This document shows positions 1 to 45,580 of a stretch of DNA of 45,580 nucleotides, in pieces. The notes beneath the pieces are model-generated. The model did no database searches, was not told the DNA's origin, and saw nothing but the letters and a program-made list of their open reading frames with translations. Every line of letters starts with the position of its first letter. The first letter of the stretch is position 1. The position numbers were made by a program, and so were the translations under genes. Source of the stretch: Flavipsychrobacter stenotrophus (GTDB taxonomy: Bacteria; Bacteroidota; Bacteroidia; Chitinophagales; Chitinophagaceae). The DNA lies in NCBI GenBank assembly GCA_945902755.1, contig CAMDNC010000005.1, positions 1 to 45,580 of the forward strand, written 5' to 3'.

Positions 1-221
1 GTATTGGAGATTATTTATATCCATTGGGTATGAATATGAAAAAGAAAAAAGTTAGTAAGTTGTTGATAGATAATAAAGTACCATTACATAAAAAAGAGCA
101 ACTCAGAATCTTAGAGTCTGGCAAGAGGATACTGTGGGTTGTAGGTATGAGGCTTGATGAGAGATGTAAAATAAAGTCCACTACTACCAGCGTGATTGAA
201 GTAATTGTTGCTGAAATTTAA
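1..221 (+). CDS. tilS: tRNA(Ile)-lysidine synthase TilS, C-terminal fragment (5' end outside window)
   Basis: Only the last ~73 residues are present; the frame is open to the left edge and stops with TAA at 219-221. The fragment reads IGDYLYPLGM, then KKVSKLLIDNKVPL and ends with a WVVGMRLDERCK stretch. This is the C-terminal substrate-binding domain of TilS, in which GD..YPLGM, a K(V/L)S..L.D.K(V/I)P helix and WV.G.R.D.R are conserved. TilS attaches lysine to cytidine 34 of tRNA-Ile (CAU anticodon) in the cytoplasm, changing its codon specificity from AUG to AUA, and is usually essential. A TTG at 24 or ATG at 30 could be misread as the start of a small separate gene, but the homology continues upstream of both. 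The gene converges with the rhomboid gene 32 bp away. The catalytic N-terminal domain is not visible. Confidence 0.88.
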   Translation, partial: IGDYLYPLGMNMKKKKVSKLLIDNKVPLHKKEQLRILESGKRILWVVGMRLDERCKIKSTTTSVIEVIVAEI

Positions 222-253
222 GAGAAGGGTAGAAATAGGTTAGTTTGGCCTGT

Positions 254-901
254 TTAAAACTGTGGATTAGAAATTGCGTTTAAAAAACTTAAACCATGAG
301 TAGGGTCGATAATCATGGCATATACCAAACCATATACCGAACCCCAAAAGTGCGCATCATGGTTCACGTTACCCTGTCCTCTTTTAGACATATACGCTTC
401 GTACATCAGGTATAATGCTCCAAATAGAATTGCAGGTATGCCAATGGGAATAAACATTATACTTATTTTGCCCCAAGGGTAAAAATAAATGAAGAAGAAT
501 ATAATAGACGCTACGCCGCCAGATGCACCCAGGGATCTATAATAACTATTGTTTTTGTTTTTCAGAAATGAAGGTAGAGATGCCACAATAATACCGGTAG
601 CATATAGGGTAATGAAGCCACTACCCAGCACATTCTCGGCCACGCCACCCATAAAATATAATGTCATCATATTGAATAACAAATGATTCCAGTCGGCATG
701 AATAAAACCTGAAGTTAGTAACCGGTAATACTCTGTAGGTGAATGCATAATTCTCGGCCATAAAATCAACTTGTTGATCAGCGCCTCGTTACTGAAGCCT
801 GTGATTGATATTGCTGCTGTAATGGCAACTACTATTATTGTAATGATCATTTTGTAATGTAGCGTTGAAATATTGACCTCAAATGTATACCTATTGTGCA
901 A
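254..901 (-). CDS. Rhomboid family intramembrane serine protease
   Basis: A 215-residue polytopic membrane protein with about six hydrophobic segments. The rhomboid signature is present: H73LLFN77 in the second segment, the nucleophile motif GASG at 125-128 (Ser127) and a second catalytic His at 184 in HDAHFWG. Rhomboids cleave transmembrane substrates within the bilayer; this short form has the minimal six-segment core without extra domains. The first Met is used here, but Met18, just before the first membrane segment, is an equally reasonable start because the first 17 residues are polar. It lies downstream of the Pro/Ala-rich protein on the same strand, but a strong hairpin terminator at 984-1014 separates them, so it probably has its own promoter. 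The substrate cannot be inferred. Confidence 0.88.
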   Translation of the reverse strand: MHNRYTFEVNISTLHYKMIITIIVVAITAAISITGFSNEALINKLILWPRIMHSPTEYYRLLTSGFIHADWNHLLFNMMTLYFMGGVAENVLGSGFITLYATGIIVASLPSFLKNKNNSYYRSLGASGGVASIIFFFIYFYPWGKISIMFIPIGIPAILFGALYLMYEAYMSKRGQGNVNHDAHFWGSVYGLVYAMIIDPTHGLSFLNAISNPQF

Positions 902-983
902 TTAAACGTTCTCCGCATAGGTTCGATTTAACAATAATTAATGGTGAAATTAGGGTGATACTTTAAGGAGTACATACAATCAT

Positions 984-1014
984 AAAAGCCTCAGGCAAAG
1001 TACCTGAGGCTTTT
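984..1014. terminator. Bidirectional intrinsic terminator
   Basis: A perfect 12-bp inverted repeat (AAAAGCCTCAGG / CCTGAGGCTTTT) with a 7-nt loop. An A-tract flanks one side and a T-tract the other, so it can work on both strands. On the minus strand it lies about 30 bp after the stop of the Pro/Ala-rich protein gene and would end its transcript before the rhomboid gene. Confidence 0.8.
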
Positions 1015-1043
1015 GTAGTTATATTTTGTATTTCAGTAAACAA

Positions 1044-1802
1044 TTAATTTTCCATTGGGCTACTGCAATGCTCTTTCATGTACTTGTACTTGAAGTAACG
1101 CCTTGTTTTGTATCTCCAGTGTTTGTAGTAAGGAGCAGCTTTGTGGTATGCATCTACACCATCTTCGTTATCACTGTTGTTGTACCTTTTGTATTCTCTG
1201 TTTTCATTTACTGTGCTACGTACGTCTTGTCTCTCTTGGCGTACAGATGGAACAGTGTTTTGAGAAGGAGCAGTATAATTATTGGCAGGTGCTGCAACGG
1301 GCTCAGAAACTGGACTGGCCACAGGCGTTTTAGGTTTTACAGTTTTTGTAGTTTTTGTAGCTTTTTTGTTTGTCGGTACCTTGGCTATGGTTGTTTTTGG
1401 TGCAGCTGGTTTTACATTAGCTTTTGCAGCTGGAGCAGCAACAGGCTTAGCTGGCGCGGCAACAGGTACCGGTTTTGGTGCAGGCGCAGCAACTGGTTTG
1501 GGCGCCGGGGCAACTGGTTTTGCAATAGCAGGAGCCGCAGGTTTTGGAGCCGGAGCAACTGGTTTTGCTATTGCTGGTGCAGGAGCTGGTTTTGCTACGG
1601 GAATTTGTGGGGCTGGTTTCACAACCTGTGGGGCTGGTTTAGCAACAGGTGCTACGGGTCTAGCTACTGGCACAGGGGTTTTGTTGACCGGAACAGATAC
1701 TTTGTTTACGGCAGGCGCTGGTTTGCCTTTTTCGGTTTGTGCGTCAGTTGACACAGACACCGCAGTCATAGCAACGAACAGCGGAACAAAAATTTTTTTC
1801 AT
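1044..1802 (-). CDS. Secreted Pro/Ala/Lys/Val-repeat protein of unknown function
   Basis: 252 residues. The N-terminus is a signal peptide (MKKIFVPLFVAMTAVSVSTDAQ). Residues ~28-150 are a low-complexity array of short units such as AKPVAPAPKP and AAPAIAKP, followed by a Lys/Thr-rich stretch. The C-terminal ~70 residues are charged and Tyr-rich, with KHWRYKTRRYFKYKY close to the end. The repeats resemble the extended Pro/Lys linkers of TonB and other periplasm-spanning proteins, but no globular domain is recognisable, and there is no TonB C-terminal domain or sorting domain. A cell-wall- or periplasm-spanning role is possible inference only. The DNA repeats (about 1480-1680) are near-identical, so copy number may vary between strains. 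Long antisense frames exist here only because the repeat is GC-rich and stop-poor. It is flanked by the terminator at 984-1014 and a candidate promoter at 1821-1848. Confidence 0.75.
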   Translation of the reverse strand: MKKIFVPLFVAMTAVSVSTDAQTEKGKPAPAVNKVSVPVNKTPVPVARPVAPVAKPAPQVVKPAPQIPVAKPAPAPAIAKPVAPAPKPAAPAIAKPVAPAPKPVAAPAPKPVPVAAPAKPVAAPAAKANVKPAAPKTTIAKVPTNKKATKTTKTVKPKTPVASPVSEPVAAPANNYTAPSQNTVPSVRQERQDVRSTVNENREYKRYNNSDNEDGVDAYHKAAPYYKHWRYKTRRYFKYKYMKEHCSSPMEN

Positions 1803-1820
1803 GAGAATACTTTTGTTTGG

Positions 1821-1848
1821 CGAAGATATAAAAATTTGTGAAGCGCAA
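1821..1848 (-). promoter_or_regulatory. Candidate promoter of the Pro/Ala-rich protein gene
   Basis: On the minus strand, TTG (1848-1846) is followed after 17 bp by TATCTTCG (1828-1821), close to the Bacteroidota -33/-7 pattern TTTG...TAnnTTTG. The -7 element lies 18 bp before the ATG at 1802. The same TATCTTCG variant occurs upstream of sucC (24782-24775, minus). Recognised by pattern only. Confidence 0.3.
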
Positions 1849-2302
1849 TAGTAAACCTATCATATTTTATGTGTGAAATTTCATCATTTTAATTCCACCA
1901 AAATTAAACGTTGATTAGGAGGGTGAACGAAAAATTTCAAAGTGTAATTAACTGCCAATTGCGAATTCTTCCCTAAAGTAAAAAGCGACTTATAAATCAT
2001 TAATTTACAAGGCCTTATAATGATTGTGGTTGGTCTGAATTGAATTCGTATCCAGACAAACAGAGTCACGATCTGTTGTGCTACTGTTACATAGTCGAAC
2101 TATTTTTGTAAGATACAATCTTATGGTTGTTTCAATCAGGGTCAATCTAATTACGCATCGGTTAATGAAAAAACTGGCTCCACATGAGCTTTCAAATCAG
2201 GCAAAATATGGTGAAAATTGAGTAGTAATATCGATTTAGTTATAAAAACATGCCATATTCCTGTAGTTGCATTAGAGTGTATGATTGATAGGGTTTGCTT
2301 TT

Positions 2303-2350
2303 TCACAAACACATAATGCCACAAAGATTGGTGGCATTATGTGTTTGTGA
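2303..2350 (-). terminator. Long perfect hairpin after glnN, probable terminator
   Basis: Arms 2303-2322 and 2331-2350 are exact reverse complements (20 bp) around an 8-nt loop. The hairpin begins 25 bp after the glnN stop. No T-tract follows it on the minus strand (an AAAAAG run follows instead), so it is not a textbook intrinsic terminator. Transcript 3'-end stabilisation is an alternative. Confidence 0.6.
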
Positions 2351-2375
2351 GGTCTAGAATTTGGCAACTAGTTTA

Positions 2376-4571
2376 TTATCTGAGGTAGAGGAGCTCTCTA
2401 TACTTTGGAAGAGGCCATAGTTTATCATCTACTATCAGTTCCAGTTTGTCTGCATGATAACGGATTTTGTCGAAGAATATTTTTACCTCGTGGCAATACA
2501 TAAGTGCGCGATGGTGCATGTCGGGGTTGTTGTTGGCACGTTTGCGGGCCTCTATCATCGCTTCAACGTTATTATTGATATTCTGGATATGGTCGCTTAT
2601 GATACGTGCCAAATTTAGTTGTGCTGCATAGGCTGATTCTGGAAGACCAATATCTTTTAGTCCTTTAATGTTTTCTATCAGTGTGTTTTGGTAATTGATA
2701 GCAGCAGGTAAGATATTGTTGGTAGCTATGTAGCCTATGATGCGTGCTTCGATCTGTACTTTTTTTACGTAGTCTTCCAGCATTATTTCGTGGCGTGCCT
2801 CTAGTTCGCGTTTTGTGAAAATGCCATTAGAGTAGAACAACTCTTTAGAGCTTTCGGTGACATAAGCATCTAGTGCTTCTGGAGTGGTTTTGAAGTTGTT
2901 GAGTCCACGGCGTTTAGCTTCTTCAGCCCATTCTTCGCTATAGTTATCGCCTTCGAAGCGGATTTTCTTAGAATCGGAGATGTAGGCTCTTAGTATTTGT
3001 AGTACTGCGATTTCTTTTTTCTCTCCTTTTTCGATAAGTGCATCTACCTCTGTTTTGAATTTTTTGAGGGTTTCTGCCATTATAGTGTTCAGTACTACCA
3101 TAGGTGAGCCACAGTTGGCAGAAGATCCTACAGCTCTAAACTCGAACTTGTTGCCAGTAAAGGCAAAAGGACTCGTGCGGTTACGATCGGTATTGTCCAT
3201 GAGCAGTTCGGGTATCTGCTTATGTATGTCTAGTTTGAGTATCACCTCGTCCTGTTCGCTGAACTTTTCTTTTACTCTTGATTCTACCTCGTTGAGCACT
3301 TCTGTAAGGTACTTGCCTATGTATACTGACATAATAGCTGGGGGGGCTTCATTGGCACCCAAGCGATGGTCGTTATTGGCTGATGCTATAGCGCCGCGCA
3401 ACAGATCAGCATAGTCGTGTACAGCCTTGATTGCGTTCACAAAAAATGTAAGGAACATTAGGTTTGTACGTGGTGTTTTGCCAGGTGAAAGCAGGTTGAC
3501 ACCAGTATCAGTTGCTAAGCTCCAGTTGTTGTGTTTGCCTGAGCCATTTACGCCAGCAAATGGTTTTTCGTGTAGCAGCGCTACTAGTTTATGACGTTTG
3601 GCTACTTTGGCCATAACATCCATAAGTAGTGTGTTGTGGTCTACGGCTATGTTTATCTCTTCGAAAATGGGTGCACATTCAAACTGGCATGGCGCTACCT
3701 CATTGTGTCGAGTGCGCAGTGGGATGCCAAGTTTGTATGATTCTTGTTCGAAATCTTGCATGAATGCGAATACACGTTCTGGAATAGAGCCAAAGTAATG
3801 GTCTTCGAGCTGTTGTCCTTTGGCTGGGCTGTGACCTAGCAGTGTGCGGCCGCACATCATAAGATCGGGGCGAGCATTGGCAAGGGTGGCATCAATGACA
3901 AAGTACTCTTGCTCCCAACCGAGCGTAGCGAATACTTTACTAACGTTTTTGTCAAAGTAATGGCAGACATCCACTGCTGCTTTGTCGAGCGCACCAATAG
4001 ATTTTAGCAATGGTGCTTTGTAGTCGAGCGACTCGCCATTGTACGCTATAAAAATGGTAGGGATGCAAAGGGTTTTCCCGGAGCCAGCCTCCATGATGAA
4101 TGCTGGTGAAGAAGGATCCCAAGCTGTATAGCCACGAGCCTCGAAAGTGGCACGGATACCACCGTTGGGGAAGCTACTAGCATCTGGTTCTTGCTGTATT
4201 AGTGCATCACCATCAAAAAGCTCAATGGCAGTGCCATCGCTTTTGATAGTGAAGAAAGAATCATGTTTTTCGGCAGTGGTGCCGGTTAGTGGCTGAAACC
4301 AGTGTGTGAAATGGGTAACGCCACGCTCTTCAGACCACGCTTTCATGCCGGCAGCAACTTGGTCGGCCATGCGGCGGTCTATTTTGGTGCCAGTTTTGGC
4401 TGAGTTCATGAGGCTTTTGTATGCTTCATCGCTCAGATACTCGCGCATGGTGCGTCCATTGAATACGTTGCTACCAAACATGGTAGTTATTTTCTTTTCG
4501 GTGTAGCCAGAGATTTTTTTCTCTTCTCCGGCTGCTAGTGCCTGTAAGGCCTGAAAACGTAGTGATGACAT
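2376..4571 (-). CDS. glnN: Glutamine synthetase type III
   Basis: 731 residues, the usual length of the GSIII family typical of Bacteroidota. It makes glutamine from glutamate, ammonia and ATP in the cytoplasm. Visible family motifs are GWEQEYF (218-224, metal-binding Glu), HNEVAPCQFE (289-298), the ATP-site loop NGSGKHNNWS (342-351), RLGANEAPPA in the following helix region and DRNRTSPFAFTGNKFEFR with the catalytic Arg/Glu residues. The long C-terminal helical extension specific to GSIII is present. The ATG at 4571 is preceded by a good -7 element (4595-4588, minus strand) and the gene is followed by a long hairpin, so it is probably monocistronic. No PII gene or ammonium transporter lies nearby. 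Confidence 0.97.
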   Translation of the reverse strand: MSSLRFQALQALAAGEEKKISGYTEKKITTMFGSNVFNGRTMREYLSDEAYKSLMNSAKTGTKIDRRMADQVAAGMKAWSEERGVTHFTHWFQPLTGTTAEKHDSFFTIKSDGTAIELFDGDALIQQEPDASSFPNGGIRATFEARGYTAWDPSSPAFIMEAGSGKTLCIPTIFIAYNGESLDYKAPLLKSIGALDKAAVDVCHYFDKNVSKVFATLGWEQEYFVIDATLANARPDLMMCGRTLLGHSPAKGQQLEDHYFGSIPERVFAFMQDFEQESYKLGIPLRTRHNEVAPCQFECAPIFEEINIAVDHNTLLMDVMAKVAKRHKLVALLHEKPFAGVNGSGKHNNWSLATDTGVNLLSPGKTPRTNLMFLTFFVNAIKAVHDYADLLRGAIASANNDHRLGANEAPPAIMSVYIGKYLTEVLNEVESRVKEKFSEQDEVILKLDIHKQIPELLMDNTDRNRTSPFAFTGNKFEFRAVGSSANCGSPMVVLNTIMAETLKKFKTEVDALIEKGEKKEIAVLQILRAYISDSKKIRFEGDNYSEEWAEEAKRRGLNNFKTTPEALDAYVTESSKELFYSNGIFTKRELEARHEIMLEDYVKKVQIEARIIGYIATNNILPAAINYQNTLIENIKGLKDIGLPESAYAAQLNLARIISDHIQNINNNVEAMIEARKRANNNPDMHHRALMYCHEVKIFFDKIRYHADKLELIVDDKLWPLPKYRELLYLR

Positions 4572-4587
4572 GATATTATATTTTACG

Positions 4588-4595
4588 CAAATCTA
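4588..4595 (-). promoter_or_regulatory. Candidate glnN promoter, -7 element
   Basis: On the minus strand TAGATTTG matches the Bacteroidota -7 consensus TAnnTTTG exactly and ends 16 bp before the glnN ATG, implying a leader of about 10 nt. No good TTTG lies at the expected -33 distance (TTTCTG is nearest), so confidence is moderate. Confidence 0.4.
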
Positions 4596-4685
4596 GTTTA
4601 TTTTCATAAAAAATGCAGAAAAAATTGAAAAATTTCCAAAAAAGTAAACATTGTAAAATAATTTAAAATGTACAAAGGTGTGGTA

Positions 4686-5306
4686 TTAACCGATGTCTGA
4701 GATGTAAGAACACGCAAAATCAGTAGTAATGATGTTGTGGAGCAGTATTTTACTGCTGAGCTCATTTATATTAAAATTAATATACATGTTCATCTTTGGA
4801 GTATAAAGGTCGAGGGAAGTAATCGGTAAATGTGCAATAAAATCTACTTTTCTGTTGCCATACCATTTGTATACAGACTCCTTGGCACACCATGCAAGTG
4901 TGATTAGTTGAGGATCGTTGCCTGTAAGTAATTGCTCGGTAGGAGAAAGAAACTTGTGGCGGATTTCTGTGATGCGAGGGTGGTAGGTTTGGATGTCGAT
5001 ACCAGTCTCGTGGAGGGTATCTATTATAACGGCAATATATGGCCAAGAGTGAGATATGGAGAAAAAGCAGAGCTGATTGCTGAGGTAGGGTTTGTTGGTG
5101 TAGTCCTTTGTGATGAGGTGAAGCGGGAACTGAGGCATAATGTGGCGCAGCAAAAAGCGGCTGGCAAGATGCTCTGTGCGTCTGCGGTCGTTTTTAATAT
5201 CGGGGCTGAGCCCAGTATGCTCAGCAAAGAACAGTTCGGGCTCCTCTATCTGCCAGATGGCTGCTGTGCCACTGGTGCCAATATTCCATTGTTTAAGCAG
5301 GGGCAT
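4686..5306 (-). CDS. 4'-phosphopantetheinyl transferase superfamily protein (Sfp-like)
   Basis: 206 residues. It carries the two metal/CoA-binding motifs of the family: TGIDIQ at 101-106 (Asp104) and WCAKESVYKWYG at 139-150 (Glu143, Lys147), plus the SISHS motif at 83-87. Such enzymes transfer the phosphopantetheine arm of CoA to a serine of an acyl-, peptidyl- or aryl-carrier protein. The two-motif architecture and length fit the Sfp/EntD class rather than the ~120-residue AcpS class, but no carrier protein or synthase lies in the window, so the target is unknown. It starts 35 bp after the stop of the upstream acid phosphatase gene on the same strand, suggesting cotranscription. Confidence 0.88.
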   Translation of the reverse strand: MPLLKQWNIGTSGTAAIWQIEEPELFFAEHTGLSPDIKNDRRRTEHLASRFLLRHIMPQFPLHLITKDYTNKPYLSNQLCFFSISHSWPYIAVIIDTLHETGIDIQTYHPRITEIRHKFLSPTEQLLTGNDPQLITLAWCAKESVYKWYGNRKVDFIAHLPITSLDLYTPKMNMYINFNINELSSKILLHNIITTDFACSYISDIG

Positions 5307-5340
5307 GGGCTAAATGTTCCTGCAAATGTAGTAGTAAATA

Positions 5341-6123
5341 TCAATGACCTTTGAGCGTGTTGAATCTGATATTTTGTTTTTGGCCTGCGGGTAGGTTTTT
5401 CTGATAGTTGTAGATCGCAGATTCCCACTCACCATAGATACAGTTAGGGATAACTATAAATTTACGCCCCCAATCATCTTTGGCCGCATCGGTGAGTGTG
5501 AAACGAGCCTCTATGTTGCCAGATTCGAAAACCTCGGAAAAGTCGTTGAGGTTGTCGCCCATAAGCAGTACTACTTTATATTCGCTCATTACCTGTTGTC
5601 TTCTTGCTTTTTTAGTGTCTTCTTTTGCCTTGAAAAGCATGTGTGCAGTATCGGCAAAAGGGAGGTTGTATTTTTTGAGATTAATAATAGTACTGTTTAC
5701 TTCTATCGTTTTGCGGTTACTGATATAGAATATCTCAATTCCACGAGAAGCGGCATACTGTAAAAAGTCTTTGGCTCCGGGTACAGGAGTTGCCGCAGAT
5801 TTGTTGGTCCATTCTAGCCAAGACTCGCTGCTGTAACTTCTGCCTTCTTTTATTAGTTGTGCTTCGCTATAGCTGTTGTCTAGTATGGTTTCATCAATAT
5901 CTGTGATAATAGCGAGTTTGTTTTTCTTAAATTCTTTTTTGGGTAGTTCCTTTACCCTAAGGGTAGCGAGGTTGAAAGCCTGATAACATAGCGCTCTGTA
6001 TTCAGCGGCTGTCTGGTGAAAAAGAACAGGATTTTCCTTTAGGTTGATATGAATAGGGTCGTGCTGGGCGATGCTGGTGAGCGATACGCTAATGGCTATG
6101 GCGGTGAGTAAGTTTCTGAGCAT
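5341..6123 (-). CDS. HAD-family acid phosphatase, 5'-nucleotidase e(P4)-like
   Basis: 260 residues from the ATG at 6123; a longer reading from 6183 is possible, but only the 6123 start gives a signal peptide directly at the N-terminus (MLRNLLTAIAISVSLTSIAQ). Domain: class C acid phosphatase/e(P4). The nucleophile motif is ITDIDETILDN (Asp75 and Asp77), followed by the conserved WLEWTN, the Ser motif YISNRK and the acidic motif LMGDNLNDF. Members dephosphorylate nucleotides such as NMN in the periplasm or at the outer membrane, feeding nucleoside or phosphate uptake. The classical e(P4) protein is a lipoprotein; here no lipobox cysteine follows the signal sequence, so the product is probably soluble periplasmic or exported. 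It precedes the phosphopantetheinyl transferase gene. Confidence 0.9.
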   Translation of the reverse strand: MLRNLLTAIAISVSLTSIAQHDPIHINLKENPVLFHQTAAEYRALCYQAFNLATLRVKELPKKEFKKNKLAIITDIDETILDNSYSEAQLIKEGRSYSSESWLEWTNKSAATPVPGAKDFLQYAASRGIEIFYISNRKTIEVNSTIINLKKYNLPFADTAHMLFKAKEDTKKARRQQVMSEYKVVLLMGDNLNDFSEVFESGNIEARFTLTDAAKDDWGRKFIVIPNCIYGEWESAIYNYQKNLPAGQKQNIRFNTLKGH

Positions 6124-6447
6124 TGTGAGGTATTGTGTAAATTGTGGGTCAATATTATGACAAGGCTGTAATAAAAGTGACAATTGGTTATTATTTTTTG
6201 GTTTACAATTTTGGGGGAAGTGTTGATATTGGTTTGGATGGGTGAAAGTTGCGGCGATGGATGTATGTACATCTTGTTAAAATTATGCTTGTTGAAGGCT
6301 ATATTGTTAGTACTTATTTGCTTTTTCGGGCTATAATGTTCACTTTTGGAGTGTGCAGTAGTGGTGTATTTGATGATAAACTTGAGCGGTAGTATTATAA
6401 AAGTGTATCATAAATACGGCATATTATTTTGCACAAAGTATAACATC
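6124..6447. other. Divergent intergenic region
   Basis: 324 bp between the divergently transcribed acid phosphatase (-) and TolC-like (+) genes; it must hold both promoters. Several TTTG and TA-rich stretches occur (for example TATTATTTTG at 6422-6431, just before the TolC-like start), but no pair with convincing spacing could be chosen. No gene, RNA or strong hairpin was seen. Confidence 0.4.
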
Positions 6448-7761
6448 ATGATAAAGTACATATTAGCCCTTGTTTTATTGGTAGGAGGTAGTGCCAGCGC
6501 ACAAGAGCGATTAACGTTGCAAGATGCAATAAGCCGTACACTGCAGCACAACTATGATGTGGCAATAGCAGCAACAGCGCAACAACAAGCTGCCGCGAAC
6601 AACACCTATGGCAATGCAGGTTTCTTGCCTAACATCAATGCAGGGTTATCTGGTAGCCAAAGCAGACAAAATGTACAAAGTGACCTAGCAAACGGATCGG
6701 AGCAAAACAACCCCAATGCTGTAAATACTAACATTAACCCCAATATAATCGTAAACTGGACCATATATGATGGTGGTAGAATGTTTCTTGTAAAAAAACA
6801 ATTGACACAGCTAGAGGCGCTGAGCAGCATACAGCAGAAGGTGCAAATGCAATCGGCTGTGTCGCGCATTATACAAATGTATGCAACGGTGGTACTGCAG
6901 CAGAAACAACTGATAGCAATAGATACGGCGCTGCACCTGGCTGCAGTAAGAATGCAACTAGCAGAGCTGAAGTACCGCACTGGTGCAGGAGCCAAGGTAG
7001 ATTATCTGCAGGCTAGAGTAGATTATAATGCCCGTCAGGCAGACTCGCTCAATTATCTTTCGTCATTTGCGCAGGCGTGTGACTCCATGAGTGTGCTAAT
7101 GGGCGAAAACCAAGATAAACTTTATGTAGTAGACGATAGCTTGATGCTGAACACACATTTGCAGCCATTAGATAAAGAAAGGTTGCGCGACGTTAATCTG
7201 TCATTGGCAGCATTCAGACGCAGTGCAGATATAGCCCATATCAATGCAGACATAGCCAAGAGTTTCCGGTTGCCTACGGTGGCACTTTCTGGCGGGTATG
7301 TGTATAATAGAAATACAAGCGCTACTGGATTTGCATTGTTCAGCCAGAGCTATGGTGCTAATGGCAGCATTAACCTAGGTGTTCCTGTGTTTCAGGGAGG
7401 TAATATTCGCAGGCAGGCTAAGGTGGCATCGTTGCAGGCTATAAGAGAGGAGCTTGTTTTTGACCGCCAGCATACTGTAGTAGGCAGACAATACCGTACT
7501 GCATGGCGGAATTATTCGCTGGCAGTGGCAGCATACAATTTGGCAAATGAAAACCTGCAATACGCCAAAGAAAATTTGGATGTGCAACTTGCCCGATTCA
7601 GGGTAGGAGTAGGTACAACGTTAGAGTCTAGAGAAGCTGAAAATGCATATGTGCAGGCATTGATACGCTTGTATACTGCACAGTTCAACGTTAAGACCAA
7701 CGAAACGCTGGTGTTGGAATTAGAAAATAGGTTAGTGAGTGAGCTAGAAAAAAAACCGTGA
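6448..7761 (+). CDS. TolC-family outer-membrane efflux protein
   Basis: 437 residues from the ATG at 6448, which directly begins a signal peptide (MIKYILALVLLVGGSASAQ); a TTG 102 bp upstream would add an implausible leader. The protein starts with LTLQDAISRTLQHNYDVAIA, the typical first helix of OEP repeats, and contains two long helical repeat halves with the NxxV/I and Ala-rich pattern of TolC trimers; YDGGRMF and VPVFQGGNIRRQ mark the equivalent strand-helix junctions of the two halves. TolC proteins form the outer-membrane duct of tripartite efflux or type I export systems. No periplasmic adaptor or inner-membrane pump gene lies beside it, so the partner must be encoded elsewhere. htpG follows after about 100 bp. 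Confidence 0.92.
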   Translation: MIKYILALVLLVGGSASAQERLTLQDAISRTLQHNYDVAIAATAQQQAAANNTYGNAGFLPNINAGLSGSQSRQNVQSDLANGSEQNNPNAVNTNINPNIIVNWTIYDGGRMFLVKKQLTQLEALSSIQQKVQMQSAVSRIIQMYATVVLQQKQLIAIDTALHLAAVRMQLAELKYRTGAGAKVDYLQARVDYNARQADSLNYLSSFAQACDSMSVLMGENQDKLYVVDDSLMLNTHLQPLDKERLRDVNLSLAAFRRSADIAHINADIAKSFRLPTVALSGGYVYNRNTSATGFALFSQSYGANGSINLGVPVFQGGNIRRQAKVASLQAIREELVFDRQHTVVGRQYRTAWRNYSLAVAAYNLANENLQYAKENLDVQLARFRVGVGTTLESREAENAYVQALIRLYTAQFNVKTNETLVLELENRLVSELEKKP

Positions 7762-7858
7762 ATACGGTGAGCGATAATTTTTCCTGTCATTTTGTCAATT
7801 TTTTGAGTTTGGAATGCATATTGTAAGCTATTCACTAAACCACATAAATTATTAATAT

Positions 7859-9742
7859 ATGCAGGAAAAAGGTAGTATCTCGATTCACACGGAGAACATA
7901 TTCCCAATTATCAAAAAATTCCTTTACTCAGACAATGAGATATTTCTGCGCGAGCTGACATCAAATGCAGTAGATGCGGTGCAGAAAATCAAACGTTTGT
8001 CATCGCTAGGGCAGTACAATGGGCAGCTAGGTGAGCCTAGGGTGGAAGTAGCATTTGATAAAGATGCCAAAACCATTACTATATCTGACAATGGTTTAGG
8101 TATGACTGCCGAAGAAATCAAAAAATATATCAATCAAATTGCGTTTTCGGGTGCAGAAGAATTTGTAGAAAAGTTTAAGGATGCCAAGGATGCAAATGAG
8201 CTGATAGGTAAGTTTGGTTTGGGTTTTTACTCCGCATTTATGGTTGCTGACCAGGTAGAGATTCAGACACTCAGCTATCAGGATGGAGCGCAACCTGCAC
8301 GCTGGATATGTGATGGCAGTACCGAGTTCGAAATTACAGAAGGAAATAGAACAGAGCGTGGTACTAGCATTATTTTGCATGTAAATGCAGACTCAGAAGA
8401 GTTTCTGGACAAATACAAGTTGCAGGGCATATTGGATAAGTATTGCCGTTTCTTGCCAGTACCTATTAAGTTTGGAACGAAGAGCGAATATGTAGAAACT
8501 GGTGAGGACGAAGAAGGAAAACCAAAACATGAAAATGTAGAGGTTGAAAATATAGTAAACAATACAGCGCCGATATGGACAAAGTCACCGAGCGAGTTGA
8601 CAGATGAGGATTACCTCAATTTTTATCGTGAGTTGTACCCAATGAGTGAGGAACCACTATTCTGGATACATCTCAATGTAGATTATCCATTTACACTTAC
8701 AGGGGTGTTGTATTTCCCTAAGGTGAAGAATGAATTCGAGTTGCAGCGCAATAAAATCAAACTATTCTCTCGTCAGGTATTTATCACAGACGAGGTTAAG
8801 GATATCGTGCCAGACTTCCTGATGCTGTTGCACGGTGTTATAGATTCTCCAGACATTCCGCTGAATGTATCGCGCAGCTTTCTGCAGGCAGATAGCAATG
8901 TGAAAAAGATAAACAGCCATATCAGCAAAAAAGTTGCAGACAAGTTGGCAGAGCTCTTCAAAAACGATCGTAAATCGTATGAAGAAAAGTGGAGCGATAT
9001 AGGCATGTTTGTAAAGTATGGCATGATAAGCGAGGAGAAGTTTTATGACAGGGCAAAAGATTTTGCTTTGCTTGGCAATACAAACAATGAGTATTTCACA
9101 CTTAGTGAATACAAAGAGAAAGCTTCAGTTTTACAGACTGATAAAGATGGTACAACAGTTTATCTGTACACCACCGATCCAGCGAAGCAAGATTCATTTA
9201 TACAAAGTGCTAATCGCAAGGGGTATGATGTTTTGTTGCTGAACTCTCCTATCGATAGTCATTTTGTACATACATTAGAGCGTAAGCTAGAAAAAACTAG
9301 TATGAAGCGTGTAGACGCTGATGTGGCTGATAAACTAATTGCTAAGGACGAAAAAATAGAATCAGTACTAAGCGAAGAGCAGCAAAATAGTGTGAAATCA
9401 ATTTTTGAACAGGCTATTAGCAAACCTAACATGAATGTAAAAGTTGAGGCATTAGGGCCTGATGAGTTGCCAGTAACAGTGACAATGGATGAGTTTATGC
9501 GTAGGATGAAAGATATGGCTGCATTGGGCGGAGGAATGAGCTTTTATGGTTCAATGCCTGATACTTACAACGTGAGTATTAATAGCAATCATAAACTTGT
9601 GAGCCGTATTTTGGATACTGACGATGCTACATCGCAAACCAAACTTGCAAAACAAGCCTTCGATTTAGCTATGCTGTCGCAAGGGTTGCTGACAGGTGCC
9701 GATCTTACAGAATTTGTAGATCGTAGTGTGAGCCTAATATAA
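7859..9742 (+). CDS. htpG: Molecular chaperone HtpG (bacterial Hsp90)
   Basis: 627 residues. The GHKL ATP-binding domain shows RELTSNAVDA (31-40), the ADP-binding DNGLGMT (77-83), the lid glycine motif GKFGLGFYSAF (117-127) and ERGTSIILHV. The middle domain has the catalytic-loop region (LQRNKIKLFSRQVFI), the segment LNVSRSFLQ and the dimerisation domain follows. It is the ATP-driven dimeric cytosolic chaperone that helps fold a subset of client proteins under stress. The start ATG at 7859 gives MQEKGSISIHTENIFP, the usual N-terminus in this phylum. A terminator follows at 9765-9808. No heat-shock operator such as CIRCE is visible upstream. Confidence 0.97.
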   Translation: MQEKGSISIHTENIFPIIKKFLYSDNEIFLRELTSNAVDAVQKIKRLSSLGQYNGQLGEPRVEVAFDKDAKTITISDNGLGMTAEEIKKYINQIAFSGAEEFVEKFKDAKDANELIGKFGLGFYSAFMVADQVEIQTLSYQDGAQPARWICDGSTEFEITEGNRTERGTSIILHVNADSEEFLDKYKLQGILDKYCRFLPVPIKFGTKSEYVETGEDEEGKPKHENVEVENIVNNTAPIWTKSPSELTDEDYLNFYRELYPMSEEPLFWIHLNVDYPFTLTGVLYFPKVKNEFELQRNKIKLFSRQVFITDEVKDIVPDFLMLLHGVIDSPDIPLNVSRSFLQADSNVKKINSHISKKVADKLAELFKNDRKSYEEKWSDIGMFVKYGMISEEKFYDRAKDFALLGNTNNEYFTLSEYKEKASVLQTDKDGTTVYLYTTDPAKQDSFIQSANRKGYDVLLLNSPIDSHFVHTLERKLEKTSMKRVDADVADKLIAKDEKIESVLSEEQQNSVKSIFEQAISKPNMNVKVEALGPDELPVTVTMDEFMRRMKDMAALGGGMSFYGSMPDTYNVSINSNHKLVSRILDTDDATSQTKLAKQAFDLAMLSQGLLTGADLTEFVDRSVSLI

Positions 9743-9764
9743 TAGTTGAGCGTATAGTTTTTGC

Positions 9765-9808
9765 AGCGGACCACTGGTGAATGACACAGTAGTCCGCTTT
9801 TGTTTTTG
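9765..9808 (+). terminator. Intrinsic terminator of htpG
   Basis: Arms AGCGGAC-c-ACTG (9765-9776) and CAGT-a-GTCCGCT (9787-9798) pair with one internal mismatch around a 10-nt loop. They are followed by a T-rich tail (TTTTGTTTTT). The hairpin begins about 20 bp after the htpG stop. Confidence 0.7.
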
Positions 9809-9871
9809 TGAGGTGCATACTATACATTTGGTAACATTTTTCTTACCCCGTTTAAATAAAAAAATTTCAAT

Positions 9872-10753
9872 ATGAAGATAATACCTGGAGAGATAAAGAC
9901 AGCAATGCTGCATGGTTATTTGCTGGGAGCGGTAGCACCACGTCCTATATGTTTTGCAAGCACGATCGATAACGAAGGTGTATCAAATTTGTCGCCATTT
10001 AGTTTTTTTAATGTTTTTGGTGCCAAGCCACCAATACTTATTTTTTCGCCTGCCCGTCGAGTGAGAGATAATACAGTCAAGCACACTCTAGAAAATGTGT
10101 ATGCCAATAAGGAAGTGGTAATTAACATGGTGAACTATGATATGGTACAGCAAATGAACCTAGCCAGTTGTGAATATCCAAAGGGTGTAGATGAGTTTTT
10201 GAAAGCAGGTTTTACCCCTTTAGCTTCAGAGATGGTCAAGCCATTCAGGGTAAAAGAATCGCCGGTGCAACTGGAATGTAAAGTATTACAAGTGGTAGAA
10301 ACAGGAGTCGAGGGCGGTGCTGGCAATCTAGTAATATGCGAGGTGGTGTGTATGCACATAGACGATAACATACTGGATGCTGCAGGCAAAATTGACCCCA
10401 ATAAAATAGATTTGGTAGCACGGATGGGTGCCGATTATTATTGTAGGGCATCTGGAGCTGCGGTTTTTGAGGTGCCAAAACCTAATGCTTCGTTAGGAAT
10501 TGGAATTGATGCATTGCCAGAGCATGTGCGCATGAGTAAAGTACTTTCTGGCAATCACTTGGGTATATTGGGTAACTGTTCGGCTATCCCTAAACGCGAA
10601 GATCTAAATGATAAACGAGTAAAGGGGTTGTTAGACTTATATAAAAATGACTTAATGGCTCGCAATGAAGGCTTGCACCGATATGCCAAAACATTGATAG
10701 AATCTGGAGATATTGATAAGGCTTGGCAGGCATTGTTGGTATGCGCCAATTAG
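9872..10753 (+). CDS. Flavin reductase-like, FMN-binding split-barrel protein
   Basis: 293 residues, no signal peptide, so cytoplasmic. The N-terminal ~200 residues show the flavin-reductase-like fold: the start GAVAPRPICFASTIDNEG, SNLSPFSFFNVFG, then PPILIFSPARR and the V(V/I)N strand. In this family these positions bind the isoalloxazine ring and phosphate of FMN. Members reduce flavins with NAD(P)H or act as flavin-dependent oxidoreductases; the substrate cannot be told from sequence. The C-terminal ~90 residues (after YYCRASGAAVFEVPKP) are an extra helical tail seen in related Bacteroidota proteins. It is a single gene between two terminators. Confidence 0.85.
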   Translation: MKIIPGEIKTAMLHGYLLGAVAPRPICFASTIDNEGVSNLSPFSFFNVFGAKPPILIFSPARRVRDNTVKHTLENVYANKEVVINMVNYDMVQQMNLASCEYPKGVDEFLKAGFTPLASEMVKPFRVKESPVQLECKVLQVVETGVEGGAGNLVICEVVCMHIDDNILDAAGKIDPNKIDLVARMGADYYCRASGAAVFEVPKPNASLGIGIDALPEHVRMSKVLSGNHLGILGNCSAIPKREDLNDKRVKGLLDLYKNDLMARNEGLHRYAKTLIESGDIDKAWQALLVCAN

Positions 10754-10778
10754 ATTTACTCTTTGATTTCTTTGTTTT

Positions 10779-10808
10779 AAGAGTTATTCATTTGAATAAC
10801 TCTTTTTT
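10779..10808 (+). terminator. Intrinsic terminator of the flavin reductase-like gene
   Basis: Perfect 11-bp stem AAGAGTTATTC (10779-10789) / GAATAACTCTT (10794-10804) with a 4-nt loop and a run of six T (10803-10808), 25 bp after the stop. Confidence 0.85.
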
Positions 10809-10880
10809 GTTTGTAGATAATCCAAATTTTAAATGTTGATAAACTGTGTATTTCATATTGGGCTGATTTTAAGGTAATGT

Positions 10881-10908
10881 TTTGGTAATATAAATGTGGG
10901 TATCTTTA
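10881..10908 (+). promoter_or_regulatory. Candidate promoter of the YkuK-family gene
   Basis: TTTG (10881-10884), 16 bp, then TATCTTTA (10901-10908), 22 bp before the ATG at 10931. The -7 element matches TAnnTTTG except for the last base; the spacing is slightly short. Confidence 0.33.
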
Positions 10909-10930
10909 GTATAACAAAATACTACTAGAT

Positions 10931-11404
10931 ATGCTTTGGAGGAAATTTAGTGGAGAACTTCTAAAAGTACCCGTACATTCTGCAGTAGAAGATGCTATAA
11001 TACGAGAAACAAGTGCTGGTCATCGCCTTAAAATATGTATAGGGACAGATTCTCAGGTGCACGGTGCTGAGACCGAATTTGCTACTGTCATCGTGTTTTT
11101 GAGAGAAAAACGAGGAGGCTTTATGTTCATCAGTCACGAGCGTACTACTGTTAAATACAACATAAAAGAGAGAATGCTAGTTGAGGTTGCAAAAAGTATT
11201 GAAGTTGCTTACTCTCTCTGCGATTTGTTTAACCAATACAATGTAGACATGGAAGTGCACGCCGACATCAATACCAATCCGCAATTCAAAAGTAATGAAG
11301 CATTAAGAGAGGCTATGGGTTATATTCTTGGAATGGGTTATGCTTTCAAAGCAAAACCAGATGCATTTGCAAGTAGCTGTTGTGCAGATAAAATAGTTAA
11401 CTGA
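10931..11404 (+). CDS. RNase H-fold YkuK-like protein (DUF458)
   Basis: 157 residues, cytoplasmic. The central strand CIGTDSQVHG (36-45, with Asp40) begins an RNase H-like fold. It is followed by FATVIVFLREKRGG, an Arg/Glu-rich helix (KERMLVEVAKSIEVA), a second acidic strand (EVHADINTNP) and the end motif KAKPDAFASSCCADKI. This matches B. subtilis YkuK and its relatives, predicted RuvC/RNase H-like nucleases of unproven function. The acidic residues expected for two-metal catalysis (Asp40, Asp in HADI, Asp in KPDA) are all present. No neighbour hints at its role. The 277 bp after it show no gene or clear terminator. Confidence 0.82.
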   Translation: MLWRKFSGELLKVPVHSAVEDAIIRETSAGHRLKICIGTDSQVHGAETEFATVIVFLREKRGGFMFISHERTTVKYNIKERMLVEVAKSIEVAYSLCDLFNQYNVDMEVHADINTNPQFKSNEALREAMGYILGMGYAFKAKPDAFASSCCADKIVN

Positions 11405-11681
11405 CAATCCCAACAAGTTCTTCAAAAACAATATCTCGTTAATGATTGTCATCGGGATTTGCCATGAACTCTACCATACTTTGCCCTAATACGACTATTC
11501 ATTGAATAGGTTAGTAGTTAAAGTCCAGGCAAACAAGTTGTTTTTTCAATTGAACGGTATTTGGATCTACTGATGCTTGGTTTTCGATAATATAATTTTA
11601 ACTTTTGCCCACTATTTTATTTTTTTTTCTGTCTTTAGTAGGAAAAGGTTAAATTTACTATCGAAATTATAAATTATTGTA

Positions 11682-14600
11682 ATGAAAAGGCACTATATAC
11701 TTCTATTCTGCATACTTTATCTTATTTCTTCTGTGTCTTTTGCTCAGTCTGCTCCTACAGAGTTTATTGAAAACAAAGGCCAATGGGGTGATTGGGTTAA
11801 GTTCAAAGCGAAAACTATAGCCGGTGAAATGTTTCTGGAAAATGATGGTTTCAGATATGTGCTAAGCGATGCGTCGAATGCTGAAAAACTTGATTCTTTT
11901 CAGCATGGACTCATAAAAGAGAATCCCATAATGCGATTTCATACTTACAAAATGACTTTAGTTGGTGCCAATACACCAAATATCAAGGGAGTGAAAGAGC
12001 AAAAAACTTATTATAATTACTTTATTGGTAACGACCCCAATCAATGGAAAAGTGGGATACATCCTTATTTAGGATTGGAGTATAATGAAGTATACAAAGG
12101 AGTAGACATGCATGTGTCATCAGAAGGAACAGGTTTGGTGTATGAATTTTTTGTAAAGCCAGAAGCAGATGCTACTAAAATTTGTTTGAGATTTGATGGA
12201 CAGGATAAAATTTCGGTAAATGAAAAAGGAAATTTGGTGATCTCAACATCTGTTGGGCATGTCACTGAAATGAAACCCTATGTTTATCAATACATCAATC
12301 AGGAAAAAGTAGAAGTAGTGTGTAACTATAATCTCAAAAAGAACGTACTGACATTCGATATGCCTCAAGGATATGATCATACAAAAATGTTGATAATTGA
12401 TCCGCTAACGCTTTGGGCTTCCTTTACTGGTTCTACTGCCGACAATTGGGGCTTTACAGCTACATATGATAATATTGGTAGTTTTTATATGGGTGGAATT
12501 GTTAACTGTCTCACTGTTGGAGCATTTCCTGTTAGTACCGGCGCGTTTCAGATAGTGTGGGGTGGTGGTCAAGGTCCTGGTGGTCTCAACTTTGCCTCTG
12601 ATCTTGCTATAATGAAGTTGACTCCAGATGGAACATCACGTGTTTACGCTACCTATATAGGTGGGGTGAATAACGAGCGTCCGCATAGCATGATAGTAGA
12701 TGCTGATGGCAATTTGGTAATAGCAGGCAGAACATTATCGCCCAACTATCCTGTAACCGGAGGAGTAGTGCAGCCTTCCAAAAATGCATTATGGGATATT
12801 TTGGTTACAAAATTAAATCCTACTGGTACCGCATTACTAGCATCCACCTTTTTAGGCGGATCGCTTGATGATGGTTTGAACGACGATTCCACGTTGTTTG
12901 TACACAGCCATTTGAAATATAATTATGGTGATGATGCTAGAAGTGAGGTACAAGTAGACAATTTAGGTAACATTTATGTAGCTGGATGCACTCAGTCGTT
13001 TGATTTTCCAGTTACGCCAACAGCAGTATCAAGTACAAGAACTGGATTGCAATCGGGGGTCGTTTTCAAACTCAATCCTACCATGAGCACTTTGATGTGG
13101 AGCACTTATATTGATGGTATTGGCGATGATGCCGGGTATGTATTGGCATTCAACCCAACCCAGACTTCTGTATATGTAGCAGGTGGGACAAATAGCACAA
13201 ATTTACCAGTAGGGGCAGGAGGATGGCAACCCACATATATGGGTGATTCTGCCGATGGTTATATACTGAAATTCAGGAATAGCCCTCCCTATAATATACA
13301 GAGAGGAACGTTTATAGGTACATCCAACTATGATCAGGTGTATGGTATACAGGTAGATTACAATGGTAATGTATATGCTATGGGGTTGTCTTTGGGTGGT
13401 GCATTTCCTGTTACAACCGGTGTTTATACTAATGCCAATTCCACACAGTTTATAATAAAATTAGATAGTTCTTTAACCACGAATCTTATTTCTACTGTAT
13501 ACGGTTCAGGCAATCCGGCTGTTACCAATATTTCACCAGTTGCTTTTCTGGTAGATACCTGTGAGAATGTATATGTGTCTGGTTGGGGGGGGAATATAAT
13601 GGCGGGTACTCCAGGTCTAGTGGGGCTAACTACAACCGGTACTTGCACTGGTATGCCCATTCCTGCATCACCGCCAGCAGAGCCAGCACACCAGGCCACA
13701 ACCGATGGTTTTGATTTTTATTTTATAGTATTGGGGCCAGGAATGACCACACTTAAATATGCTACTTTTTATGGCAGAAATTTGGCAAGTGGAGGGGAGC
13801 ATGTCGATGGAGGAACTAGTAGGTTTGATAAAAAAGGTGTAGTATACCAGGGAATATGTGCAAATTGTGGTGGTTCAGGTGGAGTTCCTTTTCCCACTAC
13901 TCCTGGTGTATGGGCACCTGTCAATGGTTCAACGGTAAACTGTAATCAGGCAGGTCTAAAAATTGCTTTCAATATTGGTCCTGTTGACGTTAATATCACT
14001 GCAGGTCCTACTACATCTGGTTGTGCTCCACTTACTGTCAACTTTTTTAATGCTACAACAAATGGATTGTCCTATGTTTGGAATTTTGGTGATGGTAGTG
14101 CACCAGTAACCACTTTTGCGCCCACACATACTTTTACTGCAGGTGGTACTTATACAGTAACACTGACGTCATCGAATTCTAATGCTTGCTTCAGAACAGA
14201 TGATACGGCTTATATCATTATCAATGTAGATACTAACAAGATCGATCCTTCATTCACTTATGTGATTACTGAAAGCTGTGACCCGTATATAGCTGAGTTC
14301 ACCAACACTTCGACTACTAATATTACTACAGGAGGAGCTCCGTCATATGTATGGTGGTTTGGGGATGGTACATCATTTACCGGTACTACGCCACCGCCCC
14401 ATAATTACCCAGATACAGGTACCTATACAGTATTGCTTATTATGGATCATCCTGACGCTTGCAAACGCCCTGATACTGTGCAACAAACTATTAGGATAAC
14501 CAGCCTTAGAGTAGCCGCGGGGTTTGATATTCCCGATTCTTTGTGTCTTGGGCAATCTTTTGTGCCTACAGGGGGTAGCTTGAATGCTACTGGATATTTT

Positions 14601-15266
14601 TGGGATTTTGGTGATACTGTAACTTCAACAGCACCGTTGCCACCACATACTTATTTATCTGTTGGTACTTACACAGTCACTTTTGTTGCTCAGAATCCTG
14701 GTGCATGTAATGGTGCAGATACCATGCAGCACGTCATTACAATATTGCCTACGCCAGTCGCTAACTTTACATTTGCTCCATTGAGCCCAGAGCCCAATAT
14801 ACCCACAACCTTCACCAATCAGTCGATTAATGCTACCAGATATGTGTGGGATTTCGGTGATGATACCCGAAGTACAGATGTAAATCCAGTTCACCAATAC
14901 AATAAAACTGGAAACTACAAGGTTTGTCTCACCGCTTATAACAACAGTAATTGTCCAAGTATAGCATGCAAAACAGTACCTTCAGAGGTTTTACCGTTGG
15001 TTGGATTACCAACAGGGTTCAGTCCTAATGGTGATGGTAAAAACGACATATTATTTGTCAGAGGGGCTGCAATAAAAACCATGAATCTAAAGATATATAA
15101 CAGGTGGGGACAGTTAGTGTTTGAATCAAACAGTCAAGATGTAGGTTGGGATGGTACTTTTAACGGACAACCACAACCGTTAGAAGCTTATGGATATGTA
15201 CTGAACGTGAGTTTTATAGATGGAACAACCAAATTATTGAAAGGAAATATTACATTGCTGCGATGA
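11682..15266 (+). CDS. Large secreted SBBP/PKD-repeat protein with T9SS-type gliding C-terminal domain
   Basis: 1194 residues. Signal peptide 1-21 (ends VSFAQ). Residues ~27-230 begin with ENKGQW, the N-terminal domain usual in SBBP proteins. Residues ~240-760 are a beta-propeller-like region with SBBP units of the type TYIGG...A..DA.GN. Four PKD domains follow (about 767-850, 853-940, 943-1020 and 1025-1100), each with the W.FGDG/W.FGD core and a GTYTV strand. The C-terminal ~85 residues (LPTGFSPNGDGKND, then KIYNRWGQLVFES and GWDGTFNG) are the gliding-associated CHU_C / type B sorting domain that directs export through the type IX system. It is probably a large surface adhesin or matrix protein. 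Its stop overlaps the next start by 4 bp (ATGA), so it is translated together with the PorP/SprF-like protein, a pairing typical of type B T9SS cargo. Confidence 0.93.
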   Translation: MKRHYILLFCILYLISSVSFAQSAPTEFIENKGQWGDWVKFKAKTIAGEMFLENDGFRYVLSDASNAEKLDSFQHGLIKENPIMRFHTYKMTLVGANTPNIKGVKEQKTYYNYFIGNDPNQWKSGIHPYLGLEYNEVYKGVDMHVSSEGTGLVYEFFVKPEADATKICLRFDGQDKISVNEKGNLVISTSVGHVTEMKPYVYQYINQEKVEVVCNYNLKKNVLTFDMPQGYDHTKMLIIDPLTLWASFTGSTADNWGFTATYDNIGSFYMGGIVNCLTVGAFPVSTGAFQIVWGGGQGPGGLNFASDLAIMKLTPDGTSRVYATYIGGVNNERPHSMIVDADGNLVIAGRTLSPNYPVTGGVVQPSKNALWDILVTKLNPTGTALLASTFLGGSLDDGLNDDSTLFVHSHLKYNYGDDARSEVQVDNLGNIYVAGCTQSFDFPVTPTAVSSTRTGLQSGVVFKLNPTMSTLMWSTYIDGIGDDAGYVLAFNPTQTSVYVAGGTNSTNLPVGAGGWQPTYMGDSADGYILKFRNSPPYNIQRGTFIGTSNYDQVYGIQVDYNGNVYAMGLSLGGAFPVTTGVYTNANSTQFIIKLDSSLTTNLISTVYGSGNPAVTNISPVAFLVDTCENVYVSGWGGNIMAGTPGLVGLTTTGTCTGMPIPASPPAEPAHQATTDGFDFYFIVLGPGMTTLKYATFYGRNLASGGEHVDGGTSRFDKKGVVYQGICANCGGSGGVPFPTTPGVWAPVNGSTVNCNQAGLKIAFNIGPVDVNITAGPTTSGCAPLTVNFFNATTNGLSYVWNFGDGSAPVTTFAPTHTFTAGGTYTVTLTSSNSNACFRTDDTAYIIINVDTNKIDPSFTYVITESCDPYIAEFTNTSTTNITTGGAPSYVWWFGDGTSFTGTTPPPHNYPDTGTYTVLLIMDHPDACKRPDTVQQTIRITSLRVAAGFDIPDSLCLGQSFVPTGGSLNATGYFWDFGDTVTSTAPLPPHTYLSVGTYTVTFVAQNPGACNGADTMQHVITILPTPVANFTFAPLSPEPNIPTTFTNQSINATRYVWDFGDDTRSTDVNPVHQYNKTGNYKVCLTAYNNSNCPSIACKTVPSEVLPLVGLPTGFSPNGDGKNDILFVRGAAIKTMNLKIYNRWGQLVFESNSQDVGWDGTFNGQPQPLEAYGYVLNVSFIDGTTKLLKGNITLLR

Positions 15267-16303
15267 TAATAAGGAGTTTATTCGTTTCGGGTTTGCTATT
15301 TGTATTTACTTGTCTGGGCGTAAATGCTCAGAGTATACATTTTTCTCAGTATTACAATGCACCCACTCTTATCACTCCTGCGAATACAGGAATGATGCCA
15401 GATAATGATTTCAGAATTGGACTTAATTATCGTAATCAATGGTCTGCACTACCTGTACCCTACAATACTTTTTCTGGTTGGGGTGATTTTAAGATAGGCG
15501 GAAACAAAGACAATGACCACAATAATTGGTTAGGTTTGGGTCTTTCTTTATACAACGACAAATCAGGTGACGGTAGATTGAGTTTAATGCAGTTTCAGGG
15601 TAATATCGCATATCATTTGCAACTCAGCAATACATTCATGGTGTCGTTGGGTATGTCAGCAGCCACGGTTTCTAGGAGTGTGAATTATGACTTATTAACC
15701 TTTGATAATCAGTGGGATGGATTCGCATTCAATACTAACCTTCCTAATAGTGAACAGGTTGGGATATTAAGAACAAGCTATTATACCGTAGGAGCTGGAG
15801 CTAATTTTTCTTGGTTTCCTTCTGAAAATGTATTTGTGAAGTTAGGAGGGGGTGCAGTGAATATCAATAGGCCAATAGAGAGTTTTTATGACAATGGTAT
15901 AAATGAGGTAGGCTTGCGTCCGGCTGCTAGCCTAGATGTGCTACTTCGCACGGGACCTGTACTTATTGTGAATCCTTCAATGTATTATACTACGCAGAAT
16001 GGAGCAACTGAAATTGTAACTGGTTCTCAGTTTAGAACTATATTGAGTAGCTCGTCATTAGGAGCTACTCCGATAGAGTTGATTTTGGGGTTGTATTATC
16101 GTCTTACTGATGCTGCAATAGGTACTGTAGGCGTGCAAGTAGGTGGGGTGCAGTTTATGGCAAGTTATGATATGACTATGTCTTCATTAGCTCCTTATAA
16201 CTCATCGTACGGTGCACTTGAATTTTCCCTTATTTATCAGGGAGTATATGGAAGGAATAAACAAAATCTTAAACGCAGTTATACCTGCCCACGGTTTAAC
16301 TAA
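15263..16303 (+). CDS. PorP/SprF family outer-membrane protein
   Basis: 346 residues with a signal peptide (ending LGVNAQ) followed by the family hallmark SIHFSQYYNAPTLITPANTGM. The rest is alternating amphipathic strands with many Gly and aromatic residues and an LRPAASLDVLLRTGP segment, as expected for the 14-stranded barrel of PorP/SprF. SprF of Flavobacterium johnsoniae is needed for secretion of the adhesin SprB, and paralogues are usually encoded right after a CHU_C-type cargo gene. The ATG at 15263 overlaps the upstream cargo stop, fitting a dedicated secretion/attachment partner for that protein. The gene converges with the DUF4296 gene 28 bp downstream. Confidence 0.93.
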   Translation: MIIRSLFVSGLLFVFTCLGVNAQSIHFSQYYNAPTLITPANTGMMPDNDFRIGLNYRNQWSALPVPYNTFSGWGDFKIGGNKDNDHNNWLGLGLSLYNDKSGDGRLSLMQFQGNIAYHLQLSNTFMVSLGMSAATVSRSVNYDLLTFDNQWDGFAFNTNLPNSEQVGILRTSYYTVGAGANFSWFPSENVFVKLGGGAVNINRPIESFYDNGINEVGLRPAASLDVLLRTGPVLIVNPSMYYTTQNGATEIVTGSQFRTILSSSSLGATPIELILGLYYRLTDAAIGTVGVQVGGVQFMASYDMTMSSLAPYNSSYGALEFSLIYQGVYGRNKQNLKRSYTCPRFN

Positions 16304-16331
16304 TGTCGCAATCTGAATATTGCAGTGGCAT

Positions 16332-16682
16332 CTATTGAATCTCAGTAAGTATGGGTATCATATCGTTATACAGGGTATCCATCTCGTTGGGGTGCGATTT
16401 GTACCACTCCAGACTTTTACTGAACTGTTCCATAGTAATATTGTGGTGAGCAAGGATGTCTTTGTAGAAAGCAGCTAAAGAATCGGGATTTTTTTTGCCA
16501 TTGGTGTGCACACTATCTTTTACCATAGTGCTATAGGTTTCTGCCATTTGTATGTCTACCATCAATTCTGCCATTACATCGGGCGCTATGTGCGTTTCTT
16601 TTTTCGCAGGCATTTTGCAGGAGATGGCTAAGAAACTACAATAAAGTAATAGAAGGGATATGCGATATGTATTGGGCAGCAT
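16332..16682 (-). CDS. DUF4296 lipoprotein
   Basis: 116 residues. The N-terminus is a lipoprotein signal (LLLLYCSFLAISC, lipid Cys22). The mature part is helical with a PDVMAELMVDIQMAET start, then SLAAFYKDILAHHNITMEQF and a final SLEWYKSHPNEMDTLY, the pattern of the DUF4296 family known only in Bacteroidota. Function unknown; probably inner-leaflet outer-membrane or periplasmic. It follows the DUF4835 and coaBC genes on the same strand (44 bp gap), so it is probably the last gene of that operon. Confidence 0.83.
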   Translation of the reverse strand: MLPNTYRISLLLLYCSFLAISCKMPAKKETHIAPDVMAELMVDIQMAETYSTMVKDSVHTNGKKNPDSLAAFYKDILAHHNITMEQFSKSLEWYKSHPNEMDTLYNDMIPILTEIQ

Positions 16683-16726
16683 TAAATCTAAAGTTGTGGA
16701 GTAAGTAAAGTTTTGCCTGATATGGT

Positions 16727-17656
16727 TTATTTAAGTGCGTTGTACTTAGCTGAATTGGGCACATCAAGCACCGCCAATAGGGTGATAAATTGTTGCCTTT
16801 CTGAGCGAGGTGTCATTTCAAGAAGTTTCATAATTTCATCGCTTTTGGCGTTAAACAAGAACTGCATCAGGATAGAGCTTGGATTTTCCCTGTTAACCTG
16901 ATATAGTTTTTTTATGCCGGTGAGTATTCTGCCTCGTGCTTCATTGGGTTTGATATACATGCTATCTAGCCCTTCGCGGTGCATGCTGTACCAGAAATTG
17001 CGTACATCCTGAAATCTTTGATTCAGCATTTGGTCTACAAGCCAGTATCTGTTTCGGTTATTTTCTACAGGTTTCCAGCCACTTACTCCTTTGCCATCTG
17101 GAGCATTGTTTACAATATTCTGTGCCCTTTTCAGTAAAGAAGTACCACCACTAGGCGAAAAACTATCATAGTCCATAGCTAAGACCAAATAGCAATAGTA
17201 AGCAACAACAGCTGTAAGATTGGATGTGAGTGGGTCTATGCCATTTACACGATTGTCATCGAAATTAAGCGGATTGAACTGAGAGAATTTAAAAGCAAAA
17301 TCTTTGTCTACAAAATTCAATATTGAGCTGGTATAGGATGCATTATAAACAGGACGCGAAGCCTGAATGCTGAAAGTGCCAGAAAAACCGTTTGGGTCGC
17401 CACCTATATTATTGGCAGTAAGATTTATGAATATGTTACACTCAATGCGTTCGGTTGCTGCATAATCATCTGTTGTCCATTTTCTAGTGTTTACAAAGTC
17501 TGCAATTGCTTGCTGCATACTGGTAAATACTTGTGGATCTACGCCTGCACCTGTTATTTTGTCGCGCATTATTGTCACCTTGCAGTTCAATTCTTGTGCT
17601 GATGTAACAAGAATATTGAACAGCAAAATCAATAAGCTAAATATTATTCGCTTCAT
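16727..17656 (-). CDS. DUF4835 family secreted protein (PorD-like)
   Basis: 309 residues. The signal peptide ends at VTSAQ and the mature protein begins ELNCKVTIMRDKI. Conserved family features are the (F/V)NTRKWT segment, ERIECNIFINLT, the IQASRPVYNASYTSSILNF stretch, and a C-terminal helical part ending in a segment (LLAVLDVPNSAKYN) that resembles relatives. DUF4835 proteins are widespread in Bacteroidota next to coaBC and have been linked to type IX secretion (PorD); the link is from family knowledge and is not shown here. Its first 20 bp overlap the end of coaBC, so the two are almost certainly translated from one mRNA. Confidence 0.88.
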   Translation of the reverse strand: MKRIIFSLLILLFNILVTSAQELNCKVTIMRDKITGAGVDPQVFTSMQQAIADFVNTRKWTTDDYAATERIECNIFINLTANNIGGDPNGFSGTFSIQASRPVYNASYTSSILNFVDKDFAFKFSQFNPLNFDDNRVNGIDPLTSNLTAVVAYYCYLVLAMDYDSFSPSGGTSLLKRAQNIVNNAPDGKGVSGWKPVENNRNRYWLVDQMLNQRFQDVRNFWYSMHREGLDSMYIKPNEARGRILTGIKKLYQVNRENPSSILMQFLFNAKSDEIMKLLEMTPRSERQQFITLLAVLDVPNSAKYNALK

Positions 17657-18854
17657 TTCTTAGCAGTATTATGTGTTCGGTTATAGCATTAGCTACTTCT
17701 TTTTTCGTAAGTAGTGGCAATGGGTTGATAGTGCCATTTTTCAATAGTAATGTTACTTTATTGGTATCATGACCAAATCCAGCGCCTTCATCTCTTAGCG
17801 AATTTAGTACTATCATATCAGCATTTTTGGCTTCCAGTTTTTTGCGGGCATTTTCCTGCTCGTTTTCAGTTTCCAGCGCAAACCCTATTAACGTTTGTCC
17901 GTCTTGTTTTATTTTGCCTAGTGATGCTAATATATCTGTAGTTTTTGTGAGCGAGATTTTGAGGTCGTCAGTTTGTTTTTTTATTTTGTTGTCGGCATAC
18001 TCTAATGGTTTGTAGTCGGCTACTGCAGCGGCAAGCACAGCTATTTGTACTTCGTGAGCTAGTGCCATAGTAGCATCATACATCTGAGCAGCACTTTCAA
18101 CATTAATAACGTTAACTGAACTATTAGATGTCGGTTTGTGCTGAGTTGGACCTAGTATTAATGTAACGCGTGCCCCTGCATTTGCTAGGGATTCAGCTAT
18201 TGCTATACCCATTTTACCTGTAGAGAAGTTCCCTATGAATCTCACTGGGTCTATTCGCTCATAGGTAGGGCCCGCAGTTACTACAGCATTTTGCCCAGCG
18301 AGCGGTAGGGTTGTTAATACATAAAAGTCGGAAAGTATTTTTATCATGTTTTCCGGCTCTGACATTCTACCCGGACCAATTAAACCACTTGCTAACTCTC
18401 CGTGTTCGGTAGGGATAATATGATTTCCATACTCCTGTAGTTTATTGATGTTGTTTCTCGTCGAAGGATGCAACCACATGTCTTCGTCCATTGCTGGGGC
18501 TATAAATACAGGGCACCTTGCAGACAAATAGACGGCAGTTACTATATTGTCGCAGATGCCATTAGCAAGTTTGCCTAAAGTATTGGCACTACAGGGGGCA
18601 ATAATCATTGCATCTGCCCATAGTCCCAGTGCAACATGGTTGTTCCATGTGGTGCCGTCAGTTACATCACTTAGTGTTTGCCGACCAGATACTGTAGCTA
18701 ATGAAAGTGGACTTACAAACAATTTAGCAGCTGCAGTCATCAATATTTGTACTTCTGCACCGGCTTTCACTAGTAATCGTACAAAATGCGGAATTTTATA
18801 TGCAGCAATACTACCAGTAATTGCTACAATAATTTTTTTGCCTTTTAGTGCCAT
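17637..18854 (-). CDS. coaBC: Bifunctional phosphopantothenoylcysteine decarboxylase / phosphopantothenate-cysteine ligase
   Basis: 405 residues, cytoplasmic, catalysing two consecutive steps of coenzyme A synthesis. CoaC (1-~180) is the FMN-dependent decarboxylase: GSIAAYK (14-20), the catalytic His73 in NNHVALGLWAD, PCSANTLGK (87-95) and PAMDEDMW (120-127). The flap motif reads ELASGLIGPGRMSEP, with Ser where the E. coli enzyme has its proton-donating Cys158. CoaB (~187-405) has VTAGPTYERIDPVRFIGN, FSTGKMG and AAVADYKP. The gene starts a run coaBC-DUF4835-DUF4296. The upstream rpoZ gene often found next to coaBC in this phylum is absent; a divergent M1 peptidase lies there instead, 220 bp away. 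Confidence 0.95.
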   Translation of the reverse strand: MALKGKKIIVAITGSIAAYKIPHFVRLLVKAGAEVQILMTAAAKLFVSPLSLATVSGRQTLSDVTDGTTWNNHVALGLWADAMIIAPCSANTLGKLANGICDNIVTAVYLSARCPVFIAPAMDEDMWLHPSTRNNINKLQEYGNHIIPTEHGELASGLIGPGRMSEPENMIKILSDFYVLTTLPLAGQNAVVTAGPTYERIDPVRFIGNFSTGKMGIAIAESLANAGARVTLILGPTQHKPTSNSSVNVINVESAAQMYDATMALAHEVQIAVLAAAVADYKPLEYADNKIKKQTDDLKISLTKTTDILASLGKIKQDGQTLIGFALETENEQENARKKLEAKNADMIVLNSLRDEGAGFGHDTNKVTLLLKNGTINPLPLLTKKEVANAITEHIILLRNEANNI

Positions 18855-19074
18855 ATAAGCTGCAAGTTACGTAAGTATAAAAACAATAGTGTTGCCTATT
18901 GTGTATCATAGTAGCTAACGCAACTAGTTTTACCATTTGCTTTACGTAATTTTGCACATCAAAAGAATATTACTTTATTAATAATGTGCTTTGTTGATAC
19001 TACTGGTAAATAGTTCATTGATTTCAATTGGATAGAAAACTGAACTTAAATTGCCTTCCACTAAAAAGAATAGG

Positions 19075-20967
19075 ATGAATAATTTGAGGTACTTAATAAC
19101 ATTTTTGCTTTTCGCTTTCGTTTTGGTGAGTTGTCGTTCACGTAAGAAGGGGGAAATATCAACTTTAAAAAAAGTTGATCCTAAAGTATGGGTTGATGAA
19201 CACACGCAGAGTAATGCAGACAGTGTGCAGGTAAAACACCTGCATTTGGATGTTACGGTTGATATGGATCATAAGCAGATATACGGAAGTGCATTATGGA
19301 CCATTAATAACAATCATAAGCAAAAAGAACTGGTGCTGGATACATACGATTTGACCATTGACAGCGTGCAGGTAGATGGCAAAATGGTAGGCTACAACAT
19401 GGATGCGCCCATTAGGTATTTAGGTAATGCACTGAGGATACCCATTTTGGAAAACAGTACTTTTGTTACCATTTTCTACAAAACAGGTGCTAAAGCACGT
19501 GCACTACAATGGCTAGAACCTCAGCAAACGCACGATAAAAAATTTCCTTTTTTATATACTCAATCAGAGTCGATCTATGCTAGATCTTGGATACCCTGTC
19601 CTGATGGCCCTGGAATTAGATTTACATATACAGCACGGGTAACGGTACCCAAAGGGCTAATGGCCCTGATGAGTGCTGAAAATACAGATGTGGTTAATGA
19701 TACTGGAATTTATCATTTCAGAATGACACAACCAATACCAGCGTACCTGATGGCATTGGCTGTGGGTGATATTACTTTTAAGGGAATTGACGATAGAACA
19801 GGCGTATATGCTGAAAGGGGGATGATTGAGAAAGCCCGGTGGGAATTTGAGAATGTTGGAATAATGGTGGGTAGCGCAGAACAGCTATATGGCAATTACA
19901 GATGGGGTAGGTATGATGTATTGGTACTACCACCAGGCTTTCCGATAGGTGGTATGGAGAATCCGAGACTCACTTTCCTAACTCCTTCAGTTATTGCAGG
20001 CGATAGATCACTGGTGTCGCTTGTAGCACATGAATTGGCACATAGTTGGAGTGGCAATTTGGTTACAAATGCTACATGGAATGATTTCTGGCTGAACGAA
20101 GGTTTTACTAATTATTTTGAACGACGAATTATGGAACAACTAATGGGAGAAAATTACTCCGATATGTTGTGGGAATTAGGGTATCAAGACCTTGAGAATA
20201 CTGTCATCCATCTAGGTCCAAAACATAGAGATACATGGCTGAAACTAGACCTCAAAGGTAGGGACCCTGATGATGGATTGAATGACATCCCGTATGAAAA
20301 AGGGTGTCATTTCTTGAAAATGATAGAAATTGCGGCAGGTCGGGATCGGTTCGATCGTTTTCTGATGAAGTATTTTGACGCCAATGCTTTCAAAACCATA
20401 ACTACAGAAACATTTCTGAACTTTATGGATACCGGACTAATAAAGAATGATACCATATTGCGTAAAAAACTTAATATTGATGAATGGGTTTATGGGCCAG
20501 GAATACCTAAAAACTGTCCTAGAGCTGGAAATGAACTGTTTGGTAAAGTAGATGCAGAGCGTAAAAAATTCCTTACTGGTACCCAACCAGAGGCCTTATT
20601 GTTTGTGCATTGGAGTGCTCATGAATGGTTGCACTTCCTTAGAGGTATGCCAGATACTATTACAATTGCCCAAATGAAACTATTAGATAACGCATTTAAG
20701 TTTTCTGTAACAGGCAATAGTGAGATTGCTGATATGTGGTACTTATTGTCTATCAGAAATAATTATACAGCTGCTTATCCAGCTATGGAAAAGTTCTTGA
20801 GCACCATTGGACGAAGAAAGTTTCTGGAGCCATTGTATTCAGAAATGATGAGAAAGCCTGCAACGGAGGAAATGGCTAAAAGGATTTACAACAAGTATAG
20901 GCTGAACTATCACCCGTTAGCACAGGAAAGTTTGGATAGGATTGTGTTGAAAACGAACTCCATTTGA
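19075..20967 (+). CDS. M1 family zinc aminopeptidase, lipoprotein
   Basis: 630 residues from the ATG at 19075; a TTG 24 bp upstream would only add polar residues before the signal. Lipoprotein signal with the lipobox LVSC (Cys20), then a charged RSRKK tail. The catalytic core has the exopeptidase motif GGMEN (292-296), zinc motif HELAH (319-323) and the third ligand Glu342 in NEGFTNYFE, with the usual 18-residue spacing. A conserved Tyr region (DIPYEKGCHFL) follows, and the C-terminal helical domain begins around WVYGPGIP, as in the leukotriene A4 hydrolase/aminopeptidase B branch. It is probably anchored in the outer membrane and trims peptides taken up or released at the cell surface. The gene is divergent from coaBC; a -7-like TAATTTTG lies at 18947-18954. 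Confidence 0.94.
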   Translation: MNNLRYLITFLLFAFVLVSCRSRKKGEISTLKKVDPKVWVDEHTQSNADSVQVKHLHLDVTVDMDHKQIYGSALWTINNNHKQKELVLDTYDLTIDSVQVDGKMVGYNMDAPIRYLGNALRIPILENSTFVTIFYKTGAKARALQWLEPQQTHDKKFPFLYTQSESIYARSWIPCPDGPGIRFTYTARVTVPKGLMALMSAENTDVVNDTGIYHFRMTQPIPAYLMALAVGDITFKGIDDRTGVYAERGMIEKARWEFENVGIMVGSAEQLYGNYRWGRYDVLVLPPGFPIGGMENPRLTFLTPSVIAGDRSLVSLVAHELAHSWSGNLVTNATWNDFWLNEGFTNYFERRIMEQLMGENYSDMLWELGYQDLENTVIHLGPKHRDTWLKLDLKGRDPDDGLNDIPYEKGCHFLKMIEIAAGRDRFDRFLMKYFDANAFKTITTETFLNFMDTGLIKNDTILRKKLNIDEWVYGPGIPKNCPRAGNELFGKVDAERKKFLTGTQPEALLFVHWSAHEWLHFLRGMPDTITIAQMKLLDNAFKFSVTGNSEIADMWYLLSIRNNYTAAYPAMEKFLSTIGRRKFLEPLYSEMMRKPATEEMAKRIYNKYRLNYHPLAQESLDRIVLKTNSI

Positions 20968-21002
20968 TTTTTTAATTCACTTAACAAGCGGCTGTTTGAA
21001 GA

Positions 21003-21776
21003 ATGGATAATGATGGTATGAGCCTCAATAAGTATATCAGTTCTGCTGGTTTTTGCTCACGCAGAGAGGCAGATAAATTGATAGAACAAGCAAGGGTAAC
21101 TATAAATGGCGAGTTGGTGCTGCTAGGTGCGAAGGTATATGCAGGCGATAGGGTAGATATTGATGGTGAGCCCATAAAATCTACTGTTAAACGTCCAATA
21201 TATATAGCATTTAATAAACCTGTGGGTGTAACTAGCACAACGGATTTGAAAGATAAAACTAATATTATATCTTTTATCAATCACCCCAAACGGATTTTTC
21301 CTGTAGGTAGGCTTGACAAAGATTCGGACGGATTAATAATTCTTACTAATGATGGTGATATTGTAAACAAAATACTCAGAGCTGCCAATAATCATGAGAA
21401 AGAATATATTGTATCTGTGGACAAGGCTGTGACAACTGAGTTTGTGCAAAGAATGTCTAACGGATTGCCAATTTTGGGAACTACTACTCGAAAATGTTTT
21501 GTTAGACAAGAAGGGAGCAGAAGATTTAGGATAGTGCTTACTCAGGGGCTTAACAGGCAGATAAGAAGAATGTGTGAATATTTGGATTATAAGGTTATAA
21601 CACTAACTCGAGTGAGGATAATGAATGTGCAAATGGATAATTTGCCGGTGGGTAAATGGCGTTATTTTACCCCTGCAGAAATCGACAAAATGAATCAATT
21701 AGTAGTTGCTTCCGTAAAAGAGGATTTGGAAATTACTGATGCCAAGGTCAGTAAAAAAGTGAAAAAATCCAGATAG
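21003..21776 (+). CDS. rluF: 23S rRNA pseudouridine synthase RluF-like
   Basis: 257 residues. N-terminal S4 RNA-binding domain (about 7-55: LNKYISSAGFCSRREADKLI). The RsuA-type catalytic domain has GRLDKDSDGL with the nucleophile Asp105, the HEKEYIV strand and a C-terminal FRIVLTQGLNRQIRRMC motif. The combination TR.C.V ... F.I.LTQG matches RluF (E. coli target U2604) better than RluB or RsuA, but assignment to the exact base is inference. The gene begins 35 bp after the M1 peptidase stop on the same strand. Confidence 0.88.
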   Translation: MDNDGMSLNKYISSAGFCSRREADKLIEQARVTINGELVLLGAKVYAGDRVDIDGEPIKSTVKRPIYIAFNKPVGVTSTTDLKDKTNIISFINHPKRIFPVGRLDKDSDGLIILTNDGDIVNKILRAANNHEKEYIVSVDKAVTTEFVQRMSNGLPILGTTTRKCFVRQEGSRRFRIVLTQGLNRQIRRMCEYLDYKVITLTRVRIMNVQMDNLPVGKWRYFTPAEIDKMNQLVVASVKEDLEITDAKVSKKVKKSR

Positions 21777-21838
21777 TGACGTAGTATGTTTTCTTTGCAG
21801 TATCAAGCGAATTCATTAGTGGTAACTTCGAAATTAGA

Positions 21839-22225
21839 ATGAAAGTTTCTTACATAATATCTATACTGGTTTTGGCTTTGATAAATTGTGTATATCAGTA
21901 TAGTATCAAGAAAGATTTTAAGCCGTCTGAATTAGATTGGTATGTGAACAGCGTAACGGATATTGTGGATGTATTACCGAAAGGAACTAATATTGAATTT
22001 TCAGCCATAGAAGTACCTTTAGATATTCAAACTCGTATACGCTACTTACTCGCACCTCGATTATTATCGTTGAATGATAAAATAGTATATGATACCGTGC
22101 TTACCGTTGCTGTTTTAAGTAAAATGGATAGCTTGTCAGAAGCTTTAAGCGAAAATGGCAGTACTATCTTATGGCAAAATCAAGATTCTCGTCACTTTTA
22201 TATACTGTCTACTAAAAATAAATAG
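21839..22225 (+). CDS. Small membrane-anchored protein of unknown function
   Basis: 128 residues. A single hydrophobic N-terminal segment (MKVSYIISILVLALINCVY) is followed by a polar ~105-residue domain of mixed helix/strand character, with no recognised family. The first segment could be an uncleaved anchor, or a lipoprotein signal ending at Cys17 (ALINC), although that lipobox is poor. Its stop TAG is directly followed, without a gap, by the TTG start of the GT-C-like membrane protein, so the two are very probably translationally coupled and may form a complex. A -7-like TAACTTCG lies at 21823-21830. Confidence 0.65.
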   Translation: MKVSYIISILVLALINCVYQYSIKKDFKPSELDWYVNSVTDIVDVLPKGTNIEFSAIEVPLDIQTRIRYLLAPRLLSLNDKIVYDTVLTVAVLSKMDSLSEALSENGSTILWQNQDSRHFYILSTKNK

Positions 22226-23467
22226 TTGCAACGTATTACCTTATATCTTTTTGCCAGCGGTATTGCTGCTTGTTTAGTTAGTTTGGTCTACTTTCTGTCA
22301 TTACAGATTACTGCTTTGCCGTTTGTAGTAACCGCACTGTTTTCTATCTGTAGTTTATTAGTGTTTTTTTGGTTTATTAAGAAGCAAGCAATTCAGTTCA
22401 GGAATGATGAGTTAGGGATGATATTACCGATTATGGTGGTATTGTTCATTTTTTTATCCACTTTCACCAGTAATTCCATTGCATTGGCTGAACGGTATGG
22501 GGAATGGGACGCATGGGCTATATGGAATTTGCAAGCTAAGTATTTATCTGACCCATTGCACTGGAAAAAAATGCTATTGAATGTCAAAAATGGACATCCC
22601 GATTATCCGTTATTTGTGCCAAGTGTTATAGCATTCTTTAATAGGTTGTTGGGTAATGTACGTATAGAGGTGATATCCTTTGCATTTAGTTTTTGGATAG
22701 CTATTCTTATTCCGGCTGTTTTATTTATCCAGACTCTTCGCAAGAGTTTGATTTTGGCAATACTATTGCTTTGGTATTTTGCGTCTGATACATTTTATAT
22801 TACCAGAGGTGTATCAATGTATGCTGATACAACTTTAGCTTTTTTCTTCTTGGCGGCTTTAATTAGTGTGCGTCAGCAAGAGCATAAGTTGTTGTGGCAC
22901 TGGGTTGCTGGTGCTTGTATTGGGTGTTGTTTGTGGACCAAAAATGAAGGAATGGTTCTTTCGTTGTTGTTTTTGGTTTTTTATTTCAAGCAGTTTCATC
23001 AACAACGGTTGTTAAGACCAATTGTGTTTGGTGCTGCGTTGCCTGTAATAATACTTGTATTTTTTAAGTTTGTTTATGCTCCTGCCAATGATATGGTAGG
23101 TGGGCAAAATTTGCAAACATTCCAGCAGTTATTTGACTTCAATAGGTATAAGTTGATATACTCATACTTCACAGATAACTTTATACATAAATTCGGAACT
23201 CTTAGAGTAGTTGTTTTGATATACCTAGGCTATCATTTATTGCTGCGGAAGATACCTAACAAACAGTTTTTGCTAGTCATTACTTGTCTTGTAGCTTATT
23301 TTATGGTATATGTACTTTCTGTTCAAGATTTAGAGTGGCATTTATCTACATCTGCCGATAGGCTTTTGCACCAGTTGATGCCAGCTATGGTCTACGCGCT
23401 TTTGTCGTTGTATCCCGATCCAAAGCCTGTTATTCAAACAAAGCAGCAATGGACTATGCCTGATTGA
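22226..23467 (+). CDS. Polytopic membrane protein, GT-C glycosyltransferase-like
   Basis: 413 residues with about ten membrane segments. The motif GEWDAWAIWNLQAKYL after the second/third segment, the downstream GHPDYPLFVPS and the C-terminal HLSTSADRLLHQLMP resemble the first periplasmic loop and final segment of GT-C/PMT-like (GT39-type) transferases and related predicted mannosyl/arabinosyl transferases that use lipid-linked sugars. The acceptor is unknown. TTG at 22226 is chosen as start because the first in-frame ATG is about 65 codons later, beyond two membrane segments; TTG lies immediately after the upstream stop. The gene ends before a bidirectional terminator (23479-23509). Confidence 0.72.
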   Translation: MQRITLYLFASGIAACLVSLVYFLSLQITALPFVVTALFSICSLLVFFWFIKKQAIQFRNDELGMILPIMVVLFIFLSTFTSNSIALAERYGEWDAWAIWNLQAKYLSDPLHWKKMLLNVKNGHPDYPLFVPSVIAFFNRLLGNVRIEVISFAFSFWIAILIPAVLFIQTLRKSLILAILLLWYFASDTFYITRGVSMYADTTLAFFFLAALISVRQQEHKLLWHWVAGACIGCCLWTKNEGMVLSLLFLVFYFKQFHQQRLLRPIVFGAALPVIILVFFKFVYAPANDMVGGQNLQTFQQLFDFNRYKLIYSYFTDNFIHKFGTLRVVVLIYLGYHLLLRKIPNKQFLLVITCLVAYFMVYVLSVQDLEWHLSTSADRLLHQLMPAMVYALLSLYPDPKPVIQTKQQWTMPD

Positions 23468-23478
23468 GGTTGTATAAA

Positions 23479-23509
23479 AAAATAGTTGCTCTATCCGAGC
23501 AACTATTTT
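23479..23509. terminator. Bidirectional intrinsic terminator between convergent genes
   Basis: Perfect 13-bp stem AAAATAGTTGCTC (23479-23491) / GAGCAACTATTTT (23497-23509) with a 5-nt loop and T-runs on both strands. It separates the GT-C-like gene from sucC. Confidence 0.85.
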
Positions 23510-23535
23510 GGGTAGAATATTATTCTTAGAAAATA

Positions 23536-24756
23536 TTAATTCGCACTTACGGCTTTCTGTACCAAATGAGCGGCTTCACTCAAAAGTATTGCGCTTTGCA
23601 CCTCAAGACCTGAGTTTTCTATCAGTTCTTTTGCAGCTTCGGCATTAGTGCCTTGTAGACGTACAATGATTGGGATATGAATGTTTCCCAATTTGTTGTA
23701 AGCTTCAATTACACCGGCTGCTACACGATCGCAACGAACTATGCCGCCAAAAATGTTGATAAGGATAGCTTTAACGTTTGGATCCTTCATGATTATGCGG
23801 AAACCAGCTTCAACTGTTTGAGCGTTTGCAGTGCCACCTACATCTAGGAAGTTAGCAGGTTCACCACCAGCTAGTTTTATCATATCCATAGTAGCCATAG
23901 CCAGTCCGGCACCGTTCACCATGCACCCTACATTACCATCAAGTTTTACATAATTAAGGTTGAACTCACCAGCTTCTACTTCTGTTGGGTCTTCTTCACT
24001 TTTATCGCGCATATCTGCTAAGTCTGGGTGACGCATAAGAGCGTTATCATCCAGATTCATTTTACAGTCTACAGCCAATATTTTGTCATCTGCACTCTTG
24101 AATAATGGGTTGATTTCTAACATAGCACAGTCTAGACCAACATATGCGTCATACAAGTTGGTTACAAACTTAACCATGTTTTTAAAAGCAGTACCGCTCA
24201 GTCCAAAATTGAAGGCTATTTTGCGAGCCTGGAAGCCTTGTAGTGGAAAACCTGGCTTCACCCACTCTCTGTATATTTTTTCAGGAGTGTCGTGCGCCAC
24301 CGTTTCGATGTCCATACCGCCTTCGGTACTGTACATGATAACATTTTGCTTGGTAGCACGATCTAGTAAAATACTGAGGTAGAATTCTTTACGCTCGCTT
24401 GGTCCATCATAGTACATATCTTGTGCTATTAGGATTTTGCTTACTTTTTTGCCTGCATCGCCAGTTTGAATTGTTACAAGCGTATTTCCCAAAATGTTAC
24501 GAGCAACCCTTTCTACATCATCTGCACTTTTGATTACAGATACTCCGCTTTGTTCGGGTACTTCTACCATACGACCTTTTCCGCGCCCACCAGCATGAAT
24601 TTGAGCTTTAATTACTGCAAATTTGTTGCCGTGTTCTACAGCTATTTGTTTGTAGGCATTGACCGCATCATCCACATTGGATACGGCTATTCCTTCCTGG
24701 GTGGGTACGTTGTAGCGTTTTAACAACTCTTTGGCCTGATATTCGTGCAAGTTCAT
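23536..24756 (-). CDS. sucC: Succinate-CoA ligase (ADP-forming) beta subunit
   Basis: 406 residues from the ATG at 24756, giving the canonical MNLHEYQAKELLKRYNVP; a longer reading from 24813 is rejected because its extra 19 residues are not family-like. It has an ATP-grasp domain at 1-~240 (AVIKAQIHAGGRGKG, then QDMYYDGPSERKEFYLSI) and a CoA-binding-type domain (NGAGLAMATMDMIKLAGGEPANFLD, ILINIFGGIVRCD). SucC with SucD interconverts succinyl-CoA and succinate in the TCA cycle while making ATP. The alpha subunit gene is not adjacent, as in many Bacteroidota. TATCTTCG at 24782-24775 (minus), 18 bp before the ATG, is a possible -7 element. Confidence 0.96.
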   Translation of the reverse strand: MNLHEYQAKELLKRYNVPTQEGIAVSNVDDAVNAYKQIAVEHGNKFAVIKAQIHAGGRGKGRMVEVPEQSGVSVIKSADDVERVARNILGNTLVTIQTGDAGKKVSKILIAQDMYYDGPSERKEFYLSILLDRATKQNVIMYSTEGGMDIETVAHDTPEKIYREWVKPGFPLQGFQARKIAFNFGLSGTAFKNMVKFVTNLYDAYVGLDCAMLEINPLFKSADDKILAVDCKMNLDDNALMRHPDLADMRDKSEEDPTEVEAGEFNLNYVKLDGNVGCMVNGAGLAMATMDMIKLAGGEPANFLDVGGTANAQTVEAGFRIIMKDPNVKAILINIFGGIVRCDRVAAGVIEAYNKLGNIHIPIIVRLQGTNAEAAKELIENSGLEVQSAILLSEAAHLVQKAVSAN

Positions 24757-24963
24757 GTAAGAATAAAATTTTTGCGAAGATAGTTTTTTATTACGAAAAA
24801 GGAACTGGCACATCTATGCACTCCTACATAAGTTTCAACAAGTAACATTGATATAACTTTTCGCTTTCTGTTGGTCATTTGTTGTGATACATGTGAACAA
24901 AAATGTGGCAATTTTCTTTGGCGTTTCTGAGTGCCTTTTGGGTAATTGTTCTAATTTTAATAA

Positions 24964-25893
24964 ATGATTCGCAACAAAAAATCTGTAGTCTATTTCCTGA
25001 GCGGGTTGGCAATAGGTGCAGTACTGGTAATAGGGGTAGCATCGCGCAAAATAGACCCTGGCACTACACCCGTAGAAATGTCGGCAGAGGGCAGACCTAT
25101 GTACAAATGGCATGCGCCTTCACTTCCTGTGTCACTTGATTTTTGTGGTGAAACAGTTCCACTAGATAAGTGGGAGATACGAGAAAAGCTAGATCGTGAA
25201 GTGCTTGTGAATTCTTATTTACATGGGTCGCAGTTGTTTATTCTTAAACTGTCGGGCAGGTATTTTCCAATAATTGAAGAAAGGCTGAAAGCGAATGGCG
25301 TACCCGACGACCTAAAGTATGTATGTGTTGCGGAGAGTTCACTGCAGCAGAATGCTTGGTCGGGTGTGGGTGCAGCTAGTTTTTGGCAATTTATGAAAGA
25401 TACTGGACCTCGATATGGTTTGGAGATTAATGAAGAAGTAGACGAACGCTTTCATGTGGTAAAGGCCACTGATGCTGCTTGTAGATATTTTAAGGAGGCC
25501 CATAGTAAGTTTGGAAGCTGGACAGCCGCAGCAGCTTCTTACAACTGTGGTATGGGTGGTTTCACCAAACAAGCAGAGTTTCAGGAGTCGAATAATTATT
25601 ACGACCTAATTTTTCCGGAGGAGACAAACAGATATGTGTTTCGCATATTGGCATTTAAACATTTGCTGACAAATGCCAAGCGTTTCGGGATGATAATAGA
25701 AGATCACGAAGCATATAAACCTCTTAGGTACAGAACCGTAACTGTAAGTGCTACTATTCCCAATCTTACCACGTTTGCAAAAGAAAACAACAGCTCATAT
25801 AAGATGCTGAAAATATATAATCCTTGGCTGCGAGGGCATAAACTCACTGTAAGGCCAGGCAAGACTTATGAAATACTATTTCCACAAGAATAA
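24964..25893 (+). CDS. Lytic transglycosylase (GH23, MltD-like) with C-terminal LysM-like segment
   Basis: 309 residues. One N-terminal membrane segment or signal (10-28). GH23 catalytic domain at about 80-235: LKYVCVAESSLQQNAWSGVG with catalytic Glu124, then ASFWQFMKDTGPRYGL, VDERFHVVKATDAACRYF and AAAASYNCGMGGF. The C-terminal ~60 residues (TVTVSATIPNLTTFAKENN...IYNPWLRGH) look like a LysM or degenerate LysM peptidoglycan-binding module. Such enzymes cleave the glycan strand to 1,6-anhydromuramic acid during wall turnover. The penicillin acylase-like gene follows 52 bp later, so both may belong to an envelope operon. Confidence 0.9.
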   Translation: MIRNKKSVVYFLSGLAIGAVLVIGVASRKIDPGTTPVEMSAEGRPMYKWHAPSLPVSLDFCGETVPLDKWEIREKLDREVLVNSYLHGSQLFILKLSGRYFPIIEERLKANGVPDDLKYVCVAESSLQQNAWSGVGAASFWQFMKDTGPRYGLEINEEVDERFHVVKATDAACRYFKEAHSKFGSWTAAAASYNCGMGGFTKQAEFQESNNYYDLIFPEETNRYVFRILAFKHLLTNAKRFGMIIEDHEAYKPLRYRTVTVSATIPNLTTFAKENNSSYKMLKIYNPWLRGHKLTVRPGKTYEILFPQE

Positions 25894-25945
25894 TGATCTC
25901 ACACCCCGGTTTCGATAAAGGAAAGTACACTAAATCAACTCCACA

Positions 25946-28378
25946 ATGAAGCAGCAAAAAAATGTAACTGGTAGGCTAGTGGGTGGTGTGTTTGTACTTA
26001 TTGCAACCACTGCACTTGTGTATATACTTGATAAACCAATGGGTGCACTGCCAGCTATTGGAAGGCTTCTGGATCCTGTTAGCGGCTGTTGGGCAAACGC
26101 AGAACCAATACCGCAAAAGCCAAATAAGCAAATTAGGTTGTCATTAAAAGCATCCGATGCTACTATTTGGTGGGATGAAAGAATGGTACCACATATTCGA
26201 GCTGGGAATGATTTTGATATCTACTTTTTACAAGGGTATATACACGCTATGCATAGGTTGTGGCAAATGGATATGCAAACAAGGGCTGCTGCAGGCAGAG
26301 TAAGCGAAGTCGTGGGGCAGTCGGCATTTGATTTTGATAGAAAGCAACGAAGAAAAGGAATGGTTTATGCTGCTGAAAATTCATTGCGTACAGCAATGGA
26401 TAATGAACAAACTAAAACGATGATTGATGCTTACACAGCTGGAGTAAATGCATGGATTGCAGATCTTTCTTATGCTACTTTCCCGCTAGAGTATAAACTA
26501 ATGGGTTTTTCGCCAGAGCCATGGACCAACTTGAAATGTATTTTGTTGCTTAAATATATGGCTGACGACCTAACGGGTAAGACAGATGATATTGCTTTTT
26601 CTTACCTGCGCTCGGTAATACCCGCCAAAGATTTTGAACTGTTGTACCCCGACAAGATACCAGGTGCAGCTCCGGTGATACCGACGGGTACTGTGTATCC
26701 GGCGGCTTCGCTCACACAGCCTCTTGCGCCTCCCGATAGTTTGGTGTTTCCTCAGTATGAGTCGACAGACTTTGGTGAACTGCGAGAACAAGGAAAGGGT
26801 AGTAATAACTGGGCACTAAGTGGTAGCAGAACCGCAAGTGGAGCTGCTATACTGTGCAATGACCCACACTTGGCACTCAACTTGCCCTCCCTGTGGTATG
26901 AGGTACAGTTGCAGACCCCAGATATGAATGTATATGGTGCTTCGCTACCTGGCGCTCCGGGAGTGGTAATAGGTTTTAATGATAGTATATCGTGGGGGCT
27001 CACAAATAACTATCGAGATGTAAAAGATTATTACCAGATAAAACCAGTAGAGGACGATAAAGCCAAATATTGGTTTTCAGGCAAAAAAGTGTCTTTTGGT
27101 GTGAGGGTAGAGGAGATAAAAATCAAAGGAAAACCGACTTTTTATGATTCTGTAAAGTACACTTTACATGGACCGGTTATGTACGACGAAAGATTCAATG
27201 AAAAAGGATCACTGCGTGGATTGTTAGCTATGTGCTGGACTGGTCACAGAGGCAGTAATGAGCAATTAGCTGTGTACAAGTTAAATAGAGCTAAAAATTA
27301 TGAAGAATTTGTAAATGGGATTTTGCACTTTGAATGTCCGGGTCAGAATATGATCTACGCCGACAGAAACGGCAACATTGCTCTGTGGGGGCAAGGGCAG
27401 TTTGTGAATAAATGGAAGGAACAAGGGCGTTTTATTATGAATGGGTGGGACAGCGCAGCACTATGGCAAGAAATGATACCTATGCTGGAGAACCCTCATG
27501 CTTACAATCCGAAGCAGGGCTATTTGGCTTCAGCTAATCAGTTAGTTACTGATAGTACCTATCCCTATTGGTACAATGGTAATTATACAGAATTGAGAGC
27601 ATGGCGCATCAATTCGGTGCTGGATACACTAAGAAGTGCATCTATAAAGGAAATGTTTGCCCTGCAAAATGATGAATATTCTGTACAGGCTGCCAAAACT
27701 TTACCTTTGATGCTTTCTTATTGTAATAGCATCAGTCATCCATATTTAGACACATTAAGAAGCTGGAACTACACCTTGAGTAAGCATAGCACTGCTGCTA
27801 CAATTTACCAGTTGTGGTGGCGCAATCTTTATTCTGATATCTGGAAGGATGAATTTTCAAAAGTGCCTGACTATACCATACCATTGCAAGAGCGTACTAT
27901 GCAACTGATACTGACTGATACTGCACTTAAATACTACGACAGTCGCCGTACAGCTAAGATAGAAGTGCTGAGAGATATGGTATTGCGCAGCTATCAAGAA
28001 ACAGTAGATAGCCTCAATAAACAGCAAAAGACTATTGGTTTGGAGTGGTACAAAGCCAAAAGCACCTCTGTTACACACCTTGCCAAACTTGCACCCTTTA
28101 GCTATAAAGACCTTGCTACAGGTGGCTGGGGCAATACTGTAAATGCTATGAAATCTAATCATGGGCCTTCTTGGCGCATGGTGGTGCAGATGGGAAAAGA
28201 AATAGAGGCTTACGGCGTATATCCGGGTGGCCAGTCAGGCAATCCGGGTAGCCCTAATTATGCTACTTATCTACAGCATTGGGTAAATGGTAAATATTAT
28301 CGTCTGTTGTTTCTTCCCAGTACACCATTTCAGTCTAGTACGCAAATAACGCACACACAATCAGTTAGTAAAAAATAA
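25946..28378 (+). CDS. Penicillin acylase family N-terminal-nucleophile hydrolase
   Basis: 810 residues. The N-terminal hydrophobic segment (about 11-28) is a signal or anchor. The alpha part (to ~285) includes WWDERMVPHI and YFLQGYIHAMHRLWQMD. Autocatalytic cleavage is expected before Ser286 in GKGSNNWALSGS; the exposed Ser is the nucleophile. The following NDPHLALNLPSLWYE, PGAPGVVIGFN and the C-terminal GGQSGNPGSPNY are family hallmarks. These periplasmic amidases hydrolyse amide bonds of beta-lactams, acyl-homoserine lactones or related N-acyl compounds; the physiological substrate is not evident. The stop TAA is followed by another TAA and the ATG of the small membrane protein, suggesting coupled translation. 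Because the family includes AHL acylases, it might process signals like the one hypothesised at 31783-34819, but that is speculation. Confidence 0.92.
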   Translation: MKQQKNVTGRLVGGVFVLIATTALVYILDKPMGALPAIGRLLDPVSGCWANAEPIPQKPNKQIRLSLKASDATIWWDERMVPHIRAGNDFDIYFLQGYIHAMHRLWQMDMQTRAAAGRVSEVVGQSAFDFDRKQRRKGMVYAAENSLRTAMDNEQTKTMIDAYTAGVNAWIADLSYATFPLEYKLMGFSPEPWTNLKCILLLKYMADDLTGKTDDIAFSYLRSVIPAKDFELLYPDKIPGAAPVIPTGTVYPAASLTQPLAPPDSLVFPQYESTDFGELREQGKGSNNWALSGSRTASGAAILCNDPHLALNLPSLWYEVQLQTPDMNVYGASLPGAPGVVIGFNDSISWGLTNNYRDVKDYYQIKPVEDDKAKYWFSGKKVSFGVRVEEIKIKGKPTFYDSVKYTLHGPVMYDERFNEKGSLRGLLAMCWTGHRGSNEQLAVYKLNRAKNYEEFVNGILHFECPGQNMIYADRNGNIALWGQGQFVNKWKEQGRFIMNGWDSAALWQEMIPMLENPHAYNPKQGYLASANQLVTDSTYPYWYNGNYTELRAWRINSVLDTLRSASIKEMFALQNDEYSVQAAKTLPLMLSYCNSISHPYLDTLRSWNYTLSKHSTAATIYQLWWRNLYSDIWKDEFSKVPDYTIPLQERTMQLILTDTALKYYDSRRTAKIEVLRDMVLRSYQETVDSLNKQQKTIGLEWYKAKSTSVTHLAKLAPFSYKDLATGGWGNTVNAMKSNHGPSWRMVVQMGKEIEAYGVYPGGQSGNPGSPNYATYLQHWVNGKYYRLLFLPSTPFQSSTQITHTQSVSKK

Positions 28379-28381
28379 TAA

Positions 28382-28747
28382 ATGCCACTGCAAACAATTA
28401 TGATAATGAAATTCTTTATATCCGTAGTTGCTATATCGATCCTTAGTTATTGGTTAGGTTTCTTTTTCCCATGGTGGATTCCGGTTGCAGCCTCTTTTAT
28501 TGTAGCAATACTGCTACCCCAAAAATCTGGTGTTTCGTTTTTGTCTGGTTTTGTAGGGGTAGGTCTTTACTGGTTCGTATATGCGCTGATAATAGACGTG
28601 AAGAATGAGCATATTTTATCAGGCAGAATGTCCGCATTATTTGGGTTGCCAGGTACTGCCTCTTTTATTGCAGTGACGGTACTGATAGGAGCATTGATAG
28701 GTGGTTTTTCTGCATGGGGTGCAACGCTTTTGAGGCCAACAAGATGA
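28382..28747 (+). CDS. Small multi-pass membrane protein
   Basis: 121 residues, about four hydrophobic segments with a conserved-looking FFFPWWIPVAASF loop and a Gly-rich last segment (GALIGGFSAWGATLL). No known family is assigned. Met1 is used; Met7 or Met9 would give a shorter protein starting directly before the first membrane segment. It lies 3 bp after the penicillin acylase stop and is certainly in the same transcript. Confidence 0.7.
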   Translation: MPLQTIMIMKFFISVVAISILSYWLGFFFPWWIPVAASFIVAILLPQKSGVSFLSGFVGVGLYWFVYALIIDVKNEHILSGRMSALFGLPGTASFIAVTVLIGALIGGFSAWGATLLRPTR

Positions 28748-28767
28748 ATTATGTAATCTAACACTCC

Positions 28768-28878
28768 TAATTGCTTATCTTTACGTTGGTGCCAAACCTC
28801 GGAGCTGCAAAGAGTAAGCAATTACTGGTCTTGCAGTTACTACATAGCCTCTGCGAGAGCAGAGGCTATGTCATTTTT
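28768..28878 (+). ncRNA. Candidate structured leader or small RNA with intrinsic terminator upstream of metF
   Basis: A 15-bp stem forms between TAATTGCTTATCTTT (28768-28782) and AAAGA-g-TAAGCAATTA (28809-28824), interrupted only by one bulged G, and closes a 26-nt loop containing TTGGTGCCAA. CTGC in that loop (28805-28808) can pair with GCAG at 28833-28836, as a pseudoknot or as part of an alternative CTGCAA/TTGCAG hairpin that breaks the first stem. A terminator follows. This aptamer-like-plus-terminator order 80 bp before metF suggests a riboswitch or attenuator, but no known class is matched. Alternatively it is the 3' end of the upstream operon transcript or an independent small RNA, since metF has its own -7-like element. 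Confidence 0.45.
28842..28878 (+). terminator. Intrinsic terminator between the penicillin acylase operon and metF
   Basis: Perfect 13-bp stem ACATAGCCTCTGC (28842-28854) / GCAGAGGCTATGT (28859-28871) with a GAGA tetraloop, followed by CATTTTT. It lies 95 bp after the stop of the small membrane protein and 82 bp before the metF ATG. Confidence 0.85.
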
Positions 28879-28936
28879 CTATAGTTCCATGCATACAATA
28901 CTTTTCGGTCATCTTCCTAATTCCGCTATTTAGTTA

Positions 28937-28944
28937 TATTTTTG
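28937..28944 (+). promoter_or_regulatory. Candidate metF promoter, -7 element
   Basis: TATTTTTG fits TAnnTTTG exactly and lies 15 bp before the metF ATG, downstream of the terminator. No TTTG is found at the -33 distance, so this is tentative; if real, metF need not depend on read-through of the upstream hairpins. Confidence 0.3.
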
Positions 28945-28959
28945 TAACAGATAAGCTAT

Positions 28960-29913
28960 ATGAAAGTTACAGAACTACTGGCTGAAGCCAAGGATACGAT
29001 TATATCATTTGAAGTTTTGCCACCAACCAAGGGTAAAAGCATTGAGTCTTTATACGCCCACCTTAACCCGTTGATGGAGTTTAATCCTGCTTTTATCAAC
29101 GTCACCTACCATCGTGCCGAGCAGGTTTTTAAAAAGCGTGTAGACGGTACTTTTGAGCGTGTAGAGATCCGCAAACGACCCGGTACGGTGGGTATATGTG
29201 CTGCTTTAATGAATAAGTACAAAGTAGAAGCAATTCCACATCTAATCTGTGGCGGTTTCAGTAAGGAAGAAACTGAAAATGCATTGATAGACCTCGATTT
29301 TTTGGGTATCAAAAATGTATTAGCATTAAGGGGTGATGCAGCAGCTAATGAAAAGTTTTTCAATCCACATCCTAATGGTCACCGATATGCCGAAGACCTT
29401 GTGAAGCAAATTGTCACGCTTAACAATGGTAAGTATATGGAGGATGATATTATCGATGGTGCCAAAACTGACTTTTGTATAGGTATTGCAGGTTATCCTG
29501 AAAAGCATTTCGAATCGCCTAATATGGACACAGAGATTTACTATCTCAAACGCAAATTGGATCTTGGTGCACACTATGTTACCACACAATTGTTTTACAG
29601 AAACGACCACTACTACAATTATGTGAATCGTTGCTTGGAAAACGGCATTACTGCACCAGTAATACCTGGTCTAAAGCCGCTTACCAATCAAAAACAGCTT
29701 ACTACTATACCTCGAGTGTTTAATGTAGAGCTTCCTGTAGAACTATGCAATGAAATGATGAAGGCCAAAACTGAAGCCGCTTGTGAGCAAGTGGGAACGG
29801 AGTGGTTGTTGCACCAATGTCGAGATTTACTTAAAAATAAAGTGCCTGTTTTGCATTTTTACACATTGGGGAAACCCATGGTTATTTATAATGTTTTGAA
29901 ACAGTTATTCTGA
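28960..29913 (+). CDS. metF: 5,10-methylenetetrahydrofolate reductase
   Basis: 317 residues, the usual bacterial length, a single flavin-dependent TIM barrel. Motifs: ISFEVLPPTKGK (catalytic Glu in the first strand), FINVTYHR, HLICGGFSKEE, LALRGDA (FAD-binding loop), FCIGIAGYPEKH and ITAPVIPGLKPL. It reduces methylene-THF to methyl-THF with NAD(P)H, supplying the methyl group for methionine synthesis. The methionine synthase gene is not in the window. The EVE-domain gene begins 16 bp downstream on the same strand. The structured region at 28768-28878 may control it. Confidence 0.96.
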   Translation: MKVTELLAEAKDTIISFEVLPPTKGKSIESLYAHLNPLMEFNPAFINVTYHRAEQVFKKRVDGTFERVEIRKRPGTVGICAALMNKYKVEAIPHLICGGFSKEETENALIDLDFLGIKNVLALRGDAAANEKFFNPHPNGHRYAEDLVKQIVTLNNGKYMEDDIIDGAKTDFCIGIAGYPEKHFESPNMDTEIYYLKRKLDLGAHYVTTQLFYRNDHYYNYVNRCLENGITAPVIPGLKPLTNQKQLTTIPRVFNVELPVELCNEMMKAKTEAACEQVGTEWLLHQCRDLLKNKVPVLHFYTLGKPMVIYNVLKQLF

Positions 29914-29929
29914 CAAATTTTACTGCAAT

Positions 29930-30337
29930 ATGAATTATTGGTTAGTGAAGTCTGAGCCATTTAAATATAGTTGGGACCAATTCGTAACAGACAAACTTAC
30001 ACATTGGGACGGTGTTCGAAATTATGCAGCCCGCAATAATTTGAGGGCAATGGCAAAAGGCGATAAAGTACTGTTTTACCACAGCAATGAAGGCTTGGCA
30101 ATAGTAGGAATCGCTGAAGTTGTCAAAGAAGCATATCAAGATCCAACCACTGATGATACAAACTGGGTAGTTGTAGACCTCAAGCCCGTTAAACCAATTC
30201 CTGTACCTGTTACTCTAGCAGCGATCAAAACAGAATCGTCACTTAAAAATATGCAACTCGTGAAACTTAGTAGACTATCTGTGGCTGCTGTAACCGAACA
30301 AGAATATGAGATTGTTTTGAAAATGGGTGGATTGTAG
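29930..30337 (+). CDS. EVE domain-containing protein
   Basis: 135 residues, almost entirely one EVE/PUA-like domain: the start MNYWLVKSEPFKYSWDQF, then THWDGVRNYAARNNLRAM and KGDKVLFYHSNEG are the family hallmarks (aromatic pocket residues Trp, Tyr and the conserved RNY..R). EVE domains resemble PUA and YTH folds and bind modified nucleobases in DNA or RNA. The stand-alone form is related to human THYN1. The biological target is unknown. It is probably cotranscribed with metF (16 bp gap). Confidence 0.93.
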   Translation: MNYWLVKSEPFKYSWDQFVTDKLTHWDGVRNYAARNNLRAMAKGDKVLFYHSNEGLAIVGIAEVVKEAYQDPTTDDTNWVVVDLKPVKPIPVPVTLAAIKTESSLKNMQLVKLSRLSVAAVTEQEYEIVLKMGGL

Positions 30338-30429
30338 AAAGTAGGGAATTCTACGCAATATCTATGCTGAATAATATTATGTTTAATGTTTTAATACACA
30401 ATAGACGGTATATGTTACGTATTGAATTC

Positions 30430-30461
30430 TTTGTCTGCTAGCATCAATAGACATATTTTTG
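30430..30461 (+). promoter_or_regulatory. Promoter of the NlpC/P60 gene (possibly leaderless)
   Basis: TTTG (30430-30433), 20 bp, then TATTTTTG (30454-30461). Both elements match the Bacteroidota consensus exactly. The -7 element ends only 7 bp before the ATG at 30469, so transcription would begin at or within a few bases of the start codon. Confidence 0.5.
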
Positions 30462-30468
30462 CTCCTTC

Positions 30469-31239
30469 ATGCTTTTTCCTGTGCGCACATACCAACTAGT
30501 TCTACTTTTTCTTTGTTCTTTTGCAGTTATTACACAGGTATCTGCACAGCAAAGAAGAGGCAAGAAAATGCAGCCACCCAAAGAGCCGAAATTTATTGAA
30601 GATATATATCTTGATGGTCATGTGCGTACTAAAGCGACAGTTAATGCCATAGAGTCTCGTAAAAAAAGTAATAAAGATCTTCCAAATAAGACAGTTGAGA
30701 CGGGAAATACAGTACACCAAGTTGTTGAGGTTCCTGTTGATAAAGACACGATAGTTGTTTCACACATTAAGGATGATAACTCCATTGATCTTTCCTCTGG
30801 AAATCTGTTGAGCGAAAAATATGCTAAGATATTAGGGATGTCCTCAGGTGAATTGCTAAATGTAAACTTATACAAATTTGTAGATAAGTGGTATGGAACG
30901 AATTATAGATTGGGTGGATTTAGTGAAAAGGGTGTAGATTGTTCTGGATTCACTAAAATGCTATATCAAGAAGTTTACGGTATTGAATTGACCAGAACCT
31001 CAGTGGAACAACATAAAAACGCAAATAGAGAAAAGTTGCATACTAATGCAAAAGAGGGAGATTTAGTTTTTTTTAGGCAGCGTAGTAAAAGAATAAATCA
31101 CGTGGGCGTATATTTAGGAAATTCATTCTTTATACATGCGTCTACATCTCATGGGGTAATGATTAGCAGTCTAACAGAAACTCATTGGAGTAAATCTTTT
31201 GCAGGCATAGGTAAAATCAGTAGTACATCAGGAGAGTAG
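30469..31239 (+). CDS. NlpC/P60 family cell-wall endopeptidase (C40)
   Basis: 256 residues. Signal peptide 1-27 (ending QVSAQ), a basic linker to ~115, then a C40 domain at about 128-254. The catalytic triad is visible: Cys158 in GVDCSGFTK, His211 in NHVGVYLG and His223 in FIHAST. The preceding WYGTNYRLGG is the usual first strand. Members such as MepS/Spr cut gamma-D-Glu-mDAP or related peptide cross-links in peptidoglycan. The last 12 bp overlap the 3' end of the convergent response-regulator gene. The only alternative start (Met34) would lose the signal peptide. Confidence 0.92.
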   Translation: MLFPVRTYQLVLLFLCSFAVITQVSAQQRRGKKMQPPKEPKFIEDIYLDGHVRTKATVNAIESRKKSNKDLPNKTVETGNTVHQVVEVPVDKDTIVVSHIKDDNSIDLSSGNLLSEKYAKILGMSSGELLNVNLYKFVDKWYGTNYRLGGFSEKGVDCSGFTKMLYQEVYGIELTRTSVEQHKNANREKLHTNAKEGDLVFFRQRSKRINHVGVYLGNSFFIHASTSHGVMISSLTETHWSKSFAGIGKISSTSGE

Positions 31240-31692
31240 TTTCTGACGGAGTAGAAACTCCAGTTGGTCATTAGACAAACTAAGTTTATTCGTTATTTCC
31301 CTTTCATTCATTTTTTGTTTATAAACATCAAAAGCCCTTGTTATAGTTATATCTAGTTCGTCTTCGTTCCATGGTTTTGATAAGTAATGAAAGATTTTAC
31401 CTTTATTTACAGCATCTATAACAGCGTTCATATCAGCATATCCGGTTAGTAGTATTCTTATAGGGTCGGGGAACTCATTCAAAATAGACTCCAAAAATTC
31501 AACCCCGGTCATCTGAGGCATTCTTTGGTCCGTTATAATCAAGTTTACCGTGTTATTTCTTAAAATTTTTATTGCTTCTTCGCCACTAATAGCAGTAAGT
31601 ATATTATATTTAATCCTGAAAACAGCTTTAAACGAAATGAGGTTGTTCATTTCATCATCAACATACAATATTGATATTTTTTCTTTAGTCAT
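31228..31692 (-). CDS. Single-domain response regulator
   Basis: 154 residues: a receiver domain (about 7-122) with VDDE (11-14), phosphoacceptor Asp55 in IITDQRMPQMTG, the LLTGYAD switch Thr region and Lys106 in SKPW, then a ~30-residue helical tail without an output domain. It resembles the receiver part of the hybrid kinase at 37132 closely (shared pattern DDE.NNL..FKA.FR..Y, then DQRMP..TGV.F and VIDAVN.G.IF.Y..KPW), so the two are paralogues. It is transcribed away from the Rv1355c-like gene, with a 90-bp region in between that must hold both promoters. It probably passes phosphate or interacts with the kinases of this cluster. Confidence 0.92.
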   Translation of the reverse strand: MTKEKISILYVDDEMNNLISFKAVFRIKYNILTAISGEEAIKILRNNTVNLIITDQRMPQMTGVEFLESILNEFPDPIRILLTGYADMNAVIDAVNKGKIFHYLSKPWNEDELDITITRAFDVYKQKMNEREITNKLSLSNDQLEFLLRQKLLS

Positions 31693-31782
31693 TTTGTATA
31701 GTTAAAATGAGTTTTCGTATGTGATATATGATATTAATAGCTGTTTCTGTAAAATTAGCAAACTTATTCGTTTAACAATAAA

Positions 31783-34113
31783 ATGTTCGGTGTGTTAACA
31801 AAAATTATTCAGAAGAAAGTTTCATACAACACTGATGCTCAAGCACTTCACAAGCCAGTATTTTTCCGTGTATATAACGATGCTGACAATGAAGCGCTTA
31901 CTAAATTGTTAACTGAAAACGACAGCATTACTGTACACGACACGATTAAATCTCAATTAAAGGAACTAATTAAGACAAAGTTTCCAAAGCAAACACTTAC
32001 ATTAGAGCAATATGAAGAAAAGGTACTAGAACATCTTAATGGACATCCTATAGATGAATATGGTGTATGGGTTTATTATCCTTGGAGTAATAAATTGGTT
32101 CATATATTGGATGAAAAAGAATTTGTAGATCTTCGTACCTCTGCAAACCGCAATAAAATCACTACCGCCGAACGAGATTTGCTGGCAACCAAAAAGGTTG
32201 GAGTTATTGGATTGTCTGTAGGTCAATCAGTTTCTCTTACTTTGGCCTTAGAGCGTGGTTGTGGCGAATTGAGAATAGCAGACTTTGACACGTTAGAATT
32301 AAATAATCTAAACCGTATTCGCACTGGTGTACACAATTTAGGTTTACTAAAGGCATATGCAGTAGCAAGGGAAATTGCCGAGATTGATCCTTTTTTCAAA
32401 GTAGTATGTTACACAGAAGGCATAACGGAAGATAATATACATGATTTCTTTACAGATGGCGGTTTGCTAGATATAGTAATTGATGAGTGCGATGGTGTAA
32501 ATATTAAGATACTTTGTCGTCTAAAAGCTCGCGAACTTAATGTGCCTGTGCTTATGGAAGCCAGTGATAGGGGAACAGTAGATGTTGAAAGGTTTGACCT
32601 AGAGCCTGATCGCAAAATTATGCATGGATGGTTGGAGCACTTACCTATAGATTTCAAAGTACTCAACAATCTTAAAACTAGCGAGGAGAAATTACCTTAC
32701 ATTTTGCCCATATCTGGTCTCGAAACACTTTCGCCAAGGATGAAAGCGTCAATGGTAGAAATACAACAAACTATCACTACGTGGCCTCAACTGGCTACTG
32801 CAGTTACATTAGGTGGAGCAGTAACAGCAGATACCTGCAGACGAATTTTTCTTAATCAATTTACAGATTCAGGTAGATATTTTATCGATCTAGAAAAATT
32901 GATGCCTGACACACGACCAAAAGAAAAAAGTCCTCTTTTGTTTACTTCCTCTGAAAGTGAATTGTCTACTGAAGAATTACAAAATATCGTTGCACAGTCT
33001 TCGGTTTTATTTTCAGCCCAAAGTAATCCGCCAGGTTTAGATGTTATTGAAGAGTTAATTAAAGCAGCCATAAAAGCACCTTCAGCAGGCAATAATCAAC
33101 CTTGGAATTGGCATTTTGAAAATAATCTGTTATTTTTATTACACGACAGGGTTAGATCGGTCTCCTTCGGCGATTTTCAGCATATCGCATCATATATTGC
33201 GTTGGGCGCGGCTATCGAGAATCTTAACTTGGCTGCTTTTCACCACGATATAAGAACAACTGTTCATTACTTTCCTACATCGGATTCTAGATGTACTGCC
33301 GTAATTCAGTTTTCTCCGCAGCAAAACGGTGTCAATTTGTTTCAACCTTCTGCGCTTTATGCTGCTATAGATACTCGAATTACTAATCGGAATTTAGGAC
33401 CCAGAATTCCTCTCACCGAATCTCAGGTAGATATTCTTAAACAAGCAGTATTTTCTGTCGATGGTGCAGAACTTCACCTTAGACATAGCTCTGCCGATTT
33501 GGATGAGCTTAAAGAAATTATGAGTGCGGCAGAGAGATTACGTATGTTGCATATTGAAGGTCATTATGAATTCTATGAAAAAGAAATTAGATGGAATGAT
33601 GAGCATAGCCGCACTACTGGTGATGGCATAGACATTGCCACTGTTGATATTTCTGCATCAGACAAGGTTGGCTTAAAATTGGTTAAGGATCCGGAAGTTG
33701 TTAAGTTATTAGCAGATTGGCGTGGAGGTAAAGCGTTAGAAAAAATAGCTGTAAAAGCTATCGATAGTGCTTCGGCAGTTGGACTGATTACAATGCCAAA
33801 GTTTGCTTCTACCGACTATTTGAATGGCGGTAGAGCAGTAGAGCGATTGTGGTTGACAGCAGCTCACATTGGCGTATCAATGCAGCCCATGCTTGCAGCA
33901 ACTTTGCACTTTGCAAGATTAAAATATGGGAATGGACAAGGTTTACCAGATTTCATGAAGGTAGAGTTTTCGGAATTGCATCAAAGATTCCTTGGAATTT
34001 ATCCTGAAGCACAAGGACGGGCTGAAGTATTTTTATTCAGATTAAGTTTGGCTGATTTGCCGTCAGTTAAATCTTATAGGTATCCAATAGAAAAGGTTTT
34101 TAAACAATCTTGA
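31783..34113 (+). CDS. Rv1355c (MoeY-like) family protein: E1/ThiF-like domain fused to nitroreductase-like domain
   Basis: 776 residues, no signal peptide. Residues 1-~130 are a family-specific N-terminal part. The ThiF/E1-like adenylylation domain spans about 135-300: KVGVIGLSVGQSV (138-150), IADFDTLELNNLNRI (165-179) and VIDECDGVNIK. Zn-binding Cys pairs and the activating Cys of E1 enzymes are not seen. Residues ~415-770 are a nitroreductase-fold flavoprotein domain with KAPSAGNNQPW (431-441) and TRITNRNLGPR (531-541) contacting FMN. M. tuberculosis Rv1355c has the same order and is annotated moeY only by similarity. Function is unknown: adenylylation of a carboxylate followed by flavin reduction or oxidation is a reasonable inference. 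The GNAT-like gene starts 13 bp after its stop. Confidence 0.87.
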   Translation: MFGVLTKIIQKKVSYNTDAQALHKPVFFRVYNDADNEALTKLLTENDSITVHDTIKSQLKELIKTKFPKQTLTLEQYEEKVLEHLNGHPIDEYGVWVYYPWSNKLVHILDEKEFVDLRTSANRNKITTAERDLLATKKVGVIGLSVGQSVSLTLALERGCGELRIADFDTLELNNLNRIRTGVHNLGLLKAYAVAREIAEIDPFFKVVCYTEGITEDNIHDFFTDGGLLDIVIDECDGVNIKILCRLKARELNVPVLMEASDRGTVDVERFDLEPDRKIMHGWLEHLPIDFKVLNNLKTSEEKLPYILPISGLETLSPRMKASMVEIQQTITTWPQLATAVTLGGAVTADTCRRIFLNQFTDSGRYFIDLEKLMPDTRPKEKSPLLFTSSESELSTEELQNIVAQSSVLFSAQSNPPGLDVIEELIKAAIKAPSAGNNQPWNWHFENNLLFLLHDRVRSVSFGDFQHIASYIALGAAIENLNLAAFHHDIRTTVHYFPTSDSRCTAVIQFSPQQNGVNLFQPSALYAAIDTRITNRNLGPRIPLTESQVDILKQAVFSVDGAELHLRHSSADLDELKEIMSAAERLRMLHIEGHYEFYEKEIRWNDEHSRTTGDGIDIATVDISASDKVGLKLVKDPEVVKLLADWRGGKALEKIAVKAIDSASAVGLITMPKFASTDYLNGGRAVERLWLTAAHIGVSMQPMLAATLHFARLKYGNGQGLPDFMKVEFSELHQRFLGIYPEAQGRAEVFLFRLSLADLPSVKSYRYPIEKVFKQS

Positions 34114-34126
34114 ATACTTAATTTAC

Positions 34127-34819
34127 ATGATTAGGATAAGAGCATTTAGAGCTGTTGATGATGTTGAGGCCTGCAATTTGTATGCTCTTGAGCACATGGA
34201 AATATTGAAAATATTTGGTATTACCAAAATAACTACAGCAAATAATAGTTGGATAACAAACCCAAACGTTTACGTTATTCTTGCAGAAAGAATTTCAGAT
34301 AACTACCCGGTAGGTGGTGCACGAATCCACCTTTATCATCCTGAATACCCACTACCAATGGATGACGCGATCAAAGAATTCGATCCAAACGTAAAGAATA
34401 TTCTTGCTCAACATGCCGCAAATGGCGGAACAAGCGAAATATGCGGATTGTGGAATGCGAGATCCGTAGCCGGATGGGGTATTGGTACATTATTTCTTGC
34501 ACGTGCGGGTGTTGCTATGTGTACCCAGTTGCCATTGAATTCTATGTTTGTTTTATGCGGTGGTCACACCATAGGCATAACATTAGAAAAGGGTTTTACT
34601 ATTGATGAAAGACTAGGAAATAAAGGTACCTTTTATTACCCCAAAGAGGGCTTAGTGGCTACAGCAGGAATTATCAATAATGTTTATGACCTCAAACATG
34701 CAAAGGATGAGGATAAAAAAATAATAGAAAACTTAAGAGCAAATCCAGAACAAAAACGAACAGAAAGCACAGAAAAAGTAACGTTTGATATTGAATATCG
34801 TTTGAATCTTAATTTATAG
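34127..34819 (+). CDS. GNAT-fold acyltransferase-like protein (LuxI/FeeM-like arrangement suspected)
   Basis: 230 residues, cytoplasmic. A strand NVYVILAERI (47-56) leads into PVGGARIHLYHPEYPLPM (61-78), then SEICGLWNARSVAGWGIG (103-120) and a helix rich in Ala. The order '(Y/V)vi...GgaR(I/L)...P...LP...E...' followed by a GxG (116-118) acyl-CoA/ACP phosphate loop is that of GNAT proteins. It is reminiscent of acyl-homoserine lactone synthases and FeeM-type N-acyl amino acid synthases (Y/L, GxxRL, P.ML, WE.SRF), though residue identity is low and the LuxI Arg/Glu set is not all present. The start (ATG 34127) lies 13 bp after the Rv1355c-like gene, so the two are coexpressed. The C-terminal ~40 residues are charged. 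Substrate unknown. Confidence 0.6.
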   Translation: MIRIRAFRAVDDVEACNLYALEHMEILKIFGITKITTANNSWITNPNVYVILAERISDNYPVGGARIHLYHPEYPLPMDDAIKEFDPNVKNILAQHAANGGTSEICGLWNARSVAGWGIGTLFLARAGVAMCTQLPLNSMFVLCGGHTIGITLEKGFTIDERLGNKGTFYYPKEGLVATAGIINNVYDLKHAKDEDKKIIENLRANPEQKRTESTEKVTFDIEYRLNLNL

Positions 34820-34891
34820 AGCAGTGATTTGCAACCAGATTCCTTTTTTGACATAAAGTATTTTTTAGCCCAATAACATTTCCTTTTTCTA

Positions 34892-34921
34892 TTGTTTTTC
34901 TTGTTATTTGCGGTATCTTCA
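34892..34921 (+). promoter_or_regulatory. Candidate promoter of the histidine kinase operon
   Basis: TTG (34892-34894), 19 bp, then TATCTTCA (34914-34921), a variant of TAnnTTTG. It lies 59 bp before the ATG at 34981, in the 161-bp gap after the GNAT-like gene, so the kinase genes may be transcribed separately from the enzyme pair. Confidence 0.38.
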
Positions 34922-34980
34922 CATGGTGTTGTTCTGATTCTTTATTAATTTCATATCTAACCATTGTTATAGGGAGTGCA

Positions 34981-37125
34981 ATGAATACTTTTAGATGGAT
35001 ATTTATTGTTGTATGTCTACTTGGGTCGAATGCTCTGCATGCGAAAGAATACAAGTACACTAATGCTCGAGATTTAAATATTATTGGAAACAACTTCGAA
35101 TACCTAGAAGATAAGTCTGGAAAAATGACCTTTGAAACAGTTATTGAATCAAAGGATTTTAAATTAACTGGTGTAGATGTTCCCAATTTTGGGATTACAA
35201 AATCTGCTTTTTGGCTCCGATGTATTATCGAAAACCAAACACAAGAGCGAGATTTGTTTTTGAATCTACAGTATCCTTTAATTGACCAGGTATTACTTTA
35301 TTTAGTAGATACCGCAGGTAATTATACAGTAGATACTTCAGGAGAAATGGTTCCTGTTAATGCCAGGAAGTTCACAAACCACAATTTTATCTTTAGGCTC
35401 AACATTCGTCCTGGTAAGCATAAAATGGTTTACTTGCGTGTGTCTAGCGAAGAGCAAATATTGGTGCCAATAGCTCTTGGAGGTTATTCAGCGATATTTC
35501 AAGCTGCTAACAGGCAAGATATACTAACTGCAGTATATTTTGGTATCGTTTTCGTGATGGTATTTTACAATTTTTTTGTATACCTAAGTGTAAGAGATAA
35601 AAGTTACTTGGTCTATGTAGCATATATTGTCTTTATTGGTCTTACTCAAATAGCATTGCAAGGATATAGTTATAGGTTCTTTTGGCCTTCCTTTCCCAAC
35701 TTTGCCAATCAAACAGTAATATGGTTTCCTGCTATTACTGGCATATTAGCTATTGAGTTTTTTAAGCGTTTTTTACAAATAGCGTCTTATTCCAAATATT
35801 TCGTTTGGATTCTTAACACACTCAACATATTTTATGGTATCAACTGTTTTCTTAGTGTTGCAGGTTACCATCAGTTGAGCCAACAGTTAATGCAACCCAA
35901 TGCTATGTTGGCTTCTTTGGTTATTCTTCTCATTTCCATTTATGCTATTCAAAAGAATAACAGGTCGGCTAGGTTTTTCCTTTTTGCTTGGGTCGTATTT
36001 TTGGTTGGTATAGTTGTTTTTATAATGAAAGACCTAGGAAAAGTTCCATTTAACAACTTTACTAATTATATTCTTCATATTGGATCTGCAATCGAAGTAG
36101 TAGTTCTCTCTTTTGCTCTTGCAGATAAAATCAATATTTTCCGGAAGGAAAAAGAACAATCTCAAGCTGACGCTTTAGCAGCATTAAGAGAGAACGAACG
36201 TATAATACGCGAGCAAAATGTTATGCTCGAAAAGATGGTTAACGAAAGGACTTTTGAGCTAAAACTTTCTAACGAAGGTCTTAATAAAGCATTGATAGAA
36301 CTGAAAGAAGCAGAAACACAACTTGTTGAGTCTGAAAAGATGGCATCACTAGGTCAGCTTACCGCTGGAATAGCTCATGAAATTAATAATCCTATAAATT
36401 TTGTAACATCTAATGTAAAACCTCTGAAAAGAGATGTATTAATACTTATAGATACTATTGAAGAATTAGAACAAATAATTAAGTCTGGTGTTCCTTTACC
36501 AGAAAAGCAGCAAAGAATACAAGAATATAAATTAGAAATCGATTATGATTACCTAAAGCTTGAAATTGATCAATTATTATTGGGAATAAGTGAAGGTGCA
36601 GGAAGAACCGCGGAAATTGTAAAAGGACTAAGAATTTTTTCTCGTCTAGATGAAGATGATATTAAAAAGGCGGATATAAATGAAGGTCTTGATTCTACTC
36701 TTATCATAACTAACAATTTGCTCAACAACACAATAAAAGTCATCAAGAATTACAACAACTTACCGTTGATAGAATGTTACCCCGGCAAGCTGAATCAAGT
36801 TTTCCTAAACATTATTTCTAATGCAGTATATGCAGTACGTAAAAAATTTGCGGACAAAGAAGGGGGCAGTATCACTATTGCTACAAAAGCTGACGAAGAC
36901 TATATTTACATTTCTATAGCTGACAATGGGATTGGTATGGACGACAATACCAAAAAAAGGCTCTATGAGCCCTTTTTTACCACCAAAGATGTAGGTGAGG
37001 GTACTGGTTTGGGTATGTCTATTGCATATAACACCATCATTAAACATAATGGTCACATAAATATTATTTCAGAATTAGGAGTAGGAACAGAATTTATTAT
37101 TAAATTACCATTGATTCAAAAATAG
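34981..37125 (+). CDS. 7TMR-DISM sensor histidine kinase
   Basis: 714 residues. Signal peptide 1-21; periplasmic 7TMR-DISM extracellular domain 2 at about 25-170 (SAFWLRCIIENQT, LNLQYPLIDQVLLYL); seven membrane segments between ~180 and ~382; coiled coil 385-455; HisKA with the phosphoacceptor His466 in GQLTAGIAHEINNPINF; HATPase with N box (LNIISNAVYAV), G1 DNGIGM (648-653), EPFFTTKD and G2 GTGLGMS (674-680). DISMED2 domains are jelly-roll folds that in related proteins bind carbohydrates or other small molecules. There is no attached receiver, so it must pass its phosphate to a separate one; three receivers are encoded next to it. Confidence 0.95.
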   Translation: MNTFRWIFIVVCLLGSNALHAKEYKYTNARDLNIIGNNFEYLEDKSGKMTFETVIESKDFKLTGVDVPNFGITKSAFWLRCIIENQTQERDLFLNLQYPLIDQVLLYLVDTAGNYTVDTSGEMVPVNARKFTNHNFIFRLNIRPGKHKMVYLRVSSEEQILVPIALGGYSAIFQAANRQDILTAVYFGIVFVMVFYNFFVYLSVRDKSYLVYVAYIVFIGLTQIALQGYSYRFFWPSFPNFANQTVIWFPAITGILAIEFFKRFLQIASYSKYFVWILNTLNIFYGINCFLSVAGYHQLSQQLMQPNAMLASLVILLISIYAIQKNNRSARFFLFAWVVFLVGIVVFIMKDLGKVPFNNFTNYILHIGSAIEVVVLSFALADKINIFRKEKEQSQADALAALRENERIIREQNVMLEKMVNERTFELKLSNEGLNKALIELKEAETQLVESEKMASLGQLTAGIAHEINNPINFVTSNVKPLKRDVLILIDTIEELEQIIKSGVPLPEKQQRIQEYKLEIDYDYLKLEIDQLLLGISEGAGRTAEIVKGLRIFSRLDEDDIKKADINEGLDSTLIITNNLLNNTIKVIKNYNNLPLIECYPGKLNQVFLNIISNAVYAVRKKFADKEGGSITIATKADEDYIYISIADNGIGMDDNTKKRLYEPFFTTKDVGEGTGLGMSIAYNTIIKHNGHINIISELGVGTEFIIKLPLIQK

Positions 37126-37131
37126 GATACA

Positions 37132-38238
37132 TTGAGTACTGGACGCAAAATACAGGTGTTATACATTGACGATGAGCAAAACAATCTCAATGGATTTAAA
37201 GCCACATTCAGGTTTGATTACACTATTTTTATAGCATCAGATACTGTTAAGGCTTGTGAGTACTTAAGAGATTTTCCAGAAATAAGTGTGATTTTATGCG
37301 ATCAGCGAATGCCAGAGAAGACTGGTGTTCAGTTTTTTGAAGAAATCCGTGTAGAATTCCCCAACCCTGTTAGAATGCTCATCACAGGATATACCGATAT
37401 TGAGTCTGTAATAGATGCTGTAAATCGTGGGCATATTTTCAGATATATCAAAAAGCCTTGGACAGACAGTGATATAAGATCGGCAATAGAAGAAGCCAAT
37501 AAATTTTTCTTAACTAATGCCTTACTTGTTGCTAAAAATAAAGAACTCACCTCGGCATACGCCGAACTAGGCAAATTTGCTTATAGTATCACACACGATG
37601 TACGTGGCCCGCTACTTAGTATTATCGGTGCATTAGATCTTGCAAAAGGTATGGACGACCTGACCGAGCTTAGAGAGTTGCTAGGCTTAATGTCCGATGC
37701 AGTTACAAAACTAGATGAATACATTAAAAACACCCATGAATATTACAAACTAAAACGTGGTCAATTGCTTTTTTCTGAAATTGACCTCAATGTTCTTTTG
37801 TCTGACATTGCTGCTTTATTCAAAATAGCTGGCAGGAATAACAATATTCAGTTCACTTCAAATGTTATTCAAAACAAGCCATTTTACTCAGATGAAATAT
37901 CTATAAAAATGATTCTGAACAATCTACTTTCCAATGCATTTAATTATCAACGTAAAAATGCAAAGGAAAAATATGTAGACGTGGTAATGGAAGTAGTTGA
38001 GAATGACCTTGTTATAACAGTAAAAGATAATGGAATTGGGATACATGAAAATCACATAAATAACATATTCGATATGTTTTACAGGGCCACCTCTGAAGAA
38101 ACCGGATCTGGATTAGGGCTTTACAATGTTAAAGATGCGCTCAACAGATTGGAAGGTACCATAGAGGTGCAGTCAGTAATAGATAAAGGGACTACATTCA
38201 CCGTTACAATACCAGGAAAATCACATGGCGCAGTATAA
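37132..38238 (+). CDS. Response regulator-histidine kinase hybrid (REC-HisKA-HATPase)
   Basis: 368 residues, cytoplasmic. N-terminal receiver (1-~122) with Asp57 in ILCDQRMPEKTG and Lys108 in IKKPW; then HisKA with His155 in YSITHDVRGPLL; then HATPase with NNLLSNA (263-269), G1 DNGIGI (299-304) and G2 GSGLGL (325-330). The order REC first, kinase second implies that phosphorylation of the receiver controls the kinase, so it relays a signal from the 7TMR-DISM kinase to the next receiver. The start is TTG at 37132, 6 bp after the kinase stop; no ATG occurs before residue 60. The receiver is a paralogue of the minus-strand regulator at 31228. Its stop overlaps the next gene by 14 bp. Confidence 0.93.
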   Translation: MSTGRKIQVLYIDDEQNNLNGFKATFRFDYTIFIASDTVKACEYLRDFPEISVILCDQRMPEKTGVQFFEEIRVEFPNPVRMLITGYTDIESVIDAVNRGHIFRYIKKPWTDSDIRSAIEEANKFFLTNALLVAKNKELTSAYAELGKFAYSITHDVRGPLLSIIGALDLAKGMDDLTELRELLGLMSDAVTKLDEYIKNTHEYYKLKRGQLLFSEIDLNVLLSDIAALFKIAGRNNNIQFTSNVIQNKPFYSDEISIKMILNNLLSNAFNYQRKNAKEKYVDVVMEVVENDLVITVKDNGIGIHENHINNIFDMFYRATSEETGSGLGLYNVKDALNRLEGTIEVQSVIDKGTTFTVTIPGKSHGAV

Positions 38239-38620
38239 CAAATTGAATTTTATTGTCATTGACGATAGCAAGTTAGATTGTTTTATCGCCGAAAAAATCA
38301 TTAAAAACACTGGTAAGTGCGAATCAGTGATGTCTTTTTTACAAGCTAAAGATGCACTTCAATTTATTTCCTCGGCTACTCCCGACGACTTGACACATAC
38401 AATTATTCTAGTTGATATTCAGATGCCTGTAATGAATGGTTTCGAATTTGTAGAGGCTTTTGAAAGCTTACCTGGCAGTGTTGTAAATAACTACACGATT
38501 TACGTTATATCTTCTTCCATTAATGAAAATGATTTGCATAAGGTACACAACTATAAATCTGTAAAACAATTCTTAAATAAACCACTTACTAGCAATAACC
38601 TCTCTTTGTTGCTTTCCTGA
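38225..38620 (+). CDS. Single-domain response regulator (CheY-like)
   Basis: 131 residues, one receiver domain only: IDDS (12-15), phosphoacceptor Asp64 in ILVDIQMPVMNG, the Ser/Thr switch in YVISSSIN and Lys119 in NKP. It belongs to a different receiver subtype than the two DQRMP-type receivers of the cluster. The ATG overlaps the end of the hybrid kinase gene, so it is translationally coupled and is the probable phosphate acceptor of the hybrid. Having no output domain, it should act through protein interaction. Confidence 0.93.
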   Translation: MAQYNKLNFIVIDDSKLDCFIAEKIIKNTGKCESVMSFLQAKDALQFISSATPDDLTHTIILVDIQMPVMNGFEFVEAFESLPGSVVNNYTIYVISSSINENDLHKVHNYKSVKQFLNKPLTSNNLSLLLS

Positions 38621-38647
38621 TCTCGATCGTTGCCCACTTTATTGTTG

Positions 38648-38655
38648 TACTTTTG
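38648..38655 (+). promoter_or_regulatory. Candidate promoter of the HMG-CoA lyase-like gene, -7 element
   Basis: TACTTTTG matches TAnnTTTG exactly. A TTG at 38630-38632 lies 15 bp upstream, closer than usual. The element is about 75 bp before the ATG at 38730. Confidence 0.28.
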
Positions 38656-38729
38656 CTTAGATTGTTGATAATGGTTAAAATCTACAAATAAAAACGTCCT
38701 GTACTTCAATCTTGGAAATACCAGACATT

Positions 38730-39611
38730 ATGGAAACAAATAATGATAGAATAAAAGGCAATTTGGTGCTCACTGAATGTCCTAGAGATGCAATGCAAGG
38801 TTGGGATAAGTTTATACCCTCGAATATTAAGGCACAATATCTTAATCAATTACTCAAGGTAGGATTTGATATTTTAGATTTTGGTTCTTTTGTGTCGCCC
38901 AAAGCTATACCTCAGCTTGCCGATACAAAAGAAGTTTTAAAGATGCTAGATCTTTCTACATCACGAAGTAAGTTGTTGGCCATAATTGCTAATACAAGAG
39001 GTGCCGAAGAAGCTGTTGTTTTCGACGAAATTTCTTACTTAGGTTTTCCATTTTCGGTGTCTGAAATTTTTCAGATGCGTAATACTAACAAAACTATTGA
39101 GCAATCTTTACATCAAGTGGAGGAAATACAAACACGATGCGTTCAGCACAATAAAGAACTTGTTGTGTATTTATCCATGGGCTTTGGTAATCCTTATAAT
39201 GAACCTTACACCGCTGAGATTGCTATAAAGTGGGTGTATAAATTGGTCCAACTTGGAGTTAAAACAATAGCAATGTCTGATACTATAGGAGTTGCGCAAC
39301 CAGATAATATTAGTTACCTATTCAATAGTTTGATTCCTGAGTTCAATAACATTAAATTTGGTGCCCATTTTCATTCTTCACCTCATTCTTGGCACGAAAA
39401 AGTATCCGCAGCCTTTGCCGCTGGTTGTCGCAGATTTGATAGTGCAATTAATGGAATAGGAGGCTGCCCTATGGCCGAAGATGAATTGGTAGGTAACATT
39501 GCCACAGAAAATATAATATATTGGAGTATCGCACAAAACCTACCACTTGGCGTAAACATGGAAGAATTTCAGAAATCAATAGATATGGCTTCCAGAGTTT
39601 TTATCAAATAA
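38730..39611 (+). CDS. Hydroxymethylglutaryl-CoA lyase-like protein
   Basis: 293 residues from the ATG at 38730; a TTG 18 bp upstream would add six residues. A DRE-TIM metallolyase fold: NLVLTECPRDAMQGW (catalytic Arg-Asp pair), FDILDFGSFVSPKAIPQL, MGFGNPYNEPY, AMSDTIGVAQP, AHFHSSP (metal-binding HxH) and the active-site Cys in GIGGCPMAEDEL. HMG-CoA lyase splits HMG-CoA into acetoacetate and acetyl-CoA in leucine and ketone metabolism. Compared with the textbook enzyme, the ECPRDAMQ and HFHSSP motifs replace GPRDGLQ and HCHDT; the Bacteroidota subfamily appears to differ this way, so the exact substrate is less certain. No leucine-degradation genes are adjacent. Confidence 0.85.
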   Translation: METNNDRIKGNLVLTECPRDAMQGWDKFIPSNIKAQYLNQLLKVGFDILDFGSFVSPKAIPQLADTKEVLKMLDLSTSRSKLLAIIANTRGAEEAVVFDEISYLGFPFSVSEIFQMRNTNKTIEQSLHQVEEIQTRCVQHNKELVVYLSMGFGNPYNEPYTAEIAIKWVYKLVQLGVKTIAMSDTIGVAQPDNISYLFNSLIPEFNNIKFGAHFHSSPHSWHEKVSAAFAAGCRRFDSAINGIGGCPMAEDELVGNIATENIIYWSIAQNLPLGVNMEEFQKSIDMASRVFIK

Positions 39612-39696
39612 TATACAGATTTAGTTTTGCATATCCATCAGGGTGTTTTTCTGATTGTAGTTATGTGAAAATTAACAAATTAATAATCAATACTGA

Positions 39697-40719
39697 ATGA
39701 GGACCGAAATAGAAAATCTGGGTGAGTTTGGATTAATTGACCACCTTACAAAAAATAATGAAATACGTAACGCGGGTACGATATTAAGTGTAGGAGATGA
39801 TGCAGCAGTAATAGACCAATTTGGTAGACAATCTGTTATAACCACGGATATGCTGGTGGAAGGCATACATTTCGATCTTATGTACACTCCTCTAAAACAT
39901 TTAGGTTACAAATCTGTAGTAGTTAATCTTTCTGACATTTGTGCGATGATGGCTACACCTACTCACATTACCATTAGTTTAGCACTGTCAAACAAGGTAT
40001 CTGTAGAGGCGCTAGAAGAATTTTACGAAGGTGTATATGCTGCTTGCGATAAATATGGAGTTGACCTCATAGGCGGTGACACTACCAGCACCAAATCTGG
40101 TCTTGTAATTAGCATTACTGCAATTGGCGAAGTAGCTCCAGATAAATTTGTTACGCGTAGTGGTGCAGGAGATAAAGATTTAATTTGTGTAACCGGCGAT
40201 TTAGGTGCAGCTTATTTAGGTCTTCAGTTATTGGAGAGAGAAAAGAAAATATTTTTAGAGAATCCTTCAGTGCAGCCCGATCTCCAGCAACAAGCATATC
40301 TAGTTGGGAGAATTTTGAAGCCTGAGCCTAGAATGGATATAATTGAGTGGATGAATGAACATGCAATATTTCCTACATCTATGATTGACATTAGTGATGG
40401 ATTAAGCTCAGAAGTTTTACATCTCTGTACCAAAAGCGACAAAGGCTGTGTACTTTATGAAGAAAAATTACCATTGCATCCCGATACAAAAAATATTGCA
40501 ATGCAGTTTGGGGTTTCTGCCACTACATGTGCGCTGAGTGGCGGTGAAGATTACGAACTTCTTTTTACTGTGAAACATGAAGATTACGATAAAGTTGCAA
40601 GAAACAGCAATATCAGCATTATCGGTTACATGACCACAATTGCAGAAGGAAAGCATTTAATAACTACAGGTGGCAACAAACACCAGCTTACCGCACAGGG
40701 TTGGAATGCTTTTGCATAA
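39697..40719 (+). CDS. thiL: Thiamine-monophosphate kinase
   Basis: 340 residues. N-terminal AIRS-like half: SVGDDAAVI (27-35), TTDMLVEGIHFD (metal and substrate binding), KSVVVNLSDICAMMATPTH; C-terminal half: IGGDTTS, VTGDLGAAYLGL, SMIDISDGLSSEV and CALSGGEDYELLFTV. It phosphorylates thiamine monophosphate to the active cofactor thiamine diphosphate with ATP. No other thi gene is in the window; the ThiF-like domain at 31783 is unrelated to thiamine synthesis as far as can be seen. TAGTTTTG at 39622-39629 is a possible -7 element, about 70 bp before the ATG. Confidence 0.95.
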   Translation: MRTEIENLGEFGLIDHLTKNNEIRNAGTILSVGDDAAVIDQFGRQSVITTDMLVEGIHFDLMYTPLKHLGYKSVVVNLSDICAMMATPTHITISLALSNKVSVEALEEFYEGVYAACDKYGVDLIGGDTTSTKSGLVISITAIGEVAPDKFVTRSGAGDKDLICVTGDLGAAYLGLQLLEREKKIFLENPSVQPDLQQQAYLVGRILKPEPRMDIIEWMNEHAIFPTSMIDISDGLSSEVLHLCTKSDKGCVLYEEKLPLHPDTKNIAMQFGVSATTCALSGGEDYELLFTVKHEDYDKVARNSNISIIGYMTTIAEGKHLITTGGNKHQLTAQGWNAFA

Positions 40720-40735
40720 AATTCTCATCCTGTTT

Positions 40736-40766
40736 TTTGCTCACTCAATTATATTTTCTAACTTAG
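40736..40766 (+). promoter_or_regulatory. Candidate promoter of the EGF-like lipoprotein gene
   Basis: TTTG (40736-40739), 19 bp, then TAACTTAG (40759-40766), 16 bp before the ATG at 40783. The spacing is ideal; the -7 element deviates from TAnnTTTG at its last two bases (AG instead of TG). Confidence 0.33.
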
Positions 40767-40782
40767 ACACAAATATATTTTC

Positions 40783-41328
40783 ATGAAATTCTGGAGACAA
40801 ATTCTGTTAACTGTTTCACTACTTATTGCTATTATTGGTACCACTGTGTTGTCATCTTGCGAGAAAAACTCTTGCGACGGCATAGTTTGTTATAATGGTG
40901 GCGCGTGTGGCAATGGCGCATGTACTTGTCCTGCAGGTTATGAAGACCCACAGTGTGGTACTAAATCTAGAGACAGATATTTAGGTACTTATGGTGGATA
41001 CACAACCTGCGATAATGGTGCCCCCACTATCGACACCGTAATAGTGGCTCCAGCTAATAGAGGTGTTTTGTCTGTTGATGTTTTTTATCAAAGTATTTCT
41101 CCCAAAATACTTCAAGGATATGTAAGCAATAATGAAAGCACTTATTCTATAATAGTCACTAATAATGATAGTTCTAAAGTAGGCTCTGTTAATTATCTCA
41201 GAGTATTTACCATTACACTACAAGCAGATAAGACCCTCAAATTACACTCTTACGAATCAGAGAACACTGCATTGTTAGATACATTCGCATATAAGTGCGA
41301 ATTTTTGGGGACGAAAGTTACTCCATAG
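40783..41328 (+). CDS. Lipoprotein with an EGF-like cysteine module
   Basis: 181 residues. Lipoprotein signal with Cys26 in TVLSSC. It is followed at once by a six-cysteine segment (CDGIVC, YNGGACGNGACTC, PAGYEDPQC) with the C-x4-C-x5-C-x4-C-x-C-x8-C spacing of an EGF-like fold, then a ~120-residue beta-rich domain (RDRYLGTYGGYTTCDNG to the end) without a recognised family. It is presumably exposed at the outer membrane or periplasm, where the cysteines form disulfides. A short inverted repeat (CAGGTA/TACCTG) followed by eight T at 41390-41401 may end its transcript before gldA. Role unknown. Confidence 0.72.
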   Translation: MKFWRQILLTVSLLIAIIGTTVLSSCEKNSCDGIVCYNGGACGNGACTCPAGYEDPQCGTKSRDRYLGTYGGYTTCDNGAPTIDTVIVAPANRGVLSVDVFYQSISPKILQGYVSNNESTYSIIVTNNDSSKVGSVNYLRVFTITLQADKTLKLHSYESENTALLDTFAYKCEFLGTKVTP

Positions 41329-41408
41329 TAATGTTCAATATTATTTATTTCACTCAGGTATGGTTGTAGCATTAATGTTCACTTTCGTACCTGTTTTTTT
41401 TACTTATC

Positions 41409-42320
41409 ATGTCTATTAGAGTTTCTAACCTTACCAAAATATACGACACACAAAAAGCCGTAGATGGCATTTCTTTCGAAATAAACAAAGGTGAAATAGC
41501 AGGATTCTTGGGGCCAAATGGTGCTGGTAAATCAACTACCATGAAAATGATAACTGGTTACTTGCCACCTACTTCAGGCACTGCCGCAGTATGCGGGTTT
41601 GATGTGAAGAATTCTCCTATGGATGTTCGTAAGAGGGTGGGGTACTTACCAGAAGCAAACCCTCTATATTATGAAATGTATGTCAGAGAATATCTCGAGT
41701 TCAGTGCAGGTATACACAAGATAACTACCGATGTAAAGAAGCGAATAGAAGAGATGATAGAAATGACCGGTCTTGGTAAGGAATCTCACAAAAAAATTGC
41801 CGCTTTATCAAAAGGATACAAACAAAGAGTTGGTTTGGCGCAGGCAATGTTACACAATCCTGAAGTGCTGATTTTAGACGAGCCCACTTCGGGTTTAGAC
41901 CCTAACCAAATAGTCGAAATCAGAGATCTTATCAAAAGTACTGGAGCAGATAAAACTGTTTTGCTATCCACACATATCATGCAAGAAGTGCAAGCAATGT
42001 GTAGTAGGGTAATTATTATCAACAATGGTAGGATAGTTGCCGATGACTCTATACAACACCTACAGCAAATAAATACTCGTCAGGATGTGCTTGTAATTAC
42101 TTTAGAACAAGAAGTAACACGATCATTGTTTGATATGCTCAAAAACGCACAGCGTTACGAAAACATAGAGGCTAATAAATGGAAACTAGCTACTGATGCT
42201 CCAGATAGTTTGAGAAGAGAAGTAATGCAATGGGCGCTCGACAATAATTTGAGTATAAGCAGTATGCAAGCCCAAACTGAAACTTTAGAAGACGTTTTCA
42301 GAGCACTAACTAATAAATAA
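41409..42320 (+). CDS. gldA: ABC transporter ATP-binding protein GldA-like
   Basis: 303 residues. Walker A GPNGAGKST (35-43), signature LSKGYKQR (133-140), Walker B LILDEP (154-159), H-loop His189 in STHIMQE, and a C-terminal extension (~215-303) as in drug/lipid-type exporters. GYLPEANPLYYEMYVREYL is characteristic of GldA, the ATPase that works with the membrane subunits GldF and GldG in gliding motility of Bacteroidota. GldF and GldG are not next to it here, which occurs in other genomes but leaves room for a different partner. The gene converges with the AI-2E-family gene. Confidence 0.85.
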   Translation: MSIRVSNLTKIYDTQKAVDGISFEINKGEIAGFLGPNGAGKSTTMKMITGYLPPTSGTAAVCGFDVKNSPMDVRKRVGYLPEANPLYYEMYVREYLEFSAGIHKITTDVKKRIEEMIEMTGLGKESHKKIAALSKGYKQRVGLAQAMLHNPEVLILDEPTSGLDPNQIVEIRDLIKSTGADKTVLLSTHIMQEVQAMCSRVIIINNGRIVADDSIQHLQQINTRQDVLVITLEQEVTRSLFDMLKNAQRYENIEANKWKLATDAPDSLRREVMQWALDNNLSISSMQAQTETLEDVFRALTNK

Positions 42321-42331
42321 GTAGTAGACTT

Positions 42332-43384
42332 TTACTTTTGTTTTTTTGCTCTTTTTCTTTGTTCTGTTTCTCCTATTAAGAAACCATATGGTTTTAGTGA
42401 GTCTATATTGTCGCATACTATCTTAAGCATTGCTACCAGTGGAATAGCAAGAAAGATACCTGGTATGCCCCATAGTAACTCTCCGAGAATCAGTGCTATT
42501 ATCGTTGATAATGGATTAATCTTTACTTGAGAACCTACTATAAGTGGCTCTAGTACCCATCCCTGCACGAACTGTACAGTGCCGTACACACCTACTATTG
42601 TTACCAGTATTGCTGGGCTAGAGCCGTGCAGCGCCGCAATCAACAGCGTTAACGTAGTGCCGGTTATGTTGCCTATGAATGGAATTATTTCAAGTAGCCC
42701 GCATAAAAAGGCAAAAAATAATGCATTTTTTATTCCAAGTACCGAAAAACCTATCCCATACATCACCCACAAACACAATATCATTTTAGACAAACCTAGC
42801 AGATATTGTTGCGATACTCTGGCTACACTGTTAACCACAGTATTCATTTCGTCTCTTTTTGATGATGGCGATAACATTAGAATGAAACGCTTAATGTGCG
42901 ATCTGTAATAAAGAAGTAGTACAACATATATTAATACAATCATGAATAATGTAAATATTCTTGTAAAAGAGCCTACGGTTGCTTTAATTATACCGGCAAT
43001 AATTGGCTGTTGCTCAGTAATAATTTGCGTTTGTTTTTCTATAGAAATCCCCAGTTCTTTAAGAAGATAATCTTGAATTGAGCTAATTATAGAAGACACT
43101 TTTTCTTTCATTAGTGCAAAGTCATTTGCAATCTCAGATATTTGCCAGCCTACCAAACTACTAATGCCTGTAATTACAAACAGTAATAGCACCAAGCATG
43201 CTATTGCTGCCAATAATCGGGGTGTTTTTCTAATTTCCAGCCATTTACACATGGGCCAGAATAGTGTTGCCAAAACGGCGCCTATAGATAATGGCATCAA
43301 GAAGTCTTTTGCATAGTATAGGCCAGCAACAAGTAAAAAAATAAATAAGAACTTTTTTAGCAAATCTGTTGTTGTAAGATCCAT
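42332..43384 (-). CDS. AI-2E (PerM) family transporter
   Basis: 350 residues with about eight membrane segments. It begins with KKFLFIFLLVAGLYYAKDFLMPL. The amphipathic periplasmic part lies at ~75-145, and the family signature LCGLLEIIPFIGNITG is followed by VLEPLIVGSQVKINPLSTIIALILGELLWGIPGIF. The family was named for TqsA-mediated AI-2 export but includes Na+/H+ antiporters and uncharacterised permeases, so the name does not show quorum sensing. It converges with gldA (11 bp gap). Confidence 0.92.
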   Translation of the reverse strand: MDLTTTDLLKKFLFIFLLVAGLYYAKDFLMPLSIGAVLATLFWPMCKWLEIRKTPRLLAAIACLVLLLFVITGISSLVGWQISEIANDFALMKEKVSSIISSIQDYLLKELGISIEKQTQIITEQQPIIAGIIKATVGSFTRIFTLFMIVLIYVVLLLYYRSHIKRFILMLSPSSKRDEMNTVVNSVARVSQQYLLGLSKMILCLWVMYGIGFSVLGIKNALFFAFLCGLLEIIPFIGNITGTTLTLLIAALHGSSPAILVTIVGVYGTVQFVQGWVLEPLIVGSQVKINPLSTIIALILGELLWGIPGIFLAIPLVAMLKIVCDNIDSLKPYGFLIGETEQRKRAKKQK

Positions 43385-43473
43385 TTTATACTTCTCTTTA
43401 CGGTACTAAGTTTAAATGTACACATTGTATTTCATTACTTCTAATGCCCTATGACTGGGTTAATAGCATAAAA

Positions 43474-43504
43474 AAGTAGCCACCGTTTTAAATGGTGGCT
43501 ACTT
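43474..43504 (-). terminator. Intrinsic terminator of rpsA
   Basis: 11-bp stem AAGTAGCCACC (43474-43484) / GGTGGCTACTT (43494-43504) with a 9-nt loop. On the minus strand the stem is followed by a run of T, and it begins about 28 bp after the rpsA stop. Confidence 0.82.
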
Positions 43505-43532
43505 ACTATTCTCGGAGAATTATCAATGACAA

Positions 43533-45580
43533 TTACTCAGCGGCATCATCCTCTGCCTTTTTCATTTTGTCTTTGATTGCTGCAAGCGCACCTAGGTCAC
43601 CAAGTGTTGGTTTCTCTACTTTACTCTGTATGTTCTTTACAGCACTCTTAGTTTTCTCAGATTCAGCTACTGCATCTTTACGAGCAGCTTCTTTTTCTTC
43701 GTTTTTCACCTGCTCCCATACTTTTGCATGAGATACCATGATACGTTTGTCATTGCGGTCGAATTCGATAATAACGAACTGGAGCGTTTCTTCAGCTTCT
43801 ACATTACTTCCATCTTCTTTGCGCAGATGACGAATAGGAGCGTAAGCTTCCAGACCATACTGCAACTGTACTGTTGCACCTTTATCGTCTTTACGTGTTA
43901 CACTACCTTCATGTATAGAACCTATTGGGAACACCGTTTCAAATGTATTCCAAGGATCTTCTTCCAGCTGTTTGTGACCAAGCGCCAATTTGCGGTTTTC
44001 TTTGTCAATAGACAGTATTGCAATGTCTATTTTATCGCCAGTTTTTACAAACTCACTCGGGTGGTTATAACGCTTTATCCAGCTTAGGTCGCTTATGTGT
44101 ATCATGCCACCTATTCCCGTTTCTAGCTCTACAAATACACCGTAAGGTGTAATGTTTTTAACAACACCAGCATGACGGCTGTCTATTGGGAAACGATCTT
44201 CAATAGTATCCCATGGGTCAGCAGTAAGTTGCTTGATAGATAAACTCATTTTGCGCTCATCTTTATCCAGTGTTACTACTACAGCTTCATGCTCTTCATT
44301 TATTTTGAAGAATTCTTTAGCATTGATAGGCTGTGATGACCATGTGATTTCTGACACGTGTACCAAACCTTCTACGCCAGGCATTATTTCCAAGAATGCA
44401 CCATAGTCTTCTATGTTTACCACCTTGCCTTTTATGTGCGCACCTTCTACTATGTTTTCTGGAAGGTTATCCCATGGATGAGCAGTCAATTGTTTCAGAC
44501 CCAAGCTGATGCGTTTTTTCTCATCATCAAAGTCGAGAACAACAACATTAAGCTTCTGGCCATTGTGCAACACTTCACTTGGGTGCGTTACGCGGCCCCA
44601 GCTAATATCTGTTATGTACAACAAACCATCAACACCACCCAAATCAATAAACGCACCGAAGTCAGTTACATTCTTAACTGTACCTTCAAGTACCTGACCT
44701 TTTTCAAGCTGACCGATAATCACACTACGCTGTTGCTCGATGTCGCTTTCTATAAGTGCTTTGTGAGATACTACCGCATTGCGTATGGTTTCATTGATTT
44801 TCACAACTTTGAAATCCATAGTTTTTCCTACATACTGATCATAGTCAGTTACAGGCTTCACATCAATTTGGGAACCTGGTAAGAAGGTTTCAAGACCATG
44901 TACATCTACAATAAGACCACCTTTAGTCTTAGATGTAATAGTTCCAGTAACCACTTCACCTGTTTTGTAGAAGTCAACAATTTGCTGCCAAGAGCGTGCA
45001 GCACGAGCAAGTTTACGGCTAAGATGCAAGTGACCATTGCGGTCTTCTTTTTGCACCACCATCACTTCTATAATGTCACCCGTCTTTACATCTGGCATAT
45101 CACGGAATTCATTCAGAGACACAAGACCATCTGATTTGAAACCGATATTAATAATGACGTCAGTTTTAGTAAGACCCACTACAGCACCTTGTAAAAGTTC
45201 TGATTCAGCAATTGATTTGAACGTGCTTCCATAAAGAGTATCAAATTTCTGACGATCATCTTCTTTATACGATGCCACATTGCGCTTGTCCACACTCCAA
45301 TCAAAATCATCGTGAGATGTGTCTTCCATCTGCTGATAGTAGTGACGAGGAGCGCGTGCTGCAGGTGCTGGTTCTGTAAATTCTGCGACTACCACGGATT
45401 CTGTAGATGTTGTGCCGTCTGTAATAGGTGCAACTTCTGTAATTGGTGCAACTTCTGGTTCTGTTGCAACTTCTGGTTCTGTTGCAACTTCTGCAACTGC
45501 TACGTTTTCCGTTTCTGCTGCAGGTGTTTCTACTGTTTCAGGAGTTACAACTTCTGATGTAGTTTCAGTTGGATTTTCTG
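43533..45580 (-). CDS. rpsA: 30S ribosomal protein S1, 5' end beyond the right edge
   Basis: The frame is open from the right edge to the stop at 43533 (at least 682 residues). The GTG at 45395 is not the start: upstream codons continue as an acidic Val/Glu/Thr/Pro stretch with repeats EVATEPEVATEP and EVAPITEVAPIT. Six S1 RNA-binding modules follow, for example LEGTVKNVTDFGAFIDLGG, VHVSEITW, GVVKNITPYGVFVELETG and HISDLSW. The last ~45 residues are Lys/Ala/Glu-rich. S1 binds mRNA on the small subunit and promotes initiation; in Bacteroidota, which use Shine-Dalgarno pairing little, it is expected to be important. The terminator at 43474-43504 ends the transcript. Confidence 0.95.
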   Translation of the reverse strand, partial: ENPTETTSEVVTPETVETPAAETENVAVAEVATEPEVATEPEVAPITEVAPITDGTTSTESVVVAEFTEPAPAARAPRHYYQQMEDTSHDDFDWSVDKRNVASYKEDDRQKFDTLYGSTFKSIAESELLQGAVVGLTKTDVIINIGFKSDGLVSLNEFRDMPDVKTGDIIEVMVVQKEDRNGHLHLSRKLARAARSWQQIVDFYKTGEVVTGTITSKTKGGLIVDVHGLETFLPGSQIDVKPVTDYDQYVGKTMDFKVVKINETIRNAVVSHKALIESDIEQQRSVIIGQLEKGQVLEGTVKNVTDFGAFIDLGGVDGLLYITDISWGRVTHPSEVLHNGQKLNVVVLDFDDEKKRISLGLKQLTAHPWDNLPENIVEGAHIKGKVVNIEDYGAFLEIMPGVEGLVHVSEITWSSQPINAKEFFKINEEHEAVVVTLDKDERKMSLSIKQLTADPWDTIEDRFPIDSRHAGVVKNITPYGVFVELETGIGGMIHISDLSWIKRYNHPSEFVKTGDKIDIAILSIDKENRKLALGHKQLEEDPWNTFETVFPIGSIHEGSVTRKDDKGATVQLQYGLEAYAPIRHLRKEDGSNVEAEETLQFVIIEFDRNDKRIMVSHAKVWEQVKNEEKEAARKDAVAESEKTKSAVKNIQSKVEKPTLGDLGALAAIKDKMKKAEDDAAE

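Follow-up and report, generated by a model that had tools for sequence, protein, structure and literature searches.

A Bacteroidota gene module joins an N-acyltransferase and exchangeable tailoring enzymes to a 7TMR-DISM kinase that probably senses their product

Six genes of the window (the whole stretch of DNA analysed, 45,580 nucleotides from Flavipsychrobacter stenotrophus, contig CAMDNC010000005.1) probably form a self-contained chemical signalling module, in which the cluster makes an acyl amino-acid signal and the encoded 7TMR-DISM kinase senses it. The gene arrangement exceeds chance, since it recurs across Bacteroidota while the outer flanks vary. An ORF check of the window recovered the six ORFs exactly where an earlier note on this DNA had placed them (Table 1); these coordinates also yield the spacings given there, 13, 161 and 6 bp followed by an overlap of 14 bp. 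Pfam and NCBIfam confirmed the domain content it had proposed, that is, a receiver, ThiF plus nitroreductase, a 7TMR-DISM kinase, a receiver-kinase hybrid and a further receiver. A separate promoter suggested at 34892 found no support, a sigma-70 scan that does not cover Bacteroidota promoters listing none in 34820-34980. The 161-bp gap between acyltransferase and kinase is on the long side when compared with relatives, where the median is 0 bp and the genes overlap in 35/73.

Table 1. Genes of the module, with positions in the window
Feature	Coordinates	Strand	Remarks
REC1, lone receiver	31228..31692	-	PF00072; divergent from the operon; conserved C-terminal tail, ends RQKLLS
TrzS-like fusion	31783..34113	+	ThiF cyclase ~31783-32937; nitroreductase-family flavin oxidase ~33022-34092; NF005901
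N-acyltransferase, 230 aa	34127..34819	+	TrzA/OxzA-like by position and predicted fold (model)
7TMR-DISM histidine kinase	34981..37125	+	DISMED2 35086-35478; 7TM 35518-36129; kinase part from ~36301; PF07696, PF07695, PF02518
REC-histidine kinase hybrid	37132..38238	+	TTG start; PF00072, PF00512, PF02518; without DNA-binding domain; PhcR-like layout
REC3, final lone receiver	38225..38620	+	PF00072; 14-bp overlap with hybrid

The ThiF-oxidase fusion is a member of the TrzS/Rv1355c family, with 805.5 bits against NCBIfam NF005901 'Rv1355c family' (cut-off 476). Asp169, Arg178, Lys190 and Asp237 of its ThiF part are each found in 82/82 sequences of the family alignment; Arg178, Lys190 and Asp237 correspond to the Arg, Lys, Asp pattern that we take to be the ATP-site residues of MoeB/ThiF, and they align with Arg146, Lys158 and Asp202 of a Mycolicibacterium plasmid homologue. 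For the flavin domain, R540 and Q651 are named as tested residues of M. smegmatis TrzS in the accessible part of PMC12856293. The acyltransferase gene adjoins the fusion in the window as well as in 60/63 TrzS-anchored loci (83, minus 6 sharing >60% of 5-mers with another and minus 14 short-flanked), and this pair of a TrzS/Rv1355c-family fusion and an N-acyltransferase looks like the N-acyl-oxazolone pathway.

Because sequence searches gave no assignment, the identity of the acyltransferase was decided by its modelled fold. The window protein has no match in Pfam or NCBIfam, and a PDB sequence search returned none at E < 0.41. When 64 members were compared with Pfam at E<=1, 14 families were matched, with 17 members hitting GNAT PF00583 weakly and 2 hitting FeeM (best E 0.061); the autoinducer-synthase family, to which LuxI belongs, is absent from these 14. 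Assignment by sequence was dropped with only these weak hints at hand. The model (pLDDT 94.0, pTM 0.91) has BjaI, FeeM, MesI and RpaI as its best 13 PDB structure matches, and the predicted fold looks nearest to CoA-dependent AHL synthases and FeeM. Such similarity marks a branch rather than a family, other GNATs, for example 1xeb, aligning too; the earlier GNAT-like label is upheld by this GNAT/AHL-synthase-like model. Glu104, Gly118, Gly156, Gly167, Tyr171 and Pro172 are invariant in the family alignment.

Adjacency of enzymes and kinase in related genomes, whose absence the earlier note had named as refuting its proposal, was found throughout: a complete 7TM kinase lies at most 3 genes downstream on the same strand in 102/102 unique full-context acyltransferase loci. 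These derive from 142 loci after removal of 14 near-duplicates (>60% 5-mers), 16 short-flanked loci and 10 loci without acyltransferase (L011, L028, L033, L036, L037, L039, L040, L041, L102, L106); the window itself collapsed onto its near-twin L003, and the plasmid loci L115-L117 and L183-L185 stand outside this count and the 63-locus count. In a family sample drawn without regard to the kinase, the acyltransferase occurs in 89/294 genomes, and the kinase accompanies it in 81/81 loci that have 4 kb or more of downstream sequence, close duplicates included. A phylum sample has it in 13/395 genomes, 13/13 beside the kinase, 4 of the 13 being also in the family sample. Conversely, sensors of the module clade at >=320 bits, a threshold chosen after the list was inspected, were found in 89/294 genomes, 87 of which are acyltransferase-positive. 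Named Bacteroidota strains, e.g. of Mucilaginibacter, Pedobacter and Dyadobacter, also carry the pairing, and the complete module is present in the culturable relatives Mucilaginibacter arboris (L005), Pedobacter xixiisoli (L014) and Dyadobacter psychrotolerans (L016). The alternative first offered, plain clustering or linkage by descent with no functional connection, could appeal to the occurrence of each component family alone elsewhere and to L011 and L028 (one MAG), which hold ThiF and oxidase genes and no kinase; we reject it because of the neighbourhood counts and regard it as hardly credible, all 102 loci keeping the pairing despite replacement of the intervening gene and varying outer flanks.

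In other genomes the ThiF-oxidase gene is swapped for ThiF alone, a SAM methyltransferase, an ICMT-type methyltransferase, an FAD oxidase or nothing, and the acyltransferase and kinase stay paired. Genomes with the acyltransferase but without a TrzS match keep the kinase in 32/32 loci, and no tailoring gene was recognised in 8/102 loci, each with at least 1.5 kb upstream; L121, L138 and L176, typed as having no tailoring enzyme at contig edges, were removed from the matched-pair test and the tree counts given below. Locus L033 has a ThiF gene adjoining a 7TM kinase and no acyltransferase in the sequence covered. In Patescibacteria, ThiF and oxidase genes are paired with a different 7TM kinase family; the aligned partner proteins share too little similarity for assignment, and this pairing would be an independent recruitment of the same idea.

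The window kinase combines 7TMR-DISMED2, 7TMR-DISM_7TM, HisKA and HATPase domains, the HisKA match (21.1 bits) lying below its cut-off of 26.9, and is the only 7TMR-DISM_7TM (PF07695) match in the draft genome. Both sensor families are present in 63/63 aligned kinase members, and His466 in 113/113. Co-divergence with the synthase was tested on disjoint matched pairs of loci (about 107 correlations in total, p values uncorrected). Acyltransferase divergence correlates with that of the 7TM region given kinase divergence (r=0.65, n=47, 0/5000 permutations); along the kinase it gives r 0.42-0.70 over residues 20-394 and is not significant beyond, and with REC1 r is 0.01. REC1 divergence follows kinase residues 515-619, part of the catalytic half. 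Together, these results form the pattern expected if the synthase and the receptor of a signal co-evolve and REC1 is the cognate receiver. Segments of the catalytic half also follow ThiF divergence (r 0.51 at 470-529, 0.54 at 605-664). In the ThiF-NTR class alone, the acyltransferase-7TM correlation is weak (n=22, r=0.43, p=0.048) and the acyltransferase-kinase one is r=0.57, while over all types the latter is r 0.41 unconditioned. Within genera, the 7TM/kinase divergence ratio is no larger for different-type pairs (2.10, n=14, 3 of them typed at a contig edge) than for same-type pairs (2.28, n=66); L074 and L089 are an example of congeners whose kinase halves are similar and whose acyltransferases differ. 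Recombination tracts could contribute to co-divergence, the genes being DNA neighbours. A global distance correlation over all pairs, with kinship uncontrolled, was weak (acyltransferase-sensor r 0.40, partial 0.28; acyltransferase-kinase partial 0.33) and was replaced by the matched pairs.

Changes of tailoring type on trees are fewest for the sensor, with 20 for six states and 9 with ThiF types pooled, against 28/17 for the kinase, 22/13 for the acyltransferase and 23/14 for the REC-histidine kinase (three contig-edge rows set unknown; bootstraps of at most 200 columns). These counts agree in direction with co-divergence and are only supporting, as domain informativeness may contribute. DISMED2 diverges faster than any other part (median 0.72), which would also suit a kinase that senses some other cue, such as envelope stress, a competitor's compound or a nutrient, with the two-component proteins setting the oxazolone level and the product serving as an output, for instance as a protective lipid or an antimicrobial, rather than as the ligand. 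Shared operons of regulators and enzymes are common, and induction of oxazolone production by sub-inhibitory antibiotics in some Proteobacteria is cited in the available discussion of PMC12856293. Such a scheme offers no reason for the acyltransferase to track the sensor half rather than the catalytic half or the receivers, and the module encodes no DNA-binding regulator among its six window proteins (Pfam and NCBIfam profiles), an absence that also counts against the signalling reading; we consider the scheme unlikely.

Family alignments retain Asp55 of REC1 in 98/98 and its Ser154 in 96/98, Asp57 and His155 of the hybrid each in 102/102, and Asp64 of REC3 in 61/62, REC3 being present in 47/63 TrzS-anchored loci. 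Genome-wide, REC1 has its nearest paralogue in the receiver of the same-locus hybrid (122 bits; next 53), and REC1 is likely the direct partner of the kinase. In six methyltransferase-type loci the hybrid is absent and the kinase is accompanied by a single REC1-class receiver. These loci weaken the strictly linear relay of the earlier note, from kinase to hybrid receiver, hybrid kinase and final receiver, a route which also omits REC1, yet REC1 co-diverges with part of the kinase catalytic half. Because some modules lack the hybrid and have kinase and REC1 only, the linear phosphorelay was rejected as an obligatory route.

We propose oxazolone chemistry because characterised TrzA/TrzS perform it (PMC12856293, where quenching with acetonitrile preserved oxazolones). 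The acyltransferase would link an amino acid to a fatty acyl group, by analogy one supplied as acyl-CoA. The ThiF domain would activate and cyclise the carboxylate, and the flavin domain would desaturate the ring to yield an N-acyl oxazolone, production being expected to depend on ATP and O2 as in that pathway. The binding site for this product would lie in the 7TM/DISMED2 half of the kinase, probably within the membrane bundle, and binding would alter autophosphorylation of His466. REC1 would receive most of the phosphate, the hybrid and REC3 forming accessory routes. Having no DNA-binding domain, REC1 would probably produce the output by protein contact, using its conserved tail in the way that PhcQ acts on PhcA. 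Exchange of the tailoring enzyme in other species, with the sensor varying along with the synthase, would give different signals on one chassis. Release of the product and density dependence are presumed. It is conceivable, and to us improbable, that the kinase monitors a lipid product located in the membrane or interior of the cell that made it, thereby sensing metabolic or membrane state with no cell-to-cell signalling: no exporter was recognised in the module, and in the accessible part of PMC12856293 actinobacterial tryptazolones are more abundant inside cells, whereas acyl-tryptophan intermediates are more abundant in the supernatant. Variation of synthase, tailoring enzyme and sensor among close relatives looks more like signal diversification than housekeeping, and a sensor-like kinase without an acyltransferase nearby (L178) would suit sensing others.

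Altogether, the earlier proposal that the enzymes make a compound sensed by the kinase gains support from the constant adjacency and, further, from the exchangeable tailoring enzymes, synthase-sensor co-divergence and the sole 7TMR-DISM_7TM match. We lean, narrowly, towards a broader reading, a Bacteroidota-native autoinducer family in which an AHL-synthase-fold N-acyltransferase and an exchangeable enzyme that caps the carboxyl or oxidises (a methyltransferase, an FAD oxidase, or an oxazolone cyclase that may or may not come with a desaturase) set a species-specific signal and a co-evolving 7TMR-DISM sensor reads it and drives a conserved kinase-REC1 core; N-acyl oxazolones would then be signals, on which orphan sensors may eavesdrop. 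PMC12856293, the newest paper found on these compounds, names their physiological role as a major unresolved question in its discussion, as far as that text was available, and the fixed genetic pairing with a receptor kinase makes this role directly testable. If true, the module could account for the purpose of bacterial oxazolone lipids, and Bacteroidota would gain a family of acyl-based signalling systems whose specificity code, tailoring enzyme plus 7TM sensor, is visible. No paper among the literature matches listed describes the module.

Several known systems share parts of this layout. With LuxI/LuxR the cluster shares the predicted acyltransferase fold of the AHL-synthase/FeeM branch; unlike it, the window cluster has no LuxR-type receptor, the putative receptor being the 7TMR-DISM kinase. 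In comP, the sensor part is polymorphic and the kinase part conserved. The Bacillus comQXPA pherotypes resemble the module in that polymorphic signal-making genes share a locus with the receptor kinase (PMC4408185, in its accessible part), but the signal is a peptide and the enzymes and kinase are unrelated. TrzAS/OxzAB/TyzACB of Mycobacterium, Rhodococcus and Pseudoalteromonas likewise have an Rv1355c-family ThiF-flavin oxidase fusion beside an acyltransferase of AHL-synthase/FeeM-like fold, the class given for TyzA in the excerpt of PMC10404671; in contrast, the available portions of their descriptions mention no kinase module, and the window acyltransferase has no Pfam family. Cyclic-di-GMP genes adjoin trzAS, the role being called unresolved in the same partial text of PMC12856293. 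Ralstonia phcBSRQ belongs to a different phylum, and PhcB makes a fatty-acid methyl ester, whereas the window module, with an acyltransferase and ThiF-oxidase fusion and no methyltransferase, would be expected to make an N-acyl amino-acid derivative. Some relatives of the module do have a methyltransferase tailoring enzyme, and the gene order and domain layout are alike, a single operon encoding a synthase, a sensor kinase, a soluble protein of REC-histidine kinase type and a lone receiver; neither of the latter two proteins has a DNA-binding domain in the available parts of PMC8578825 and PMC11960443.

All six ORFs, with the spacings that the earlier note had given, are present in the window. 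Pfam and NCBIfam searches identify them as a receiver (REC1), a ThiF-nitroreductase fusion (805.5 bits against NF005901, cut-off 476), a 230-aa protein assigned to no family, a DISMED2-7TM histidine kinase, a REC-histidine kinase hybrid and a receiver (REC3), with no DNA-binding domain in any of the six. The module kinase is the single 7TMR-DISM_7TM match in the draft genome. For the fusion protein, the closest relatives that carry a name are in one Sphingobacteriales MAG (88%) and one Taibaiella MAG (67%). The separate promoter proposed at 34892 was absent from a sigma-70 scan, which does not cover Bacteroidota promoters.

Rv1356c has been described as TrzA and Rv1355c as TrzS, in which a ThiF cyclase and a flavin oxidase form one protein; the two enzymes jointly produce N-acyl tryptazolones (PMC12856293). 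TrzS matches were found in 57/294 same-family genomes, in 10/395 genomes of a phylum-wide sample and at 42 named loci (38 Bacteroidota by title or kin, 4 Patescibacteria or Myxococcota). The TrzS-anchored set, window included, comprised 83 loci, or 77 once close duplicates were removed, 63 of them with enough flank; relatives' proteins were classed by profiles seeded from the window proteins. An acyltransferase was present at 60 of these 63 loci, the 7TM kinase at 60, the REC-kinase at 56, the divergent receiver at 53 and the final receiver at 47, all five occurring together in 42, and two-component genes were rare at the outer positions (at least three genes upstream or five downstream). Both 7TMR-DISM sensor families were found by Pfam in 63/63 aligned sensors. 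Three loci lacked acyltransferase and kinase: one is patescibacterial (L039), and the other two (L011, L028) are ThiF/oxidase loci of a single Bacteroidota MAG, bin-10221, with neither gene alongside. Other arrangements were also observed: the stretch examined of a Cytophagales contig (L033) has ThiF immediately next to the 7TM kinase and contains no acyltransferase; in L077 (genome G089) two tandem acyltransferase genes separate the kinase from the ThiF-oxidase gene; and on a Myxococcota contig (L037) a ThiF gene overlaps a large gene for an HK-REC-HK hybrid kinase at the latter's start.

The constant partner of the kinase is the acyltransferase, not ThiF. The acyltransferase occurs in 89/294 family genomes, 33 of which have no TrzS match. 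In one of these (G107) its locus ends at a contig edge; in the 32 examined with flanks, the kinase lay within three genes in every case, and the gene in between encoded a SAM methyltransferase (8), an ICMT-type membrane methyltransferase (10) or an FAD-binding oxidase (3), with no recognised gene in 11, two of them at contig edges. Two examples of each tailoring enzyme were confirmed by Pfam and the remainder typed by profile. Over all sources, the kinase was found within three genes and on the same strand at 102/102 unique full-context acyltransferase loci, so that the adjacency of enzymes and kinase, for which the earlier note had proposed a neighbourhood search, is kept in relatives.

Tailoring genes at the 102 full-context acyltransferase loci
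Tailoring type	Loci
ThiF-NTR	51
ThiF alone	27
Methyltransferase	6
ICMT	8
FAD oxidase	2
None	8

In the family sample alone, without removal of close duplicates, the kinase is present at 81/81 acyltransferase loci that have 4 kb or more of downstream sequence, and in the phylum sample at all 13 loci (13/395 genomes). Conversely, module-clade sensors of at least 320 bits, a cut chosen after the list was seen and counted by hand (312 for the next full-length ones), were present at 90 places in 89/294 genomes, 87 of which are acyltransferase-positive. Of the two without an acyltransferase match, G271 carries TrzS on a contig that begins at that point, and G282 has a sensor kinase without a nearby acyltransferase. 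A second module-type sensor (421 bits) was seen in a congener of the window genome (L178, G266:C53, kinase at 8523), again with no acyltransferase nearby; it is a possible orphan receptor.

A PDB comparison with the predicted structure of the 230-aa protein (pLDDT 94.0) put FeeM, an N-acyl amino acid synthase, or one of the CoA-dependent AHL synthases BjaI, MesI and RpaI at each of the 13 top ranks (lowest E 6.3e-8; query TM-scores from 0.50 to 0.60), with other GNATs following closely. TyzA is likewise reported as structurally nearest to FeeM and BjaI, and a pathway of this logic is also established for OxzAB and TyzACB (PMC10404671). Invariant residues of the ThiF domain include Asp169, Arg178, Lys190 and Asp237 (82/82 aligned). 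For an N-acyl amino acid, capping of the free carboxylate could be the work of ThiF, of the methyltransferases or of ICMT, and desaturation or oxidation that of either oxidase; such tailoring would fit a family of related signals that share a core.

We then compared divergence in 47 disjoint pairs matched on the kinase, with correlations given kinase divergence. Acyltransferase divergence followed that of the 7TM region (r=0.65, n=47; 0 of 5000 permutations as extreme) and of DISMED2 (r=0.55), and did so for 7TM in same-tailoring-type pairs alone (r=0.66, n=42); ThiF also followed 7TM (r=0.62, n=31). The corresponding values were 0.21 for acyltransferase and the hybrid's kinase, 0.01 for acyltransferase and REC1, and 0.03 for 7TM and REC1. 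For a scan along the sensor kinase, the REC-kinase hybrid served to match pairs (n=44). Here the acyltransferase gave r 0.42-0.70 across residues 20-394, with the maximum at 245-304; segments that begin at residue 380 or further on gave non-significant values (0.23 to -0.22). REC1 showed the opposite profile, with no significant correlation in the sensor half, 0.58 and 0.55 within residues 515-619, and a value of 0.36 for 605-664. Synthase thus covaries with sensor, and kinase with REC1. Several results run counter to this: ThiF also correlates with catalytic-half segments (r 0.51 at 470-529, 0.54 at 605-664); within the ThiF-NTR class, acyltransferase-7TM falls to 0.43 (p=0.048, n=22) beside 0.57 for acyltransferase-kinase; 7TM and the hybrid's receiver give r=-0.40 (p=0.009, pairs matched on the hybrid's kinase); within genera, the 7TM/kinase ratio is no higher where tailoring has been swapped (2.10 vs 2.28); and recombination tracts can span adjacent DNA. 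About 107 correlations were computed in these comparisons, with uncorrected p values. Altogether, the 102/102 linkage and the synthase-sensor co-divergence support the prediction that the kinase senses the enzymes' compound: its ligand is probably the module's own product, and the module a signalling system of acyl-signal synthase and receptor.

Phospho-sites are conserved throughout (kinase His466 113/113, hybrid Asp57 and His155 102/102, REC1 Asp55 98/98, REC3 Asp64 61/62). The strictly linear relay to the final receiver that had been proposed is weakened by six methyltransferase-type loci (L118, L128, L136, L142, L145, L149; L145 and L149 are close duplicates), in which a single receiver comes after the kinase and the hybrid is missing. 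This sole receiver belongs to the REC1 class, RQKLLS tail included, so the kinase-REC1 pair is the minimal set and a linear relay not obligatory. REC1 is not universal: among the genes examined, a lone receiver is missing at 4/27 loci of the ThiF-only type. REC1-class receivers (31228-31692 in the window) have a conserved C-terminal tail ending RQKLLS (e.g. Arg149 97/98, Ser154 96/98). By analogy, Ralstonia PhcQ, a lone receiver from the phc operon described as binding and stabilising PhcA (PMC13320629), could serve as a model for receivers that lack a DNA-binding domain.

Hints of a signalling link also exist elsewhere. On three Rhodococcus plasmids (L116, L184, L185, out of six records), which may be related to each other, a GGDEF gene and a hypothetical gene adjoin the Rv1355c-family gene at 3/3 loci examined; no GGDEF gene was present in the stretch at two mycobacterial plasmid loci (out of four records). 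On three Patescibacteria contigs (L039, L040, L041), ThiF and a nitroreductase-family oxidase have as neighbours a kinase whose 7TM sensor is of another family (PF16927 HisKA_7TM) and third partner proteins that are not one clear family. Among the literature matches listed, mostly open papers and no preprints, no description was found of a 7TMR-DISM receptor and swappable tailoring enzymes combined with the three features that follow. The module shares its gene order with Ralstonia phcBSRQ as described, the predicted fold of its acyltransferase with AHL synthases and, judging from genes and model, its enzymology with TrzAS.
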